Shown: piece after piece, positions 1-64,000 of the stretch
Layout: each line of letters begins with the position of its first letter
How positions within the stretch are numbered: the first letter of the stretch is position 1
DNA from: Candidatus Electrothrix rattekaaiensis
Lineage (GTDB): Bacteria; Desulfobacterota; Desulfobulbia; Desulfobulbales; Desulfobulbaceae
Length of the DNA stretch: 64,000 bases
Direction: 5' to 3'
Assembly: GCA_032595675.1 (NCBI GenBank)
Contig: JAVQMD010000001.1
Span: forward strand, 1,954,640 to 2,018,639
The notes under the pieces: model-generated
Told to the model about the DNA's origin: nothing
Databases searched by the model: none
The model's input: the letters and a program-made list of their open reading frames with translations, nothing else
Translations under genes and position numbers: made by a program

Positions 1-482
1 CGTCTACTTCTTCTCGGCCACGTCAACCATACAGAAGGAGAGATTCTCGTCAAAAAGTTTTCTTCTTTCTCTGTATCAGTATTGTACAAATTGTCTGTCC
101 ATTCACCGCTCACTCCCAAGGCGGCATGAAGAAATCCATTTCGATAGCCAAACACTCTGCCGTCAGCATCAACATTTTCTTCTTCCTCGACCAAATCCTG
201 ATTACCGACCTGATTATCGACAGCCTCGCTCTCTGGCTCTGATAGTATTACAGGGGCTCCTTGATCTTGATATTGATCTTGAACGAGAACTTGATCCTGA
301 TATACAGAAGATCCTTGGTCTTGGATCTGGTCATTGTATATCACCGTTGCCATCGGCAAATCAGAGGGGGACGACATCCCAACCTTATTGTACTCCTGTG
401 CCCCTGAAAAATTCGCTTGTGAGCTCACCAACAGAAGCAACGCACTGCTCATATATTTATATTTTTTAGACCGACTATCCAT
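1..482 (-). CDS. Partial outer-membrane beta-barrel-like protein (N-terminal 160 residues)
   Basis: This frame is open from the ATG at 480-482 to the left edge, so the gene is truncated by the window. The N-terminus has basic residues (RSKKYKY) and then a hydrophobic stretch ending in SSQANFSGA, a signal peptide; the internal ATG at residue 11 would give a more compact one. Residues 45-75 are rich in Gln-Asp (QDQG, YQDQ), followed by an acidic linker. The last residues (GFLHAALGVSGEWTDNLYNT, then RISPSVWLTWPRRSR) resemble the first strands of outer-membrane barrels found with exopolysaccharide export genes. Barrel type and partner are inferred; the C-terminal part is not visible. Confidence 0.7.
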   Translation of the reverse strand, partial: MDSRSKKYKYMSSALLLLVSSQANFSGAQEYNKVGMSSPSDLPMATVIYNDQIQDQGSSVYQDQVLVQDQYQDQGAPVILSEPESEAVDNQVGNQDLVEEEENVDADGRVFGYRNGFLHAALGVSGEWTDNLYNTDTEKEENFLTRISPSVWLTWPRRSR

Positions 483-588
483 TTATCTTCTCTCACTTCT
501 TAAAATAAAAAAAAACGATTCACCAATCCTAACATACTGGAAACAAAAGTAGAATATTTTCAAATATGCCGAGAAAGGGCGGAATGAG

Positions 589-1080
589 TTACGGGCTTGA
601 AGGACTCGAAGGGCGAGGCCTTGTGGGCGGGGTAACATGCTCAGGTAATATGACATGTTCCGGCAGAGGAACAAGATCACGGTCACCCAGTCCGAACCTA
701 TTTCCGGGCCTATCATCAATAATATCACGGTCACTCAAGGTCAGCTTATCTCCACACTCCGCGATACTTTCTTCAAGAGCCTTGCTCAAATCTTCAACAG
801 TAATGCCGAGTTTATTTGCCGCCTCTCGGACAGCATCCCTATCAACACCGGCGCAGTAAAGAGCCTTTAATCCCTTTTTCGCTTCAAATTTTTCGCTATT
901 ACTAATGATAAAAGTAAGAATTGCATTCGGGCTCACATCATCGTTCAAGGCATCTTCCACAGCCACACTCATCCCGAACTCATCATAATTTTCCATAAAA
1001 TCGTCTTGCCATGCAGCCTGTGCAACCCCGGCCCCCAACAGCAACAGCAACAGCAACATTGTGCAAAGATTTTTTTTCAT
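589..1080 (-). CDS. Small secreted protein of unknown function
   Basis: A 163-residue protein with a clear Sec signal peptide (MKKNLCTMLLLLLLLGAGVAQA, cleavage after AQA). The mature part has two cysteines (in YCAGVD and AECGD) that could form a disulfide. The C-terminal 35 residues are low-complexity and rich in Asp, Pro and Arg, ending RPRPSSPSSP. A strong Shine-Dalgarno (CTGGAGGGGAAG) precedes the ATG. No known family recognised. It lies 106 bp upstream of the truncated outer-membrane gene on the same strand, so the two may be co-transcribed. Confidence 0.7.
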   Translation of the reverse strand: MKKNLCTMLLLLLLLGAGVAQAAWQDDFMENYDEFGMSVAVEDALNDDVSPNAILTFIISNSEKFEAKKGLKALYCAGVDRDAVREAANKLGITVEDLSKALEESIAECGDKLTLSDRDIIDDRPGNRFGLGDRDLVPLPEHVILPEHVTPPTRPRPSSPSSP

Positions 1081-1279
1081 CTTCCCCTCCAGCCAATATG
1101 TAATATTTTTTTCTCAGGCACCAAAGTACAAAATATCTTACCCGGCGAGCAAGCAAAAGTAAATACATCTTTCTTTGTGCATTTTCTTTGGCATTATCCT
1201 AAAAAATTTAATCAAACCATACGCGCCCTGTCCATCATCACGGAATGTATCGACATAGCGTAGAACGTATTAGCAACTA

Positions 1280-1780
1280 TCAGCGTTCTTCCCTGAATGT
1301 AAGCAATATGGTGTCACGCTCTATCCGGAACTGCCTGTATTGCACGCCGGATTTTTTCAACATAATTTTTGATGCCCTGACCGAATCAGTCTGTTTATAC
1401 TTATCAGAGAGGTAGATAATTTCTCTGATACCTGACTGGATGATCACTTTTGTGCATTCATTGCAGGGGAAAAGAGCCACGTAGATTCGGCAGCCGGAAA
1501 GGCTACGGGAGGTCGCGTTCAGGACGGCATTCAATTCTGCATGACAGACATAAGGATATTTGGTATCCAAGTAATCCCCCTCACGGTTCCAAGGCAGCTC
1601 ATCATCGGAACAGCCCCAAGGAAAACCATTATAACCGACACCGACGATCTTATTACCAGCATCCGCCACGCAGGCTCCGACTCGTGTATTCGGATCCTTT
1701 GAACGCTGCCCGGAAAGCAAAGCAACGGCCATAAAATACTCATCCCATGACAGACAATCTGTCCGTTTTTCCGTCCCCAT
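1280..1780 (-). CDS. dCMP deaminase family protein (ComEB-like)
   Basis: 166 residues, the usual length for deoxycytidylate deaminases, which make dUMP from dCMP for thymidylate synthesis. The zinc site is complete: His80-Ala-Glu82 in CHAELNAVLN supplies one ligand and the catalytic Glu, and PCNEC (Cys106, Cys109) supplies the other two. NTRVGACV and VGYNGFPWG are typical substrate-pocket segments. The ATG follows GCGGAGGAC, a good ribosome site. It is the last gene of a minus-strand cluster running from 4163; the spacing of 14 bp to the upstream hydrolase suggests one transcript. A cytidine-deaminase-type role in competence (ComEB) is only a naming convention here. Confidence 0.88.
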   Translation of the reverse strand: MGTEKRTDCLSWDEYFMAVALLSGQRSKDPNTRVGACVADAGNKIVGVGYNGFPWGCSDDELPWNREGDYLDTKYPYVCHAELNAVLNATSRSLSGCRIYVALFPCNECTKVIIQSGIREIIYLSDKYKQTDSVRASKIMLKKSGVQYRQFRIERDTILLTFREER

Positions 1781-1794
1781 AGTCCTCCGCTTTT

Positions 1795-2733
1795 CTATTC
1801 AACAAGGGCTTGCTTTTTCTTGAATTTCTTTCGCCGGTTCCGCCAGTCCGAGTCCCCGGTAGTTTTTTCAATAAATTGCTGAATCGCCATAAAATAATAT
1901 TTTCCACCGATACTGATTAAAGAATTATGATCAGCACCCGGCACCACCTGAAGCTCCTTCATACGGGCCCCGCTGTCAGCATGTAATTTTTCCGCCTGCC
2001 AAAGCGGAATCAGGGTGTCGCGTTGACCGTGCAGAAGGAAGGTCGGTTTTGCGATGTCCTTAATCTTGCCGATATTATTAAAGGTTTGTTCTTCCGTAAC
2101 ATTCATCGCCGACATATCAGCCCCGAGCGTTTCCGCCAAAGGCAGGGTTTCGGCAAAACCGCTTTCAATAATCAACCCGCTGATCTCCTCGTTATATTTC
2201 CAGGCAAGCTCAATGGCCGGAGCAGAACCCAGGGATCTGCCCATGATAAAGACCGTCGGCCTGTATCCCCTTTCCGCAAGAATCTTTTTTAATTCAGCAT
2301 AGAGGGCATGTCCATCAGCAAGCAGGGCGGAAAAAGAAGGCTCTCCAGCACTCCATCCATAGCCGCGATAATCTGTGACCAGCACATTCAATCCGTAGCG
2401 GACATATTCCGGCCCGATCAGATCGTAATCCGCAACAATCTCGCCGTTTCCGTGAAAGAAAAGAATGGTCGGTTTATCTTTTCCTGCGGAGAAAAAACGG
2501 CATCCGATAACAACACCCGGTTCGACCTCGATATCAATATCTTCAGCACCTGCGGGTAAGGGCGTTCGCTCCGCTGTTCGAGGATGAAACAAAATACGTT
2601 GCACTTCAGGACGATCCATAGGGTTCTCCGTTCGCTTTTCCGGGCCGCCGCAACTCCACATCAGACTCCACACCACCAGATAAGGCAGTACCGAGAGCAT
2701 ACCTGAGAGGGACGATTGCCGGAAAAAATTCAT
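1795..2733 (-). CDS. Alpha/beta hydrolase, probable lipoprotein
   Basis: The frame extends up to a TTG at 2766, but the ATG at 2733 gives a good lipoprotein signal (MNFFRQSS, hydrophobic core, LMWSCGG with the lipobox Cys). The body is a serine hydrolase of the YqkD/BEM46-like alpha/beta type: oxyanion HGNG, nucleophile elbow GRSLGS, acidic residue in GQRDTLIP and catalytic His in PGADHNSL. The C-terminus is basic (RRKKFKKKQA). The substrate cannot be told from sequence. The lipobox has an unusual Trp at -2, so membrane anchoring by lipid is likely rather than certain. Confidence 0.8.
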   Translation of the reverse strand: MNFFRQSSLSGMLSVLPYLVVWSLMWSCGGPEKRTENPMDRPEVQRILFHPRTAERTPLPAGAEDIDIEVEPGVVIGCRFFSAGKDKPTILFFHGNGEIVADYDLIGPEYVRYGLNVLVTDYRGYGWSAGEPSFSALLADGHALYAELKKILAERGYRPTVFIMGRSLGSAPAIELAWKYNEEISGLIIESGFAETLPLAETLGADMSAMNVTEEQTFNNIGKIKDIAKPTFLLHGQRDTLIPLWQAEKLHADSGARMKELQVVPGADHNSLISIGGKYYFMAIQQFIEKTTGDSDWRNRRKKFKKKQALVE

Positions 2734-2790
2734 TATACGTTTTATATGTTTTCTGGATGATTTCAACGAGGCGGTCTCGATGCACCGCTC

Positions 2791-3030
2791 TTATGCCTTA
2801 TCCGTTCTGTTCAGCAACCGGATAAGCTTGAGAAACAACAGGGCCAGAGGCAGCCCGTGATAGAACAGATCAAAGATATCAATCGGCCTGACCAAGGTAC
2901 CGGCTGCCAGCATACGAATTTTCTCGACAAGATGCGGCTCCGGTACAAACGGGGCAAATCCGAGAATAAGCGCAACAACCACCAGCGGTGCAAAAGGAAG
3001 GGCATCCAGCCATTTCCAGATTTTTTCCAT
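2791..3030 (-). CDS. Small conserved membrane protein
   Basis: 79 residues with one clear hydrophobic segment (PFAPLVVVALILGFAPF) and a second weaker one (YHGLPLALLFLKLI). The segment FVPEPHLVEKIRMLAAGTL followed by VRPIDIFDLFYHG is a recognisable conserved block in small proteobacterial proteins that databases often label RND transporter; that name has no support in the sequence because an RND pump is about 1000 residues. It sits between the hydrolase and ppsR genes on the same strand with gaps of 57 and 14 bp. Confidence 0.7.
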   Translation of the reverse strand: MEKIWKWLDALPFAPLVVVALILGFAPFVPEPHLVEKIRMLAAGTLVRPIDIFDLFYHGLPLALLFLKLIRLLNRTDKA

Positions 3031-3044
3031 TCACCCGCCCTGCT

Positions 3045-3860
3045 TTATCGTTTTTTCTTGGATATACCGAGCAGCTGGGTTATCTGCACGGCAAGCTCTT
3101 CAATAGATTTCCCCTCGGTATTCAACGTCTTGATCCCGTGTCGCATATAGAGCTGGTCAGCTTGGCGTATCTCATCCCGGCAGGTTGCCAGTTGAGCATA
3201 GCTGCTCCCCTTATAGCGTTCTTCTCTGATTCTGTGCAGGAACTGCGGGGTGATAGTCAGGCCGATTGTTTTTTGTCGATTACGGACAATATCCGCTGGC
3301 AGTTCATACGCTGCCAAATGATCTGCTGTCATGGGAAAATTGGCTGTTTTCAGCCCCATATGGGTAGCCAAATAGACAGAGACCGGGGTTTTTCCTGTCC
3401 TGGAGACACCTATTAAAATGATTTCCGCCTGATCATAACCGCCGGTTCTCTGCCCGTCGTCATGCTCAATGGTATAGTGGATGGCCTCCACCCGTTTATC
3501 CGGTTTGGCATGGTCACGGTTTCTGAAAAAGCCGGGTTGACGCAGGGCCTTGGCTTCCAGCTGCCGTTCAAGCCTGTCCAGAAGTCCGCCGTAGAGATCA
3601 AACATCTCAATCTCAGCTCTGTCAAAAACAGCGCATACGTCCGAATCTATAATGGTACAGAAAACCAGAGGCTGCAAGCCGCCCGACTGTTCCAGAATAT
3701 GGGCAACGGCTTTTTCGGCATCATGCAGCGTTTTAACAAAGGGAATCTTTTCCTCATTCAAACCGATTCCCGGAAACTGACACAGAAGCGACTTCCCGAT
3801 ATCTTCCGTCAGGAGAGCTGTTGAATCAGAGACATAATATACATCTTTCACACTCCACAT
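3045..3860 (-). CDS. ppsR: Kinase/pyrophosphorylase regulating PEP synthase or PPDK (DUF299)
   Basis: 271 residues, full length for the PpsR/RP1 family. These bifunctional enzymes use ADP to phosphorylate, and phosphate to dephosphorylate, the catalytic-loop threonine of PEP synthase or pyruvate phosphate dikinase, turning it off and on. The N-terminus VYYVSDSTALLTEDIGKSLL is the family signature and the P-loop GVSRTGKT (about residues 151-158) is intact. The target dikinase is not in the window, so PEP synthase versus PPDK cannot be decided. Neighbours suggest a co-transcribed minus-strand cluster. Confidence 0.9.
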   Translation of the reverse strand: MWSVKDVYYVSDSTALLTEDIGKSLLCQFPGIGLNEEKIPFVKTLHDAEKAVAHILEQSGGLQPLVFCTIIDSDVCAVFDRAEIEMFDLYGGLLDRLERQLEAKALRQPGFFRNRDHAKPDKRVEAIHYTIEHDDGQRTGGYDQAEIILIGVSRTGKTPVSVYLATHMGLKTANFPMTADHLAAYELPADIVRNRQKTIGLTITPQFLHRIREERYKGSSYAQLATCRDEIRQADQLYMRHGIKTLNTEGKSIEELAVQITQLLGISKKKR

Positions 3861-3869
3861 ACGTTCGCC

Positions 3870-4163
3870 TCACTCGTCCGTATTAATCTGCCGGATCTGA
3901 TCCACCCGCTTATGACAGAACAGACACCGATAGGGCTGCGGATGCTTTTCCGATAAGGGTTTTATTTTGCCCGTAGCATGACACTCCTGGCAGAAGCCTT
4001 CAGCCTGTTTACGATCCATATCCATGAATCGTTCATGATTATGATCACGCGGCATATGCGGTGTTGTTTCCTGGGGAGCACTCCATAAAAAATAAAAAAG
4101 ACCACCGCAAATTAAAATAAAAAAAACATGATAGACAAGAAGATTCTTTTTCTTTTCCGCCAT
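3870..4163 (-). CDS. Membrane-anchored protein with two CxxCH heme-type motifs
   Basis: 97 residues. Residues 9-28 (VYHVFFILICGGLFYFLW) form a single N-terminal membrane helix; the rest would face the periplasm. Two CxxCH motifs, CQECH and CLFCH, fit covalent heme c attachment, and extra His residues (MPRDHNHERF, EKHPQPY) could be distal ligands. It is therefore probably a small dihaem c-type cytochrome or NapC/NrfH-like fragment, although zinc binding is possible. It is the first gene of the minus-strand cluster, 9 bp before ppsR. The ribosome site is weak. Confidence 0.72.
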   Translation of the reverse strand: MAEKKKNLLVYHVFFILICGGLFYFLWSAPQETTPHMPRDHNHERFMDMDRKQAEGFCQECHATGKIKPLSEKHPQPYRCLFCHKRVDQIRQINTDE

Positions 4164-4483
4164 TGGGATAAAATCCGAGAGTAAGCGTTCAGCATGTGAA
4201 TGACAGGATTGTCGCAGTATCCGACATTATTTTCACAAGGTTTACAACGCAGCCTGCCGATTTCCGATTGTATATTACCTGCACAGCTATTACCCTGAAC
4301 ATGATGCGCTTTTCTTCTTCCGACAGCGGCAGCATCTTTTCAGCTCACGTCAACGTTACATCAACGTATACGGCAAGGTACAATCAAATATTCTTTGTCA
4401 CTATACACGAACCGGGAAAAATATTAAATAATTCATCCGCACTTTCTTATTTCTTTCACCAAACAGCAAAAAAGCATAATTCC
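4164..4483. other. Divergent intergenic region between cytochrome-like gene and pepN
   Basis: About 320 bp between two divergent start codons. The pepN frame stays open upstream to 4196, but the translated extension has no resemblance to aminopeptidase N and the segment is AT-rich, so I read it as promoter and leader. A weak promoter-like pair (TTGTCA at 4395-4400 with A/T-rich -10 candidates near 4418-4427) is present; nothing stronger was seen. Confidence 0.5.
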
Positions 4484-7159
4484 ATGAAACAGCACTCGAC
4501 AACGTATTTGAAAGATTACCGCCCTTACCCCTTTACCCTTTCCACGGTTGATCTCCGTTTTGAACTGGCTCCAGAGCAGACACGGGTACTTGCCCGCACC
4601 GTTATGGAGCGCAATCCGCTGAGTAAGCTGAGCAAGGACAACAACTCTGCCCTGGAACTCACTGGCGAATCGCTTGAATTAGTCTCTGTACAAATTGATA
4701 TGATTCCGTTGACAAAGGATGAATACAGCTATGATGGCAATACGCTTCGAATTCCAGAAGTACCGGATCAGTTCACCCTGGGAATTGAGACGCTCATCAA
4801 CCCGCAGGAAAACACTGCCCTGGAAGGACTCTATCTCTCATCAGGGAACTACTGCACCCAATGTGAGGCTGAGGGCTTCCGTCGTATTACCTGTTACCCC
4901 GACCGACCGGATGTCCTGGCGGTCTTCACCACCATTATCATCGGCCCGAAAGACAGCTGCCCGGTACTGCTGGCCAACGGCAACCGAACAGCCCAGGGAG
5001 AACTTCTTGATGGTCGCCATTTTGCCACCTGGCACGACCCCTTTCCCAAACCCAGCTATCTCTTTGCCCTGGTTGCTGGCGACCTGACCTGCATAGAGGA
5101 TACCTTTACCACCATGTCTGGGGGCAAAATTACGCTGCATATTTATGTGGAACATCGCAACAAAGAAAAATGCGGCCATGCTATGGAATCTCTGAAAAAC
5201 TCCATGCGCTGGGATGAGCAGACCTTTGGCCGAGAATACGATCTGGACACCTATATGATCGTGGCTGTGGATGATTTCAACATGGGGGCTATGGAAAATA
5301 AGGGCTTAAACATCTTTAACTCCAAATATGTTCTGGCCCGCCCGGAGACAGCAACAGATGCTGATTACGAGGGAATCGAAGGGGTTATCGGCCATGAGTA
5401 TTTCCATAACTGGACAGGCAATAGAGTCACCTGCCGGGACTGGTTCCAACTCAGCCTCAAAGAAGGGCTGACCGTGTTTCGTGATCAGCAATTTTCTGCG
5501 GACATGGGTTCCAGGGCGGTCAAACGGATTCAGGATGCCGACATCATGCGTTCCTTTCAATTTCGGGAAGACAGCGGCCCGATGGCCCATCCGGTCAAGC
5601 CCGCATCTTATATGGAAATTAACAACTTCTACACCCTGACCGTCTATAATAAGGGTGCCGAGGTGATCAGAATGCTCCACACCCTGCTGGGACCGGAAGG
5701 CTTTCGCAAAGGCATGGATCTCTATTTTGAACGACACGACGGTCAGGCCGTGACCTGTGATGACTTTATTCAGGCTATGCAGGATGCCCAATCGCAAGAA
5801 ACCATCCCGGATTTCGAGCAATTCAAGCTCTGGTACAGTCAAGCCGGAACCCCGACCGTCACAGTTTCGCAGGACTATGATCCGGCAACGCAGGAATACA
5901 CCCTGACCGCGCAGCAGTCCTGTCCCGACACACCGGATCAGCCGGGCAAGGATAAGCAGCCTTTTCTCCTGCCCCTGTGCATCGGTCTTCTGGACAGCAC
6001 GGGCCGGGATATGGAGCTGCATCTACAAGACCTACAAGATGAGGACAGAAACAGCGGAACCTTGCTGTTTCGCCGGGAAAAGCAGCAATTCCGCTTCACC
6101 GGAATAAAAGAACAACCCGTGCTTTCCATAAATCGAAACTTTTCAGCACCCATCAACATCGTCTCGGATCTCGGAGAAGAAGAACTGGCCTTTCTCATGG
6201 CCCATGACAGCGATTCCTTTAATCGCTGGGATGCCGGACAACAACTGGGCCTGCGCTGTCTCCTGGCCGGAATCGACGATTGGCATCAAGGGAAGGAGCT
6301 GACCGTACCCGCCTTATTTCATCAGGCATTTGATCGCCTGCTCTGTGATGAAGAGACGGACCCGGCCTTTCTTGCCTCCGCCCTGACCCTGCCTTCAGAG
6401 ACCTGGATCAGCCAGCAGCTTGATATCATTGAACCGAAGGCTGTGCATGTCACCCGGCAAGCCTTCAGAGCGCAACTGAGTTGGCAGCATCGGGATACCC
6501 TTTATGAAAATTATTACACGCTGGGAACAGAGGAGCCGTACCGATACTCGGCAGAAGAGGCCGCTCGCCGGGCCTTGCGCAATTGTCACCTTGCCTACCT
6601 GCTGGCCCCGGAAGCGGAAGAACCAATTTCCGAAGAACTTCTCAATATCGGAGTAGAGCAATATAGGCAGGCCGATAATATGACCGATGCTTTGACAGCA
6701 CTGCGAGCGGTGATCAATGCGGACCGGGCAGCCGGAGACGAACTGCTTGCTGATTTTTACAGCCGCTGGCAGAATGATCCCCTGGTGGTGGATAAATGGC
6801 TCGTTCTTCAGGCCACCTGCACACTGCCCGGCACACTGCAACGGGTCCAAGAATTAATGCAGCATTCGGCCTTCAGTATGAAAAATCCGAACAAGGTACG
6901 TTCACTTATCGGGGCCTTTTGCGGCAATCAGCATCAATTCCATGTCAAGGACGGGAGTGGCTATACCTTCCTGGTTAATTGCATCACCGAACTTGATCCC
7001 GTGAATCCCCAGGTCGCGGCACGGATGGTCTCTCCGCTCACCAGATGGAAGCAGTATGATGAACAGCGGCAGCAGTTGATGAAAGCCGCTCTTGAACGAA
7101 TTGCTGCTCAGCCGGGTTTGTCGCGTGATACAGGCGAGATTGTTGAAAAAAGTTTATGA
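4484..7159 (+). CDS. pepN: Aminopeptidase N (M1 family)
   Basis: A cytosolic zinc aminopeptidase that removes N-terminal residues from peptides. I place the start at the ATG giving MKQHSTTYLKDYRPYPF, because enzymes of the E. coli PepN type begin this way; the result is 891 residues (E. coli 870). The substrate-anchoring motif GAMEN is at residues 268-272 and the zinc site HEYFH begins at His304, followed by the third ligand Glu in KEGLTVF. The C-terminal half matches the DUF3458 and helical ARM-like domains of PepN. Monocistronic, facing away from the cytochrome-like gene. Confidence 0.95.
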   Translation: MKQHSTTYLKDYRPYPFTLSTVDLRFELAPEQTRVLARTVMERNPLSKLSKDNNSALELTGESLELVSVQIDMIPLTKDEYSYDGNTLRIPEVPDQFTLGIETLINPQENTALEGLYLSSGNYCTQCEAEGFRRITCYPDRPDVLAVFTTIIIGPKDSCPVLLANGNRTAQGELLDGRHFATWHDPFPKPSYLFALVAGDLTCIEDTFTTMSGGKITLHIYVEHRNKEKCGHAMESLKNSMRWDEQTFGREYDLDTYMIVAVDDFNMGAMENKGLNIFNSKYVLARPETATDADYEGIEGVIGHEYFHNWTGNRVTCRDWFQLSLKEGLTVFRDQQFSADMGSRAVKRIQDADIMRSFQFREDSGPMAHPVKPASYMEINNFYTLTVYNKGAEVIRMLHTLLGPEGFRKGMDLYFERHDGQAVTCDDFIQAMQDAQSQETIPDFEQFKLWYSQAGTPTVTVSQDYDPATQEYTLTAQQSCPDTPDQPGKDKQPFLLPLCIGLLDSTGRDMELHLQDLQDEDRNSGTLLFRREKQQFRFTGIKEQPVLSINRNFSAPINIVSDLGEEELAFLMAHDSDSFNRWDAGQQLGLRCLLAGIDDWHQGKELTVPALFHQAFDRLLCDEETDPAFLASALTLPSETWISQQLDIIEPKAVHVTRQAFRAQLSWQHRDTLYENYYTLGTEEPYRYSAEEAARRALRNCHLAYLLAPEAEEPISEELLNIGVEQYRQADNMTDALTALRAVINADRAAGDELLADFYSRWQNDPLVVDKWLVLQATCTLPGTLQRVQELMQHSAFSMKNPNKVRSLIGAFCGNQHQFHVKDGSGYTFLVNCITELDPVNPQVAARMVSPLTRWKQYDEQRQQLMKAALERIAAQPGLSRDTGEIVEKSL

Positions 7160-7464
7160 GGGGGGGCATCAATAAAGATACGGGGCATGAATCGGAGTGA
7201 TCGTTTCCTGCCCCTCATTACAGCGACCGCGCCGACATTCCGCTCCTTTTTACTTTTTGGTCCAACTTCCAAAAATGAAACTGCAGGCGGAATCAAACGA
7301 ATCCAGACCGACCAATAGGATCGGTAATCCAATTCGTAATGAATTTTTATTGACTTTTCAAGATCAGCATGCTTTTTTTTGCAAAATCAAACTTAAATTT
7401 TTCTTTCTCATGTAAAAGCTTATGCCACAGGTAATGACAACTATATGTTTTGGTTAATCGGAAT
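7160..7464. other. Intergenic region with a short ferredoxin-gene-like fragment
   Basis: No gene seen. At about 7268-7318 the plus strand resembles 8677-8727, inside the ferredoxin gene downstream: TTCCAAAAATG, then GGCGGAATCA and ACGAATC in the same order and spacing. In translation this gives IRLIPPAVSFLE against IRLIPPTAPFLE. It is probably a remnant of a partial duplication. No clear terminator for pepN was found. Confidence 0.45.
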
Positions 7465-8259
7465 ATGAACAGAAACGATATTATTGAAAAAACAGCAAAA
7501 GAAGCGGGAATCAGCAAAGTAAAGGCCGAAAAACTGGTAAACGGCATAGCAGGGCTACTTCTCAATGAACTGTATAATTTTAAAGGAAAAATATCGACCA
7601 AGTATAGCAAGCCAGAAATCTGCATAAACAAGTTAACCGAATACATGATATCCGCTCCGGCACGACGTCAAACAATAGTAAAAAATCAGAAAAGAAAAAA
7701 AGCATTCTTTACTGAGTATCATAATGAAGCAAAAGAAATAATTTCAAGATTTATATCTAACGACATAAGTGAAGAAAAATATTGGGAAGAATTCTACAGG
7801 GTAAAAAACAAAAAAATCCATACAGATATCTCAGAGATAAGACAAGATATCTGTCTTTCAGCTTTAGAGGACTTCGAGGGAATAATATATGATGTAAACT
7901 TTCCTGAATACCAAAAAAAGTTAGGGGATAAACAGCAAAATAAAGCAACCTTACACAGAATAAAAATAGAGGTTAACCCAGAGATTTTATTATACAATAA
8001 CGAGGGATCAGCAGTCGGTGCCATAAAATTACTTTTCAACAGAAACAAAAAGGGGAAAAGCAATGAACATGAATACTTATCGACAATTCTTCTTCAGTAC
8101 ATGAGATTATTGTACGACATTAACATCAAAAATACAGATTGTTACATCATAGATATATCCGAAGGAACTATAAAGAACGCCCCCATGTCCTATAAGAAAA
8201 TAATGATAGATATAAAAGCGTCATGTGATGAAATAAGAGACACTTGGAAAAGAGTATAA
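7465..8259 (+). CDS. Uncharacterised protein, HU-like N-terminal helices plus possible nuclease-like domain
   Basis: I use the ATG at 7465 rather than the TTG at 7450 because it begins MNRNDIIEKTAKEAGISKV, which looks like the first helices of HU/IHF proteins. After about residue 35 the similarity to HU ends. The middle segment (SAPARRQTIVKNQKRKK) is a motif I have seen in unannotated proteobacterial proteins. The C-terminal part has strands and charged residues (RIKIEVNPEILL, then GAIKLLFNRN) reminiscent of PD-(D/E)xK folds, but no catalytic set can be fixed. The gene is far more AT-rich and Lys/Ile-rich than its neighbours, suggesting horizontal acquisition. No partner gene adjoins it. Confidence 0.6.
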   Translation: MNRNDIIEKTAKEAGISKVKAEKLVNGIAGLLLNELYNFKGKISTKYSKPEICINKLTEYMISAPARRQTIVKNQKRKKAFFTEYHNEAKEIISRFISNDISEEKYWEEFYRVKNKKIHTDISEIRQDICLSALEDFEGIIYDVNFPEYQKKLGDKQQNKATLHRIKIEVNPEILLYNNEGSAVGAIKLLFNRNKKGKSNEHEYLSTILLQYMRLLYDINIKNTDCYIIDISEGTIKNAPMSYKKIMIDIKASCDEIRDTWKRV

Positions 8260-8358
8260 GACACTCATACTTTTCTAAAAAGACCGCTCACTCATAGCTG
8301 AGCAGCCCTTTTCTCCGTGCAAAACCAAAGCGTCCTTCCCTAAAATAATTCCCCCTCC

Positions 8359-9096
8359 CTACCAAGCCCGCTCATCAATAATCTGCCCCTGCGTAGAAAC
8401 AACCACCTGCCGCACCGAAACTTGGGCCCCGGCATCGTTATAAGCTTTTTTGACGATCTGGAGCATAGCTGAGCAGCACGGCACCTCCATAATCAGGACA
8501 GTAACCGAGTTCAGCTTGCGGGTTGAAAATAACTCTGTAAACCGCTCCACATACATCTGCTGGTCGTCAAACTTGGGACAACCCATCATCACCACCCTGC
8601 CCTGAATGAAATCCTGCTGCAAACCAGCACAGGTAACAGCCGTGCAATCAGCAGCGATCAGCAAATCACAATTTTCCAAAAATGGTGCTGTGGGCGGAAT
8701 CAGACGAATCTGCACCGGCCAGTGGGAGAGTTGGGACAAGGCCGAACCTGCCTGAGAGCTGGGCTCGTTGGCTGTCTGGCAAGGAGTGGCTTGCGGAAAG
8801 GTTTTGAGTTGCGCAGACGGGCATCCTTCTCCGCTCACCCCGCCCTGCTGCTTTTTTTGCTCCGCCAAAAATTCCTCCACGGCATCTTCGTCAAAGGCTT
8901 CAGCATCCCGCTCGATAATTTGCAAGGCCCCTGTGGGACAGGAGCCGAGACAGGCACCGAGGCCGTCGCAGAGCTTGTCCGCTACCAGCCGGGCCTTACC
9001 GTCAATGATCTGCAAAGAACCTTCTGCGCAGTCAGGCACGCATTCGCCGCAGCCGGTACAGAGCTCCTCATTAATCTCAATAATTTTTCTTTTCAT
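8359..9096 (-). CDS. 4Fe-4S ferredoxin-domain protein of the hcp locus
   Basis: 245 residues. The N-terminal 60 residues form a ferredoxin fold: CTGCGECVPDC gives one complete 4Fe-4S set, and the second half CDGLGACLGSCP has the CxxxxxCxxxC pattern usual for this subfamily. After an acidic/Gln-rich linker comes a roughly 120-residue C-terminal domain with further cysteines (DCTAVTCAG, MGCPKF, PCCS). Such proteins are commonly found beside hybrid cluster protein genes in anaerobes and likely supply electrons to Hcp. Third gene of the hcp-HD-ferredoxin run on the minus strand. Confidence 0.85.
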   Translation of the reverse strand: MKRKIIEINEELCTGCGECVPDCAEGSLQIIDGKARLVADKLCDGLGACLGSCPTGALQIIERDAEAFDEDAVEEFLAEQKKQQGGVSGEGCPSAQLKTFPQATPCQTANEPSSQAGSALSQLSHWPVQIRLIPPTAPFLENCDLLIAADCTAVTCAGLQQDFIQGRVVMMGCPKFDDQQMYVERFTELFSTRKLNSVTVLIMEVPCCSAMLQIVKKAYNDAGAQVSVRQVVVSTQGQIIDERAW

Positions 9097-9106
9097 GCCC
9101 GTTCCC

Positions 9107-9862
9107 TCATCCTTTCTCTTTGCATTTTCCCAGCACTTTCAGCCCCTGCTCTGCTCCAGAGGCAGTTAAAAACAATGCCGCTAATCGCTCAAGCTGCTCC
9201 TGTGTCGGCGGAGTTTTTTGATATTGCTCATGCTTATTTACGATCAAATCAGCATCGTACAGTACCTTAAAATTGACTGTTTCCTCGTCGCGCGGCGCAT
9301 GATGATGACTGATAATATCGCAGACCTCGTCCAACAGCTCCGGGTCTGCCTTGAGCTGGGTCAGGATTTCCCGAGCCACTGGCGGCCCTTCGCTATGTTG
9401 ATACCGTGCCGCTGAGGAATTGAATTTCCGCTCTGCTTCCCGGATGCCGATATCGTGCAAGTAGGCAGCAGCCATGATGACCATTATATCACCGCCCTGC
9501 TCTTTCTCCTGTTCTGCCTTGGCGATGATCTCAGCCTGTTCTGCAACCGCCTCTGCATGAAGGATACGTCGCCTGTCCTCGCCGAAATACTTGCGCATGG
9601 CTATGGCGATCCGATCTTTGAACAGATCACCCTGTGCCTCCACCAATTCCGGCGGCAGAGAACCAAGGCATTGTTCGGCATGAGGACAATAAGAGGCACA
9701 TCCGAAATCAATATGAGGGTTCAGCATCCTGTGCCCGCAATGACCGCAGGTGCGCTGACTGTCATCCTTAAAGAACTCCACCCCGTGACCGCATTTCGGG
9801 CAGTTGCTTTCAAACACATCCTCACCGCTCCAATAGCGGCTATCTTGGCCTGGACATTGCAT
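9107..9862 (-). CDS. HD-domain phosphohydrolase with N-terminal cysteine clusters
   Basis: 251 residues. The N-terminus has a zinc ribbon (CPKCGHG, CGHCGHR) and a further cysteine cluster CASYCPHAEQC that could hold metal. From residue 100 there is an HD phosphohydrolase domain: HAEAV, LHDIG (His136-Asp137), SHHHAP and YDADLI provide the usual metal ligands. The substrate is unknown. Its place between hcp and the ferredoxin gene, on the same strand (10 bp to the ferredoxin), ties it to the Hcp stress module. Ribosome site GGGAG precedes the ATG. Confidence 0.85.
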   Translation of the reverse strand: MQCPGQDSRYWSGEDVFESNCPKCGHGVEFFKDDSQRTCGHCGHRMLNPHIDFGCASYCPHAEQCLGSLPPELVEAQGDLFKDRIAIAMRKYFGEDRRRILHAEAVAEQAEIIAKAEQEKEQGGDIMVIMAAAYLHDIGIREAERKFNSSAARYQHSEGPPVAREILTQLKADPELLDEVCDIISHHHAPRDEETVNFKVLYDADLIVNKHEQYQKTPPTQEQLERLAALFLTASGAEQGLKVLGKCKEKG

Positions 9863-9884
9863 GGTGTTCTCCCTTTTCCGTTCT

Positions 9885-9912
9885 GTAGGGGCACGGCGTG
9901 CCGTGTCCCTAC
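9885..9912. repeat. 28-bp palindromic intergenic element, copy 1
   Basis: Starts GTAGGGGCACGGC and ends GCCGTGTCCCTAC, an almost perfect 28-bp inverted repeat between hcp and the HD gene. Four related elements lie at 33667-33738, 52506-52533, 55525-55552 and 62458-62485, all between genes. It can form a hairpin in RNA and may affect the hcp-HD read-through. Confidence 0.75.
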
Positions 9913-9918
9913 GGATCG

Positions 9919-11550
9919 TTATCCCAAAATAGCCTTCAAATCCTCTTCCGGTGTTGCGGCAACCGGCTTAATGCCGAAAGTTGCCACCAAAAAATCCAGA
10001 ATCGCCGGGCTGATAAAAGCAGGCAAGGAGGGTCCGAGGCGGATATCCTTGATGCCGAGATAGAGCAGGGTCAGCAGGATAGCTGCTGCTTTCTGCTCGT
10101 ACCAGGAAATAATCATGGACAGGGGCAGATCATTCACCTCGCACTCAAAGGCACCGGCCAGGGCCACAGCAATCTGGATGGCAGAATAGGCATCATTACA
10201 CTGACCGACATCAAGCAGGCGCGGAATCCCGCCAATATCACCAAGATCCTGATCAAAAAAACGGAACTTACCACAGGCCAAAGTCAGCACTATGCAGTCA
10301 TCAGGCACCTGCTCAACAAATTTGGTGAAATAATCCCGTCCCGGTTTAGCACCGTCACAGCCGCCGACCAAAAAGAAATGGCGGATATCTTTATTTTTCA
10401 CCGCCTCAATCACCTTATCTGCAACACCAAGAACTGCATTACGGGCAAAACCGACCATAACAGAGCCGTTATCTGCATCGTCCTGCCAGCCATCCATAGC
10501 CAGGGCCTTATCAATAACCGAGGCAAAATCCTTGCCCTCAATATGAGCGACTCCAGGCCAGCCGACCAAGCCGGTGGTGAAGATACGATCCTTATACTCA
10601 TCCCGAGGCTTCTGGATGCAGTTGGTGGTAAAGAGCACCGGCCCAGGAAAACTCGGGAATTCCTTATGCTGATTCTGCCAAGCTGTACCGAAATGTCCGT
10701 AAAAATGCTCGTATTTTTTCAATTCTGGATAGCCGTGACAGGGCAGCATCTCGCCGTGGGTATAGACATCAATACCCTTCCCCTCGGTCTGTTTCAGCAG
10801 CAATTCAAGGTCGCGCAGATCGTGTCCTGTAATCAAGATACATTTATTGGGACGATGTCCCAAGGGCACCGAAGTGGGAACCGGATGACCGTAGGTTCCG
10901 GTATTGCCCGCATCAAGCAATTCCATTGCTCGCAGGTTGATCTCGCCAGCCTTCATGGCCACGGGCACGCAGTCCGCAATGGTCAGTCCTTCAGCCAGCA
11001 GAGCAGACAGCCCCTCGTACATAAAGCCAGCAATGGCCGGATCGTTCTGACCAAGAATAGAGGCATGATCGGTATAGGCGGCAATACCTTTGAGACCGTA
11101 GAGCAGGGTCTGTTTTAGGGAGCGAATATTCTCGTCGCTGTCCAAATTCGGGATAAATTGCAACTCTGCGCCCTGTTGGGCCAGACCGGCCACTGAATCC
11201 GCCGGGCTAAAAGAGGCTGCCGGGTGCTCGAAGTCAACCTTGCCGCCTGCCTCGGCAACCCGCACTTTCAGCGAGTCACGCAGATCAACAACCTTATTAA
11301 TCAAAACAACAAAGCGTTCCGGGTCAAAATTCACATTGGTCAGCGTGGAAAAAATCGCCTCCATAGTGAAACGATCAATAGTATCATCAATAATTCCTTT
11401 CTGCCGCGCTTCATGGGCAAACAAGGACATACCGCAAAGGGCATAGATCAAAACATCTTCGATTTCTGCAAGTTCCTCGTTTTTACCGCATACGCCCACA
11501 GTAGTACAGGCGATTCCCTTGGCTGTCTGTTCACATTGGTTGCAATACAT
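9919..11550 (-). CDS. hcp: Hybrid cluster protein (hydroxylamine reductase / NO reductase)
   Basis: 543 residues, the usual class I length. The N-terminal cysteine set is C3-x2-C6-x8-C15-x5-C21, the Desulfovibrio-type arrangement that binds the cubane cluster; downstream segments such as GHDLRDLE, HGEMLPCHGYPEL, LFTTNCIQKP, VGGCDGAKPGR and LTLACGKFRF carry the ligands of the 4Fe-2O-2S hybrid cluster. Hcp reduces nitric oxide or hydroxylamine and protects anaerobes from nitrosative stress. The start follows CCGGAGAG. A strong candidate Fnr/HcpR-type promoter lies upstream (11620-11668), and the divergent Crp/Fnr gene is the likely regulator. Confidence 0.96.
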   Translation of the reverse strand: MYCNQCEQTAKGIACTTVGVCGKNEELAEIEDVLIYALCGMSLFAHEARQKGIIDDTIDRFTMEAIFSTLTNVNFDPERFVVLINKVVDLRDSLKVRVAEAGGKVDFEHPAASFSPADSVAGLAQQGAELQFIPNLDSDENIRSLKQTLLYGLKGIAAYTDHASILGQNDPAIAGFMYEGLSALLAEGLTIADCVPVAMKAGEINLRAMELLDAGNTGTYGHPVPTSVPLGHRPNKCILITGHDLRDLELLLKQTEGKGIDVYTHGEMLPCHGYPELKKYEHFYGHFGTAWQNQHKEFPSFPGPVLFTTNCIQKPRDEYKDRIFTTGLVGWPGVAHIEGKDFASVIDKALAMDGWQDDADNGSVMVGFARNAVLGVADKVIEAVKNKDIRHFFLVGGCDGAKPGRDYFTKFVEQVPDDCIVLTLACGKFRFFDQDLGDIGGIPRLLDVGQCNDAYSAIQIAVALAGAFECEVNDLPLSMIISWYEQKAAAILLTLLYLGIKDIRLGPSLPAFISPAILDFLVATFGIKPVAATPEEDLKAILG

Positions 11551-11619
11551 GATTATTCTCTCCGGTAAAGTTTATGCAGCATTTATGTAGAGGTTTACAC
11601 ATTAAATGTTTAACAATTA

Positions 11620-11668
11620 TGCGTAAACTATACAGTGAATATTTCTTGTATACATTGATCTATGTCAA
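11620..11668 (-). promoter_or_regulatory. Class II Fnr/HcpR-type promoter of hcp
   Basis: On the minus strand a palindromic box TTGAC-ATAG-ATCAA (plus-strand TTGAT-CTAT-GTCAA, 11655-11668) is centred at 11661.5. A -10 hexamer TATAGT occupies 11627-11632. That -10 predicts a transcription start near 11620, which puts the box centre at -41.5, the geometry of Fnr class II activation. The divergent regulator has the recognition-helix sequence ETLSR, matching the ExxSR that reads TTGA half-sites. Confidence 0.75.
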
Positions 11669-11895
11669 AAAAAAGCGAAAAAGAGAAGAGCCTGTGCAGC
11701 TGCAATGCTCTCCCTCGCATACTTCACGATGAAACTTCACTATGAAACTTCACTATGAATAGAGGGTTGACAGGTGGCGTGATATCCGTGATGATGGGCA
11801 GTTTAGATTTTCAATTTATAAGCTGACCCTGAAAGCATCTCTTTACGGATCGGAAGAAATATCCAAAAGACAATCTCAGCGAGAGATAACAGACT

Positions 11896-12561
11896 GTGCT
11901 GAACAAAAAACAACTCCTTGCCGAATCAGTCCTTTTCAGAGGACTTGCCCCGCCCCTTCTCCAGCAGGTTGCCGACCTCGCGTCCATAAAAAATTTTCAG
12001 CGAGGGGAATCCATCTTTTTTGAAGGAGATGAGGCGACCGGATTCTATATGGTTGGTCAAGGCAGGGTAAAAATTTTCAAAATGTCGTTGGACGGCAAAG
12101 AGCAGATTCTCCACATCTTCGGACCTGGCGAGCCTTTTGGTGAGGTACCGGTTTTTCACGGTAATCCCTATCCAGCCAATGCCTTCAGTATTGAGCCTTC
12201 CGTCATGCTGTTCTTTCCCCGCCAAAAATTCATCGACCTGATCAACAGCACGCCTTCTCTGGCCCTGTCCATGCTGGCGGTCCTCTCCATGCGTCTGCGC
12301 CGCTTTGCCGCCCAGATAGAGAGTCTGTCTCTGAAAGAGGTTCCAGCACGTTTGGCCGCGCATCTGATCTATCTCACTGAGGAGCAGAACAATACCGGCG
12401 AGGTGACCCTTGAAATTCCCAAGGGACAGCTGGCCAGTCTGCTGGGAACCAGCCCGGAGACCCTGTCCAGAATTTTCACCAAAATGAGCGGACAGGGGTT
12501 AATCAGCGTCAGCGGCAAGAAAATCGAGATTCTCCGCTATGACAGGCTGCTGGAGCGTTAA
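11896..12561 (+). CDS. Crp/Fnr family transcriptional regulator (HcpR-like)
   Basis: 221 residues. Residues 15-125 form the cyclic-nucleotide-binding-type sensor domain (FEGDEATGFYMVGQGRVKIF, GPGEPFGEVPVF); the C-terminal 75 residues form the winged helix, with recognition helix SPETLSRIF. There is no Fnr-type N-terminal cysteine cluster, so oxygen sensing by Fe-S is unlikely; HcpR-type sensors use other cofactors, but none can be read here. The GTG start is chosen because MLNKKQLLAESVLFRGL is the normal beginning. Divergent from hcp across 345 bp that contain a TTGA-N6-TCAA box, so it probably activates hcp. Confidence 0.88.
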   Translation: MLNKKQLLAESVLFRGLAPPLLQQVADLASIKNFQRGESIFFEGDEATGFYMVGQGRVKIFKMSLDGKEQILHIFGPGEPFGEVPVFHGNPYPANAFSIEPSVMLFFPRQKFIDLINSTPSLALSMLAVLSMRLRRFAAQIESLSLKEVPARLAAHLIYLTEEQNNTGEVTLEIPKGQLASLLGTSPETLSRIFTKMSGQGLISVSGKKIEILRYDRLLER

Positions 12562-12590
12562 AGAACGTCAAAGGATTTTACCGGCAGCTT

Positions 12591-13334
12591 TCAATAACGC
12601 GCCGGTGCCTTCGGTGCTGTAGCTATTCTCCTACGGAGCGATTCCGCCTTATAATTGCTCACCATTTGGCGCACCAAAATATCTTCAAGGTTGACCGGTC
12701 GACCATAATAGGCAGTATTTAATGAGCTGCGTGGGGTTATAACCGCCCCCGCAAGTGACACACCGCTGATACTCCCCCGCATGGACCGGGCAAAGGCCAG
12801 AATATCAGCCGAGTCCTGCGGTGACGCGTCGCCGATAGGCCCTGCCGCCACCATGCCCTCCGAGTCTATCTTGAATTCAGACGAAAGCATAGCGTTCATC
12901 CCCTGCTCCGTCATGACCAAAAGAATAATTTCCGAGGCATCCGCACCAATTTGCAGCCCTGTTGACACCGAATTTATGGCATAAAACCCAGGATAGCTCC
13001 ATTTGCCGGTTGCCAGATCACGAGCAAGCAGCAGTCCGGAGCCTCTGGAACCCCCTATCAAAAATGCTCCTCTGAGCATCTGCGGGGCAATAAAAACACC
13101 GCGTGCAATGCCAATATTTCCACGAAACCATTTCATATTGGGATCTTCCAGAAAAACACGCAGAACAGCATCACTTTTTGTGACTAATTCTCCGGCATCC
13201 AAGAAATCCTGAGAAAGCGATGCCGTTTTTGAAAATCCCCAAGAAGGGTATACGATAAGAACACAACAAAAAAAAAGGCCAACTGTTCCTCTTGCTGCTT
13301 CAGAAAGGAAAAGAGTGTGTTTGAGAAAAAACAT
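12591..13334 (-). CDS. Lipid-binding SYLF (Ysc84-like) domain protein, exported
   Basis: The frame opens at 13379, but the ATG at 13334 follows AAAGGAT at a suitable distance and starts a signal peptide (MFFLKHTLFL..., ending SWGFSKTAS). The mature protein is a full SYLF domain: IGIARGVFIAPQMLRGAFLIGGS, GSGLLLARD, WSYPGFYAI and LQIGADASEIILLVM are family blocks known to bind phosphoinositides or other lipids in eukaryotes. Bacterial function is unclear. It ends convergently with the Crp/Fnr gene. Confidence 0.85.
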   Translation of the reverse strand: MFFLKHTLFLSEAARGTVGLFFCCVLIVYPSWGFSKTASLSQDFLDAGELVTKSDAVLRVFLEDPNMKWFRGNIGIARGVFIAPQMLRGAFLIGGSRGSGLLLARDLATGKWSYPGFYAINSVSTGLQIGADASEIILLVMTEQGMNAMLSSEFKIDSEGMVAAGPIGDASPQDSADILAFARSMRGSISGVSLAGAVITPRSSLNTAYYGRPVNLEDILVRQMVSNYKAESLRRRIATAPKAPARY

Positions 13335-13456
13335 ACGATCCTTTATAAGATTTTGAAGTGAGAGCAACGTAAGAAACACCTCCTCGTAACCTCAAAATAT
13401 CCAGGAGAAGTAGGCACCTCACCTGACTGCACAGGAATGACCTCTGTATTTTTCTG

Positions 13457-13493
13457 AAAAAAAAATGACCGGCACCAACAAAATGGCCGGTCA
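13457..13493 (-). terminator. Rho-independent terminator of the rubredoxin gene
   Basis: Read on the minus strand: TGACCGGC, a short loop, GCCGGTCA, then nine T residues. It lies 12 bp past the rubredoxin stop. Confidence 0.8.
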
Positions 13494-13505
13494 CTCTGAT
13501 ACAGC

Positions 13506-13664
13506 TCAATCGGCTTCGAAAAAAAACTCTTTTTCGGCTTGGCATTTGGGGCAAACCCAATCATCAGGCAGATCTTTAAAAGCAGTCCCCGGATCAATAC
13601 CGTTATCAGGATCTCCCTCTTCCGGATCATAAACATAACCGCAGGGACACTCATACTGTTGCAT
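13506..13664 (-). CDS. Rubredoxin
   Basis: A 52-residue protein with the two rubredoxin Cys hairpins, CPCGYVYDP (Cys6, Cys8 spacing CxCG rather than the usual CxxCG) and CPKC near the C-terminus ([12 protein letters not shown]), plus the conserved GIDPGTAF and LPDDWVCP. It carries one Fe(SCys)4 centre and moves single electrons, typically to superoxide reductase or rubredoxin:oxygen oxidoreductase in sulfate reducers. The N-terminal hairpin spacing is one residue shorter than in most rubredoxins, a variation known in some deltaproteobacterial forms. A strong AGGAGG precedes the ATG and a terminator follows, so it is a single-gene unit. Confidence 0.9.
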
Positions 13665-13908
13665 TGTCCATTCCTCCTGTTGAATAAAATAAAATTTCTC
13701 TTTGCTTATATTCTAACTAACTGTGTACAGCTTCCCTACTGAATTCTGCCTGTTCAAGCGAAACAACAAGGGAGCCTGTACCCGAAAAAGAGTATAATTA
13801 ACCTCGTGCTATTAAGCAAGAAAAAGCCGTTGTTTTCTCTCGCGAAGAAACGCTCTCCCTTCCCCCTGTTTCCAGTGGATAAATTATCCAAAAATCATCT
13901 TTTTTCCC

Positions 13909-13938
13909 TTGACAAGAAGGCCCTTTCTGTAGTTTAAT
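13909..13938 (+). promoter_or_regulatory. Sigma70 promoter of rplU-rpmA
   Basis: TTGACA at 13909-13914, an 18-bp spacer, and TTTAAT at 13933-13938, about 60 bp ahead of the rplU start. The downstream leader is AT-rich. The upstream stretch back to 13665 shows no gene. Confidence 0.65.
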
Positions 13939-14001
13939 TAAATTTTTTATTCAGAATAATTTGATAAAATTTTATCATTGATCATATATGGAGGAAAGGA
14001 T

Positions 14002-14310
14002 ATGTATGCCATAGTACGTACTGGCGGAAAACAGTATCAGGTCGCGACCGGTGATACTTTACGGGTAGAGAAATTAACAGGAGAAGTCGGCGAGACTGTA
14101 GAACTTTCTGATGTTTTACTGGTCGCAGATGGAGATAACATCCGTGTCGGAACTCCTGCGGTTGAGGGTGCCAAGGTCGTCGCCAAAATCGTTGAGCAGG
14201 GCAAGGCAAAAAAAGTACTTGTTTTCAAGAAAAAGAAACGCAAAGGATATCGAGTTCTGCGTGGTCATCGTCAGCTTTTTACCGCTCTGAGCATTCAGGA
14301 AATCATGTAG
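14002..14310 (+). CDS. rplU: 50S ribosomal protein L21
   Basis: 102 residues starting [14 protein letters not shown], the invariant L21 start, 8 codons inside the longest frame and directly after GGAGGAAAGGAT. Family blocks [15 protein letters not shown] and [17 protein letters not shown] are present. L21 binds 23S rRNA. First gene of the rplU-rpmA transcript, with obgE and proB beyond the terminator. Confidence 0.97.
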
Positions 14311-14381
14311 GGCACTGTGCGGTGTCTTTGGCATGCATTCTGACCATTAATTTTTTATTTATTTTATTCTGGAGAGAGCTC

Positions 14382-14696
14382 ATGGCACATAAAAAGGCAG
14401 GTGGTAGTTCGAGGAACGGTCGCGACAGCGCAGGACAGCGGCGTGGAGTAAAACGCTTTGGAGGACAAACCGTCACAGCGGGCAGCATTCTTGTTCGCCA
14501 GCTTGGCACCAAAATCCACCCAGGAACCAATGTCGGTTGCGGACGTGATTACACCCTGTTTGCTAAAGTGGACGGCGTGGTCACCTTTGAAGACTTTGGC
14601 AAGAACCGTAAGCGGGTGTCTGTGTATCCGTCGTCTACGGAATCTTGCTCCTGTGCCCAAGCACAGACGCAGGAACAATGCGGGGCGAATTGCTGA
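14382..14696 (+). CDS. rpmA: 50S ribosomal protein L27 with cysteine-rich C-terminal tail
   Basis: Starts [18 protein letters not shown] directly after GGAGAGAG; L27 sits near the peptidyl-transferase centre, its N-terminal tail reaching the P site. The conserved body ends about residue 84 ([12 protein letters not shown]). About 20 further residues follow ([21 protein letters not shown]) with four cysteines, making 104 residues against about 85 in most bacteria. The tail could bind metal or be disordered. No N-terminal cleavage motif of the Firmicutes type is seen. Confidence 0.96.
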
Positions 14697-14725
14697 TTGC
14701 GCTGCAGCGGAACAGCAGAAAGATA

Positions 14726-14758
14726 AACCCGGTGCCGATTTGGTGTCGGGTTTTTTTT
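14726..14758 (+). terminator. Terminator after rpmA
   Basis: AACCCGGTGCC, loop GATTT, GGTGTCGGGTT (11 bp with three G-T wobbles) and a run of eight T. It separates rplU-rpmA from obgE. Confidence 0.85.
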
Positions 14759-14843
14759 ATTGGAACAGACAAACTGATCGGTTTTTAAAAAAACTCCCTG
14801 TCCTCCTTTCCTCTTTTTGGTGAAAAAACTTTGCCGAATATGA

Positions 14844-17128
<2,285 letters not shown>

Positions 17129-17153
17129 CAAGAGCCGGGTATCGCTTTATACA

Positions 17154-17531
17154 TTACAGCAATAACCCTATTTTATTCTGAATTTTACAAATAATATTAT
17201 GGCATTGCACGAGAAAAATCGAAAACATCTGGTCGGATCGTAATTGTTCATTCGTCAGCTCTTCAAGAGCCTTTATCTTGACCTCGGTAATCTGGTCTAT
17301 AATATTCCGCAGTTCTTCAAGAGACTCCGATTGCATTTGTTTTCGGTCAAGCTCTATGGTTTCTTGCAGAAAAACATCCAGCTTTTCTTTCATTATATCA
17401 TTTTGTCTTATCTCTTCTTCTTTCCTCAGTTCATTAAACCGCAGCCAGAAAAAGTAGGATATTGCAAGAAAGGCGAAAAACAGCTCCTTGACAGCGGCAA
17501 ACGCTTCCATACGAGTTGCAAAGACCTCCAT
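17154..17531 (-). pseudogene. 3' part of the IS-interrupted TAXI receptor gene (TM segment plus coiled coil)
   Basis: On its own this frame gives 125 residues: a transmembrane helix (LFFAFLAISYFFWLRF) followed by a long charged coiled coil. When the IS at 17550-19335 and one TTATA copy are removed, its reading frame joins the TAXI gene at 19341-20264 exactly: ...QTAQDYYN, PLRR, MEVFATRM.... The restored gene is 1320 bp (439 residues). So this is not a separate gene but the membrane and coiled-coil end of the receptor. It might still be translated from its internal ATG. Confidence 0.85.
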
Positions 17532-17549
17532 TCTGCGTAACGGATTATA

Positions 17550-19335
17550 CTCGATGAGCCAGTTTTTTCACCTTGCGAATTTTTCAAGAATTATGTCAAA
17601 TTAGGGCATCTTTATTGAAGACCTCGGGCTTGAGGAAATTTGTCTTGATGTATTTTTAGCCCAAAAACAAAAAATGGGGAGATTGGTCTAACAATAAAAC
17701 TCTGGATTAAGCTTTGCGAAATCCTTCGACGTTCTAAAGACAGGCCAACTCCCCAAAAAGAATGCATGTAGGATAGCGAGCCGAAATTTAACTGTTCAAA
17801 ATGTAAATATTATTATATCATTGATCCCTCAATGTTGTCACCCACGAAGAGAGGTCTCATGGTTATCGGCAAAGAGTTACCAGTTTTTATCACTGATTTT
17901 TTTGAAGAAATAGACGAAAGGATTAGAGCTCACAGTCCTGGCAACGGCCTGTCAAAAACACAAAAATACTGGTTGGCTTTTTGTACTTTAGCCACTCTGG
18001 CAACTAATTCGGTATGCTGGGCAAGATTTGAAAAAGTCAGCTTGGGTAGGTACAAAAAGAAAGCTCTGTCCTGGATGTTTTGTCACTCCAAAATTCCGTG
18101 GTGTTTACTGTTTCAAGTATCAGTAAATGTTATTATTTCTTTATATAGAATTACCAGTGGAACTCTTAATATTGACGAGTCGGACAATCATCGCTCCAAG
18201 CGTACGAAAAAGATCTCGTGGGTCCATAAACTCAAGGATAAGGCAACCGGTGGCTATGCTATGGGGCAATGCGTGGTGTTTATTGTTCTCGTCACTCCAA
18301 TCATTACCATTCCGGTTGGATTTAAATTTTACATGCCGGATCCAGATATTACTCAATGGAGAAAAAAGTACAATAAGCTCAGAAAAATTGGAATTTCGGC
18401 GGCTCAACGACCAAAAAGACCGCCTAAAAATCCAAACTATCCTTCAAAAAACGAACTGGCAATTCAGCTCCTTAAAGAATTTAAGGAAAAATATCCTGAT
18501 ATCAAGGTGAAATGTGTCAATGCAGACGCATTATATGGTAATAAAAAATTCCTTACGGGTGCCGCGTCCGTCTACAAATCAACACAGATTATTAGTCAAA
18601 TAGGAAAAAATAGAAAGGTTCGCCACCGTGGCAAAGATATTAGCGTGAAAGAATATTTCTCCCGCAACTCCGGAGTACTCCAACAGATAAAAATTCGTGG
18701 GGAAAAAGAAATAATGGCCACGATTGCCAGCGCACGCTTGTATGTATCCAGTCAAGGCGTTAAACGTTTTCTTGTTGCGGTAAAATACGAAGATGAGGAT
18801 GAATACCGCTACCTCGTCGCTACCGATATGTCATGGAGAACAGAGGATATTGTAAAGGCTTACACTCTAAGATGGCTTGTAGAGGTTTTTTTTCAGGACT
18901 GGAAGGCCAATGAAGGATGGGCGACTTTGACCAAGCTGACAGGTGAGGAGGGGTCTCGCAACAGCTTGATCCTGAGCCTGCTGGTTGATCATTGCCTCCT
19001 TTTTCATCCGGACCAACTAGCCAGGATTAAGAACAAACTTCCCGCAGCTACTGTTGGAACCCTACGGCACCAGATTAGCATGGACAGCCTATTCATGTTC
19101 ATACAAGAACTCCTACAGTCGGAAAATCCAGCTAAGGCACTCGAACAACTTGCTTCCAAGGTAAAAGAATCTGTCATTTTTTTGGCTCCCTCGAAAAAAC
19201 ACATGGTAGGTAGGGATCTTGGTCGACTGGAAGCAAGTCCATCATTGCAATACAGAGCTGCCGGGTGACTAAGTCACTTTGATTTGGAATAAACTTGGGG
19301 AAAATGTGTCAAGATAAAAAAACTGGCTCATCGAG
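17550..19335 (+). mobile_element. IS4-superfamily insertion sequence, 1786 bp, inserted in a TAXI receptor gene
   Basis: Ends are inverted repeats beginning CTCGATGAGCCAGTTTTTT (17550 onward, and its complement ending at 19335). A 5-bp direct repeat TTATA flanks both sides (17545-17549 and 19336-19340), the target-site duplication. One transposase gene fills most of it. Inside the left end a hairpin (GGGGAG...CTCCCC, about 17676-17755) could stop read-through into the transposase. The intact ends, intact transposase frame and exact target duplication point to a recent insertion. Confidence 0.92.
17832..19268 (+). CDS. IS4-type DDE transposase
   Basis: 478 residues, intact. Candidate catalytic residues are Asp in NIDESDN, Asp in VNADALYGN, and Glu in the Y-(2)-R-(3)-E-(6)-K signature YTLRWLVEVFFQDWK typical of the IS4 superfamily. 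The first ATG is used; a second in-frame ATG at 17859 (MVIGKELPVF) is possible. The gene ends 67 bp before the right inverted repeat. Confidence 0.9.
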   Translation: MLSPTKRGLMVIGKELPVFITDFFEEIDERIRAHSPGNGLSKTQKYWLAFCTLATLATNSVCWARFEKVSLGRYKKKALSWMFCHSKIPWCLLFQVSVNVIISLYRITSGTLNIDESDNHRSKRTKKISWVHKLKDKATGGYAMGQCVVFIVLVTPIITIPVGFKFYMPDPDITQWRKKYNKLRKIGISAAQRPKRPPKNPNYPSKNELAIQLLKEFKEKYPDIKVKCVNADALYGNKKFLTGAASVYKSTQIISQIGKNRKVRHRGKDISVKEYFSRNSGVLQQIKIRGEKEIMATIASARLYVSSQGVKRFLVAVKYEDEDEYRYLVATDMSWRTEDIVKAYTLRWLVEVFFQDWKANEGWATLTKLTGEEGSRNSLILSLLVDHCLLFHPDQLARIKNKLPAATVGTLRHQISMDSLFMFIQELLQSENPAKALEQLASKVKESVIFLAPSKKHMVGRDLGRLEASPSLQYRAAG

Positions 19336-20264
19336 TTATAGTAATCCTGCGCAGTCTGATTCAACGGTATCTCCGACCATTCCCTTGCGTCTTTCAGCGG
19401 AAGAAGATCCGAAAAATTTATCCGAAGATCAGTGCGGTATATTGCGTCAAGGACTTCATTGACAAGAGCCGAAGAGGCATCCTTCCTCACAGCGAGCAGA
19501 GCTGTGTAGGCAACGGTCTGAATATTCTTATGAGGCAGCACTGGTAAGGAGTGCCGTGCAAATACTCCTTCTGGAAGCGTGAATTCGGCAAGAAACGCCT
19601 TGGATCCTGCCAGAGCACGTGCATAAGGGAGTTCGATTACCTGCACAGTTATTTTGCCTATTTCCTTAAAACACGGGCCGCTCAACCCCATAACCATGAT
19701 TCCGGCATCACAACTGTTCCTGTCGTTATGGCTATGGCTACTGTTGTCATAAAAAAACTCAGGCACCTTTGTGACTTTATTATTCAGTTCGTAAAATTTC
19801 AGCAGATCTTCTGAAGTTTTTTTTGTCCCTGATTCTTCTGGGCCTATGCAGACACGCCTGTTCTCCATATCATACACAGATTCAATACCTGATCCTTTGT
19901 GTGCCAAAATCACAACCGGTTCAAGGAAAAGCGGCGCGATCACGGATATATTATTTGACGACGCCTTATTATCCAGATCAGGGAAGACTATTGATTGAAG
20001 CAGAGCGACTTCGACCACGCCTTCTTTAAGCAACCTGAGGTTTTCCATCGTTCCGGTAGTTTCTATGTGCTTTACCGGCCTGCTCGTTCTGGATCTCAGT
20101 TTCTTTTCCAGGGCATCCCCAAATTTATAGTACTCTCCCCCTATTGAGCCGCTTGCTATCCTGATCGCATCGGGTAAAGTATCCCGTGTGCAGAACCATG
20201 TTCCGATTGAACCGACTATGATAAATAGAACAGCAAGAGAGATAAGTATTTTTTTCTGTTCCAT
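19269..20264 (-). pseudogene. TAXI-family TRAP-type solute receptor, 5' part, cut by the IS
   Basis: The first 308 codons (to 19341) encode a TAXI-type periplasmic-binding domain behind an N-terminal signal/anchor helix (ILISLAVLFIIVGSIGTWF): IRIASGSIGGEYYKFGDAL, TTGTMENLRLL, VALLQSIVFPD, RRVCIGPEESGTK and VAYTALLAVRKDAS are family segments. The frame then runs into the IS, adding foreign residues (SMSQFFYLDTF...) before a stop. The original protein continued into a TM helix and coiled coil (17154-17531), an architecture of membrane-tethered TAXI sensors rather than free transport receptors. The truncated product may still fold. Confidence 0.88.
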
Positions 20265-20294
20265 TCCGGCTCACAGTCTTTTTTGTTCAGCAAA

Positions 20295-20774
20295 TCAAGA
20301 CAATGCCTGCATAAGATTAAAGAGACATTGTTTTTCCTCCATATTGAAACGTTCATCAAGACCGTAAGGATATTCGGTAACCGAACTGGCACCCATATCT
20401 ATAATAACATGAAGCAATTCGTCTTTGAATTTCTCGGTAGTCCTGCTGTCAGAGGAAAAAGATATCGGCCTTACTAATTCTCTCAAATTTTTTATAGACT
20501 CGGGACTCGGTCGCTTGTCGATGTACGGTTTAACAAAGTCTCTTGCATCTTGAAGCCGCAACACCTTGCATCCGGCTCTATTGTTAACCTTATCGATATG
20601 TTTTTTAAGATAATTTTCAAGAATCTCAAGCTCTCCTTCCTGCGCCTGACCGTCTGCCCACATCATTTCTATAAGCAGGATGAGATCAATGAGGTACACT
20701 TTTTCACCGGTAATACCGAATCGTTTTAATCTTTCTACAGCTTCCTTATGGGAAAGTTCCTTGCTCTCTGTCAT
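20295..20774 (-). CDS. TerB-like helical protein
   Basis: 159 residues, mostly helical. The segment LIDLILLIEMMWADGQAQEGELEILENYLKK resembles the core of TerB/DjlA-N domains (hydrophobic helix, ADGxxxxxE, then next helix). Such domains bind metal or act at membranes in stress systems; function here is unknown. It lies 30 bp upstream of the TAXI gene on the same strand with a good ribosome site (GGAGG), so it was probably part of its transcript. Confidence 0.6.
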   Translation of the reverse strand: MTESKELSHKEAVERLKRFGITGEKVYLIDLILLIEMMWADGQAQEGELEILENYLKKHIDKVNNRAGCKVLRLQDARDFVKPYIDKRPSPESIKNLRELVRPISFSSDSRTTEKFKDELLHVIIDMGASSVTEYPYGLDERFNMEEKQCLFNLMQALS

Positions 20775-20881
20775 TAAAACACCTCCATTTCGGTTTATGT
20801 TTACGCTACATGAGCTTTTGAAGGTAGCATGATCATGGAATCATGTAAATACGTTTTCTCGACCAGAAAGGAAAGCCTAAG

Positions 20882-21739
20882 CTACTGCGAAGAAGTATCA
20901 GGGACAAGTACAGTCGATAAATGGAAAGTCTCCCGTACCGCAAATCTTGATGCGGCGGCCAAACTGTGCAGCGCATCAATTCGCTGCACCGCTTCAGGAT
21001 GACTGGCAAAATATCCACCGATCCCCCTACCCTGTTCTTTACTCTCTTCCTGCATAGCTTCAAAGAATTCTGTTGCTCCACCCACATGCCCGTAAAAACA
21101 GTTTAAGGTCTCAAGGGCCAACCTGTCAGCCAGAGCTTCTCGTTCTTGGGAATAGCGAGCCTGTCCAACCCCCAAAGCAGGGGCGATGAGCTGCGTGATG
21201 TCAGAGCCAGCCCCGGTCAACAGGGCGGACAGAGCTGTGAAGACTATCCCCCGGCCCATGCCCCGCAGATGATCTCTGTTTTTAAAATGGGCCATTTCAT
21301 GGGCAAGGACAAAGGAAAGCCCATTTTCCGAGCGAATCGTCTCCAGCAAGCCCTCTAAAACGATAATCCGTCCGCCAGGAAAAGCAAAGGCATTGGCATC
21401 TTGAGACGTTGCCATATTGATCTGCAAGGGATACCCAATCTCGTTGCAGCGGCCCAGTTCATCCACCAATCGTTGTAGTTCCACCCGGCGCGGGTCATCT
21501 TTCTGTTTATCAAAGACCACAGCCCCGGAAACCCGCATTGAAGAAAAAATAACCGCCTCCATTTCCGGCGAGATAAAACCCGCAGCCCAATCAACAAGCA
21601 GGCCCAAGCTCCAGGCAGCAAGCAGCAAAAAAACAGTTACACCGGAGAGCAGAACCACAAATTCCTTGAGCGGATGATTATGGGAGACATTATCGTTCTG
21701 TTCCGGCAGACCGGGCCTGTATTCCGGGGAGGGATGCAT
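20882..21739 (-). CDS. M48-family membrane zinc metalloprotease
   Basis: 285 residues. One N-terminal membrane helix (FVVLLSGVTVFLLLAAW) leads into an M48/Ste24-like domain: zinc motif HEMAH in LAHEMAHFKNRDH, third ligand Glu in SQEREALADRLAL and the SHPEAVQRIDAL segment. PGGRIIVLEGLLE upstream is a conserved family strand. It probably degrades or processes envelope proteins. It lies 8 bp after the YbjQ-like membrane gene and appears to be part of one operon with it. Confidence 0.88.
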   Translation of the reverse strand: MHPSPEYRPGLPEQNDNVSHNHPLKEFVVLLSGVTVFLLLAAWSLGLLVDWAAGFISPEMEAVIFSSMRVSGAVVFDKQKDDPRRVELQRLVDELGRCNEIGYPLQINMATSQDANAFAFPGGRIIVLEGLLETIRSENGLSFVLAHEMAHFKNRDHLRGMGRGIVFTALSALLTGAGSDITQLIAPALGVGQARYSQEREALADRLALETLNCFYGHVGGATEFFEAMQEESKEQGRGIGGYFASHPEAVQRIDALHSLAAASRFAVRETFHLSTVLVPDTSSQ

Positions 21740-21747
21740 GTCTTATC

Positions 21748-22230
21748 TCAAAAACTAGAATGCGTTGTTGTTGAGGCCAGATGCAAATACACAGCTGTAC
21801 CGTAGGCCAACACCTCCACTGAGCCTATCTGATTTTTATTTCCCTTGGAAATAGAAGATGTTTCCAAACGGAGATTGATAATCTGGTCAGCTTTGGGGCA
21901 GGACTCTTTCATCCGCAGCACAGCCTCTCTTCTGGCCCGATCAACCAAGGTCTCGTAGGATTGGACATTGCCGCCAAAGATATTCCGCAGCCCGGCAAGA
22001 ATCCGTTTAAAATAATCCACAGAAATGACCACGCTGCCAGTAGCCAATTGCACACGTTTCACCTCCCTATCCGTGCCTACAACACGACGTCCTGAGGTGG
22101 TCGGAATCTGCGTCCATTGCTTTTCCCGTTCTATGATGGAGCGATAATGCTTTTTTTCCGCTATCTTGCCAAAGACGTAGCCCAAGGCCAATAAGGTGAG
22201 GAAAAATATCAGCTGAATAAGCGCGTCCAT
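21748..22230 (-). CDS. YbjQ/DUF74-family protein with N-terminal membrane helix
   Basis: The ATG at 22230 (MDALIQLIFFLTLLALGYVFG) gives a membrane anchor and avoids overlap with the upstream gene. The domain that follows has the YbjQ pattern: tyrosine/Gly-rich ILAGLRNIFGGNVQSYE, RREAVLRMKESC and VEVLAYGTAVYL. YbjQ domains form pentamers of unknown function. It is a paralogue of the next upstream gene, from which it is separated by 4 bp. Confidence 0.82.
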   Translation of the reverse strand: MDALIQLIFFLTLLALGYVFGKIAEKKHYRSIIEREKQWTQIPTTSGRRVVGTDREVKRVQLATGSVVISVDYFKRILAGLRNIFGGNVQSYETLVDRARREAVLRMKESCPKADQIINLRLETSSISKGNKNQIGSVEVLAYGTAVYLHLASTTTHSSF

Positions 22231-22234
22231 AGCC

Positions 22235-22549
22235 CTACTCCACAGTGACGGCGGTGCCGTAAACATAGATTTCAGCAGCACCGGCAGCCACTGAAGAGGT
22301 GGAAAAGCGGACATTGACAACCGCATTGGCCCCGAGCTGTTTGGCCTGGGCCTTCATCCGCCTGATCGCCTCCTCCCTAGATTCCTGCAGAAGCTCGGTA
22401 TAGCCTTTCAGCTCTCCGCCGAAAATATTCTTGAGCCCTGCCATGATATCACGGCCTGCATGCTTGGCCCTGACAGTGCTCCCGGAAACAACACCATAAC
22501 AGGCTGTAATGCGTTTTCCCGGAATTTCCTCTGTATTGGTTAACAACAT
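22235..22549 (-). CDS. YbjQ/DUF74-family protein
   Basis: 104 residues, the normal YbjQ length, starting MLLTNTEEIPGKRI after AAGGAG (a longer start at 22600 lacks such a site). Conserved GRDIMAGLKNIFGGELKGYTELL, REEAIRRM, GANAVVNVRFSTS and EIYVYGTAV are all present. First gene of the minus-strand run YbjQ, YbjQ-TM, M48, TerB-like, TAXI. Confidence 0.88.
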   Translation of the reverse strand: MLLTNTEEIPGKRITACYGVVSGSTVRAKHAGRDIMAGLKNIFGGELKGYTELLQESREEAIRRMKAQAKQLGANAVVNVRFSTSSVAAGAAEIYVYGTAVTVE

Positions 22550-22960
22550 ATCAACGTCTCCTTGTCCTTTGCAGTTGTCCGGAAAATCCGGGGGATACAT
22601 GCAGCTGGCAGGTCGGTGCCTCCGAATGACCAGCTTTGCTTTTCAGTCCATTTTAATAAAAGTCATCGGCTTGTCCCACAAGAAATAATCACCTCCGCCA
22701 GATTCTAGATAGGTAACGGACAATAATGAGAACATGATACGCAGTGAAAGTAAACAGAAAGAGTAAGCAGAAAGGAGATGTAGCAGAGGCGGGAGCGGAA
22801 AGAATTGTAGAGCCTTTCTGAAAAGAAAAGCTCGTGTACTGGTGAGTCTAATAATGCATAAGGGGCCAATTTGTGCGCAAATATATCACATAAATAAAAC
22901 AAATATATTGCCTGTCAATGGCGTTCTGCTAAACCTTTGGCCCCGTTTTAAAAGGAGAAC
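22550..22960. other. Intergenic region upstream of the YbjQ run
   Basis: About 410 bp with no convincing gene. At 22715-22734 it contains AACGGACAATAATGAGAACA, which matches the start of the 82-bp repeats at 31531 and 32253 (AACGGACAATAACGAGAACA). Confidence 0.4.
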
Positions 22961-23140
22961 TCATGATTCTCCTGAAAAAGTTAATTCGTTGAGCTTTTGT
23001 CTCAAGCTGTCTACATAATACGCATTTGTTTCATAAAGAATGGGGTGGGTATTTTTGTAATTATCCCGTGCAATCTCAGCATAGTCTATTTTGTTTTTCA
23101 ATTCGTTGATACGATATTGATTTGTTTCTCTATTATTCAT
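22961..23140 (-). CDS. 59-residue helical protein of unknown function
   Basis: A short gene with a strong ribosome site (TTAGGAGGAATAAAC before ATG). The product begins MNNRETNQYRINELKNK and is predicted to be two helices split around THP, polar and charged, with no membrane segment. No family recognised. It stands alone, with AT-rich DNA on both sides. Confidence 0.5.
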   Translation of the reverse strand: MNNRETNQYRINELKNKIDYAEIARDNYKNTHPILYETNAYYVDSLRQKLNELTFSGES

Positions 23141-23444
23141 GTTTATTCCTCCTAATATTTCTGGCTACATAACATCTCCTTGTTATCAACAATACTTATT
23201 AAGCATTAATCGTTCCTACAGAATAAAATTCTGTTTTATTTCTATCATATGAACATGTTATATAAAAGGTCAATATTACTACTCATTAAAGTTGTATATT
23301 ATTTATACATATAATTTTTCAGTACAATATTTTCTTTACATATAACCTAACAATTCAAATACATTAAATCTATATGGTAATTTTTACCCATAAAAAAAAT
23401 TGCATTGCGCAACAAATAACCAATTGTATTTATTAAAAAAATAA
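23141..23444. other. AT-rich gap
   Basis: Very AT-rich, no gene and no repeat seen; it leads into the promoter of the candidate small RNA. Confidence 0.4.
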
Positions 23445-23473
23445 TTGACAGCCTCTTGTATGTTGCATAGGAT
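23445..23473 (+). promoter_or_regulatory. Sigma70 promoter of candidate small RNA
   Basis: Consensus -35 TTGACA at 23445-23450, a 17-bp spacer, then TAGGAT at 23468-23473. It predicts a start near 23480, immediately before the first stem of the candidate RNA. Confidence 0.65.
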
Positions 23474-23479
23474 ATTACT

Positions 23480-23640
23480 AGAAGCAATTAGCTGAATCGT
23501 GGTTGTGACTAACTTTGAAGGGCCTGTTCTCTGTCACGATCTCAGCTAATTGTCTTCTTGTTGAAGTGAAGGTAGCTGAGGCTATTATCCTCCTTTGTTG
23601 TGAGGATATTTCCTCCTTGCCCCAGCTACTTTCATTTTTT
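23480..23640 (+). ncRNA. Candidate structured small RNA, about 160 nt
   Basis: No open frame fits. Three hairpins follow the promoter. Stem 1 pairs CAATTAGCTGAATCGTG (23484 on) with CACGATCTCAGCTAATTG around 23537-23554, one bulged base. A small hairpin CTTC-TTGTT-GAAG follows. Stem 2 pairs GAAGGTAGCTGAGGC with GCCCCAGCTACTTTC and encloses an inner hairpin TATCCTC...GAGGATA; it runs directly into TTTTTT (23635-23640), so it can act as terminator. No plus-strand gene follows, so this is more likely a free RNA than a leader. It is not a family I recognise. Confidence 0.6.
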
Positions 23641-23767
23641 CTAAAAAACTGACCCGTCATATCAAACAACGGCGGAATAATGCGCATAATGATCAAGGAT
23701 ACATTTCAACAGTTCTGCATCCTCCCCCGGTCTTTGGCTTTTGTGGTGGAGTTGCAGAGGGGCAGGA

Positions 23768-23838
23768 GTTACAGGAATACAAGTAATCAGCATGATTATT
23801 GCATCCTGCTGTCTATCTATTGCCAACTACTCTGAAAA
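23768..23838. repeat. Dispersed 71-bp palindrome-containing repeat, copy A
   Basis: Related to 31292-31362: both begin GTTACAGGAATACAA, contain ATGATTATTG and TCCTGCTGTCTATCT, and end TCTGAAA. The core is an imperfect hairpin, GGAATACAA...TTGTATCC in the other copy. It lies just beyond the 3' end of the fibronectin-type protein gene. Confidence 0.6.
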
Positions 23839-23847
23839 ACACCCTTG

Positions 23848-24453
23848 TTATAACACCGCCGTTACTGTGTTGCTCGGTTCACCTTCACCCGCCTTGTTAA
23901 TAGCAATGACCCGGTATTCCAATTCTTTGCCGCGCTCCTGACTGTTGAGCGTAACCTCGATTTCGATGGCAATTCCGGCCAGCGCCCAGGTGCCGCCTTC
24001 GGTCAGTTCACGGCGTTCGATCTTGTAGGAGGCTGGCGTGCCGCCAGCAACAGGCTTTTTCCAATCTAAAGTCAGCCACCCCGTGCCCTGCTCCGCCACT
24101 TCAAGGAGTCTCGGCTGTCCGGGCACCTGCAAGGCATGCGGCTCGGCCCTGCCGCCCCAGCCCAATTCCGATAATTTGGCATCATCGCCATGCACTGCAT
24201 CATCAGCATAATGGAGTATGCTTTTCATATCCGTTGTCGTGTCCTCAAGGTCGGTCTGCTTGGTATCCGTGGCCTGTTTGGACACTGCCAGGGCCTTCAC
24301 CTGTGCATCACTGGAATCGCGCAGCTTATCCAACCGAGCCTGGAGTTGATCCGGCGAGACCGGAGGATCGGGGAAGTTGGGATTGTCTCTCAGCCCGGCG
24401 ATGATCTTCTGGGCCAGGGCTATGATCTTTGCTTCGGTGTTCGGGAAACGCAT
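23848..24453 (-). CDS. Fibronectin type III domain protein
   Basis: 201 residues. I use the ATG at 24453, 7 nt after GGGAGG, over a TTG two codons upstream. Residues 1-100 are helical (FPDPPVSPDQLQARLDKLRD, then a Thr/Asp-rich stretch). Residues 110-200 are one fibronectin III domain (PGQPRLLEVAEQGTGWLTLDW, SYKIERREL, YRVIAINKAGEGEPSNTV). There is no signal peptide. Such proteins occur in many genomes without known function; cargo or surface display is a guess. Confidence 0.75.
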   Translation of the reverse strand: MRFPNTEAKIIALAQKIIAGLRDNPNFPDPPVSPDQLQARLDKLRDSSDAQVKALAVSKQATDTKQTDLEDTTTDMKSILHYADDAVHGDDAKLSELGWGGRAEPHALQVPGQPRLLEVAEQGTGWLTLDWKKPVAGGTPASYKIERRELTEGGTWALAGIAIEIEVTLNSQERGKELEYRVIAINKAGEGEPSNTVTAVL

Positions 24454-24558
24454 GTTCAAACCTCCCTGTTCTGATGTCTGGTTTTTTCTGTTCGACTTGT
24501 CAGTCTGTATATACTGTGTTGCGCAACATGTTAATATATTTCTTTTTCATCACGAAAG

Positions 24559-24810
24559 AACACGTTTAAATCACCTTGATTGCAACTTAAATCGGCCTGA
24601 TTTACATTTAAATTACTCTGATTCACACTTAAATCGACTCGATTGAAGTGTAAATTGATCCGATTTACATTTAAATTGCCCTGATTGAAGTGTGAATCGC
24701 CTTGATTGAAGTTTAAATTGACCCGATTTAAATTGAAATCGTCCTGATTGAAGTGTGAATCGTGTTAATTTAAATTTAAATTGCTCTGATTCAAGTGTAA
24801 ATCGCTTTGA
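24559..24810. repeat. Tandem array of 12 degenerate 21-bp units
   Basis: Exactly 252 bp in phase, each unit like TTGAAGTGTAAATCGCYYTGA, with changes at many positions but no length change. Units alternate between variants beginning TTTACATTTAAATT and TTGAAGTGTGAATC. On the minus strand most of it is open and would give 7-residue repeats (RFTLQSG, QFKLQSR), but a stop falls within the array and there is no ribosome site. There are no unique spacers, so it is not a CRISPR. Confidence 0.85.
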
Positions 24811-25361
24811 TTGAACCGGCAAACAGGGTACTGCAAACAACAAAATATGCGTTGTTGGTCGCCTTTGGGGGATGAGCTTCTGCAAAAAAGGCGATGAATG
24901 CCGTTCCTTGAACAGAATTAAAGGATTAGCTCTTGTTTCGAGAAATTGCAAGAAGAAAAAGCGGTTATGTTTCTTTTCCTGCTCATAAAGAGTGCTCTTG
25001 GGATTCGAGCCATTAATACACCTTTCAAACCCGCAGGCTGCGCGGTTTGAAAACGGGGCTGTGATACCGTAAAAGTACATTTTTTTGTTTTTTAATGGAG
25101 TGCTGTGTGTAAAAAAGATTCAATTCAGCACTGTTGAGAATAAATCATTGTTTACATTGATTATTATTTATGTGGTAATTAATAATAAAAAAATGAATAA
25201 TTCAAAGCATATTGCATATCCGGCGATTTCTCTTCATCTGTAATAAATTTTCCTTTTTAAAGATGGTATGTATTATGCATTGATTTGGTTAATTAATTTG
25301 CATGATGTTTTCATAGCAGGTTCTTTCTTTCACATAACTCGCTTTCTGGATATTGCGGAAT
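24811..25361. other. AT-rich region ahead of the riboswitch
   Basis: About 550 bp without a convincing gene. A minus-strand open frame (24613-25080) overlaps the 21-bp array but has no ribosome site. The second half is very AT-rich and should hold the promoter of the riboswitch transcript. Confidence 0.4.
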
Positions 25362-25450
25362 CAGAAAGTTGATAAAGCCACAACCGTCGCGAGGCGGTGT
25401 CGGAAAGCCACGGATCTCTGGAGAGGAGACAGCCGGGTTACCTGCTTTTA
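25362..25450 (+). promoter_or_regulatory. Cyclic di-GMP-I (GEMM)-like riboswitch
   Basis: The order of conserved parts matches the GEMM-I aptamer: GATAAAGCCACAACC, a hairpin closed by the GNRA tetraloop GCGA (CCGTC-GCGA-GGCGG), then GGAAAGCCACGG, a variable hairpin (ATCTCTGGAGAGGAGAC), and the hallmark AGCCGGGTTACC. The 5' strand AGCCACAACC differs from the usual GGCAAACC, so ligand preference (c-di-GMP or cGAMP) cannot be read. It sits about 300 nt ahead of the 25744 gene on the same strand. The expression platform is not obvious. Confidence 0.7.
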
Positions 25451-25743
25451 TTTGAAACCGGAAAGTGTGCTGTGAAGTTCTCGGAACATGTATCCTGCTG
25501 GGATACCGCCTCCAGTCATCCTGATAAGTGTATTTCTTTCAGTTTTCTCTGTCCGCTTGTCATCCAGTTATTTTTCTCTCTTTGCATAGATTCTTTAAGT
25601 AATAATAAGCTGAAGAGGCTTTATTCGTCTTTTCGATACGGATCAATACTGTTTCTGCATTTCCGTAGTGTTTCGGTACAGAAGAGCAACAAGCGGTACG
25701 GCGTGGTGCTGTTCCGCATAAACATAAATAAGCGAGGTGTACG

Positions 25744-28329
25744 ATGTTACGGCTGAAGAGCTTGATCTGGTACCTGGTGTTGTTATCGCTTGCATTTCCT
25801 TTGGGGAATGTGTGGGCGAAGAAGCCAAAGAGTGACGAAGCAGTGGTGTCAGGGATTACCCTTGATGTAATGAGGATTGAGGCGTGTGCTCGGAAAAAAA
25901 GATGCACTGTAGCCAGCGGGCCTATGCAGCTGGATCTGCTTGAGCTGGCTGATGGTAAGGTGGATTTTGCCAATCAGGTGTTGTTGCCTGAAAGGACCAG
26001 AGAGTTGCGGCTTGTGTTGGGAGAGAACAACACGATTACGGTTGATGGTGAATCTTTTCCTTTGACTGTGCCGAGCGGGCAGACTTCCGGGCTGAAGTTG
26101 AAGGGGCGGAAAGCCTTCGGCAAAGAGGGCGGTTTTCTGTCTGGTTTGACGTTGGATTTGAACTTGCGAAAGCAGCTTGTTGTTCAGGCGAAGAAAGTTC
26201 GGCATAAAGAAAAAGGGCGACATGGGAAGAAGAAAGTTTCCTATGTGTACTCATATAAGCTGAAGCCGGTTATCAAGGTGGCGACAGCTGAGGTTGCGCC
26301 CTTGACCGAGGATAACATAGCGGCTGTTGTGGCAATGCCGAATGAGGAAAACGAGATAAAGATCGGTGAGAGCTTTTCTCTGGTGATTCCTGCGGGAGCT
26401 GTTGCTACTCCTATGGTGATTTCCGTAAAGGAGACAAAGTATACTGTTGAGGTTATGGATGAGGACACTGGCGAAGTGGTCGAAAAGCCTGCTCTGTCTT
26501 CAAACTATGAATTAAGTCCTGACGGGGCGGAATTTGATGAGCCTCTGGTGGTAACTCTTCCGTACTCTCCAGAAACGTTGCCCTCTGAGGTGTCGGAATA
26601 TGATCTGGCAGTGTACCTTGACGCAGAAAAGATTCCCACGGATATAAATACAATGTCCAAAACTGCTACTGCGGATGTTTGGCATTTTACTAATGTGACC
26701 GTCAGTTCTCCGCAGGCTACTGGTAATTTTGTTTTTCCCTTTGATAATGAAAGAAATGACGTATGGCAGCTTTGTCAGGGATATAATACGCCGAAGATTT
26801 CGCACGGGAGTGCGACTTATCCTAATCTAATTCACGCCTTCGATTTTGCCTATGGGACAGGGAACCTTGGCGCAACAGGATGTTGGGCCAAAGAATGGGG
26901 AAAAAACGACTATGCTTCAGAAGATAAAACCGTTGTTGCACCGGCAGATGGAATAATTATCAAGAACTCCGGAGATATCACCGTTTTTCAGTTAAAGGTT
27001 CCTGTATCAAACGGGCACGGAAAGCAGATCAAGTGTATTAGGCTTGGGCATATAAAAAGCAACAGTGCCAGAATGAAGGCTGATCCAAAGATTGAGCTTG
27101 CACAGGGGACGCTAATCGGTAAACTGAGCAGCCCTACAGTCAGTGCTGGCAAATATGCTCATCTTCATATGGCTGCCTATGCTACCACTAACTGTACTGG
27201 TGTAACTGTTCCGTTTGGCACTGTCTTTGGCTCAGGGTATCCCGATTTCAGTAGTAATGGGAGTAAACATCAATGGCATGGAACGGAAATTCCGGCAGGT
27301 GGTTCGCAACCAACAACTTGTCCGAACGGCGACGGGCTGTATTGCGGCGGTGCTGTGTCACGTGATATGAATACTCTCTACCGCTGTACGGACGGAGTGT
27401 ATTCGGTTGAGGAACAGTGCTCCGACGGCTGTCAGACAATGTCCTCCGGTACGAACGACCAATGCAGGCAAGTACAGGCAAGCTGTCCGAGCGGCAACGG
27501 ACTGTACTGCGGCGGTACGGTGTCACGTGATGCGAATACTCTCTACCGCTGTACGGACGGAGTGTATTCGGTTGAGGAACAGTGCTCCGACGGCTGTGAA
27601 ACAATGCCTTCCGGTACGAATGACCAGTGCAAGGATGTTGTCCTTTCTGTTGTTAATTCGATAACTCCCAGTAATACTACTTTAGACAGTTTAACTGTAT
27701 TTACAGTACTAGGAACAGATTTGCCTTCAACTTTGGCATTCTGGATTGAAGAGTGTGAAAATGTCACCTATGTAGGAGGAAACTCAGCCGCACAGCAGTT
27801 TAGCTGCACACCAAGATGGACAATCGGGACAAAAAACGGGGTAATTAAGGACAACGTAGGAGGCAATGTTCTGTATAACTTTACGGTTAATGTCTCTGCT
27901 GCTACACCTGGAACCTGCACCAGTGGTCCACAAACTATGGTATGGCAAGGTTTGGAATGGCAACGTTGTGATGATAACTGGGCTTATACCTATGAAGCAG
28001 CTATAGATTACTGCGAAGGTCTTATCTTGGATGGTTATTCCGATTGGCGACTACCCACCAAAGACGAGTTGAAGAGTTTGGTGGTATGTAGTAACGGTAC
28101 TCCGACTCCACTTGCTGATGACTATGGTACACCTTCTCATTGTGGCGATGGTAATAGCGCACCGTATAATAAGCCGACAATTGATTCGTCTTTCGTCGGA
28201 CAGATTAATTCTTATTGGTCATCTACTGAATATAACGCTACTGCTGCTTGGGAAGTCAATTTTGGCAGTGGCTGGAGTCACCATACTATGCCCAAGCTTG
28301 TCCAGAATGCCGTACGATGTGTGCGGTGA
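25744..28329 (+). CDS. Secreted multidomain protein: DUF4382-like, M23-like, Cys-rich repeats, DUF1566
   Basis: 861 residues with a signal peptide (LIWYLVLLSLAFPLGNVWA). Residues 33-170 resemble DUF4382 beta domains. Residues 355-500 have the M23 (LytM) zinc pattern, His364-x2-Asp367 in HAFDF and His473-x-His475 in HLH, so a peptidoglycan hydrolase or a relic of one. Residues 526-635 are two 55-residue Cys-rich repeats (GLYCGG, LYRCTDGVYSVEEQC, DGC). An IPT-like stretch follows, then a C-terminal DUF1566/C-type-lectin-like domain (WQRCDDN, DWRLPTKDEL, YWSSTEY, AVRCVR). It is preceded by a GEMM-like riboswitch and followed by a terminator, so c-di-GMP probably sets its expression. Confidence 0.85.
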   Translation: MLRLKSLIWYLVLLSLAFPLGNVWAKKPKSDEAVVSGITLDVMRIEACARKKRCTVASGPMQLDLLELADGKVDFANQVLLPERTRELRLVLGENNTITVDGESFPLTVPSGQTSGLKLKGRKAFGKEGGFLSGLTLDLNLRKQLVVQAKKVRHKEKGRHGKKKVSYVYSYKLKPVIKVATAEVAPLTEDNIAAVVAMPNEENEIKIGESFSLVIPAGAVATPMVISVKETKYTVEVMDEDTGEVVEKPALSSNYELSPDGAEFDEPLVVTLPYSPETLPSEVSEYDLAVYLDAEKIPTDINTMSKTATADVWHFTNVTVSSPQATGNFVFPFDNERNDVWQLCQGYNTPKISHGSATYPNLIHAFDFAYGTGNLGATGCWAKEWGKNDYASEDKTVVAPADGIIIKNSGDITVFQLKVPVSNGHGKQIKCIRLGHIKSNSARMKADPKIELAQGTLIGKLSSPTVSAGKYAHLHMAAYATTNCTGVTVPFGTVFGSGYPDFSSNGSKHQWHGTEIPAGGSQPTTCPNGDGLYCGGAVSRDMNTLYRCTDGVYSVEEQCSDGCQTMSSGTNDQCRQVQASCPSGNGLYCGGTVSRDANTLYRCTDGVYSVEEQCSDGCETMPSGTNDQCKDVVLSVVNSITPSNTTLDSLTVFTVLGTDLPSTLAFWIEECENVTYVGGNSAAQQFSCTPRWTIGTKNGVIKDNVGGNVLYNFTVNVSAATPGTCTSGPQTMVWQGLEWQRCDDNWAYTYEAAIDYCEGLILDGYSDWRLPTKDELKSLVVCSNGTPTPLADDYGTPSHCGDGNSAPYNKPTIDSSFVGQINSYWSSTEYNATAAWEVNFGSGWSHHTMPKLVQNAVRCVR

Positions 28330-28395
28330 TTGTTTGATGCTGTTCGCCTGAAAACCAAAGAAAGGAGCATTTGTAAAAATCTTCTTTCTGTTTAT

Positions 28396-28432
28396 GCCCT
28401 GAGTCCCCCCGGATTCAGGGCTTTTCTTTTTT
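28396..28432 (+). terminator. Terminator after the secreted protein gene
   Basis: GCCCTGA, a loop of about 12 nt, TCAGGGC, then TTTTCTTTTTT. A similar hairpin (CCCTGA...TCAGGG) recurs at 29569-29600. The roughly 280 bp that follow, up to the PIN gene, show nothing I can name. Confidence 0.8.
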
Positions 28433-28714
28433 GCCGCCATTGCTCCCTTTCCCCCGCTTTCCCTCCATCCCTGTTGACAACACATACCCCCGACTTTTTT
28501 TATTGGCTACCCGTATCCGATCAGATACAATGAGACACATGAACACTATATTACGAACAAAAGTATTTGACGTATGACTCTCCAAGCTGAAAGATAATCG
28601 GGGAAAAGTGCGGATTGTCGAACGAACCCGTTGAATCTGCTTCAGATTTTGTTCCGCAACAGCACCTTGATGCATGTCTTGCTTTCAGGTAAGCAATGAT
28701 AGCTTGTAAATGCA

Positions 28715-29119
28715 TTACTCCAGGTAAGCGTCCACGAACTCTCTCGGCTTCAGAACCTCTATTCTCTTATATCCAGAGATGTTCAGTAAGTGTTTATCCC
28801 CACTAACAATCAGCTTGCTTCCGCTGGCAATTGCACACTCAATAAATTTGTTGTCATCAGGATCTTCGCAGATTGTCTCTTTGATGCCTTCTGTTCCGAC
28901 AAATTCTCCAAAGATGGTAAAGAGTTCTAGAATCGGCTCAATGTTAACAGAAGGGTATTTCACCGACAACTCCTTTCCCACGCGTTGATATTCCTCCAGT
29001 ATTTCTTTGGTGAAGATGATCTGAATTTGAGAATGCTTCCAGGATGTAAGAATCTCTGAAGGTGGGCCACCAAAGAAAATTGCAGAAATGAAAACATTTG
29101 TATCCAGAACAATTCTCAT
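28715..29119 (-). CDS. PIN-domain toxin (VapC-like ribonuclease)
   Basis: 134 residues. The PIN acidic residues are present: Asp6 in VLDTNVFIS, Glu in TKEILEEY, Asp in EDPDDNKFIECAI and Asp in VSGDKHLL. Such toxins cut RNA and are held off by the cognate antitoxin. The start overlaps the AbrB-type antitoxin stop by 4 bp (ATGA), the usual antitoxin-first arrangement. Belongs to the family often named putative toxin component, PIN family. Confidence 0.88.
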   Translation of the reverse strand: MRIVLDTNVFISAIFFGGPPSEILTSWKHSQIQIIFTKEILEEYQRVGKELSVKYPSVNIEPILELFTIFGEFVGTEGIKETICEDPDDNKFIECAIASGSKLIVSGDKHLLNISGYKRIEVLKPREFVDAYLE

Positions 29120-29379
29120 TTTTTGCCCCGGACTTTTTTTATCGCATCTGCGATATCAGACTTCTTTAATCCTGCATTTTCGCCATCCGACCTTGCCTGG
29201 GCGATTAAATCGTCAAATTCATCAATGGAAGGCGGTGTAATGCTTTTTAATATGACAACATCTTTATCGCCGACAACGATAAACTGAGCACCGGCGTTCA
29301 GGTTGAGAGTTTTACGGATATTCTCAGGGATGACGACCTGCCCTTTGGATGACATTTTTGTAGTGGACACATCTACCAT
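29116..29379 (-). CDS. AbrB/MazE-fold antitoxin
   Basis: The ATG at 29379 follows GGAGGTTAATT and gives 87 residues, starting MVDVSTTKMSSKGQVVIP; the SKGQVVIPENIRKTL block is the swapped-hairpin DNA-binding fold. The C-terminal part (DDLIAQARSDGENAGLKKSDI) should wrap the PIN toxin. A perfect palindrome just upstream (29402-29417) is a likely operator for autoregulation. Confidence 0.85.
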   Translation of the reverse strand: MVDVSTTKMSSKGQVVIPENIRKTLNLNAGAQFIVVGDKDVVILKSITPPSIDEFDDLIAQARSDGENAGLKKSDIADAIKKVRGKK

Positions 29380-29401
29380 AATTAACCTCCATGAAATTTT
29401 C

Positions 29402-29417
29402 ATCTTACATGTAAGAT
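29402..29417. promoter_or_regulatory. Palindromic operator of the AbrB/PIN pair
   Basis: ATCTTACATGTAAGAT, a perfect 16-bp palindrome, 22 bp upstream of the antitoxin start codon. Confidence 0.55.
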
Positions 29418-29492
29418 TATGGCGTAAACGTGGTTTTATGGCAAGTTGTATTACTGGGACGAGTTGAAAATCTGCTCAAGCAGCCCGGTAGG

Positions 29493-29518
29493 TTGGGGTG
29501 AGGTGGTACGAACCCCAA
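29493..29518. repeat. Intergenic hairpin of the GGTTGGGGT...ACCCCAA type
   Basis: TTGGGGT, 12 nt, then ACCCCAA, preceded by GTAGG. Related short hairpins are scattered in many bacterial genomes; only this copy was seen here. Confidence 0.4.
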
Positions 29519-29568
29519 AAATCATAAGGCGAGTCAGAACCCGATTAATCAACCTCTGAGAGATACAG

Positions 29569-29600
29569 CCCTGAGTCCGGCAGGATTCAGGGTTTTCTTT
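29569..29600 (+). terminator. Terminator-like hairpin
   Basis: CCCTGAGTCC, loop, GGATTCAGGG, then TTTTCTTT. It duplicates the terminator at 28396 and has no plus-strand gene in front of it, so it may be a moved or leftover copy. Confidence 0.5.
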
Positions 29601-29616
29601 GCCTGTTACTTCCATT

Positions 29617-29756
29617 GACAATCACACAAAAATTACACACACGGAAAAAACAAAAAAAAGGGGTTGCAGCCAATAAGCTACAACCCCTTGAATATACTAT
29701 GGTGCCCGGAGCGAGAATCGAACTCGCACAGTTACAAGAACCGAGGGATTTTAAGT
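29617..29756 (-). repeat. Attachment-site copy 1: tRNA-Leu 3' fragment plus terminator
   Basis: 29700-29756 is identical to the last 57 nt (with CCA) of tRNA-Leu at 32434-32490, and the tRNA terminator hairpin (GGGGTTGCAGCC...CTACAACCCC) and the ACACACGGAAAAA stretch are copied too. The match stops in the anticodon loop. Read with copies 2 and 3, it marks the far end of two tandem insertions behind tRNA-Leu. Confidence 0.85.
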
Positions 29757-29963
29757 AATTCAGCCGTCGTTTCCGCAAACTTCTCTTTTGTTCTGAATTC
29801 TTTAATATTGCAGGGAATTTTTAGGTTTCGCCATACTGTCGAATACTGGCGTTTTTTGGAAAATTCCCTGTTTTTCTTGGCACGATTACACAGGAATTAC
29901 ACACGCTATTACACAGGGTAAAAATGTGTAACCCTTTACCATGAAAAGAATTCGTTCGTTTGT

Positions 29964-30641
29964 TCAGAAATTATTCAGTTCATTTTCATGCACAACGAAT
30001 TTTCTGAAGTGATGCACCCACCATTTCAGGCTGTGAGGGTATGCCAGCGGCTTATTGGTTTTCCGGTGGCAGTAGTTCAGCTGCTTCAGCCATCGTGTTG
30101 TTTTTCTCAGCTGCTCAAAGTCAATCCGGTACTGATGATAGATCAGATAGACTTCAACCATGAATCGGGATATCCGTCCGTTTCCGTCGTTGAACGGGTG
30201 GATAGAGACAAACCGTTGATAAAATCGAGCGGCAATATATACCGGATCAGGAGGGGACAGCGTGAGTGAAGAAATATTTTTCCGCAACATGCTGTCGATC
30301 ATGAGCGGATCGGCTCCGGCAAACTGATTGGTTGACGGGCCAAAGAATACTTCTCCGTTGTTCGGATCAGTTATCTTGCGATACCCTCCGGCATTGTTCA
30401 GGATACCGCCAAAAAGTTGTTTATGGAGTTCCTTCGGGATTTTCTGAAAGAAGGCATAAACAGCTTGATTCGATAGTTCTTTCAGCTCTTCGGTAAATTC
30501 TTCCGCACTTGCTAAATTATTCCAGAAATCTTTAACTTGTTCATCCGCCTCATCAAGAGAGAGCTGCGGATAAACAGGGAAAAGTTGCATAAGCTCTGCA
30601 AGGTATTCCCTTTCGTGTTTATCATCATGCGAGTGAAACAA
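29964..30641 (-). CDS. Fic-family AMP transferase (toxin)
   Basis: Up to 225 residues from a TTG start 5 bp after the upstream stop; an in-frame ATG at 30590 is the other candidate. The Fic core motif HPFNDGNGR (residues 148-156) is intact, with the flap region (GGYRKITDPNNGEVFFGPS) before it. Such enzymes AMPylate targets such as gyrase or EF-Tu. I see no clear inhibitory (S/T)xxxE(G/N) helix inside the protein, which fits control by a separate antitoxin, the DUF4065 protein encoded immediately upstream. Confidence 0.88.
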   Translation of the reverse strand: MFHSHDDKHEREYLAELMQLFPVYPQLSLDEADEQVKDFWNNLASAEEFTEELKELSNQAVYAFFQKIPKELHKQLFGGILNNAGGYRKITDPNNGEVFFGPSTNQFAGADPLMIDSMLRKNISSLTLSPPDPVYIAARFYQRFVSIHPFNDGNGRISRFMVEVYLIYHQYRIDFEQLRKTTRWLKQLNYCHRKTNKPLAYPHSLKWWVHHFRKFVVHENELNNF

Positions 30642-30646
30642 GTGAA

Positions 30647-31267
30647 TCAGAAGATTTTTTGCATGAAGCTTTGTACTGACACATCAGACTTTTTCCGCCG
30701 CTCCAGGTAGTTTTCATAAGAAGGATATGAGGCATAGGTTTCCGCCTCCTCTTCGCTCATATCCATTGTGAATGAATACCAGGAATTGGTTTTCAGAACA
30801 TAGTACTTCCCTTCCTTCCAGGATTTCCCCTGAAAGTTTTTTGCAAAGGAACGTTTGGAATAGTAATCATAGATAACTTGATCGGAAATAACCTGATCGG
30901 GTGGAGTATCTTTCCAAGGCGTTTCTTTATGCGTCATCGCACTCAGGGCCACGGCGGAATGGTTCACATAATGATCAAGGATGAATTTCAACAGCTCTGC
31001 ATCTTCATCCGTTATATGCTGCTGTGAAGAGGTTGCAGGGGTTGGAATAGGCTGCTTGCTGAAATCCCTATAGGAACAAAAGAGAGGTCTGTTCACCGGG
31101 CCGTAGTCCCATCGTTCAAACACAGCATCAGTACACGGCCTGCCCGCAACAAGTGACCATACCTTTGCGTAGTAGGCAAGTTTCTGCAATTTCATCGGAG
31201 TGATATTCTTATCAGGGTAAGAAATCAGGATGAATTCTGCGAGTGTGGTGGCGTTGACCTGTTGCAT
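30647..31267 (-). CDS. DUF4065 (Panacea) antitoxin-like protein
   Basis: From the ATG at 31267 (MQQVNATTLAEFIL) the product has 206 residues; a longer start at 31306 is less likely. ITPMKLQKLAYYAKVWSLV with ERWDYGPVNRPLF is the diagnostic DUF4065/SocA-like block. These domains act as antitoxins for unrelated toxins. It directly precedes the fic gene (5-bp gap). The C-terminal 60 residues (KSWKEGKYYVLKTNSWYSF) are specific to this member and may contact the Fic protein. Confidence 0.85.
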   Translation of the reverse strand: MQQVNATTLAEFILISYPDKNITPMKLQKLAYYAKVWSLVAGRPCTDAVFERWDYGPVNRPLFCSYRDFSKQPIPTPATSSQQHITDEDAELLKFILDHYVNHSAVALSAMTHKETPWKDTPPDQVISDQVIYDYYSKRSFAKNFQGKSWKEGKYYVLKTNSWYSFTMDMSEEEAETYASYPSYENYLERRKKSDVSVQSFMQKIF

Positions 31268-31291
31268 AATGATAAATGGCGCGTCGGGCGG

Positions 31292-31362
31292 GTTACAGGA
31301 ATACAATCATATCAGTATGATTATTGTATCCTGCTGTCTATCTGCTGTCAATTGTTCTGAAA
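31292..31362. repeat. Dispersed 71-bp palindrome-containing repeat, copy B
   Basis: Second copy of the element at 23768-23838. Its core GGAATACAATCATA-TCAG-TATGATTATTGTATCC region is a near-perfect hairpin. It lies just upstream of the DUF4065 gene, where it may affect expression. Confidence 0.6.
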
Positions 31363-31370
31363 GGGCTACC

Positions 31371-31518
31371 AGTATTACACACACACGGAAAAAAATATAA
31401 AAAAAGGGGTTGCAGCCAATCGACTACAACCCCTTGAATATACTATGGTGCCCGGAGCGAGAATCGAACTCGCACAGTTACAAGAACCGAGGGATTTTAA
31501 GTCCCTTGCGTCTACCAG
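31371..31518 (-). repeat. Attachment-site copy 2: tRNA-Leu 3' fragment plus terminator
   Basis: 31446-31518 matches tRNA-Leu 32434-32506 (73 nt), lacking only the first 15 nt of the gene, together with the same terminator hairpin. It therefore lacks the 5' acceptor strand and cannot be a working tRNA. It separates mini-islands A and B. Confidence 0.88.
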
Positions 31519-31530
31519 AACGTAGAGTGG

Positions 31531-31612
31531 GCAACGGACAATAACGAGAACAACGTTGACAACGCGACAGCTTTTTCATCAAAACAGGATAAGATGAACC
31601 GAAATGTTGCCC
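31531..31612. repeat. 82-bp direct repeat flanking the Phd/RelE pair, left copy
   Basis: Begins GCAACGGACAATAACGAGAA and ends TTGCCC; 32253-32335 is the same sequence with one inserted base and a few changes. The first 20 bp recur at 22715. Confidence 0.85.
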
Positions 31613-31635
31613 ACACTACTGTCTGTCCAGTGAAA

Positions 31636-31927
31636 TTACTCAGTGCTACGTCCGGCAGCCTTTTTATACACCCTGCTCTTCTCCCGTTTTCCCACAGCCA
31701 CCACAACAACGACAATTTCAGCGTCCAGAACCCTCATACACCAACCTGTAACCGACCGACCGCAGTTTGATTTTGTACCTGTTGACACTGCCTGAAAGTT
31801 TGTCAGCAGGTACATGCGGATTTTTCAGGCGTTCAGCAAGTTTTTTCTTCAACTGCTTTTTGATTGTCCCGTCCAGAGCTTTCCATTCTTTCAAGGCATC
31901 CGTCAAAAACTCAAGCTTATAAATCAT
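31636..31927 (-). pseudogene. RelE-family toxin gene with a +1 frameshift
   Basis: From the ATG at 31927 the product starts MIYKLEFLTDALKEWKALD and proceeds through the RelE fold to GYRLVYE. There the frame shifts at GGG (31731-31733) and ends after GSGR. Dropping one G restores VLDAEIVVVVVAVGKREKSR and a normal C-terminus ending at 31636. The lost part holds catalytic residues, so the toxin should be dead unless the shift is a sequencing error or is bypassed. It overlaps the antitoxin by 11 bp. Confidence 0.8.
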
Positions 31928-32159
31928 CCAAATCCACCTTGATCCTCTCCTGGTCTGCACGGGCATCAGCAAGGGCATTCAGTTCCATATCTTCCAGCCT
32001 ATTCAACAGGTCTTCATACGCCCTTGCCGGAACACAATAAAACGCAGGTTTGTTGCGGTTTAGGATGGCTACGGCTTCGCCTTGACCAACGACCTTCATC
32101 GGATTCTTCTTTAAATCTGATATACTTGCTATTCTGCTACTCAAAATAAGATCCGTCAT
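31917..32159 (-). CDS. Phd/YefM-family antitoxin
   Basis: 80 residues: SRIASISDLKKNPMKVVGQGEAVAILNRNKPAFYCVP is the DNA-binding Phd fold, followed by a helical toxin-binding tail (EDLLNRLEDMELNALADARAD). It precedes and overlaps the relE-like gene. Retention of an intact antitoxin beside a broken toxin fits decay of the pair. Confidence 0.88.
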   Translation of the reverse strand: MTDLILSSRIASISDLKKNPMKVVGQGEAVAILNRNKPAFYCVPARAYEDLLNRLEDMELNALADARADQERIKVDLDDL

Positions 32160-32197
32160 CTTTGTTCTCCTGTATGTTTTTAAAAACTCGTAACAAC

Positions 32198-32210
32198 ACT
32201 TATAATAAGT
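32198..32210. promoter_or_regulatory. Palindromic operator ahead of the Phd antitoxin
   Basis: ACTTATAATAAGT, a perfect odd palindrome that also contains a TATAAT-like -10, 39 bp upstream of the antitoxin start. Confidence 0.5.
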
Positions 32211-32252
32211 CTTTTAACAGGTCTTGTCAAGTTGACGGGCAGGGGTTCCCAA

Positions 32253-32335
32253 GCAACGGACAATAACGAGAACAACGTTGACAACGCGACAGCTTTTTCA
32301 TCAAAACAGGATTAAGATGAATTGAAATATTGCCC
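32253..32335. repeat. 82-bp direct repeat flanking the Phd/RelE pair, right copy
   Basis: Partner of 31531-31612 in the same orientation; together they bracket the toxin-antitoxin genes. Confidence 0.85.
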
Positions 32336-32392
32336 TCCCTACGGCTTGACACAATCACACAAAAATTACACACACGGAAAAAAATATAAAAA

Positions 32393-32424
32393 AAGGGGTT
32401 GCAGCCAATCGACTACAACCCCTT
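32393..32424 (-). terminator. Terminator of tRNA-Leu
   Basis: Minus strand AAGGGGTTG, loop, CAACCCCTT, then a T run. The same hairpin is copied with each tRNA fragment (near 29658-29689 and 31405-31435). Confidence 0.85.
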
Positions 32425-32433
32425 GAAATTCCG

Positions 32434-32521
32434 TGGTGCCCGGAGCGAGAATCGAACTCGCACAGTTACAAGAACCGAGGGATTTTAAGTCCCTTGCGTC
32501 TACCAGTTCCGCCATCCGGGC
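32434..32521 (-). tRNA. tRNA-Leu (anticodon UAA)
   Basis: Complete class II tRNA with encoded CCA: acceptor GCCCGGA/TCCGGGC, D arm GGCGGAACTGGTAGACGC, anticodon arm AGGGA-CTTAAAA-TCCCT with UAA, long variable arm, and T arm GCGAG-TTCGATT-CTCGC. It is the intact member of three copies and serves as the integration site. Confidence 0.97.
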
Positions 32522-32534
32522 TTTTGCTCGGCCA

Positions 32535-32563
32535 ATTTTACACTGTTAAAAATCATTTGTCAA
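32535..32563 (-). promoter_or_regulatory. Promoter of tRNA-Leu
   Basis: Minus strand TTGACA (32558-32563), 17-bp spacer, TAAAAT (32535-32540), 14 bp before the tRNA. Confidence 0.75.
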
Positions 32564-32684
32564 TTAATGTGGTAAGAAAGAAAAGAATGGTTCATAATGG
32601 AGCCGATTTTCATCAGAAGTTATTTGTGCAGGACTTGCCTGCGATTGCCAATCATGCCTGACCTTGCCACGCTGCACCAAAAAA

Positions 32685-33671
32685 ATGCGTAAGTATCTGT
32701 TGTTTATTGCCCCACTCCTGATATTTCTGGTCATCGGCCCTGCCGGTTATATCTTCCTGGAGGGAACCAGCTTCCTTGACGGGCTATACCTGACCATTAT
32801 AACTATCAGCACTGTCGGGTACGGAGATATCGCCCCGACCACCTCGGCGGGTCGGCTCTTTACTGTACTGCTGATTTTTTCCGGGGTTGGCTATGTTATG
32901 TACATGTTCAGCCAGATCACCGAGGCTATGGTTGAGGGGGGGCTCCAACGTTTTGTCGAGAGAAGAAAAATGCATAAAAAAATGACGAAATTACAGGATC
33001 ATTATATTGTCTGTGGATTCGGGCGGATCGGCCAGGAAATCTGTTCAATTCTGCGAGAGAATAACCGTTCTTTTGTAGTCATTGAAAATAATGACGAGGT
33101 GATCCGAGAAATTGATCAACTCGGTTATATTGAATTACAAGGCGATGCTTCGGATGATGATATCCTGCTGGAAGCGGGAATAAAAAATGCTCGGGGCCTA
33201 GTTGCTGTGGTTTCCACTGATGCAGAAAATCTCTATATCACCCTGACAGCGCGGGGGCTGAACCCCAATTTGTTTATCCTGACCCGTTCCAGCGGAACAG
33301 CCGGAGTTGCTAAAAAATTGAAACGGGCAGGTGCGAGCAAGGTGATATCTCCCTACGCTATCGGGGCCCACAGAATGGCCCAGCTCATTGTCCGTCCCAC
33401 AGTGGTTGACTTTCTTGATCTTGCCATGCAGGCGCGGGAACTGGGCCTCTGTATGGAAGAGCTTTTAGTGACTGCTCATACATCTTTTGTCAACACAACC
33501 TTGATGAAATCTGGGCTCAGGAGCAAGTACGATATCATTGTGGTGGCCATAAAACGTCCTGATATCCCGATGATCTTTAATCCCGGCCCGAACACCGAAA
33601 TTCAGCAGAATGATATCCTGATCGTTCTGGGCGATAATCAACAAATTTCCGCCTTGGAAAAGACCCTGTAG
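32685..33671 (+). CDS. Potassium channel with RCK/TrkA-N domain
   Basis: 328 residues from the ATG (a TTG 7 codons upstream is possible). Two membrane helices enclose the K+ selectivity filter TVGYGD. The cytosolic part starts QDHYIVCGFGRIGQEI, a Rossmann TrkA-N/RCK domain with the nucleotide-binding Gly motif, and ends in a TrkA-C-like domain. Like MthK/GsuK-type channels it should be gated by ligands of the RCK domain. Stand-alone gene between tRNA-Leu and the YbeY-PdxJ gene. Confidence 0.92.
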   Translation: MRKYLLFIAPLLIFLVIGPAGYIFLEGTSFLDGLYLTIITISTVGYGDIAPTTSAGRLFTVLLIFSGVGYVMYMFSQITEAMVEGGLQRFVERRKMHKKMTKLQDHYIVCGFGRIGQEICSILRENNRSFVVIENNDEVIREIDQLGYIELQGDASDDDILLEAGIKNARGLVAVVSTDAENLYITLTARGLNPNLFILTRSSGTAGVAKKLKRAGASKVISPYAIGAHRMAQLIVRPTVVDFLDLAMQARELGLCMEELLVTAHTSFVNTTLMKSGLRSKYDIIVVAIKRPDIPMIFNPGPNTEIQQNDILIVLGDNQQISALEKTL

Positions 33672-33738
33672 GGGCAGACCTCTGTGTCTGCCCTTTATTT
33701 TCCGGGGGCCGCAAGGGCACGGCCCGCCGTACCCCTAC
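33667..33738. repeat. Palindromic intergenic element, copy 2 (double)
   Basis: Two hairpins in a row: TGTAGGGGCAGACC...GTCTGCCC and then GGGGCCGCAAGGGCACGGC ending CCGTACCCCTAC. The outer ends (GTAGGGGC and CCCCTAC) match the 28-bp element, so it looks like one element with an inserted middle or two fused copies. It sits between convergent genes and may end both transcripts. Confidence 0.65.
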
Positions 33739-33758
33739 CGAAAAACCTTTGAATTTCC

Positions 33759-34976
33759 TCAGATGCGCCCTGCCCTGTCAATGCACCCCTGCATTTCCCG
33801 GACCGCCTGATCCAAGCCGACAAAGGCAGATCGAGCAATCACGGCATGACCGATGCTCAGCTCCTCAATAAAAGGAATAGCTGCTATACGGGTGGTGGTC
33901 CGATAATCAAGCCCGTGTCCGGCATTAACCCGTAGTCCTTGTTCAAAAGCCTGTTCAGCAGCCTGTTCAATCAGACGGAATTCCTTATCCCGTTCTTTTT
34001 CATTTTCCGCGTCACAGTAACGGCCCGTGTGCAGTTCCACATAGGTGGCCCCGACCTTTAGGGATGCCTCGATCTGGTCAGTATCAGGATCAATAAAAAT
34101 CGAGACCGGAATCCCGGCAGCACTCATCTTGCTGATAGTTTTGCAGAGCTTCTTTTCATTGCCGATAACATCCAGGCCGCCCTCGGTGGTCAACTCTTTG
34201 CGTTTCTCTGGTACCAGAGTGATCATGTCCGGTTTGAGCTCCAAAGCGATATCAATGATCTCTTTGACATTGGCCATTTCCAGATTGAGCCGGGTCTTCA
34301 CGGTCTGACGGAGCAGGCGGACATCCCGATCCTGGATATGACGGCGATCTTCCCGAAGATGAACAACAATACCCTTGGCACCGGCAAGTTCACAGAGACC
34401 AGCAGCAAGGACCGGGTCCGGTTCTGCCCCCCCTCGGGCCTGACGAATGGTGGCAATGTGGTCTACATTAATGGCGAGTTGCGGCATTTTATTTCTCCAT
34501 GCGTGATGATCTTGGATTGAACGGTACAGCTCTTGTTCTTTGCTGAACATGAGTTCTGCATGCTTGTCCGAAATTTCGTGGTCATAGCCGATCAGGTGAA
34601 GCAGCCCATGAATGATCAGCTCTGTCAAACGATGATGCAGGGAAACACCTTTTTCGCGGGCCTCTTTTTCTGCTGTTTCAACGGAAATAAGGATATCCCC
34701 CAGTTCATCACCGACCAACTCATCCGGGATAAAGGGCTCCATCTCATCTCGGCTCTCTGCTGCCGGAAAGGAAAGTACATTGGTCGGCCCCGGCTTGGAG
34801 CGGTACTGCTGATTATAGGCGGTCATGGCCGGGTCGTCCATGAACACTAGGCTCACGGCACTGCCCGCCCTATCAATCTGTTGCAGAAGAAAGAGGGTGC
34901 GGTTACTGAGCAGCCCTTCATGCAGTTGAGGTGCTTTGTTCCGCTTCAAAAAATTATTGACAATATTGACAGGCAT
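33759..34976 (-). CDS. ybeY-pdxJ: Fusion of YbeY endoribonuclease and PdxJ pyridoxine 5'-phosphate synthase
   Basis: 405 residues in one frame. Residues 1-160 are YbeY, the rRNA-maturation RNase, with its zinc motif HGLLHLIGYDH (His123, His127, His133). From Met164 (MPQLAINVDHIATIRQARGG) to the end is a complete PdxJ of 242 residues, which condenses 1-deoxyxylulose 5-phosphate with 3-amino-2-oxopropyl phosphate to make vitamin B6. GGAGAAATAAA precedes Met164, so PdxJ may also be made alone by internal initiation. The two activities are unrelated, so the join probably reflects gene fusion. Confidence 0.9.
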   Translation of the reverse strand: MPVNIVNNFLKRNKAPQLHEGLLSNRTLFLLQQIDRAGSAVSLVFMDDPAMTAYNQQYRSKPGPTNVLSFPAAESRDEMEPFIPDELVGDELGDILISVETAEKEAREKGVSLHHRLTELIIHGLLHLIGYDHEISDKHAELMFSKEQELYRSIQDHHAWRNKMPQLAINVDHIATIRQARGGAEPDPVLAAGLCELAGAKGIVVHLREDRRHIQDRDVRLLRQTVKTRLNLEMANVKEIIDIALELKPDMITLVPEKRKELTTEGGLDVIGNEKKLCKTISKMSAAGIPVSIFIDPDTDQIEASLKVGATYVELHTGRYCDAENEKERDKEFRLIEQAAEQAFEQGLRVNAGHGLDYRTTTRIAAIPFIEELSIGHAVIARSAFVGLDQAVREMQGCIDRAGRI

Positions 34977-35348
34977 GGACTGAGACCGATAAGGTTAAAG
35001 AGTTCTTAGGACAAATTCTTAGAAGATAGCAGAGTGCTGCTGTTTTGTCAACAGAACCAGGGTGCTGACTCGCCTACACCTAAAGAACGTTCTACTTGAT
35101 TCTACGAAGAAGCACCACTGAGCACTCAGCTCTCCAGCTGGTTATTTTAAGACTTTTTTTACAGGCTGAGATAAAAAAATATTTCCTTTCTTGACAATTA
35201 TCGACCGCCTCGCTATATATAATTTCTTTTTCAATATCTCTTTGAGACAACAGCCTATTTATATTTTGTGGCAGGTGTTGTTTTAAAAAGCCCTTCTCTT
35301 TGTCAAAATCCCTTTCCTGCGATCCGAAAGGGACATCCTGAGTATACA
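34977..35348. other. Divergent intergenic region with a promoter at 35191-35219
   Basis: A plus-strand promoter for the DUF3108 gene is likely: TTGACA (35191-35196), 17-bp spacer, TATATA (35214-35219). Nothing else was recognised. Confidence 0.55.
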
Positions 35349-36224
35349 ATGCAGACTATGACGGTGAACCGTATAACAAGAGGCAAATGCGTTCTCTTTC
35401 TCTGTATGATTTTTCTCTTGAGTTGGGTGCTCGTTCTCCATGCTGAGAACCGTACTGAAATCAACCCTGAAATCAAACGAGCCCCGAACGGGGAAATGCC
35501 CTTATCCCTTGACCAGGAAGCCCTTGCTGTGATTTATTCAGGCCAAGAAAAAATGCATTTCTCCATCTCCTGGTCAGGCGGAGTAAAGATAGGCGATCTC
35601 GTCCTCACCCTTACACCGAACCCGTCAGGGGAGGGGCTGATGATCAAGGCACGGGTCAGAGATTACGGTCTGTTCAAGCTGCTCTATCCTGTGGACGATA
35701 CCTTTACCACCCTTGTATATGGTCCGCTGAAACTCCCGTCCCGCTATGAGGTGTATCAGCGGGAAGGAAGGAGGAAAATACATAGACTCACCCTCTATGA
35801 CCAGGAAAAATTTCAGGTCAGTTATCGAAAACACCAAGATCCTCTGACACTCTATAGTTTGGCCGGGCCAGCGTATAATGAATTTTCCGCCTTTTTCATC
35901 ACAAGGGCTCTGCGCCTTCTGAAGGAGGAACAGCAGATTATTCCTTCTTTTGTCGATAAAAAACGGCACAGGGTTGCGGTGAAGGTGTTCGGCAAAGAAC
36001 AGAAAGAGACCATGTTCGGCCCGAGGAACACAATCAAGGTGATGCCAAAAATGAACTTTAAGGGCTTATATGATAAGGACGGCGACACGGTCTTCTGGTT
36101 GACCGATGATGCCTGCCGGATTCCGGTGGAGATCAGATCAAAAATTCTTATCGGCTCGTTGGTCGCGCAGCTGAAAGAATACTCCAACCCTGCATGCCAA
36201 AGCATACCAACCCAGAATAATTAG
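35349..36224 (+). CDS. DUF3108 exported protein
   Basis: 291 residues starting MQTMTVNRITRGKCVLF, with a signal peptide ending VLVLHAENRT; an upstream extension to 35268 is not conserved-looking. The mature part is a DUF3108 beta domain (GQEKMHFSISWSGGVKIGDLVL, VDDTFTTLVY, FWLTDDACRIPVEIRS). Proteins of this family sit in the periplasm and are of unknown function. 19 bp upstream of the next gene, so probably co-transcribed. Confidence 0.85.
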   Translation: MQTMTVNRITRGKCVLFLCMIFLLSWVLVLHAENRTEINPEIKRAPNGEMPLSLDQEALAVIYSGQEKMHFSISWSGGVKIGDLVLTLTPNPSGEGLMIKARVRDYGLFKLLYPVDDTFTTLVYGPLKLPSRYEVYQREGRRKIHRLTLYDQEKFQVSYRKHQDPLTLYSLAGPAYNEFSAFFITRALRLLKEEQQIIPSFVDKKRHRVAVKVFGKEQKETMFGPRNTIKVMPKMNFKGLYDKDGDTVFWLTDDACRIPVEIRSKILIGSLVAQLKEYSNPACQSIPTQNN

Positions 36225-36243
36225 CAAAGACTACACCCGTTCT

Positions 36244-36789
36244 ATGAAAGAAAACTTATTCCTCTTGGCAATCGTAGCGTCGGTTGCTGTCAGCTTAAAC
36301 CTGCTTGTTTTAAAATTATTTAAGCAAAAAAGCGTATATCGATCCGAGCATAGCCTAGTCGGGATTGTGACTCTTATGCTTGTCTTCAGCACCTTTCTCT
36401 TTGGGGAAGGTCCGAAAGAAGCCTCGCTTGTAGGCACCTTCCTTCTTTGCTTAATCCCCTGCTATCTGGGCACGGTCTTTCCTGATCTGGATATCAAATA
36501 TTTGGGCATCGGAGCCCATAGAAATGCTTTTTTTCATAGCAGCATTTTTTTCCTTGTGCTCTTTTTTTTAGCAAAAACGCTCGATATTTTTCTCTTCACA
36601 ACATTCATTGCCGGATTCGGTATCGGGGTAGGATCACATCTGCTCTGGGACCTCTTTGATCGTGCCAATATCCGTGGGATCTCCAGCAGAGGATGGTCAC
36701 GACTCTGGTTAGGCGGCAACGGATTACTCTGCATGCTCCTTGCCTGGATCCCCCTGCTTGTGCTCATTGAAGGGCCTGCAAGCCGTTAA
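36244..36789 (+). CDS. YdjM-like membrane protein (metal-dependent hydrolase fold)
   Basis: 181 residues with about four membrane helices. GTVFPDLDIKYLGIGAHRNAFFHS carries the Asp/His residues (PDLD, HRNAFFHS) typical of the YdjM/LexA-regulated inner-membrane family, often annotated as metal-dependent hydrolase. Substrate unknown. Confidence 0.7.
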   Translation: MKENLFLLAIVASVAVSLNLLVLKLFKQKSVYRSEHSLVGIVTLMLVFSTFLFGEGPKEASLVGTFLLCLIPCYLGTVFPDLDIKYLGIGAHRNAFFHSSIFFLVLFFLAKTLDIFLFTTFIAGFGIGVGSHLLWDLFDRANIRGISSRGWSRLWLGGNGLLCMLLAWIPLLVLIEGPASR

Positions 36790-36815
36790 GGCTCTGCGTT
36801 AAACGCCCGCCTCTG

Positions 36816-38675
36816 TTAGAGCAAGGGTTTAATAATTCCAAAAAAAGTCTTGGTCGTCACCGCTCCGAGTATTTGTCCGCTTCGCTCGGCAGGAACATTA
36901 GGAAAACTCCCTTCCCACCTATAATGTTCATAAAAATCTTTATCTCCAATCTCCAAGGGTGCTTTATTCTTTCTGAGGTTGTACGAGCCTGCATAACGAA
37001 GCGGCCAGGGGTCTACAAAGGGAATAAGACTGGATAATTCTTCAAGAATGGCATTGGGAACGCCTAATCCGAGTGGATATTTATTTTGGGCGATCACCCA
37101 ACTATTCTGCGGAAGCATATCTTTCATAATGCTTTTCTTTACAAGACTGGCAAAGTGCTTATCTTGAACAACCAACCCCGCTTCTGTGTTCAGATTTTCG
37201 CTGCGTGGATCCAGATTATATGAACCAATAAAAGTTATTTCATCATCAATCACCAACGACTTCGCATGCAAAGAGAAATAGGGCTCCCCTACCGAGGGTG
37301 CTCTTTGCAGGCCTTGACTAGGCTTTTCCAGAACCAAACCCGCTGCTTCAAGCTCCTCCTTCTCCGTTGGAGTAAGGGTTCTGTACCTCAAAGTATCAAA
37401 CCCAGGCATGTAGGTGCGCATCTCCCCTGGCAGCGGCTTAAATTCGTAAATTTTAAATTTCAGATCCGTCAACATAACCTGTTTCTGCTGAAAAGATATG
37501 GCGTAGCAGTACCAGCTGTCAGTGGATGCTAGACTGTTGGTGGCTATACGAATATCGATATCTGGATGCTTCTTCACGAGCTTTCTAAAGAGAGAGATAG
37601 CTGACTCCGTCAAGACCAGATACGGCGTATTAATATAAATACTTTCCTTGGCATCGGCAACGAGTTTGGCCAGCTCACGAGTTATCTTGCCAGAGCCATA
37701 AAACCTCCATAAAAATCTTTTATTATTCTTCCCAGGGTCATCAGCAATAAAGGAGGCCTCCTCAACAGGACGCAGTTGACGGACAAATTTATCCTGAATT
37801 ATCTGTTGGTTGCTGGCGTTTACGAAAATTTCTTTGAATAGGCCATTAAAGACAAAATCTTCCTTGGTTGACCACATCTTCAGCGTACCGTTTTCTTGCT
37901 CATCTTCCCAGTCGACCATGGACTGAATAGGGACAGAGTCCTTAAAATTCCAAAACGTATCAAAGCTTTTCCGCATATCAGCCACGACCGGGCCATCAAT
38001 CAAAACATCCCTGTCTCGGTAATTCAGCCCCCTTGCCTGATCATAATAGGCATTCTGATTATTGCGCCCACCGGTAATCCCGATCTGATCATCAACGACA
38101 AAGACTTTATTATGCATGCGCTGATTAACCCTATCAAACCCTGTTAAGAGGTGAAAGAGCTGATCTAGGATGGAGGGATAGATCCGGTGTTGGGAAAAAA
38201 GTCCAACAACCGGGTTGTACAGTTTGATTTGTAGATTGGGATGCACAGTGGCCAAGAAGGCTGCGATCTCTGGATTTTTTTCAGAGGCAAAATGGTCGAC
38301 AAGTAAACGTACCTTCACCCCTCGTTTGGCCGCCTGGATCATTTCATACATCAACAGCCGACCAGTTTCGTCATTTACCCAGATAATAGTCTGCATATCA
38401 ATAGAGTGTCGAGCTGCCCGGATGAGATGAATCCGCAATAAGAGGGCCTCCTCTCCGATATCAAGCAAGGTGACTTTGTTTTTTTCACGCGGATCAACAA
38501 CAGAGGAATAATGGAGGAGAGGTGAGGTAATTCCGGGCTGAATGGTCTTGCTTGCTTCCGCAGAACCGCCTGGAATGGGTTTGGGGCCGCAGGATACCAA
38601 AGGGAGGAACAGGAGAATGTAGAAGAAAAGGGCATACGTTTTCATCATGACGCTTACAGATCCTTGTTTGTTCAT
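36816..38675 (-). CDS. Phospholipase D-family lipoprotein (cardiolipin synthase-like)
   Basis: 619 residues. The signal ends in a lipobox, LPLVSCG. Two HKD motifs are intact: HNKVFVVDD (with GGRN after it) and HAKSLVIDD (with GSYNLDPRS). Enzymes of this kind move phosphatidyl groups (cardiolipin synthase C-like) or cut phosphodiesters. Several starts are possible at the N-terminus (M1, M10, M11). It ends convergently with the YdjM-like gene. Confidence 0.9.
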   Translation of the reverse strand: MNKQGSVSVMMKTYALFFYILLFLPLVSCGPKPIPGGSAEASKTIQPGITSPLLHYSSVVDPREKNKVTLLDIGEEALLLRIHLIRAARHSIDMQTIIWVNDETGRLLMYEMIQAAKRGVKVRLLVDHFASEKNPEIAAFLATVHPNLQIKLYNPVVGLFSQHRIYPSILDQLFHLLTGFDRVNQRMHNKVFVVDDQIGITGGRNNQNAYYDQARGLNYRDRDVLIDGPVVADMRKSFDTFWNFKDSVPIQSMVDWEDEQENGTLKMWSTKEDFVFNGLFKEIFVNASNQQIIQDKFVRQLRPVEEASFIADDPGKNNKRFLWRFYGSGKITRELAKLVADAKESIYINTPYLVLTESAISLFRKLVKKHPDIDIRIATNSLASTDSWYCYAISFQQKQVMLTDLKFKIYEFKPLPGEMRTYMPGFDTLRYRTLTPTEKEELEAAGLVLEKPSQGLQRAPSVGEPYFSLHAKSLVIDDEITFIGSYNLDPRSENLNTEAGLVVQDKHFASLVKKSIMKDMLPQNSWVIAQNKYPLGLGVPNAILEELSSLIPFVDPWPLRYAGSYNLRKNKAPLEIGDKDFYEHYRWEGSFPNVPAERSGQILGAVTTKTFFGIIKPLL

Positions 38676-38717
38676 TTTTGCGCGTATCTTTTGAATAATG
38701 GCTTGGTAAATCAGTAA

Positions 38718-39308
38718 TTAAACCGATTCATTATACGTCTTCCAGAGAACATATCCGCCCCAGGCAACGGCAAGCAGCATAATTATACTCCCAATCCCAT
38801 GAGACAGGCGAGCAAGTGCTTGGTCATAACGGAGTAACCCAGTTTCTGTGAGCAGAAACTCCCAATCATGGAATCCGTAGGGAGAAGAGTGACCAAAATT
38901 ACCGCCCAGCAAGGGAAGAACACCGGCCCTAGCATCCCCGATATAGGGTGCAATATCGAGAAAATTTTCCCCGAACCACCAGAGGCCCACTGAGGCAGCA
39001 AAGGTATCTCGTGTTTGCAGGAGGAACACGACCATGCAGATCAACGGCATGAGGAGTTGCCCCAGAGTTCCGCCCAATGAGTGAAGGAACGAGCCGAAAG
39101 GGCTGAAGAAAACATGGCCCGCCTCATGAAAGGGTGTATTTGCAAGATGCAAAAAACTTTTTCCGGCGGCATTGGAGGCAATGGAAGCAAAAATGAGCTT
39201 CCAGCCCCAGATCAGCAGGACAGCCAAAATAATGATCCTGCCTATAAGGCTGAAAAAGCTTACATCCAGGGGTACATACAAAAAGAGGTTTTTCAGCTTT
39301 GATTTCAT
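38718..39308 (-). CDS. Membrane protein with HEAGH zinc motif (M50-like)
   Basis: 196 residues with several membrane helices. HLANTPFHEAGHVFFSPFG contains HExxH at the start of a membrane segment, as in M50 intramembrane proteases, but the second half lacks a clear NPDG motif. A possible third ligand lies in the later Asp/Asn-rich segment (ENFLDIAPYIGDARAG). It lies 42 bp upstream of the phospholipase D gene and may share its transcript. Confidence 0.75.
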   Translation of the reverse strand: MKSKLKNLFLYVPLDVSFFSLIGRIIILAVLLIWGWKLIFASIASNAAGKSFLHLANTPFHEAGHVFFSPFGSFLHSLGGTLGQLLMPLICMVVFLLQTRDTFAASVGLWWFGENFLDIAPYIGDARAGVLPLLGGNFGHSSPYGFHDWEFLLTETGLLRYDQALARLSHGIGSIIMLLAVAWGGYVLWKTYNESV

Positions 39309-39363
39309 TATGAGTCTTATCTGTTTAATTCACGGAACATCTAAGCACTTAAAAAATCGAAAA

Positions 39364-39642
39364 TCAATGAGCATTACCAGCTGCTGCCAACTCTTCTCTG
39401 ATGATTTTTCGTAAAATTTCTTCAAAACCATTCTGTTCGGCAATATCCAGCCTGACGATTTTTTTCAACGTCTCGTTTATAAGATGGCGGTAGCCCTGCT
39501 TTCCACCCTTTGTCTGAAAATACCTGACAATCTCGCTATCAAGCGCAATAGTGATGCGCTGTTTTTCTTCATCAGATTCAAAATTTCGGCGCAAAACAGC
39601 CCGGTCGAAATCTTCTTGGGTCACTTGTGGGTATTCATCCAT
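39364..39642 (-). CDS. brnA: BrnA-family antitoxin
   Basis: From the ATG at 39642 (MDEYPQVTQEDFDRA) 92 residues, or 102 from 39672. The ribbon-helix-helix domain RITIALDSEIVRYFQTKGGKQGYRHLINETL is typical of BrnA. It follows and overlaps brnT, the toxin-first order of this family, and should repress the pair. Confidence 0.88.
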   Translation of the reverse strand: MDEYPQVTQEDFDRAVLRRNFESDEEKQRITIALDSEIVRYFQTKGGKQGYRHLINETLKKIVRLDIAEQNGFEEILRKIIREELAAAGNAH

Positions 39643-39907
39643 AGAGGTTTTTGAAATAGAGTCCTTGTTCATGTTTATTTGCCCTCCGCATAGAGATTAT
39701 CCGAATTTCTTCCGTTGTCTCGGTATGAACGATCACTACCACGTCATCCAGTAGACCGATGGTGACAAAACGCTGTTCACCGTAATCAAACCGGTCATCC
39801 TCAAAGGTGAAGGTAGTACCGGAAAAGACTTTGTACGCTTGAGCGAAATCAAGCCCGTGTTTGGTCAAATTGCTTTTTCGCTTTGCTTTGTGCCAAGTGA
39901 ATTTCAT
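39635..39907 (-). CDS. brnT: BrnT-family ribonuclease toxin
   Basis: 90 residues: FTWHKAKRKSNLTKHGLDFAQA, VFSGTTFTFEDDR, EQRFVTIGLLDD and IRIISMRRANKHE are all diagnostic of BrnT, a RelE-like mRNA interferase. A short hairpin TGCCCT-GAA-AGGGCA lies about 97 bp upstream (40004-40018) and could be regulatory. Confidence 0.92.
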   Translation of the reverse strand: MKFTWHKAKRKSNLTKHGLDFAQAYKVFSGTTFTFEDDRFDYGEQRFVTIGLLDDVVVIVHTETTEEIRIISMRRANKHEQGLYFKNLYG

Positions 39908-40068
39908 CCAAAGTCGCTTCAGCCAAGTTGCAAGTTATTATCTTTCAATCATCATCACTTGTCAAAAGGGCCTTCGACCAGCGACAGTTCAACAGGATAC
40001 CGATGCCCTGAAAGGGCAATATATATCACAGCCAAGGGAACACCCTAGGCAACTTACATTCACCCAAC

Positions 40069-41163
40069 TTAAAAGCGCCCCAACACTTCATACAAAGTAT
40101 CCCGCTCAACCGGCTCTCGCCCCGCTTCCTTAATCAACTGGATCAGCGTCTTATGCCCAAGGGCCTGCTCACTCTCCCCGCCAGCCATTCGGGTAATAAT
40201 CTCCTCCTTGACCGTCCCGTCCATATCATCAGCCCCAAAGGAAAGGGCCACCTGAGCCAGCTTCGGTCCGATCATCACCCAGTAGGCCTTGATATGCGGA
40301 AAATTATCCAGCATCAAGCGGGCCACCGCGATATTTTTCAGATCCTCCATACCCGTGGTCCGGGAATGCTCGGTCATGGCGGTATTTTTCGGATGAAAGG
40401 CCAGAGGAATATAGGTCAGGAAACCGCCGGTTTCATCTTGGGCGCGACGCAGCGCATCCAGATGTTCCAGCCGCTCATCAATGGTCTCGATATGCCCGTA
40501 GAGCATGGTGGCATTGGTCTTCAGGCCGTGCCGGTGTGCAGTCTGGGCTACCCCCAACCACCCTTCCCCATCCAGTTTATCCGGGCAGGTGATTTCGCGG
40601 ATGCGGGGATTAAAGACCTCGGCCCCACCGCCGGGCAGCGAGCCTAACCCCGCCTCTTTCAGCTCTTCTAGGGTATCGCCCACTGACTGCCCACTCAGAT
40701 CAGCCAGATGCTGGATCTCCACGCAGGTAAAGGCCTGGATATGGACATCGGGACGCACCTCTTTGATACCACGCAGGGCGTCAAGATAATAGGAATACGG
40801 CAGATCAGGATGAATGCCGCCCACCATGTGAATCTCGGTGATAGGTTCGTCCAGCCGCTGCCGCACCTTCTCCTTGATTTCCTCAATCCCCATCTCATAG
40901 GCCAGCTCATCCCCTTTTTCCTTGCCAAAGGCACAGAACTTACAGAGATTTGTGCAGATGTTGGAGTAGTTGATATGCTGATTATAGATAAAAAAAGCCT
41001 GGTTGCCGTTTTTACGTTCTCGCACAATGTTGGCAAGATAACCGACTGCTAGAATATCCGGGCAGGCAAAAAGACGCTTCCCATCTTCCAAAGAGAGACG
41101 TTCCTGGTTATGCACTTTGGCGAGAATATCACCCAATCCGGCTTGCTGTATAAGAGAGTCCAT
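40069..41163 (-). CDS. mqnE: Aminofutalosine synthase (radical SAM)
   Basis: 364 residues. The radical SAM cluster site is CTNLCKFC (Cys70, Cys74, Cys77) after HINYSNI; LGSLPGGGAEVFNPRIREITCPDKL separates MqnE from its relative MqnC. It makes aminofutalosine from chorismate-derived enolpyruvyl benzoate and SAM in the futalosine menaquinone pathway, used by many anaerobes. No other mqn gene is in the window. Confidence 0.92.
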   Translation of the reverse strand: MDSLIQQAGLGDILAKVHNQERLSLEDGKRLFACPDILAVGYLANIVRERKNGNQAFFIYNQHINYSNICTNLCKFCAFGKEKGDELAYEMGIEEIKEKVRQRLDEPITEIHMVGGIHPDLPYSYYLDALRGIKEVRPDVHIQAFTCVEIQHLADLSGQSVGDTLEELKEAGLGSLPGGGAEVFNPRIREITCPDKLDGEGWLGVAQTAHRHGLKTNATMLYGHIETIDERLEHLDALRRAQDETGGFLTYIPLAFHPKNTAMTEHSRTTGMEDLKNIAVARLMLDNFPHIKAYWVMIGPKLAQVALSFGADDMDGTVKEEIITRMAGGESEQALGHKTLIQLIKEAGREPVERDTLYEVLGRF

Positions 41164-41256
41164 TGAAAATGCAGAGAAAGGTTAATATTATAAGGTGACA
41201 AAAGATCAGCGAATACCTCAACCAATACACGAAACGGGCTGGAATCGCCAGTAAAA

Positions 41257-41287
41257 AACAAAAAAGCCCCTTCCAAAGGAAGAGGCT
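41257..41287 (-). terminator. Terminator of the sigma factor gene
   Basis: Minus strand AGCCTCTTCC, TTT, GGAAGGGGCT and a T-rich tail, 30 bp past the rpoD stop. Confidence 0.85.
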
Positions 41288-41316
41288 TGTTCGACAACAA
41301 AAATGTTCGACCGAGA

Positions 41317-42636
41317 TCAGTCGAGAAAATAGCGTAATTTATCCCGACGGCTTGAGTGCCGTAACCGGTTGAGAGCTTTTTTCTCAATCTGGCGAATCCG
41401 CTCACGGGATACGTTAAATTTTTTCCCTATTTCCTCAAGAGTATACTCGGCCTTTTCACCAATGCCGAAACGGAGACGAATAATCTTCTCCTCACGGTCG
41501 GTCAACGTGGAAAGCACCTCTGTGACCCGACCTGCCAACTCGCGATTCTGCACAGTATCGTACGGCGACTCAGATTCCGAGTTCTCCAGAAAATCACCCA
41601 AGGTGGAATCATCATCACCCACCGGAGTTTCCAGCGAAATCGGTTCCCGTGATGCTTCTAAGATTGCCAGGATCTTATCCATAGGCAAATCGGTCAGCTC
41701 GGAAATTTCCGACGGTGTCGGTTCGCGGCCCAGTTCCTTGAGCAAGGAATAAAAGGCCTTGAAAAATTGACTCCGCAGTTCCAGAAAATGGACCGGCAGA
41801 CGAATGGTTCGGGTTTTATCCAGAATCGCCCGGGTAATGGCCTGCCGAATCCACCACGAGGCATAGGTGGAAAACTTATTCCCCTTGGTATAGTCAAAAC
41901 GAAACACAGCCCGCATCAGCCCCAGATTTCCTTCTTGGATCAGGTCGGCCAAGGTCAGGCCCTGATGCATATATCGTTTGGCAATGGAAACCACCAAACG
42001 AAGATTGGCCCGGATCATGCAATCCTTTGCCGTCTCAATAGATCGGTTATAGGCACCTAATCTGGTATGGAGTTCAAACAGCTCGCGATGTTCCTGATGA
42101 TTGGAAGCAGCTGTTTCCACGCATTTGCGCATATAGTTGAGCTGCTGTTTTTTGGGCTTTAAGGTGGGATCACGCCGTTCCCAGAGATCAATCCTGTCCA
42201 CCAGACTCTTAATTTCCGCCGTATTGGATCTAACCTCTCGGATAGAACAAATAATGGCGTTAAAGCCTTCCCTAATCGCCCTAGAATAATGCGCTTCCTC
42301 CTCTGGAGTCAACAGGTCGAACTGCCCCATCTCCCGTAGGTAGGTGGTTGTGGTTTCTTCCGACTCGTGCTCCTCGGATACCGAGACAGAGCCGGGATCG
42401 TCATCGTCCTGAAATTCATCTTTTCCGGTCCACTCCTCACCGGAAAGCGTTCTTTTTTTCCCAGAGTCCCCAACAGTGACAATTTCAATATTATGCGCGT
42501 TGAGAAAATCAAAAACTGCTTCAATGGCTCCGGGGTCTTTTACCTCGTCTGGTAATAATTCATTGAGATGGCTAAAGGTTATGCACCCTTCGTCCTTTCC
42601 CGCCTTAAGAAGGTCTTCCTTGATACTTGCCAGCAC
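41317..42636 (-). CDS. rpoD: RNA polymerase sigma factor, RpoD/SigA family
   Basis: 439 residues. Region 1.1 is present (FSHLNELLPDEVKDPGAIEAVFDFL), then region 1.2 (TYLREMGQFDLLTPEEE), region 2 (ANLRLVVSIAKRYMHQGL, DLIQEGNLGLMRAV, KFSTYASWWIRQAI), region 3 and region 4 (LTDREEKIIRLRFG, YTLEEIGKKFNVSRERIRQIEKKAL). The non-conserved insert of proteobacterial RpoD is much shortened. Having region 1.1 favours the primary sigma factor over a stationary-phase type. Confidence 0.92.
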   Translation of the reverse strand: MLASIKEDLLKAGKDEGCITFSHLNELLPDEVKDPGAIEAVFDFLNAHNIEIVTVGDSGKKRTLSGEEWTGKDEFQDDDDPGSVSVSEEHESEETTTTYLREMGQFDLLTPEEEAHYSRAIREGFNAIICSIREVRSNTAEIKSLVDRIDLWERRDPTLKPKKQQLNYMRKCVETAASNHQEHRELFELHTRLGAYNRSIETAKDCMIRANLRLVVSIAKRYMHQGLTLADLIQEGNLGLMRAVFRFDYTKGNKFSTYASWWIRQAITRAILDKTRTIRLPVHFLELRSQFFKAFYSLLKELGREPTPSEISELTDLPMDKILAILEASREPISLETPVGDDDSTLGDFLENSESESPYDTVQNRELAGRVTEVLSTLTDREEKIIRLRFGIGEKAEYTLEEIGKKFNVSRERIRQIEKKALNRLRHSSRRDKLRYFLD

Positions 42637-42817
42637 CTGCCTGCAACCCCCTGCTCATTGAAATAGAGAAAAAATAAAAAAACATTACTGTTCTAAGTTT
42701 ATAATGAATAAGGGGGTATTGTATAGTATATTTTTTTGCAAAAAGCAATCAAAGAGTTTTTGCTTCCGTTTTTTCATGCAGATACTCTTTTAAAAAAAAA
42801 TTCAGCACCCCTTTTTT

Positions 42818-44434
42818 ATGAACTCTCCAGACACTTCGGATCAAACTTCTCCTGCCTCACAAAAAAAACACCGTTTTTCCTCGGACATCAGAACCTCCGG
42901 TGTTCTTCTCCATATTTCATCTTTGCCAAGCCCCTTTGGTATCGGCGACCTCGGTTCAGGCAGTTTCGACTTTATCGACTTCCTTGCCCGAAGCGGCCAG
43001 CACTACTGGCAGGTATTGCCCCTTGGTCCGACAAGCGAGGTGTTCGGCAACTCACCCTATATGAGCAGTTCAGCCTTTGCAGGCAATCCTCTGTTTATCA
43101 GCCCGGAACAGCTCATCCAGGATGGCCTGCTCAGTAAAGATGACCTGCCTTCGTATACGTGCTCGGAGTACCTTGTTGATTTTGCTCAGGTCACTGCGTG
43201 GAAAAAAGAGGTACTCAAAAAGACCTGGCAAACCTTTCAGCAACAGACCTCCCCGGCTGAGCAGGATCGTTTTTTCACAAAACTGATTGATAATCACCAT
43301 TGGTTGCAAAAATACAGCCTTTTTATGGCCCTAAAACAACACTTCGGGCAACAGGGCTGGTTAAAATGGCCGGAAAAAATCCGTCGCTGTCAGCCAAAAG
43401 CAATCCAAGAGGCTGAAAGAGAACTCCAGGAAGAAATTCGCTATTTCCAATTTGAGCAGTATCTCTTTTTCAAGCAATGGGAAAGTATGCATAGCTATGC
43501 TCAGGAAAAAGGCATTCAGATTATAGGTGATCTGCCTATTTATGTTGGCTTAGACTCAGCAGATGTCTGGGCCAACCAAGAAATATTCACCCTGTCGCCC
43601 AAAACCGGAGAACCGACGCATGTAGCCGGTGTCCCTCCTGATTATTTCAGCGAAACAGGACAGCTCTGGGGAAACCCTCTCTACCGTTGGGAGAGTAGCG
43701 GAGCAACGCAGGAAAAACTTTTTTCCTGGTGGCAGCAACGCCTGCAAGCCACCCTTTCCACGGTGGACCTTATTCGTATTGATCATTTTCGAGGGTTTGA
43801 ATCTTACTGGTCTGTTCCGGCCAAAGAGGAAACCGCACTCAAGGGATCCTGGAAGACAGGGCCGGGCATATCGTTTTTTCAGAAAATGAAAAATCAGTTG
43901 GGAGATCTGCCGATCATTGCCGAGGATTTAGGTGTCATCACCCCGGCTGTAGAAAAATTACGAGATGATCTGGAATTTCCCGGCATGAAAATTCTTCTTT
44001 TCGCTTTTGATGGAAATCCGGATAACGCCTACCTGCCTCAGAACATGACTCGCAACTGCGTGGTCTATACAGGAACCCATGATAACGATACCGCAGTAGG
44101 CTGGTACCTCAGTGAGCAGGTTTCTGCCCATGCCAAGGAGTCGGCCAGACGTTATGCAAACTGCCATGAGGCTACTGCTGATCATTTCCACAAACAGATG
44201 ATCTACTTGGCCCAATCCTCTGTGGCTGCTCTTTGTATTCTGCCCATGCAGGATGTGCTGGGATTCGGCAACGACTGCCGTATGAATCGCCCCGGAACCG
44301 CACGTGATAATTGGCAATGGCGTTGCGCTCACCATTTTATAACAGAGAATCTTGCCGCAGAGCTCCGGGACACAACAGCATTCTTTGGCAGGCTCCCAGT
44401 AAAAAAAGAGAAGAAAGTTAAAAAACAGGATTGA
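42818..44434 (+). CDS. malQ: 4-alpha-glucanotransferase (amylomaltase, GH77)
   Basis: 538 residues. GH77 motifs are complete: RTSGVLLHISSLPSPFGIGDLG at the start, IRIDHFRGFESYW with the nucleophile Asp, AEDLGVITP with the acid/base Glu, and GTHDNDT. It rearranges maltodextrins, usually with glycogen enzymes. Its stop codon lies inside the -35 box of the tRNA-Glu promoter. Divergent from rpoD. Confidence 0.95.
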   Translation: MNSPDTSDQTSPASQKKHRFSSDIRTSGVLLHISSLPSPFGIGDLGSGSFDFIDFLARSGQHYWQVLPLGPTSEVFGNSPYMSSSAFAGNPLFISPEQLIQDGLLSKDDLPSYTCSEYLVDFAQVTAWKKEVLKKTWQTFQQQTSPAEQDRFFTKLIDNHHWLQKYSLFMALKQHFGQQGWLKWPEKIRRCQPKAIQEAERELQEEIRYFQFEQYLFFKQWESMHSYAQEKGIQIIGDLPIYVGLDSADVWANQEIFTLSPKTGEPTHVAGVPPDYFSETGQLWGNPLYRWESSGATQEKLFSWWQQRLQATLSTVDLIRIDHFRGFESYWSVPAKEETALKGSWKTGPGISFFQKMKNQLGDLPIIAEDLGVITPAVEKLRDDLEFPGMKILLFAFDGNPDNAYLPQNMTRNCVVYTGTHDNDTAVGWYLSEQVSAHAKESARRYANCHEATADHFHKQMIYLAQSSVAALCILPMQDVLGFGNDCRMNRPGTARDNWQWRCAHHFITENLAAELRDTTAFFGRLPVKKEKKVKKQD

Positions 44435-44459
44435 CAAAGAGAGCTGAATAGTTTAAATA
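44431..44459 (+). promoter_or_regulatory. Promoter of tRNA-Glu, overlapping the malQ stop
   Basis: TTGACA at 44431-44436 (containing the malQ TGA), 17-bp spacer, TAAATA at 44454-44459, start predicted about 10 nt before the tRNA. Confidence 0.75.
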
Positions 44460-44475
44460 CCTGCTCACACTTTAT

Positions 44476-44550
44476 GGCCCCATCGTCTAGCGGTTAGGAC
44501 GACGGCCTCTCACGCCGTAAACAGGGGTTCGATTCCCCTTGGGGTCACCA
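44476..44550 (+). tRNA. tRNA-Glu (anticodon CUC)
   Basis: Acceptor GGCCCCA/TGGGGTC, D arm GTCTAGCGGTTAGGAC, anticodon arm ACGGC-CTCTCAC-GCCGT with CUC, T arm AGGGG-TTCGATT-CCCCT, CCA encoded. It is the integration site of the 2.5-kb TPR island. Confidence 0.97.
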
Positions 44551-44560
44551 TAGAGCTTTC

Positions 44561-44597
44561 AAGGACGTAACGATTTTTCGTTACGTCCTTTTTTTTT
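44561..44597 (+). terminator. Terminator of tRNA-Glu
   Basis: AAGGACGTAACGA, loop, TCGTTACGTCCTT, then a run of T. The same hairpin is copied at the far end of the island (47046-47081). Confidence 0.9.
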
Positions 44598-44662
44598 GGC
44601 TTGGTTCTAAGCTGGGCCAATCGATTTACTCTTGGCACTCGCAATGAAAAAAGATTTTCGAA

Positions 44663-44797
44663 TCAATAGATTTGCCATGTAGGTACGGATTGTATCGGCA
44701 AGGTGACCGAAGTTAGCACCAAGCCCAATTCATCTTTCTGGCTCACACTATTTGACCTAAAATCCTCTACAAGTTTGTCAACTTTCAAAAAGTACAT
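44663..44797 (-). pseudogene. Remnant of a small gene with good ribosome site
   Basis: A 44-residue frame starting MYFLKVDKLVEDFRSN after CAGGAGAAAAAA. The N-terminus looks like the beginning of a longer protein (polar helix SVSQKDELG), then stops soon after. I take it as a truncated gene left at the island edge; it could be a real small protein. Confidence 0.35.
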
Positions 44798-44903
44798 TTT
44801 TTTCTCCTGCAAGCCGGTATCACAGGGTAAAATGCAAACCGCATAGCCATGTGGGTTACAGGGCGGGGTCGCGGGTTCGAATCCCAGGGGAAAGAACCAT
44901 CCG

Positions 44904-46742
44904 CTATCGTTTCTTTTCAATCTCTTCAATTGCGTTATCAGCAATTTTCAATGCCTCAACTTCCCCAATAGATTCAAATGCTCTTTTTGCCTGCTTTAGA
45001 AACTTCAGGGCATTATCAAAATCACCTTTCTCTTCATAGATAAAGCCAATGTTTCCTAATGTCATAGCTTGTCTCCGCTTATCACCGGTATCTTTGTGAA
45101 TTTCAAAAGCCTGCTTATGATATTTCAAGGCATTTTCAAAATCACCCTGCTGCTTGTAAATCAGGCCGATGTTACCTAAAGTGACAACTGTCCTCTGCTT
45201 ATATCCTATCTCTTGATCAAAGGCCAAAGCCTGCTGATGATATTTCAGCGCATTCACAAGGTCGCCCTGATGTTGATAAATCAGACCAATGTTACTTAAA
45301 TTATTCGATTTCCCCAGCTTATAGCCAACCTCTCTATGAATCCCCAAAGCTTGCTGATGGTATTTTAGCGCATTTTCAAGGTCGCCTTGATGTTGATAAA
45401 TCATACCGATATTACCTAAAATACCAGCTTCCACTCGCTTATAGCCTATTTCCCGGGCAATCCCCAAAGCCTGTTGATGGTATTTATGCGCATTCTCAAA
45501 GTCGCCCTGCTTTTGATAAATTAAGGCAATGTTACCTAAACTACTCGCTTCCCCCAGCTTATAGCCTGTCTCTTGATCAAAGACCAAAGCCTGCTGATGA
45601 TATTTCAGCGCATTCTCAAAGTCGCCCTGCTTTTGATAAACTATTGCAATGTTACCTAAACTACCCGCTTCCCCCATCTTATACCCTACCTCTTGATCAA
45701 AGGCCAAGGCCTGCTGATGATATTTCAGCGCATTCTCAAAGTCGCCCTGCTTTTGATAAATCAGGCCAATGTTATCTAAATCATTTGCTTCCCCCAGCTT
45801 ATAGCCACCCTCTCTATTAATCCCCAAAGCCTGCTGATGGTATTTCAGCGCATTCTCAAAGTCGCCTTGATGTTGATAAATCATACCGATGTTACCTAAA
45901 GCAGCAGCTTCCCCCTGCTTATAGCCTATCTCCCGAGCAACCCCAAAAGCCTGTTGAACGTATTTCAGAGCATTCTCAAGATCGCCCTGCTTTTGATAAA
46001 TCAGGCCAATGTTACCTAAATCATTTGCTTCCCCCAGCTTATAGCCACCCTCTCTATTAATCCCCAAAGCCTGCTGATGGTATTTCAGCGAATTTTCAAG
46101 GTCGCCTTGATGTTGATAAATCAGGCCGATGTTACCTAAAACAGCAGCTTCTCCCTGAAGCTCCTTTTCTTCCCTGTATCCTTTCAAGGCATGGGTAAAA
46201 TTTTCTAATGCAGTACTATAGCTTCCTTTTACATACAAAACTGCTCCCAACGACAGGTAAAACGAAGGAATCTTAACGATACTCAGGGCCTTTTCAAAAT
46301 GCTCTATGGAAAGATCAAGGTAATTATTTTCGTATGCATTAAGCCCTCTATCGTATTCATGAAGAGCATCTTTTTTCACACGGGCAAAGGCGATTTTTAG
46401 CTGTTTATCAATTTCGCTTTCAACTTCTTCCCCTGAGGGCAAAGGTGGCTTTTCTCTTTCTGAAAAGTATTTTCTCAGCTGATCTTGGGTAGCTTTTGCA
46501 GTCTGCTCGACAGTCTGCTGAATCTGCTTTCTTTGGTCCTCCGATCCATCATCCTTAAAAAAAGGAAGAACCCCTAAAAATAAACCAATTACCCCTAAAA
46601 ATAAACCAAAAAGCAAGCTTAACGCAGTGTGTTTACTTGGTAATGACCAATCATTGTACTGTTTTTTCGTAGGAATATGAGAGGAGACAAAAGCAGATAA
46701 AGACCTGCACCACGATTTCAAGATAGTGAACATGAATTGCAC
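44904..46742 (-). CDS. TPR protein with membrane anchor (kinesin-light-chain-type repeats)
   Basis: 612 residues. Residues 40-60 (LLFGLFLGVIGLFLGVLPFF) form a membrane helix. A helical region leads to about 11 consecutive 40-residue TPRs with consensus LGNIGLIYQHQGDLENALKYHQQALGI, which are 42-residue-type TPR relatives common in bacterial signalling proteins. Repeats are nearly identical at DNA level (120-bp period), so copy number may change. Such arrays bind proteins; there is no effector domain, so it may be a scaffold. It is the main cargo of the tRNA-Glu island. Confidence 0.88.
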   Translation of the reverse strand: MQFMFTILKSWCRSLSAFVSSHIPTKKQYNDWSLPSKHTALSLLFGLFLGVIGLFLGVLPFFKDDGSEDQRKQIQQTVEQTAKATQDQLRKYFSEREKPPLPSGEEVESEIDKQLKIAFARVKKDALHEYDRGLNAYENNYLDLSIEHFEKALSIVKIPSFYLSLGAVLYVKGSYSTALENFTHALKGYREEKELQGEAAVLGNIGLIYQHQGDLENSLKYHQQALGINREGGYKLGEANDLGNIGLIYQKQGDLENALKYVQQAFGVAREIGYKQGEAAALGNIGMIYQHQGDFENALKYHQQALGINREGGYKLGEANDLDNIGLIYQKQGDFENALKYHQQALAFDQEVGYKMGEAGSLGNIAIVYQKQGDFENALKYHQQALVFDQETGYKLGEASSLGNIALIYQKQGDFENAHKYHQQALGIAREIGYKRVEAGILGNIGMIYQHQGDLENALKYHQQALGIHREVGYKLGKSNNLSNIGLIYQHQGDLVNALKYHQQALAFDQEIGYKQRTVVTLGNIGLIYKQQGDFENALKYHKQAFEIHKDTGDKRRQAMTLGNIGFIYEEKGDFDNALKFLKQAKRAFESIGEVEALKIADNAIEEIEKKR

Positions 46743-46986
46743 CTTGCTGTTTCAAAAGGGATATTAAAAATGATCATCTCAAAGAAACAGAAAGGCGGGG
46801 AAAGATCAAGAACAGGGTACAGAAAACGGGTTAGAGGACGACGGCCCTTTGGGCGGTCAAAATGGGCAAAATCCCCAAAAACCGGGTTTGGAGGGCCTAA
46901 GAGGGGGTGTTTTGTGCAACTGGTGCGAATCTGACCCGTTCATTCCGTCTAAAATGGTCTATTGTGGGCACAGTCGGCCATTTTTC

Positions 46987-47081
46987 ACGGCCTCTCACGC
47001 CGTAAACAGGGGTTCGATTCCCCTTGGGGTCACCATAGAGCTTTCAAGGACGTAACGATTTTTCGTTACGTCCTTTTTTTT
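46987..47081 (+). repeat. Attachment-site copy: tRNA-Glu 3' fragment plus terminator
   Basis: Identical over 95 bp to 44502-44596, from the anticodon stem through the CCA and terminator. It lacks the 5' half of the tRNA. Confidence 0.92.
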
Positions 47082-47108
47082 GTTTCTGGGGATTGGAAAA
47101 TGCAGACG

Positions 47109-47150
47109 AGTTTACAGGCAAGTTTACAGGCAAGTTTACAGGCGAGTTTA
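47109..47150. repeat. Short 12-bp tandem repeat
   Basis: Three to four copies of AGTTTACAGGCA just before the MtaD gene end. Confidence 0.6.
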
Positions 47151-48494
47151 TTACCTGCTCAATGACGAACGCTTTTTTACCTGATCAGCCAATCGACGAA
47201 CTTGCTTCAGTGTCTCTTCCAGGTCAAAGCTGAGGATTTTACGATCCTGCATCACCGGCGTCCCATTGATCAGGACAGTTTGGACGTCCGAACCTTGGGC
47301 CGCATAAACGGACAGATCCGACCCATGCACAGGTTGAAGATGAGGTGCATCAAGATTGACGAGAATGATATCCGCCTTTTTCCCCACCTCCAGTTGACCG
47401 ATTTTTTCATGGAGACCAAGCACGGAAGCACCGCCCCTAGTTGCCATACTAAAAATCTTGTTTACTGGAACCGCCACAGGGTCAAGATCTCGCAGTTTAT
47501 GCCACTTAGCACAGACATCCATTTCTCGAATCAAATCCAGACGGTTATTGCTTGCAGCTCCGTCTGTACCAATGCCTACCCTAATACCACGCGCAAGCAG
47601 GGCCTGAAGCGGAGCTGTTCCAGAGGCCAGCTTGAGGTTACTCTGGGGGCAAACCACTACACCGGCCCCGGTTTCCGCCAGGATGTCCAGATCCTGCTCA
47701 TCCAGCCAAACTGCATGAATACAAACGGTCTGAGAATCAAGAACACCTAATTTATGGAGGTGACGAACAGGTGAATCGCCCTGCTTTTCCTGTATCATCT
47801 CGGCTTCCTGCTCCGTCTCGGCTACATGGATAAAGAACAAAGTCTTTTCCAAACGGGCAAGCTCTTTTGCCGCCACCAGCGTTTCTGGAGAGCAGGTGTA
47901 CGCAGAATGGACAAAGACCGCTGGGGAGACAAGGGGGTGCTCCCGCCACTGAGAAAGGAATTCAGCGGCATGGTTGATCTTTTCTTCAGGGTCCGGGACA
48001 CCGGGAGCAGGGAAATCAATCACGGCCTGGGCCGCAACGGCCCGCAGGCCTGTATCGGCAAAGGCTTTGGCCGCATGATGTTCATGGAAATAGCCGTCCG
48101 CGACTGTCGTGGTCCCTGACAGAATCATCTCGGCAGCAGCCAGCTTGCTGCACCAATAAACCATGTCCGGCGTTACATGCTCGGCCTCGGCAGGAAAGAT
48201 ATAATTATTAAGCCAGTCCGCAAGGCTGAGATCGTCTGCCAGCCCCCGAAAGAGGGTCATGGCGGCATGGCAATGACCGTTAATCAGACCGGGCAGAGCC
48301 AGTTGACCGTGGCCGTTGATAACCGTTTTCGCTTCAATCGGATGAAACTCACTTGCTGGTCCGATTTGACGAATAACGTCTCCCTGAACAGCAAGGCAGC
48401 AGTCAGATTTGATGGGCGCATCACCGGTATCCCCCCAGGTGTCCCCAAACGGATCAGACAGGCAGATGTCGGTCAACAGAATATCCGATTTCAT
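47151..48494 (-). CDS. mtaD: Amidohydrolase, 5-methylthioadenosine/S-adenosylhomocysteine deaminase type
   Basis: 447 residues. Metal ligands HCH (His74, His76) in INGHCHAAM, HVAET, HAVWL and GTDGAASNN are those of the MtaD/TrzN group of the cytidine/adenosine deaminase-like amidohydrolases. It most likely deaminates MTA or SAH; related enzymes act on other adenosines or triazines, so substrate is inferred. Ends beside the tRNA-Glu island. Confidence 0.9.
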   Translation of the reverse strand: MKSDILLTDICLSDPFGDTWGDTGDAPIKSDCCLAVQGDVIRQIGPASEFHPIEAKTVINGHGQLALPGLINGHCHAAMTLFRGLADDLSLADWLNNYIFPAEAEHVTPDMVYWCSKLAAAEMILSGTTTVADGYFHEHHAAKAFADTGLRAVAAQAVIDFPAPGVPDPEEKINHAAEFLSQWREHPLVSPAVFVHSAYTCSPETLVAAKELARLEKTLFFIHVAETEQEAEMIQEKQGDSPVRHLHKLGVLDSQTVCIHAVWLDEQDLDILAETGAGVVVCPQSNLKLASGTAPLQALLARGIRVGIGTDGAASNNRLDLIREMDVCAKWHKLRDLDPVAVPVNKIFSMATRGGASVLGLHEKIGQLEVGKKADIILVNLDAPHLQPVHGSDLSVYAAQGSDVQTVLINGTPVMQDRKILSFDLEETLKQVRRLADQVKKRSSLSR

Positions 48495-48514
48495 GGTCGG
48501 GTGGGCTTTCTTGC

Positions 48515-49624
48515 TCAGAAACCCTTACGGATCATAATGGTGGTCCGACGATTCAATCGCCGACCAGCTACGGTCTTATTAGAGGCTACCGGATGGGCAT
48601 ACCCGTACCAGTAAAGGAGAATGCGTTCCTTGGTAAGAGCCGGGAAATGCTTTAGCAGGTATTTTTGCGCACTCTCAGCCCTGCGTTGGGACAAGCGCAT
48701 ATTGTATTTTTCCGTGCCGATAATATCGCAGAAACCGGAAAGCACTGCATAATGCGTCGGGTTTTCCAAGAGATAATTCCCCAGACGATTCAAGGTGTTT
48801 CGATATTTTTTGCGGATATTCACCTTGTCAAAGGCAAACAGGACGTTTTCAAAAAGTCCGTCCGGTGTCATGTACAGACGCCCGAATAAATATTCCGGAT
48901 GCGCGGCAACCGTATCAAAATCAACCACCTGAGAACAGTCATTCACTTCGGCTATTCTATGGAGCCGCCTGTCCGCCTCTGGCGTGGTTGCGCTACTGAT
49001 GATGGTAAAGCAGACATCAAAGTTTCGGGCCAGCATTTCGGCCTGAGTCAGCGGAGCAGGCTCATCAACTCCTTTGAAACGGGCATCCTCGCCGTTGGTA
49101 AAGAGAAAAATTTCCGTGCGCCCCGGAAGCCCCAGAAGGTATTCCATCTTCATCAGGGACATTTGCAGCATGGGCGGGCCGGAACTGATTACCGGCAATT
49201 CACCGAGGGCGGCGGCAAATTTTTTCTTCTTATAATTTTGTAAGGCATAATAGGGATGAAAACTGCCCGGCGAGGCAGGAAGCCACATCACATTCTTCCA
49301 ATGGGGATAGAGACCGGTCTGCCAGCGCAGGTCCGGCATGGCCGCGTTACTTTTGAGAAGAATCTGTTTGGACATCTCCAGACGGGTCATGCCGGTGTTT
49401 TTATAGGGCACGGTCATGGCTGTGGAGGGGTCATAAAAAACAAAAAAGTTATCTGCCATCCTGATGTACTTGGGTGGTGCTTCAACCATTGCATCGGATC
49501 GGAGAACAGGCTTTTTTTTTCGTTCTGGCTTTCGGCCTCCGGCTGTCGCGGCTAACGGGAGCATTGAGAGGATAATCAGGGAGAACAGGAGTACTGTTAC
49601 CGCCTGCATACTTCTGGATTTCAT
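48515..49624 (-). CDS. OmpA-family protein with vWA-like N-terminal region
   Basis: 369 residues with a signal peptide (ending LPLAATAGG). Residues 55-220 have a von Willebrand A-like pattern (VFYDPSTAM as a weak metal site, FLFTNGED). Residues 265-369 are an OmpA peptidoglycan-binding domain (VLFAFDKVNI, LSGFCDIIGTEKYNMRLSQRRAESAQKYL, NRRTTI). It should be tied to the cell wall from the outer membrane or periplasm. 20 bp upstream of mtaD. Confidence 0.85.
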   Translation of the reverse strand: MKSRSMQAVTVLLFSLIILSMLPLAATAGGRKPERKKKPVLRSDAMVEAPPKYIRMADNFFVFYDPSTAMTVPYKNTGMTRLEMSKQILLKSNAAMPDLRWQTGLYPHWKNVMWLPASPGSFHPYYALQNYKKKKFAAALGELPVISSGPPMLQMSLMKMEYLLGLPGRTEIFLFTNGEDARFKGVDEPAPLTQAEMLARNFDVCFTIISSATTPEADRRLHRIAEVNDCSQVVDFDTVAAHPEYLFGRLYMTPDGLFENVLFAFDKVNIRKKYRNTLNRLGNYLLENPTHYAVLSGFCDIIGTEKYNMRLSQRRAESAQKYLLKHFPALTKERILLYWYGYAHPVASNKTVAGRRLNRRTTIMIRKGF

Positions 49625-49723
49625 ATGTTTTTTCCTGTATCTATACCTGTATCGATTTCTGTACCACGTTTTACTGAGGAAATAAGATATCGCCGAGCCG
49701 GATGGTCGGCGAATGTAGAAACT

Positions 49724-50473
49724 TTAGAAACTCAGGCGGTCACCGGCGACCGGCAGCAGGGTATTCGGTCTGTCCTGCACAATTCGTTTTATGGTATCAA
49801 TCTCGTTTTTTCGCAGACTGTGTTCCAGATGCACCAAGGCGACCTGCCCTATATCCATCTCATCGGCCAATTTCAGGGTGCTCGTGATGGAACCGTGATA
49901 GGGGTAGGTATCAACCATGTTAAATGATTCGTGGATAACAAAATCACAGCCTGGGATCAACCTTCTCACTCTGGTGTTGGCCCGTCCGTCACCGCTGTAA
50001 TAGAGTTTTTTGTTCCTGTCTTTGAGCAGCAGACCGAGATTGTACTGCGTATGCTGCGTCAAAGCTGTCGACCATTCCATCCCGGCTATATGAGCCGTCG
50101 CCCTTGGAGAAATAACGTGAAAATCAAAGGAAAAACCGATTTTTTTACTAAAGGTAGGGTAGGCCATTTCCAGCAGATTCATAACCTGTTCTTCAATACC
50201 TTTTTGGCCGACAATGGAAAGCGGTTTGGTGCGGCCCATTTGCCAGAGACGAAGAAATAGCAGAGGAAGGCCAAGATAATGATCTCCGTGAAAATGAGAA
50301 ATCCAGACATAATCCAGACGAGTCGGGTCTTCAACAATGCGAAAATATTGATGAGGTACTGTGAAACCACAATCCAGTAAAATTCTGGTACCGTTACTTG
50401 TTGTCAATATAGAAGAGCTGTTGCCGTGCGCTGTGTCACAGGTCTCTCCGACACCGAGAAAAAATATTTCCAC
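49724..50473 (-). CDS. MBL-fold hydrolase, RNase Z-like
   Basis: 249 residues. SHFHGDHYLGLPLL supplies His60, His62, Asp64 and His65; later ligands are His138-type TQHTQYN, Asp in YSGDGRAN and His in LVHLEHS. The fold matches the RNase Z/arylsulfatase (ElaC-like) branch; without the long exosite arm it is more likely a small-molecule or cyclic phosphodiesterase than tRNase Z. Confidence 0.85.
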   Translation of the reverse strand: MEIFFLGVGETCDTAHGNSSSILTTSNGTRILLDCGFTVPHQYFRIVEDPTRLDYVWISHFHGDHYLGLPLLFLRLWQMGRTKPLSIVGQKGIEEQVMNLLEMAYPTFSKKIGFSFDFHVISPRATAHIAGMEWSTALTQHTQYNLGLLLKDRNKKLYYSGDGRANTRVRRLIPGCDFVIHESFNMVDTYPYHGSITSTLKLADEMDIGQVALVHLEHSLRKNEIDTIKRIVQDRPNTLLPVAGDRLSF

Positions 50474-50743
50474 AGTTGATTACTCCGTTATTATCTGCTC
50501 GTTCATTTGGCGAGGCATATTGATATATGATGTCGACGCATTTGCCGAGGGCTTTGTCACAATACCATGTAAAGGTACAGGAGTATTTTTCCTACTCTTT
50601 TCAATATACGTATTTTCCCAAGGGGAAGCAAGCAGATTTAAAAGAAATTTTCCAAGTATTGCTCAAAAAATCCATTGTGTTCAGGAACACTCCAGCGGCT
50701 GAATTTTCTACCGGACAGGCCGCACACACTGGCATGTTCCACC

Positions 50744-51406
50744 TCAGCCTCCTTCCTGTCCAAGCGAGGAGGCAGCAAGAGGCAGTTCGTTCAAGGAACT
50801 TTGGCTGGCATATTGTTCGACCTTACTGCATAATTGTTCAGGAATAAAGTCAAAAAACTGGAACAAAAAATCCTCCAGCTGCCCGCATCTTGTGAAGTTA
50901 TTCCGTATCCCTTTCTGAACGTACTCGTCATTTCCCCCATAATTTTCCAGAATATATTCCAGACGCTCAGGCAAACTGACAATAGCATCATGCCGTACCC
51001 GTTTATCTGCATAGTAGACAATGTCCCGTGCCTGAAACAAGCCTTGCCTGTATTTTTCAGGTGAAAAATCCTGGAGAATTATATGACCGGCCACAATCTC
51101 GGCTATTGCAGGAAACCCATGTCGTTGGCAAATCTCCGCACCAATCGCAGCATGATCACAGCCTTCCTTTAAGCAGGGCGTTTTCGCAATATCATGAAGC
51201 AGGGCCCCGTTCACGCAAAAATCCTGATCAGGAGCCTGCCCTGCCGGTAACCTTTCGTGGAGACACTGCACAAGCAGCTCGGCAATCCGGGCGACAAGCA
51301 AGGAATGGCGACGGATATTCGGCAGCATTGCATACTGGTCCATCAGAGCAATGCAGGTGTCAATACCCGGAATCTTCGGAACCCTCGGAATATCTGGAGT
51401 CTGCAT
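50744..51406 (-). CDS. HD-domain (HDIG) phosphohydrolase
   Basis: 220 residues from the ATG at 51406, which follows GGAGCG. His in IRRHSLLVA, His-Asp in LLHDIAK and His in GHIILQD form the HD site, followed by YYADKRVRHD. Likely a nucleotidase or other phosphohydrolase. 33 bp after hemE, apparently in the same transcript ahbD-hemE-HD. Confidence 0.82.
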   Translation of the reverse strand: MQTPDIPRVPKIPGIDTCIALMDQYAMLPNIRRHSLLVARIAELLVQCLHERLPAGQAPDQDFCVNGALLHDIAKTPCLKEGCDHAAIGAEICQRHGFPAIAEIVAGHIILQDFSPEKYRQGLFQARDIVYYADKRVRHDAIVSLPERLEYILENYGGNDEYVQKGIRNNFTRCGQLEDFLFQFFDFIPEQLCSKVEQYASQSSLNELPLAASSLGQEGG

Positions 51407-51439
51407 AACGAGAACGCTCCTTGGCAACGGGCCTAAAAA

Positions 51440-52462
51440 TTATCGTGCGCTGAAACGATGAACGGCCTCGACAGCGATCCTGGCCTTGTCCGGTTCAGTT
51501 TGTGGAAGAATTCCGTGCCCTAAGTTGAAGATATGCCCCTTGGCATCCTTGGCATCGTCAAGGATTGTTTTGATCTGCTGTTCCAGTTCCTTTTGCGGAA
51601 GAAAGAGAGCCACTGGATCAAGGTTTCCCTGCACAGCATGGTCGCCCGCCATGTGGACAGCCTCGCCGATATTCATCCGCCAATCCAGGCCGAGCACATC
51701 TGCACCGGCGGTTTTGGTATGATTGATCAGGGTGGAGCCGTTATTGGCAAAGTAGATAATCGGAACATCGGTCATCTTACGCAAATCAGCAATAATGGAC
51801 TGCACATAGGGCAGCGCAAAGCGTGCATAATCATACGGTGCCCAGATGCCTGCCCAGGAATCAAAGATTTGCAGAGCCTGAGCACCGGCACGGGCCTGGG
51901 CCTGAAGATACAGGCTGGTGCATTCAGTGATCTTTTGCAAAAGGCTATGATACATTTCCGGCTCCTGGAATGCCATCTTTTTCGTTTCCAGAAAGACCTT
52001 TGATGATCCACCCTCAATCAGGTAGGTTGCTAGGGTAAAGGGCGCCCCGGAAAAACCGATCAGCGGAACCTTGAGTTCCTTGCGCAGCAACTTGATGGTT
52101 TCCATGACAAAGGGCATGGTCTCATCCGGGTCAGGAATAATCAACCGGTCCACAGCAGCCTGAGAACGAACCGGGTCTGGAAAGACAGGTCCTCGTCCCT
52201 CATGAAATTCCAGCTCCAGGCCCATCGCTTCCATCGCAATAAGGATGTCCGAAAACAGAATCGCCGCATCAAAGCCGAAAATATCAATGGGCTGAAGCGT
52301 AACTTCGGTGCAGAGTTCCGGTTTCTTACAGAGTTCGAGAAAGGTCAGTTTGCTGCGGACAGCCTGATATTCCGGGAGATAGCGTCCTGCCTGGCGCATG
52401 AACCAGACCGGAGTATATTCAGTTTTTTCGCCGCGACAGGCACGCAAGAAAGTATCGTTCAT
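51440..52462 (-). CDS. hemE: Uroporphyrinogen decarboxylase
   Basis: 340 residues, full length. Signature PVWFMRQAGRYLPEYQAVR and the catalytic Asp region FGFDAAILFSDILIAMEAMG are present, also FSGAPFTLATYLIEGG. It turns uroporphyrinogen III into coproporphyrinogen III. Its neighbour is an AhbD-like radical SAM gene, so heme synthesis here may use more than one route. The palindromic element 52506 lies upstream. Confidence 0.95.
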   Translation of the reverse strand: MNDTFLRACRGEKTEYTPVWFMRQAGRYLPEYQAVRSKLTFLELCKKPELCTEVTLQPIDIFGFDAAILFSDILIAMEAMGLELEFHEGRGPVFPDPVRSQAAVDRLIIPDPDETMPFVMETIKLLRKELKVPLIGFSGAPFTLATYLIEGGSSKVFLETKKMAFQEPEMYHSLLQKITECTSLYLQAQARAGAQALQIFDSWAGIWAPYDYARFALPYVQSIIADLRKMTDVPIIYFANNGSTLINHTKTAGADVLGLDWRMNIGEAVHMAGDHAVQGNLDPVALFLPQKELEQQIKTILDDAKDAKGHIFNLGHGILPQTEPDKARIAVEAVHRFSAR

Positions 52463-52505
52463 TTTATTGAGTTATTTGTATATCAGGGGGCATCAATTCT
52501 GTTCT

Positions 52506-52533
52506 GTAGGGGCGGTTCGCGAACCGCCCCTAC
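52506..52533. repeat. 28-bp palindromic intergenic element, copy 3
   Basis: A perfect 28-bp palindrome, GTAGGGGCGGTTCG and its exact complement, between the ahbD-like gene and hemE; it overlaps the ahbD stop region. Confidence 0.85.
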
Positions 52534-53594
52534 GCTCCTGTTACGTTCCTCGGCTGATAGCTGCAAAAAGGCTCCTGAGCCAGATAATCACCGGTCATGG
52601 CATAGGACCGAGCCCGACAGCCGCCGCAGACATTGACGTACTCGCAACGTCCACAGTTATCCTTATACCCTTTGAAATTGCGGAGTTCCAGAAAAAGCTT
52701 TGAATTCTCCCAAATATCCTGAAAAGACTGTTCACGAATATTGCCGCCAGACTTGGGAAAATAACTGCACGGCAGCACATTACCGTCAACATCGACAAGA
52801 CAGATCAGCTGGCCAGCCAGACATCCCTTGGAGCCACCGGTGGAGAATTTTAAGGAGCGGCGTTTGAATTTTTCACCCTCAGCCTTGGAACGTTGAAGCA
52901 CGATCCGGTAATACTGCGGCGCACAGGTCGGACGCACCAGCATCTCCTGCTCTTCTTTTTCCATATCATAATGCCAGTTCAGGATGTCCTCGTATTCCGA
53001 CTCTGGAATCAGCTCCTCCATGATATCCTCACCGCGTCCGGTAGGCACAATCATAAATAAATACCAAGCTGTGGCACCCAGTTTCTTGACCAGCTCGTAA
53101 ATTTTCGGTGCTTCGGTTTTATTTCGTTTGGTAAAGGAAGAGTTAATAAGAAATTGAATACCGTGTTCGTTAAACAGCCGAATAGCATTCATGGTGCCTT
53201 CAAAGGCTCCGGGTTGGTTACGGAAATTATCATGCACTTCAGCAGTGGAACCATCCAGACTCAGAGAAACCATTTTAATGCCGGATGCCTTGATATTACG
53301 GCAGGTTTCTTCGGTGACTAAAGTGCCGTTGGTTGCCAAACACATCCGCAGACCAAGACCGGTTCCATAAGAGGCTATATCAAAAACATCAGGCCGCAAA
53401 AGCGGCTCTCCGCCTGAGAGCACCATGACCGGATTCGCATAAGACTTGATATCATCCAGCATACGTTTTGCCTCTTCAAGAGAACAATCAGGATGACCTG
53501 CAATATCAAGCTCGGAAGAAGACCGGCAATGCACACAGTTGAGGTTGCAACGACGGGTGATTTCCCAGGCGATCCATTTCGGTTCAAAATTCAT
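52530..53594 (-). CDS. ahbD: Radical SAM/SPASM enzyme, probable heme synthase AhbD
   Basis: 354 residues. [19 protein letters not shown] contains the radical SAM CxxxCxxC site (Cys16, Cys20, Cys23); [12 protein letters not shown] follows. The C-terminal SPASM part ([28 protein letters not shown]) binds a second 4Fe-4S cluster. The start [18 protein letters not shown] resembles AhbD, which oxidatively decarboxylates iron-coproporphyrin III to heme b in sulfate reducers, and hemE next door supports tetrapyrrole chemistry. Related enzymes (NirJ, AhbC, PqqE) cannot be fully excluded. Confidence 0.75.
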
Positions 53595-53856
53595 TATCCG
53601 GCACTCATTTATTATATCTTTTTATTTATTAAGACGAGCTAGGTAGCTATTATATTACCGCTAAAGAAAATTCAAGTATATTCTCCTTATCCGCAGTGGT
53701 CAACTGCTTTATTGGATTGTTGTGTTGTGGAGCGCGGAAGGAATGAAAGTTCAAAAAATTAAATTTTCTTTTATGACTGCTGGTGCCAATGGTTTATACT
53801 CTTTATATAGGAGTCTGGTCAGACTTGTATATAATAAAAATAAATACGAGGACAAT

Positions 53857-55509
53857 ATGAAAAAAACATTTTCAATACTGACACTTGCCGGAATGATTGC
53901 TCTGCCTACTGCTGCAATGGCAGGGGGCGTAAAGGCTCCAGTAGATATTTCTGACGGAAAGGTTGAAGAGTTAGCCCAACAGGTCGACCAGCTACAGGAG
54001 GAACTTGCCCGGAAAAATGAAATCGTTACTGAAAATGATGAAAAATTGCAGGTCATGACTGAAAATCTTGAAGATATGGAGAGCAAACTGGAGGACATGA
54101 ACGAACTCCTTGAGGAACGCTCCGAGGCATGGGATCTTGCAGCAAGATTTTTACTAACCGGTGATTTCCGCTCCCGGCTCGACTCGTACAGCGCAACAGG
54201 TGCTGATTACCTCAACCCTGCAACTGGAGTCCTAGAAAGCGGACGTGAATATGGCAATGACACGCTGCTGACCAATCGTTTTCGTTTGAATATGGAAGTC
54301 AAGGCCACTGAAAACATGAAGTTCAAAGGACGGCTGGCCATGTACAAAACCTGGGGTATGGAAAGCTACGCCAGGAACGATATGAATACCTGGTGGCCCC
54401 AGTTTGACGGCAACTCAACCCGTACTCCTGCTGACAACGCCTTGCGGGTGGATCGAGCCTATGTGAACTGGACAAATATTGGGGACTCCCCTTTTTGGTT
54501 CTCCATCGGTCGTCGACCGACCACGGACGGTATGCCTACCCAAGTTCGTCTCGGTGTGGATAAACGTATGGCAACGGCCTCGGCTCAGATGGAATATGCC
54601 TTTGACGGCGGCACCCTAGGTTATGCCTATGATTGGGGGAACGAGTCCTTGGGCAGTGGGCGTATCCGTTACTGCTATGGTCGAGGATTTGAAAATGGCG
54701 TTCAGTGGGATGCTGCGACCTATCATGGTTCCACGGATATTTTCCCGCTGGATGACACGGATTTCACCGGCATCAGTTGGGACATCATGGAGACAGAGGA
54801 TCGCCTGCTCTATTTCCAATCCTTTATTGCCATGAATATGTTTATGCGTCCGAACTTCCTGGATGATGATTTTCATGCGATGATGGACGAACGGGCAACC
54901 AACTATACTGAAGGAAATCTCTATCACACCTCTGCTGTTTATCAGGCAGCAGCAGGTGATTTCACCTATTTTCTCTCCGGCGGTTGGAGCATGACTGATC
55001 CAGGCGGACACGGCATGTTCAACGATTATGCCACCTCTATGCTGATGCAGGCTGATGGGAGCATGGCACCTAATCCAAATTGGCGAACAAACACGGACAG
55101 TGAGAGCGGATATTCCCTGTACGCAGGTATTCGCTATGACCTCCCTGGCACGGGTCTGAAAATCGGGGCGGAGTATAACTACGGTTCCCAATACTGGGTC
55201 GCCTTTAACCCCGGACATGATGATCTGTATCTGGCCAAGCTGGCAGCCCGAGGTCATGTCGGTGAGCTGTACATGGTTTACGATCTTCCTACTGGAGAGA
55301 CGATTTCCAAGTACGCCAAGACCTTTGTCCGTTTAGGATATCAACATTATGCGTATGATTACACGGGCAATGACTGGAATACCAAACCCTATGACACAGA
55401 TGATGCCGCGATGATGACGGCTTCCCTGAGCATGGCCTCTGAGTCTGGTTCTGTGGTTCCGGTGGACAGTGCTGATCAGGTATATGTTACTCTTGATGTC
55501 TTTTTTTAG
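53857..55509 (+). CDS. DUF3373-family outer-membrane porin
   Basis: 550 residues starting MKKTFSILTLAGMIALPTAAMAGG, a signal peptide, with ACGAGGACAAT before the ATG; the longer frame from 53722 is not part of the protein. Residues 30-90 form a coiled coil (EELAQQVDQLQEELARKNEIV), typical of the periplasmic part. The rest is beta-rich (FLLTGDFRSRLDSY, RFRLNMEVKATENMKFKGRLAMYKTWG, GYSLYAGIRYDLP) and ends VYVTLDVFF, a barrel C-terminus. Abundant in Desulfobulbales and Geobacter relatives. Confidence 0.9.
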   Translation: MKKTFSILTLAGMIALPTAAMAGGVKAPVDISDGKVEELAQQVDQLQEELARKNEIVTENDEKLQVMTENLEDMESKLEDMNELLEERSEAWDLAARFLLTGDFRSRLDSYSATGADYLNPATGVLESGREYGNDTLLTNRFRLNMEVKATENMKFKGRLAMYKTWGMESYARNDMNTWWPQFDGNSTRTPADNALRVDRAYVNWTNIGDSPFWFSIGRRPTTDGMPTQVRLGVDKRMATASAQMEYAFDGGTLGYAYDWGNESLGSGRIRYCYGRGFENGVQWDAATYHGSTDIFPLDDTDFTGISWDIMETEDRLLYFQSFIAMNMFMRPNFLDDDFHAMMDERATNYTEGNLYHTSAVYQAAAGDFTYFLSGGWSMTDPGGHGMFNDYATSMLMQADGSMAPNPNWRTNTDSESGYSLYAGIRYDLPGTGLKIGAEYNYGSQYWVAFNPGHDDLYLAKLAARGHVGELYMVYDLPTGETISKYAKTFVRLGYQHYAYDYTGNDWNTKPYDTDDAAMMTASLSMASESGSVVPVDSADQVYVTLDVFF

Positions 55510-55524
55510 ACCGATTACTTTGAG

Positions 55525-55552
55525 GGAGGGGCACGACGCGACGCGCCCCTAC
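55525..55552. repeat. 28-bp palindromic intergenic element, copy 4
   Basis: GGAGGGGCACGACGCG and CGCGCCCCTACGG ends, an imperfect member of the family, just after the porin stop. Confidence 0.65.
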
Positions 55553-55579
55553 GGTGCTGTACCGAAAAGAGAATTTTTT

Positions 55580-55611
55580 AAGGGGGAGAGTCGCTAGACT
55601 TTCCCCTTTTT
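55580..55611 (+). terminator. Terminator after the porin gene
   Basis: AAGGGGGAGAGTC, GCTA, GACTTTCCCCTT and a T run. Confidence 0.8.
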
Positions 55612-55633
55612 CTGTAGAAGTACATCAAAAAAA

Positions 55634-56431
55634 ATGAGGAAACAATCCTTGCGCAACATATCACCAGCACAAAATGACCTGCTATTCTCCACCTCCCCAC
55701 TCATTACCACCCCGCACGCCATGTTCAGTCGTCAGGGAGGAGTCAGTGCGTCACCTTTTACCGGTCTGAATCTCAGTTTCTCGGTTGGTGACGATCCTGC
55801 TGCTGTCAGTCAGAACAGAGAGAAGGTGAAAAGGCACCTTAATGTGCAGCATCTCGCTTCTGCCGTGCAGGTTCACGGTGATCAGGTAACTGTTGTGGAA
55901 GATATTACCTCTGACCGAGAATATAAAGATACCGATGCCCTTGTCACCGGGCAAAAGGGGGTAGGCTTACTTATTCAGCAGGCTGATTGTCAAGCTGTGC
56001 TGCTTCATGATCCACAGCGCAAAGTTATCGGTGCAGTCCATAGCGGCTGGAAAGGCAGTGTGGCAAATATTATCGCCAAAACGGTCCGGGCGATGCAAGA
56101 GCACTTCGGCACCTCGCCTAAAGATCTTCGGGCAGTGATCAGTCCTTCTTTAGGACCGTGTTGCGCAGAATTTAACAATTATAAACAAGAACTCCCAGCA
56201 TCGTTCCAGCAATGGCAGGGGTCGGAGAATCATTTTGATTTTTGGACGATCAGTCGTTGGCAGCTGAGGGAAGCTGGGGTGCGCAATGAAAATATTGAGG
56301 TGATAGGGATCTGCACTATGTGTAATGAGGATTTTTTTTCCTACCGCAGGGCGAGTAAAACGGAAAATCTTCGGGGGAAGCCGGGGGGAACTGGTCGGAA
56401 CGGTTCTGTTATATCGCTGTCGGTAGAATGA
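55634..56431 (+). CDS. pgeF: Peptidoglycan editing factor PgeF (multicopper polyphenol oxidase fold)
   Basis: 265 residues. QVHGDQVTVVED, ADCQAVLLHDP, AVHSGWKGSV and SPSLGPCCAEF are the YfiH/PgeF zinc-site motifs (His-Cys-His). PgeF removes wrongly incorporated amino acids from peptidoglycan precursors. It starts soon after the porin terminator. Confidence 0.92.
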   Translation: MRKQSLRNISPAQNDLLFSTSPLITTPHAMFSRQGGVSASPFTGLNLSFSVGDDPAAVSQNREKVKRHLNVQHLASAVQVHGDQVTVVEDITSDREYKDTDALVTGQKGVGLLIQQADCQAVLLHDPQRKVIGAVHSGWKGSVANIIAKTVRAMQEHFGTSPKDLRAVISPSLGPCCAEFNNYKQELPASFQQWQGSENHFDFWTISRWQLREAGVRNENIEVIGICTMCNEDFFSYRRASKTENLRGKPGGTGRNGSVISLSVE

Positions 56432-56469
56432 AATAAGGCGTCACTCGATAGGAGCTTAGCCCTCCCGCC

Positions 56470-57624
56470 TTAAACAAGCTGAGACAGAAAAGTTTTTGCA
56501 GGCACGATGACCGGTCTTTGCACTGTAAAACAGTCGACATCCACGTAATCAGCATCCATAGCAACCTGCAAGGCGTGCTCGGCACCTGTTTTTTCCTGAA
56601 ACACCGAAAGATGTGGACTCAAGTTCGCCTTGCCTGAAGTCTTTACCTCCACAAGCATCCAGGGCTGCTCGTCCCGGGTGACCAGGAAATCAACCTCCCG
56701 TTTTTCTTTATCCCGGATAAAATAAAGCTGATAGCTGCCGAGGCCGGTGTCGGTCCACCATTGCACAGCCTTGAGCAGATGGCAGGCAATAAAATTTTCA
56801 TTCCTGGCCCCCTGATCCTGAACAAGGCTCCAGTCACAGAGAAATATTTTGGGTTGTTTGCGCAGCGATTTAGGAATATTCGAAAACCACGGACGCACTG
56901 AAAATGAAAAATAAATTGATTCCAATATGCTGATCCAGCGAAGAACAGTATCCACACTACTGTTTATATTTCTGGCAAGTGTGCTGTAATTGATTAAACT
57001 GCCAGCTTGACGGATCAGATTTTCAGCAAGAATTTCTATCCGACCGATCTCCTGAATGCGGGAAATATCCCGAAGGTCTTCCTGAAAGAGCTGTTCGGTC
57101 CGCAGGCGACGCCAGCGATTATAAAATCTCTTATTCGCCGTCACAAACGGTTCTGGAAAACCCCCGAAGTCGAGCAGGGCGTCAAATTCCTGATCTGCAA
57201 TTTTTTGCGGAGCACCGATTTCCTCTTCCCTCAGGGTCGGGTTGAGCAGCTCAGCAACAGACAAGGGGTGCATGCGATAGAGAAAATAACGCCCCATCAG
57301 ACTGTCCCCACCGTGTTTATAAACATTCAGTCTGCCGGAGCCTGTAACTATAATGCCGCACGTCTCGCCGTACAGATCGAAAAACCCTTTGAGCAGCGTT
57401 TTCCATTTGGAATATTTGTGAATTTCATCAAAAATAATTGTGTCGGCCCTTGCTGCCAAGGTGTCAAAGCCGCACGCAGCAGCAACAGCCTCCGGCCCGG
57501 CAAGCAATATGCGGCGATGCTCCTGCACATCCCAATTCAGATACAGTGACTGCTTTGCATTGCCAGCAGCACGTTGCGCAGCGGTGGTTTTTCCGACCTG
57601 TCGAGGACCGGCAAGGAAGGCCAT
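56470..57624 (-). CDS. AAA-type ATPase with DUF4143 domain
   Basis: 384 residues. P-loop AGPRQVGKTT at residues 5-14, Walker B-type TIIFDEIHKYSKW, sensor TGSGRLNVYK, then the C-terminal DUF4143 nuclease-like domain (VDFLVTRDEQPWMLVEVKTSG). The usual 15-20 residues ahead of the P-loop are missing from any ATG start; a non-ATG start is possible, or the gene lost its beginning. Such proteins are common accessory genes of unknown role. Divergent from HigBA. Confidence 0.85.
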   Translation of the reverse strand: MAFLAGPRQVGKTTAAQRAAGNAKQSLYLNWDVQEHRRILLAGPEAVAAACGFDTLAARADTIIFDEIHKYSKWKTLLKGFFDLYGETCGIIVTGSGRLNVYKHGGDSLMGRYFLYRMHPLSVAELLNPTLREEEIGAPQKIADQEFDALLDFGGFPEPFVTANKRFYNRWRRLRTEQLFQEDLRDISRIQEIGRIEILAENLIRQAGSLINYSTLARNINSSVDTVLRWISILESIYFSFSVRPWFSNIPKSLRKQPKIFLCDWSLVQDQGARNENFIACHLLKAVQWWTDTGLGSYQLYFIRDKEKREVDFLVTRDEQPWMLVEVKTSGKANLSPHLSVFQEKTGAEHALQVAMDADYVDVDCFTVQRPVIVPAKTFLSQLV

Positions 57625-57784
57625 CTTCGCATGTATCGTAAATTGGTACGGACTATTTTACGATACCCAAGAAAGCGGTACTGAATTACTATAACAATAT
57701 CAATAAGATAAAAATACGGAAGGTCGTAACGTACATTTCCTGCTATTCGGCAGTAACAATTTAAACATTCTTCAGCTTGCAAGT

Positions 57785-57833
57785 TCACATTTTGTGTACT
57801 ATATTTAAAGTATAAAAAAAATCACATATTGTG
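57785..57833 (+). promoter_or_regulatory. Two HigA-type operators
   Basis: TCACATTTTGTG at 57785-57796 and TCACATATTGTG at 57822-57833 are the same 12-bp inverted repeat spaced by 37 bp. They flank A/T-rich -10 candidates and lie just before higB. Confidence 0.65.
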
Positions 57834-57849
57834 AATCTGGAGACCCGAC

Positions 57850-58161
57850 ATGCATGTGATTTCCCGCAAACCGTTTAATGATGCGGCTCAAAAATATCCG
57901 AACAATGCCAGCACCATTGACGCCCTGTACAAAACTTTAAGAAACAGCTCCTTTGAGTCTCCTGACGCTCTTCGGGCATTATTCCCCAGTTTGGACAACT
58001 TCAAATATAAGAACAAGTGGTGGGTCATTGATATCGGCGGCAATAATCTCAGACTTATAGCCTTCATTGAGTTCCGAGATAATCGGATGTACGTGAAACA
58101 CATTGTGCCGCACAGCGAATACGACAAGCTCTGTAAAAAATATGCCAAGGAGGCCAACTGA
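57850..58161 (+). CDS. higB: HigB-family mRNA interferase toxin
   Basis: 103 residues: HVISRKPFNDAAQKYP, WVIDIGGNNLRLIAFIEF and YVKHIVPHSEYDKL are HigB/RelE-fold blocks; the His and Arg/Lys residues for mRNA cleavage in the A site are present. GGAGACC precedes the ATG. Toxin-first order with higA one base later (stop and start share 58161). Confidence 0.92.
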   Translation: MHVISRKPFNDAAQKYPNNASTIDALYKTLRNSSFESPDALRALFPSLDNFKYKNKWWVIDIGGNNLRLIAFIEFRDNRMYVKHIVPHSEYDKLCKKYAKEAN

Positions 58162-58586
58162 TGGATTTCACGAATATAAAGGCAAAGGCAAACGATTTGT
58201 TCCGGGAAGCCGGTTTCCTCTGTCACATTAACTCAGCAGCTGATTATGAACAGGCATTGGAGTTGATGGATCAGCTGATTGAGGAGTATGATAAATACGT
58301 TCCTCTGATTGAACTGCTTTCCGTTTCCATTGAACGATGGGAGCATGAAGCGGAGGAATTCGCTGAATTCAATCAACGGGTGGAGGCTCTGGACGACGGG
58401 GTTGCCGTGCTTAGAACCCTGATGGATCAATATCAGCTCAAAGCTGATGATCTGCGTGAGGAGATCGGCGGCAGGAGCTTGGTCTCCATGATTCTGAAGG
58501 GCTCACGCAAGCTTACCCGCGACCACATTCAGGCTCTTTCGTACCGGTTCCACCTTTCACCGGCTGTTTTTTTCAGGGGGGCTTAA
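58161..58586 (+). CDS. higA: HigA-family antitoxin
   Basis: 141 residues. The N-terminal half is helical and toxin-binding (ADYEQALELMDQLIEEYDKYVPLIELL); the C-terminal half is an HTH (LKADDLREEIGGRSLVSMILKGSRKLTRDHIQALSYRFHLSP). It should bind the two upstream operators. Confidence 0.92.
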   Translation: MDFTNIKAKANDLFREAGFLCHINSAADYEQALELMDQLIEEYDKYVPLIELLSVSIERWEHEAEEFAEFNQRVEALDDGVAVLRTLMDQYQLKADDLREEIGGRSLVSMILKGSRKLTRDHIQALSYRFHLSPAVFFRGA

Positions 58587-58602
58587 ACGAAACAGCGGCT
58601 CA

Positions 58603-58737
58603 TCACTCGGCAGTAGCCAGCTCCTTATTTTTGGCAAGATTTTCCTCCAGCCGCTCAATGGTCCATTCCAGGCGTTCTTTGATGGCCCCTTCCTGGCCCG
58701 GTATTTGGCAGGATTTGATGAGATTTTTGAGGATGTC
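58603..58737 (-). pseudogene. 3' remnant of the IS-interrupted protease gene
   Basis: A 45-codon frame on the minus strand reading TDILKNLIKSCQIPGQEG and then a charged coiled coil to TAE. It starts at the edge of the IS and has no start codon, so it is the tail of the broken gene whose 5' end is at 59548-59626. The protease core expected between them is absent. Confidence 0.6.
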
Positions 58738-59547
58738 AGTGCTCACCCGCTAGTACTTTGAAATAGAAAACGGCCCATTCTCTCTGTATAATTTTGATAG
58801 GAAGATCAAAAAAAGGAGAATAGGCCATGAGGAAACCCAGAGACTGGAAACAGCCGTGCCCCAATCCCGAGTGTGATTATTACACCCTGATGACCCGTTG
58901 AAATGTAAGCACTATTTCAACTTATTTGACCCAAAGTGGCAGAAGACGCATTTTTAGCTGCAAGGGATGCAAAACTTTTTTTTCAGAGACTCGGGATACG
59001 ATCTTTTACGATCTGAGAACTCCTGAGGAAAAAGTGATTATGGTATTGAAGATGTTTTTGGTACAGGTTGACCTTGCAGGAGTTTGTTTTGTGTTTGGAA
59101 TAACGGAAGAAACTGCTTTAAGGTGGCTTAAAAGGGCAGCGAAGCAAGCTATCAAAGAGAAAAAAGCGTGTTTTATGCGGAGCAGAGCGGCTCAAGGAGC
59201 TTGGCTTCAAGATCAGTACCAGCTTGATTGAGCGTTTGAATCTGACCCTGCGGCAGTCCTTGGCTCCATTGGTTCGAAAAAACTTGGGATTTTGTAAAGA
59301 CCGGGAACTGATGCGAAAACGGGTAACTTTTTTTCAAGTGTTCTACAATTTTTCACGGCCTCATCAGAGCTTGCGGGTGCCTTTGCCGGAGAATCAACGG
59401 TTTTCTCAAGGGGCGATTCATACTAAATGGCTTCCTCGAACGCCGGGCATGGCTGCCGGGATTACAGATCACGTTTGGTCTTTTCGAGAACTGCTGACCA
59501 TTAAATTTGAGCCAATTCATAATCAAAGTACTAGCGGATGAGCACTG
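58737..59547 (+). mobile_element. Degenerate IS with zinc-ribbon transposase, about 0.8 kb
   Basis: Inverted ends: CAGTGCTCACCCGCTAGTAC at 58737 on, and the complement of CAGTGCTCATCCGCTAGTAC ending at 59547, extending to CTTTGA. No matching target duplication is seen, which fits a deletion of flanking DNA. The transposase is broken, so the element cannot move alone. Confidence 0.8.
58827..59541 (+). pseudogene. Broken zinc-ribbon transposase (IS1/IS1595-like)
   Basis: The start MRKPRDWKQPCPNPECDYY holds the first two zinc cysteines but stops at about 58901. The next frame resumes (RRRIFSCKGCKTFFSETRDT) with the other two, and a third frame from 59224 encodes the C-terminal part (IERLNLTLRQ, NFSRPHQSLR). 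The DDE core between them is largely deleted. At least one stop and one frameshift. Confidence 0.7.
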
Positions 59548-59626
59548 CAAAACCGGTGCCAAACTTTTTATTCTTGTCCGGTTCTGGACTGGCCAGTCGA
59601 AAGACAGTGTTTTGATCAATTTCCAT
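59548..59626 (-). pseudogene. 5' remnant of a trypsin-like peptidase gene
   Basis: Starts 1 bp after the Trypco1 stop. The 26 residues MEIDQNTVFRLASPEPDKNK then FGTGFAV are how trypsin-like peptidases of conflict systems begin (the GTGFAV strand precedes the catalytic His). The frame then enters the IS and stops. The catalytic His, Asp and Ser are lost. Confidence 0.6.
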
Positions 59627-59627
59627 T

Positions 59628-59948
59628 TTAGGTTTGGTCAGATTTTGGCGAAATAGACAGCTTAACCTTGAGGTTGGCACTCCCCTTGCCCTTGGCCAAA
59701 AAGACCGAACCCTCGGCGGAAAAACCGAGTTGAAGCTCAATTTCTACATTATCAATAGTCATTTCCTTATTCAGCTCCTGCCATACCGAAACCATCGGTC
59801 GACAGGCCTTGAGTAGGACCGGCTTCACGGTATCAATCGCCTTATCAACCTGTTCCGTCGCCCCGCCGGAAATCTGATTGACCTGATCACCAAGCACTTC
59901 CACTTCGACCAGCAGGCCATCTTCCAGTTCAATGAGTTGATTGGTCAT
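59628..59948 (-). CDS. Trypsin-co-occurring domain (Trypco1/CU044_2847-type) protein
   Basis: 106 residues starting MTNQLIELEDGLLVEVEV. The pattern of a first beta strand, a helix (TEQVDKAIDTVKPVLLKACRPMVSVWQEL) and the ending VEIELQLGFSAEGSVFLAKGKGSANLKVKLSI is that of the Trypco1/CU044_2847 family. In known loci this domain is encoded next to a trypsin-like peptidase in bacterial conflict systems. The following gene starts as such a peptidase but is broken by an IS, so the system is inactive here. SD-like AAGGAG lies 11 nt upstream. Confidence 0.75.
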   Translation of the reverse strand: MTNQLIELEDGLLVEVEVLGDQVNQISGGATEQVDKAIDTVKPVLLKACRPMVSVWQELNKEMTIDNVEIELQLGFSAEGSVFLAKGKGSANLKVKLSISPKSDQT

Positions 59949-60228
59949 ATCGCATTTTCTCCTTATCAACTGATAAAAAAACAATAATACTGCGCTGTCT
60001 CGTCCTCGTAGGTTGTCCAAACATGTATTCTTGACAGGCACGCACCATTTTCGCAAGCAAAAACAGAGAAAAACGCTTAGGAGAAAGGAAGATACAGAGA
60101 TTACTGGGCCGTTCAAAAGAGGAGGAGAGGAGATCGCTGGTCAAGAAAGATTTGCCCCCCACAAGTCATGAAGGGCATGAAAAAAGAAACACCCCATCTC
60201 CAGAGGTCGCGATTATGCTCCCAACCAG

Positions 60229-60894
60229 TTAGAAGCTCTTCTCCGCAGCATACCGGGTAAAGCACAGGCCATCCTCTAAGGTATTGGGAATTTCTTCCGG
60301 CGTGGAGATACAGATATTCAAATCTCGCAAAATACCGTCTTCAATGCTGTAGATCCACCCATGAACAGCCAATTCCTGACCTGCTTTCCATGCCCCTTGA
60401 ACAACCGTTGTCTGACAGACGTTCACCACCTGTTCAATAACATTCAGTTCACAAAGACGATCTATCTTTTCCTGTTCGCTGGCCAGATTATCAAGTTCAT
60501 TCTGGTGAAAACGTTGAACATCCTTAATGTTCCTGAGCCAGTTATCAATGAGCCCATGTTCTTTATCCTCCCAGGCAGCCTGAATACCACCACAGCCATA
60601 ATGGCCGCAGACGATAATATGTTTTATTTTAAGAACCTCTATAGCGTACTGTATCACAGACAGACAGTTCAAGTCGGAATGCACGACGATATTTGCGATA
60701 TTACGGTGAACAAAAACCTCCCCAGGGAGCGCATCAATAATTTGATTTGCTGGTACGCGGCTATCGGCACAACCAATCCAGAGATATTCAGGGCTTTGCT
60801 GCGCTGAAAGTTTCTTAAAAAACTCAGGGTCAGATTCCTGTACTTTTGCTGCCCAATTCCTGTTCTGGTCAAAAATCTCTTTTAACTTACGCAT
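60229..60894 (-). CDS. can: Beta-carbonic anhydrase
   Basis: 221 residues. Zinc ligands Cys42 (with Asp44 and Arg46 in CADSR), His98 and Cys101 (HYGCGG) are present; LAVHGWIYSIEDG is a typical C-terminal block. It interconverts CO2 and bicarbonate. Single gene, divergent from the MauE gene. Confidence 0.95.
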   Translation of the reverse strand: MRKLKEIFDQNRNWAAKVQESDPEFFKKLSAQQSPEYLWIGCADSRVPANQIIDALPGEVFVHRNIANIVVHSDLNCLSVIQYAIEVLKIKHIIVCGHYGCGGIQAAWEDKEHGLIDNWLRNIKDVQRFHQNELDNLASEQEKIDRLCELNVIEQVVNVCQTTVVQGAWKAGQELAVHGWIYSIEDGILRDLNICISTPEEIPNTLEDGLCFTRYAAEKSF

Positions 60895-61319
60895 TCTTCA
60901 TCACCTGTCCGCGACATGGTTTGATATGATTTAAGAACCTATTATTATATATACTGCACGTTCATAACGAAAAAAAATCTTCCCCTGATCAGGGTACATC
61001 TGATCATATGAAACATAAAACCGGATTTTTCATTGACTGCTCAGCAAATCTGTTTTATAGACACCCGAAACGTATCATCCCTTTTCATCAACTTTCAGGA
61101 TCAACTCTCAGGAAAATCAATGCGCTTACCCACAAGATACTGAGGAAATTGTCTAACAAGGCCGCCCGGGTCGGGTGCGCTGACGGCAAATGCATTTCCT
61201 TTTCGGTTTTCCTGAACCTGCCCTTTTCTTTTCACAGGCTAGGCTTCATCGTTTCACAATTCGGAAAGGAACTGCCTGCCGATTCAGGCTGAGGCTGAAC
61301 ATTACCGAATTGCTCAAGG
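60895..61319. other. Divergent intergenic region
   Basis: About 425 bp between can and the MauE gene. A plus-strand open frame at 61008-61292 is not convincing as a gene (no ribosome site, no recognisable sequence). A minus-strand TATAAT-like -10 lies near 60943. Confidence 0.4.
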
Positions 61320-61844
61320 ATGAAGCTGTCAACGTTTATTCAGACCGTTTTACAGTACGGGTACCATAGCGTCCGCCTGCTGATCAGCGGTCTTTTCCTC
61401 TATGCGGCCGGCGGCAAGCTCTTTGCTCTGCCCTCTTTTGCCCTGACTATCAGCGACTACGGCCTGATACCGGAAGGACTCGTCCTGCCAACAGCATTCC
61501 TTCTGGTTACAGCGGAGCTGATTGCGGCCTTTGCCCTGTTGTTGAATCTTCGCGGCGGCCTAACTGGGACCACCCTGCTCCTGATCCTGTTTGTCGCTGT
61601 CCTTCTGTACGGTATCCAGCTCGGTCTAGACATAGACTGCGGCTGCTTCGGTTCAGGAGATCAACAACACAGTGCCGCTCAAGGTGGCTTGCATCAGGCC
61701 CTGTATCGGGATCTCATGATGCTGGCAGGATGTATCTTCCTGTATTGGTACCGCTGGTATTGTTCCAGCACTGCGATGAACCTACATAGCCTGAAGACAT
61801 TTCCTTTTTTGAACAGATACCTCCCGAAACAACGGGAAAAATGA
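61320..61844 (+). CDS. MauE/DoxX-family redox membrane protein
   Basis: 174 residues, four membrane helices. The loop IDCGCFGSGD contains the Cys pair of the MauE/DoxX redox-associated family, which passes electrons or helps disulfide formation. 24 bp before the rhodanese gene, so the two are likely co-transcribed and may work on thiol or sulfur chemistry together. Confidence 0.82.
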   Translation: MKLSTFIQTVLQYGYHSVRLLISGLFLYAAGGKLFALPSFALTISDYGLIPEGLVLPTAFLLVTAELIAAFALLLNLRGGLTGTTLLLILFVAVLLYGIQLGLDIDCGCFGSGDQQHSAAQGGLHQALYRDLMMLAGCIFLYWYRWYCSSTAMNLHSLKTFPFLNRYLPKQREK

Positions 61845-61868
61845 ACCCTTCAAGAAAAGGAGAACACA

Positions 61869-62417
61869 ATGTATGAAATGAAAAAAATTCTCACATGGAT
61901 AACGGTCGGAGCCTTTCTGGCCCTAGGCGCAACTTCAGCCTCGGCATTGGGATTGGGATTCGGTAAAAACAAATTTGAACAGGAGGTTGAAAAGGAGCAA
62001 GGAGCGGTCAAGCTGGCCCGTGAAACCGTACAGGGTAATTACGGCCTGATCACCACAGCGGAACTGAAAAAACTCATCGACTCAAACAAAGACATGCTGA
62101 TCATCGACACCATGCCTTATGAGGACAGCTATAAAAAAAACCACATTCCCGGTGCCAAACAATTCCTCTTTCCTATCCCAATAATGGAAACCTGGGACAC
62201 CAAGGAAACAGGTGGCAAAACCCAGGATGATTATACGGCCCTGTTGGGATCGGATAAGAACAAAACCATAGTGATCTACTGCGGTTTTGTCAAATGCACC
62301 CGCAGCCATAACGGGGCCATGTGGGCAAGAAAGCTGGGCTACACCAAAGTGTTGCGCCATCCCGGCGGCATCTTCGCCTGGAAAGGGGCAGAGTATCCGG
62401 TTGAAAGCGCAAAATAA
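61869..62417 (+). CDS. Exported rhodanese-like protein
   Basis: 182 residues with a signal peptide (GAFLALGATSASA). The rhodanese domain has LLIIDTMPYEDSYKKNHIPGA and the active-site loop YCGFVKCTRS. The loop has two cysteines (CGFVKC) and differs from the classic CxxGxR, so sulfur-transferase activity is likely but its partner is unknown. AAGGAG precedes the ATG. It follows the MauE gene. Confidence 0.88.
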   Translation: MYEMKKILTWITVGAFLALGATSASALGLGFGKNKFEQEVEKEQGAVKLARETVQGNYGLITTAELKKLIDSNKDMLIIDTMPYEDSYKKNHIPGAKQFLFPIPIMETWDTKETGGKTQDDYTALLGSDKNKTIVIYCGFVKCTRSHNGAMWARKLGYTKVLRHPGGIFAWKGAEYPVESAK

Positions 62418-62457
62418 CAACCAAAAAAAATCAACGGATTAAGATATACCGGGTGCT

Positions 62458-62485
62458 GTAGAGGCACGGCGTGCCGTGCTCCTAC
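62458..62485. repeat. 28-bp palindromic intergenic element, copy 5
   Basis: GTAGAGGCACGGC and GCCGTGCTCCTAC halves, one mismatch pair, between the rhodanese gene and the DUF3012 gene. Confidence 0.75.
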
Positions 62486-62508
62486 AGCCCTGCACCTGAA
62501 AAGGTACC

Positions 62509-62688
62509 TTATTTTATGATGCAATGCTTAGCAAAATCAACAGCCTCACTGGCAGACCAATCCGCCTTGGGTTTATCCCGCATGTTCTGGCACCATCGCT
62601 CACTACCCACCTGCGCAAGACAACCTGACATCATAACTGCTACTCCAGTTAGGACAACACCGCATACAATCTTTTTCATCAACTTCAT
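62509..62688 (-). CDS. DUF3012 small lipoprotein
   Basis: 59 residues, starting MKLMKKIVCGVVLTGV with the lipobox MSGC (Cys23). The mature part SERWCQNMRDKPKADWSASEAVDFAKHC matches the DUF3012 pattern with two conserved cysteines. Ribosome site CAGGAGAAAAAA. Unknown function; 33 bp downstream of the DEAD-box gene on the same strand. Confidence 0.85.
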   Translation of the reverse strand: MKLMKKIVCGVVLTGVAVMMSGCLAQVGSERWCQNMRDKPKADWSASEAVDFAKHCIIK

Positions 62689-62721
62689 TTTTTTCTCCTG
62701 TTTTTGTTCCGAGTAAATATA

Positions 62722-64000
62722 TTACCGCTTTCTTGCCTGATGCCTTCTTCCGCTATTCTTGCGGGGGCTTCGGGGGCTTTTCTCGCTCCCTTTATTTCTT
62801 CCTTTATGTTCCCCTTTAGGCGGCTTAACCAGCAGCTCTTCCTCCGGCAAAGTACAGGTCAGCGACCTCCCGATGTACTCTTCAATATCAGGAAGCTGAA
62901 ACGCTCCTTCTTCACAGGCAAAGCTGATAGCAATACCGCTCTCCCCTGCCCTGCCTGTCCTGCCGATCCGATGCACATAATCTTCCGGCTCATAGGGCAA
63001 GGTGTAATTCACCACATGACTGATGCCGTCAATATGAATTCCACGCCCAGCCACGTCTGTCGCAATCATCACGGCAGTATCGCCACCTCGAAAACTTTCC
63101 AGCCTGGTCTGGCGTTTTTTCTGGGGTACATCGCCAGTTAATAAAATAGCATTGATCCCGTTACGCTGCAACCGATCATTCAGGCGGGCAGCCTCGGTTT
63201 TCATATTAGTAAAAACCATGATCCGCTCGTGCTCCTGTTTTTTAATCAGGTTATAGAGCACATGGTATTTTTCATCACTGGTCACGGTATAGACCACCTG
63301 ACACACCGTATCAATAGCCACCTGCTCTGGATCGCTCTCAATGGAGATCGGCTTGACACACCATTGCGAGGCAAGATGTTTGACATCCTCAGTGAGCGTT
63401 GCCGAAAAGAGCATGGTCTGGCGTTTTTCCTTGGGCGGGGTCTTGTAAATAATCCGCCGGACATCAGGAATAAAACCCATGTCCAGCATCCGATCTGCCT
63501 CATCAATAACCATGATTCCGGCCTGCTGAAGATTGAGCACCCTCTTGGAAACGTAATCCAGCAGACGGCCCGGTGTCGCGACTAGAACATCAACAGGACG
63601 TTCTGCTAGGGCCCGCTCCTGTTTCTGGTAATCGGTGCCGCCGTAGACAGCAACAATGCGCAGCGGAGAATATTTGGCCAAGGCCTGGCCGTCTTTGGCA
63701 ATCTGCATGACCAGTTCTCTGGTCGGGGCAATAATCAAGGCACGGGGAAATCCGGGCTTACGCAAAGGTGATTTTTCTTCGGCCTGCCAGTGCCGTTTAT
63801 TCTCGTTGATCAGACGAGCAAAGACCGCAACCAGAAAGACCGCGCTCTTGCCGGTCCCGGTCCCTGCTCTGGCGATAATATCTTTTCCGGCCATTGCATC
63901 GGGCAAGGCCTTTTCCTGAATCGGCGTGCAGTATTTAAAACCAAGATCGGCAATGGCATGCATCAGGCCCAGCGACAGAGAAAAATCATGAAAACGGCTC
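62722..64000 (-). CDS. DEAD-box RNA helicase, RhlB/RhlE type (5' end beyond the window)
   Basis: The frame is open to the right edge; upstream of the first internal Met it reads SRFHDFSLSLGLMHAIADLGF, the start of a Q motif, so the true start lies outside. Motifs: GFKYCTPIQ (Q), ARAGTGTGKS (I), PTRELVMQI (Ia), VIDEADRML (II), SATL (III), DVAGRGIHIDG and HRIGRTGRAGE (V, VI). The C-terminus is a basic tail (KGEHKGRNKGSEKSPRSPRK) for RNA binding. It unwinds short RNA duplexes in RNA turnover or ribosome assembly. Confidence 0.93.
   Translation of the reverse strand, partial: SRFHDFSLSLGLMHAIADLGFKYCTPIQEKALPDAMAGKDIIARAGTGTGKSAVFLVAVFARLINENKRHWQAEEKSPLRKPGFPRALIIAPTRELVMQIAKDGQALAKYSPLRIVAVYGGTDYQKQERALAERPVDVLVATPGRLLDYVSKRVLNLQQAGIMVIDEADRMLDMGFIPDVRRIIYKTPPKEKRQTMLFSATLTEDVKHLASQWCVKPISIESDPEQVAIDTVCQVVYTVTSDEKYHVLYNLIKKQEHERIMVFTNMKTEAARLNDRLQRNGINAILLTGDVPQKKRQTRLESFRGGDTAVMIATDVAGRGIHIDGISHVVNYTLPYEPEDYVHRIGRTGRAGESGIAISFACEEGAFQLPDIEEYIGRSLTCTLPEEELLVKPPKGEHKGRNKGSEKSPRSPRKNSGRRHQARKR

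Follow-up and report, generated by a model that had tools for sequence, protein, structure and literature searches.

The window, by which we mean the whole 64,000-nucleotide stretch of Candidatus Electrothrix rattekaaiensis DNA that was analysed, is read by us as holding a c-di-GMP-I riboswitch of a design seen here only in cable bacteria, in which high c-di-GMP would turn translation off, and we put the probability of this reading at roughly 0.62. The novelty lies in the expression platform, which uses a strand on the upstream side of the aptamer (CUUUCUGG). In the ligand-free RNA this strand would pair with the 5' strand of the aptamer's P1 stem as a hairpin and the ribosome-binding site would be easier to open, while binding of c-di-GMP would close P1, which would claim its 5' strand and so release the upstream strand. 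Passing outside the aptamer, the released strand would then pair with the Shine-Dalgarno (SD) sequence that serves the first ORF and would block initiation. Control of the gene for an 861-amino-acid protein would run through a 94-codon leader ORF, either by translational coupling or by early transcription termination in the untranslated leader RNA. The coordinates of these features are collected in the table.

Features of the riboswitch locus, numbered from the first letter of the window (pairing partners and duplex energies as calculated)
Feature	Position	Strand	Details
Upstream anti-SD strand (CGCTTTCTGG)	25340-25349	+	10 pairs with 25458-25467 plus 25338:25469; duplex -15.2 kcal/mol
Upstream hairpin 3' arm, overlapping the P1 5' strand	25361-25368	+	pairs with 25342-25349; duplex -10.5 kcal/mol
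P1 5' strand	25364-25369	+	6 pairs with 25444-25449
c-di-GMP-I aptamer	25367-25445	+	RF01051 above gathering score
P1 3' strand	25444-25449	+	pairs with 25364-25369
SD region of the leader ORF (CCGGAAAGTG)	25458-25467	+	site GGAAAG and start codon set by hand
GTG-started leader ORF, 94 codons	25472-25756	+	13-nt overlap with next ORF; GTG and first codons kept in L080 and L081
ORF of the 861-aa protein, open	25744-28329	+	reading frame
Terminator-like stem-loop after the 861-aa gene	28396-28421	+	11 pairs, 7 of them G-C; T-rich tail

The riboswitch aptamer is real and belongs to the c-di-GMP-I class by covariance-model score, the check that a sequence-only reading of this DNA had proposed: cmscan with Rfam release 15 on the 64-kb window gave a match to RF01051 that scored 54.6 bits (E 6.4e-8; gathering score 35), and none of 14 control genomes was matched by this model. 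The GEMM motifs named in that reading sit where it had placed them. When 25340-25470 was searched alone, a search that reports only the best match of a clan, the top match was the c-di-GMP-I-GGC variant RF03167 with 56.0 bits, and since this is under that model's own threshold of 59 the element is filed here as c-di-GMP-I. In the RF01051 alignment the window aptamer has G at selectivity position 20 (Vc2 numbering), which is the c-di-GMP letter and not the cGAMP letter A, and the other two ligand-contacting letters are the canonical A and C (A47 and C92). In the accessible parts of the published work, G20 of Vc2 corresponds to G11 of Cd1, with position 20 described as a selectivity factor and no hard filter (PMC9262584), and A20 marks cGAMP switches, an A20G change moving selectivity toward c-di-GMP (PMC6456294). 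c-di-GMP is thus the putative ligand of the window aptamer, and the window genome encodes 13 GGDEF and 4 EAL domains. The 5' strand had been said to deviate from the standard aptamer, and it does so in the alignment: beside the ligand site the pairs are C-G/C-G where the consensus has G-C/C-G, and ACA stands in place of AAA. All 21 aptamers of the window genome contain CCACA, and the 17 relatives extracted outside genera g1 and g12 (among the matches listed) have either CCAAA or CCAAT, so that this deviation is typical of the lineage and is not damage. Set against the RF01051 consensus, the element is therefore alike in above-threshold sequence and structure and in G20, and differs in these ligand-site letters and in having its platform upstream of the aptamer.

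The upstream hairpin rules out both P1 and the SD pairing, because the same strand is used and because 25361-25368 overlaps the P1 5' strand. The fit between strands was assessed by permutation: the duplex energy between an upstream strand and the SD of the same copy was compared to the energies obtained when SDs were reassigned among copies (10,000 permutations); Fisher tests on the pairing were set aside as biased, only paired cells having been counted. A21, for which no SD was recognised, was left out of all SD tests, and the set of 18 window-genome copies is also without A05 and A18, which were judged to be near-duplicates of A04 and A08. The 35 named copies are 40 contexts minus L049 (at a contig edge) and L042, L046, L048 and L064 (no SD or start), and these together with 20 window-genome copies, L080 and L081 make up the set of 57, the SD positions of L080 and L081 being set by hand. 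For the upstream strand and its own SD, the mean over the 18 window-genome copies was -13.68 kcal/mol compared to -11.07 kcal/mol when shuffled, and no permutation of the 10,000 was as good, as was also the case for the 57 copies and for the 20 window-genome copies with A05 and A18 kept (4/10,000 in the 35 named copies and 10/10,000 in 11 E. aarhusensis copies). Pairing of the same strand with its own P1 5' strand, which makes the upstream hairpin, was matched by 15/10,000 permutations for the 18 window-genome copies, 0/10,000 for the 57, 1/10,000 for the 35 named copies and 33/10,000 for the 11 E. aarhusensis copies; as the copies are related, independence is overstated and the figures for both pairings are to be taken as strong support and not as exact probabilities. 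Both pairings of the upstream strand are thus copy-specific, and it is by this pairing that the locus has a strand complementary to the SD which would be released when P1 forms. When 24 segments of 25 nt were scanned in the 18 window-genome copies, the SD signal was confined to two, one beginning 40 nt ahead of the aptamer (z -2.4) and the other 30 nt ahead of it (z -4.4), while the other 22 ranged from z -1.2 to +2.6. Neither a downstream control (z +2.6) nor the P1 5' strand (z +1.5) fitted the SD better than shuffled. P1 showed no covariation, its strands being nearly invariant (z -0.3 for 18 copies and +1.4 for 57).

Calculated folding energies suggest the direction of the response. Over the 57 copies, opening the SD cost 7.1 kcal/mol on average when P1 was enforced; enforcing the upstream hairpin lowered this to 3.7 kcal/mol, a cost that remains even in the hairpin state. 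The hairpin made opening cheaper in 50 copies, 44 of them by at least 1 kcal/mol, and dearer by at least 1 kcal/mol in two. For the window copy the two costs were 10.2 and 3.0 kcal/mol. By these calculated energies the ribosome-binding site is harder to open in the ligand-bound fold, and because the P1 state costs more to open than the hairpin state, c-di-GMP is predicted to close the SD, giving a translational OFF switch. Speaking against this prediction, the SD was paired in most copies even when P1 was merely forbidden, its mean probability of being open being 0.13 with P1 enforced and 0.15 with P1 forbidden (more open with P1 in 3 of the 57 copies and less in 7). On average the two states lie close together, the energy of the hairpin state minus that of the P1 state being -1.35 kcal/mol over the 57 copies (range -12.4 to +4.9), but in the window copy without ligand the closed state was favoured by 2.8-3.8 kcal/mol; since this copy prefers the closed state even without ligand, switching would have to be kinetic, and the order of folding that it would require is one in which the hairpin forms first during transcription.

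That preference for the closed state would also suit a different reading, in which the upstream strand masks the SD for some other purpose (a thermometer, a small RNA or simple attenuation) or in which the window copy is stuck in the OFF state, so that c-di-GMP has only a small effect on the gene. The window copy has a weak SD and a GTG start compared to AGGAGG and ATG in many of its sister copies, which points the same way, but the upstream strand fits the P1 5' strand copy by copy as well, which links it to the aptamer. The core of the aptamer is also undamaged, and two other genomes keep the arrangement with the GTG leader; we regard this reading as unlikely. A translational ON switch would need the 3' strand of the aptamer (UACCUGCUUUU) to mask the ribosome-binding site until ligand frees it. 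This strand is free in the hairpin state and might account for the SD remaining closed there, and by eye its ACCU and CUUUU could pair with many SDs; however, the predicted pairing between it and the SD is 0.05 or less in 54 of the 57 copies, and its fit to its own SD was not above shuffled (z +1.5 for 18 copies and +3.7 for 57), making an ON switch of this kind distinctly unlikely.

The OFF switch acting on translation must also be weighed against the designs of related bacteria. Twenty relatives were taken from the best matches listed for a test of terminators, of which L129 is truncated where its contig ends and L135-L137 are members of g12, the genus that holds Electronema (L135 and L137 are the same contig sequence as the named copies L073 and L053 and were counted once). 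A terminator-like stem was found in 16/16 uncut relatives from six genera outside g1 and g12, among the matches listed, and the 3' strand of the aptamer itself forms its 5' arm, which is why these relatives are predicted to be transcriptionally ON with ligand. A terminator of this type was found in none of the 21 window-genome copies and none of 37 other cable-bacteria copies of the subtype (0/58), none was found in the three g12 copies, which by eye have the upstream layout, and the stretch from the aptamer to the leader ORF in the window likewise lacked one. Genome G063, of the window's genus, has a triple tandem with the terminator design in 3/3 aptamers, and since it keeps this tandem, cable bacteria can hold both designs, the window subtype having the upstream one. 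Given that none of the 58 copies has one, it is extremely improbable that an intrinsic terminator controls transcription at the window copy in the way predicted for the relatives and the G063 tandem. The ORF after the tandem resembles Hcp, and the tandem is also matched by RF01051 and its variant models. G059, of the same genus, has three Rfam matches at the corresponding tandem, of which our pattern caught two, one being scored as a terminator. The ligand of the OFF switch might instead be cGAMP, as one Hypr-like (Thr) GGDEF domain is encoded in 8/8 genomes of the genus and the sister aptamer A18 carries A at position 20. A18 is the only one of the 21 copies to do so and the window copy has the G, although that position is a selectivity factor and not a hard filter in the accessible part of PMC9262584, and a cGAMP ligand is in our view very unlikely.

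The switch had been placed ahead of a large secreted protein, and part of this holds: the aptamer does lie upstream of an ORF with a signal-like start (by eye) and a tail of the predicted kind, but the ORF that adjoins it is the leader. Neither this leader, nor the upstream anti-SD strand, nor the 21 genomic copies had figured in the sequence-only reading. For the window our script chose an ATG 42 nt past the aptamer (25488) as the start of the first ORF; the GTG at +26 (25472) was set by hand and is preferred because it and its codons recur in L080 and L081. At the alternative position there is no ATG in L080, but there is one in L081. The aptamer, this GTG and similar first codons also occur at one locus in G063 and one in G060, whose leaders run to 69 and 139 codons; the shorter leader overlaps its gene by 13 nt and the longer ends 36 nt short. 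Over 55 codons, synonymous and non-synonymous divergence of the leaders were about equal (for example 0.39 and 0.36 between pairs), with a weak synonymous excess in the first 40 codons of one pair (0.34 compared to 0.20), and so the leader ORF appears to be under no clear constraint at the protein level. Coupling of the leader to the 861-aa gene is putative; the gene's own SD is partly paired locally. Overlap of leader and main ORF was tried as a measure of coupling and dropped, being seen at 3/7 loci compared to about 1.65 expected, which is within chance.

The 861-aa protein is probably a secreted surface protein. By eye it has a signal-like start, followed by DUF4382 (residues 53-148), a ZU5-like part (about 212-279) whose match, made on that part in isolation, is just above the cut-off, an M23-like part (about 391-479), two cysteine-rich repeats and an Lcl_C tail. 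The DUF1566 assignment of this tail is borne out by a match of residues 735-861 to PF07603 (Lcl_C) of 76.1 bits against a cut-off of 34.9 (E 3.6e-21). The possible peptidoglycan hydrolase fared less well: no M23 match at E<=1 was obtained with the whole protein, residues 325-522 alone matched PF01551 with 17.2 bits (E 0.006) where the cut-off is 28.7, and a profile of three sequences of the M23-like part found no M23 structure among PDB sequences at E<=1. HxH and H-x-x-D are invariant in these three sequences; the metal-ligand motifs of M23 are HxxxD and HxH, and the spacing in the first of them differs here. An M23 identity was therefore left as weak on account of the sub-threshold score and the lack of an M23 match in the PDB. 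Structure models made from the single sequences were useless (mean pLDDT 34.8 for the 861 residues and 27.9 for residues 325-522). Relatives of the N-terminal third in G063, G060 and G058 share 72-77% identity with it while their tails are largely different, and the aptamer pattern was seen in the fetched flank at 2/8 loci with such a relative (the window apart), so that the pairing of this gene with the switch is not universal. The scan that gave the terminator-like stem-loop after the gene found 4 sites compared to 4.0 expected, and a promoter-like site at 25157-25186 was given no weight (8 found, 6.8 expected).

The riboswitch is one of many. The 4.48-Mb window genome has 21 RF01051 matches of 49-61 bits, which may be a lower bound as 150 of 320 first-look candidates were scored, and all 21 form a single tight subtype. 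A pattern made from this subtype picked out 38 stretches in a scan of the genome collection, all from Candidatus Electrothrix, Candidatus Electronema or genomes named Desulfobulbaceae bacterium. RF01051 is matched 9 to 27 times per genome in eight genomes of the window's genus, and at least once in 41 of 73 genomes of the family. One history that would account for this, to which we give even odds, is that an ancestor of cable bacteria swapped the terminator for the anti-SD strand, inverting an ON response to an OFF response, that the cassette then reached about 20 genes, mostly for exported or surface proteins, as a genome-wide post-transcriptional c-di-GMP regulon of a single design, and that one member later gained the cGAMP letter. 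The cassette in this history would consist of the strand, the aptamer, the ribosome-binding site and the first codons. If true, it would be a clear case of one aptamer class switching its platform, and probably its regulatory sign, inside one family, and one in which the platform sits on the side of the aptamer where it is less usual. As a repeated RNA cassette it lends itself to work in vitro or in a laboratory reporter strain, which would reveal the exported proteins that respond to c-di-GMP and the sign of their response.

The OFF outcome itself is not new, because Vc2 (Vibrio cholerae tfoY), of the same class, has already been described as an OFF switch at the level of translation, with P1 playing the decisive part (PMC9262584 and PMC7371385); if its masking strand lies upstream too, the type of platform is not new either. 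The relatives with terminators share the aptamer class and the family with the window but differ in platform and predicted sign. The Geobacter pilM-type GEMM-Ib switches, which belong to the same superfamily and likewise occur in many copies in the genome of a bacterium that transfers electrons (G. metallireducens has thirteen loci; PMC9262584), differ in responding to cGAMP, in carrying A20 and in being transcriptional ON switches, as far as the accessible parts of PMC9262584 and PMC6456294 go. c-di-GMP riboswitches, single and contiguous, are reported as enriched in Thermodesulfobacteriota, with Electrothrix unmentioned in the part of that paper that is accessible (PMC12452182). A full-text literature search, judged by titles and the starts of abstracts among the matches listed and reaching few subscription papers, found nothing on such a c-di-GMP regulon in cable bacteria, and riboswitch, GGDEF and cyclic di-GMP are all unmentioned in PMC10580974. 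Gliding motility has been reported in cable bacteria (PMC10580974 and PMC7873302), and the regulon would bear on how they set surface, gliding and attachment; the locus itself is not tied to gliding by any result here, and the link of its switch to attachment or motility, proposed from the letters, is plausible.

In the window genome the start codon of the first ORF lies 25-39 nt past the aptamer (two of the 21 being set by hand). A Pfam search covered 18 ORFs, drawn from all of the 20 other copies but A06 and A17, and the targets given here are those of copies other than A02, A04, A06, A16 and A17. Seven of them (A01, A03, A07, A08, A11, A18 and A19) have signal-like starts and no Pfam match at E<=0.01, and the A10 target is likewise without a match at that level. 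ORFs lying first or next after the remaining copies encode RHS-repeat (A13 and A20), CAP (A15) and beta-helix/TSP3 (A05) proteins, a protein with a PilJ N-terminal domain (A09), a hemerythrin (A14) and a phosphonate-binding protein (A21).

At position 20 (Vc2 numbering), where A is the letter for cGAMP and G that for c-di-GMP, an A was found in 1 of the 21 c-di-GMP-I aptamers of the window's own genome (A18). Across the family, 4 of 71 genomes carry such an A-form aptamer, in one copy apiece and all within the window's genus, and related 124-aa ORFs lie downstream at 3 of the 4 loci. In one (L114) of the 13 GGDEF domains of the window's genome, Thr occupies the residue that sets Hypr selectivity and the GGDEF motif is intact; relatives of this domain share both features in 8/8 genomes of the genus. 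Because this combination fits the Hypr pattern of Ser/Thr plus GGDE[F/Y], as given in PMC6456294, the L114 protein is, from its sequence, a candidate cGAMP synthase.

Features with their coordinates
Feature	Location	Strand	Remark
A18 aptamer (L018/L118)	G000:C2:1008362-1008439	-	A at position 20
Other A-form aptamers (L117, L119, L120)
Hypr-like GGDEF domain (L114)	G000:C1:268769-269236	-	Thr at selectivity position
Triple tandem c-di-GMP-I aptamers	L103 1240-1700 (G063)		upstream of presumed Hcp-like ORF
Toxin-antitoxin family pairs	window, within 28715-32159	-	PIN_3/MazE; Fic/SocA_Panacea; ParE/PhdYeFM

Outside the cable bacteria, a single genome of genus g14 in the same family (G072) holds 25 c-di-GMP-I aptamers, and terminators were present in 6/6 of those examined; therefore the rise in copy number there went with the terminator platform. 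Within the window's genus, each aptamer of the G063 tandem has a separate terminator (3/3), and for the matching tandem in G059 (L102) there are three Rfam matches, of which the pattern found two, with one scored as a terminator. The ORF following both tandems is one which we take to be Hcp-like.

In the window, two 160-nt direct repeats (27314-27638, 88% identity) encode the cysteine-rich units of the 861-aa protein, and 21-nt direct repeats (24702-24815) lie within a 155-aa reverse-strand ORF that has no Pfam match. The three toxin-antitoxin-like gene pairs adjoin one another. A small hairpin (GTATCCTGCTGGGATAC) was seen within the first codons of the leader ORF (25490-25506), most of its pairs being preserved despite changes at L080 and L081, the corresponding loci of two other genomes.
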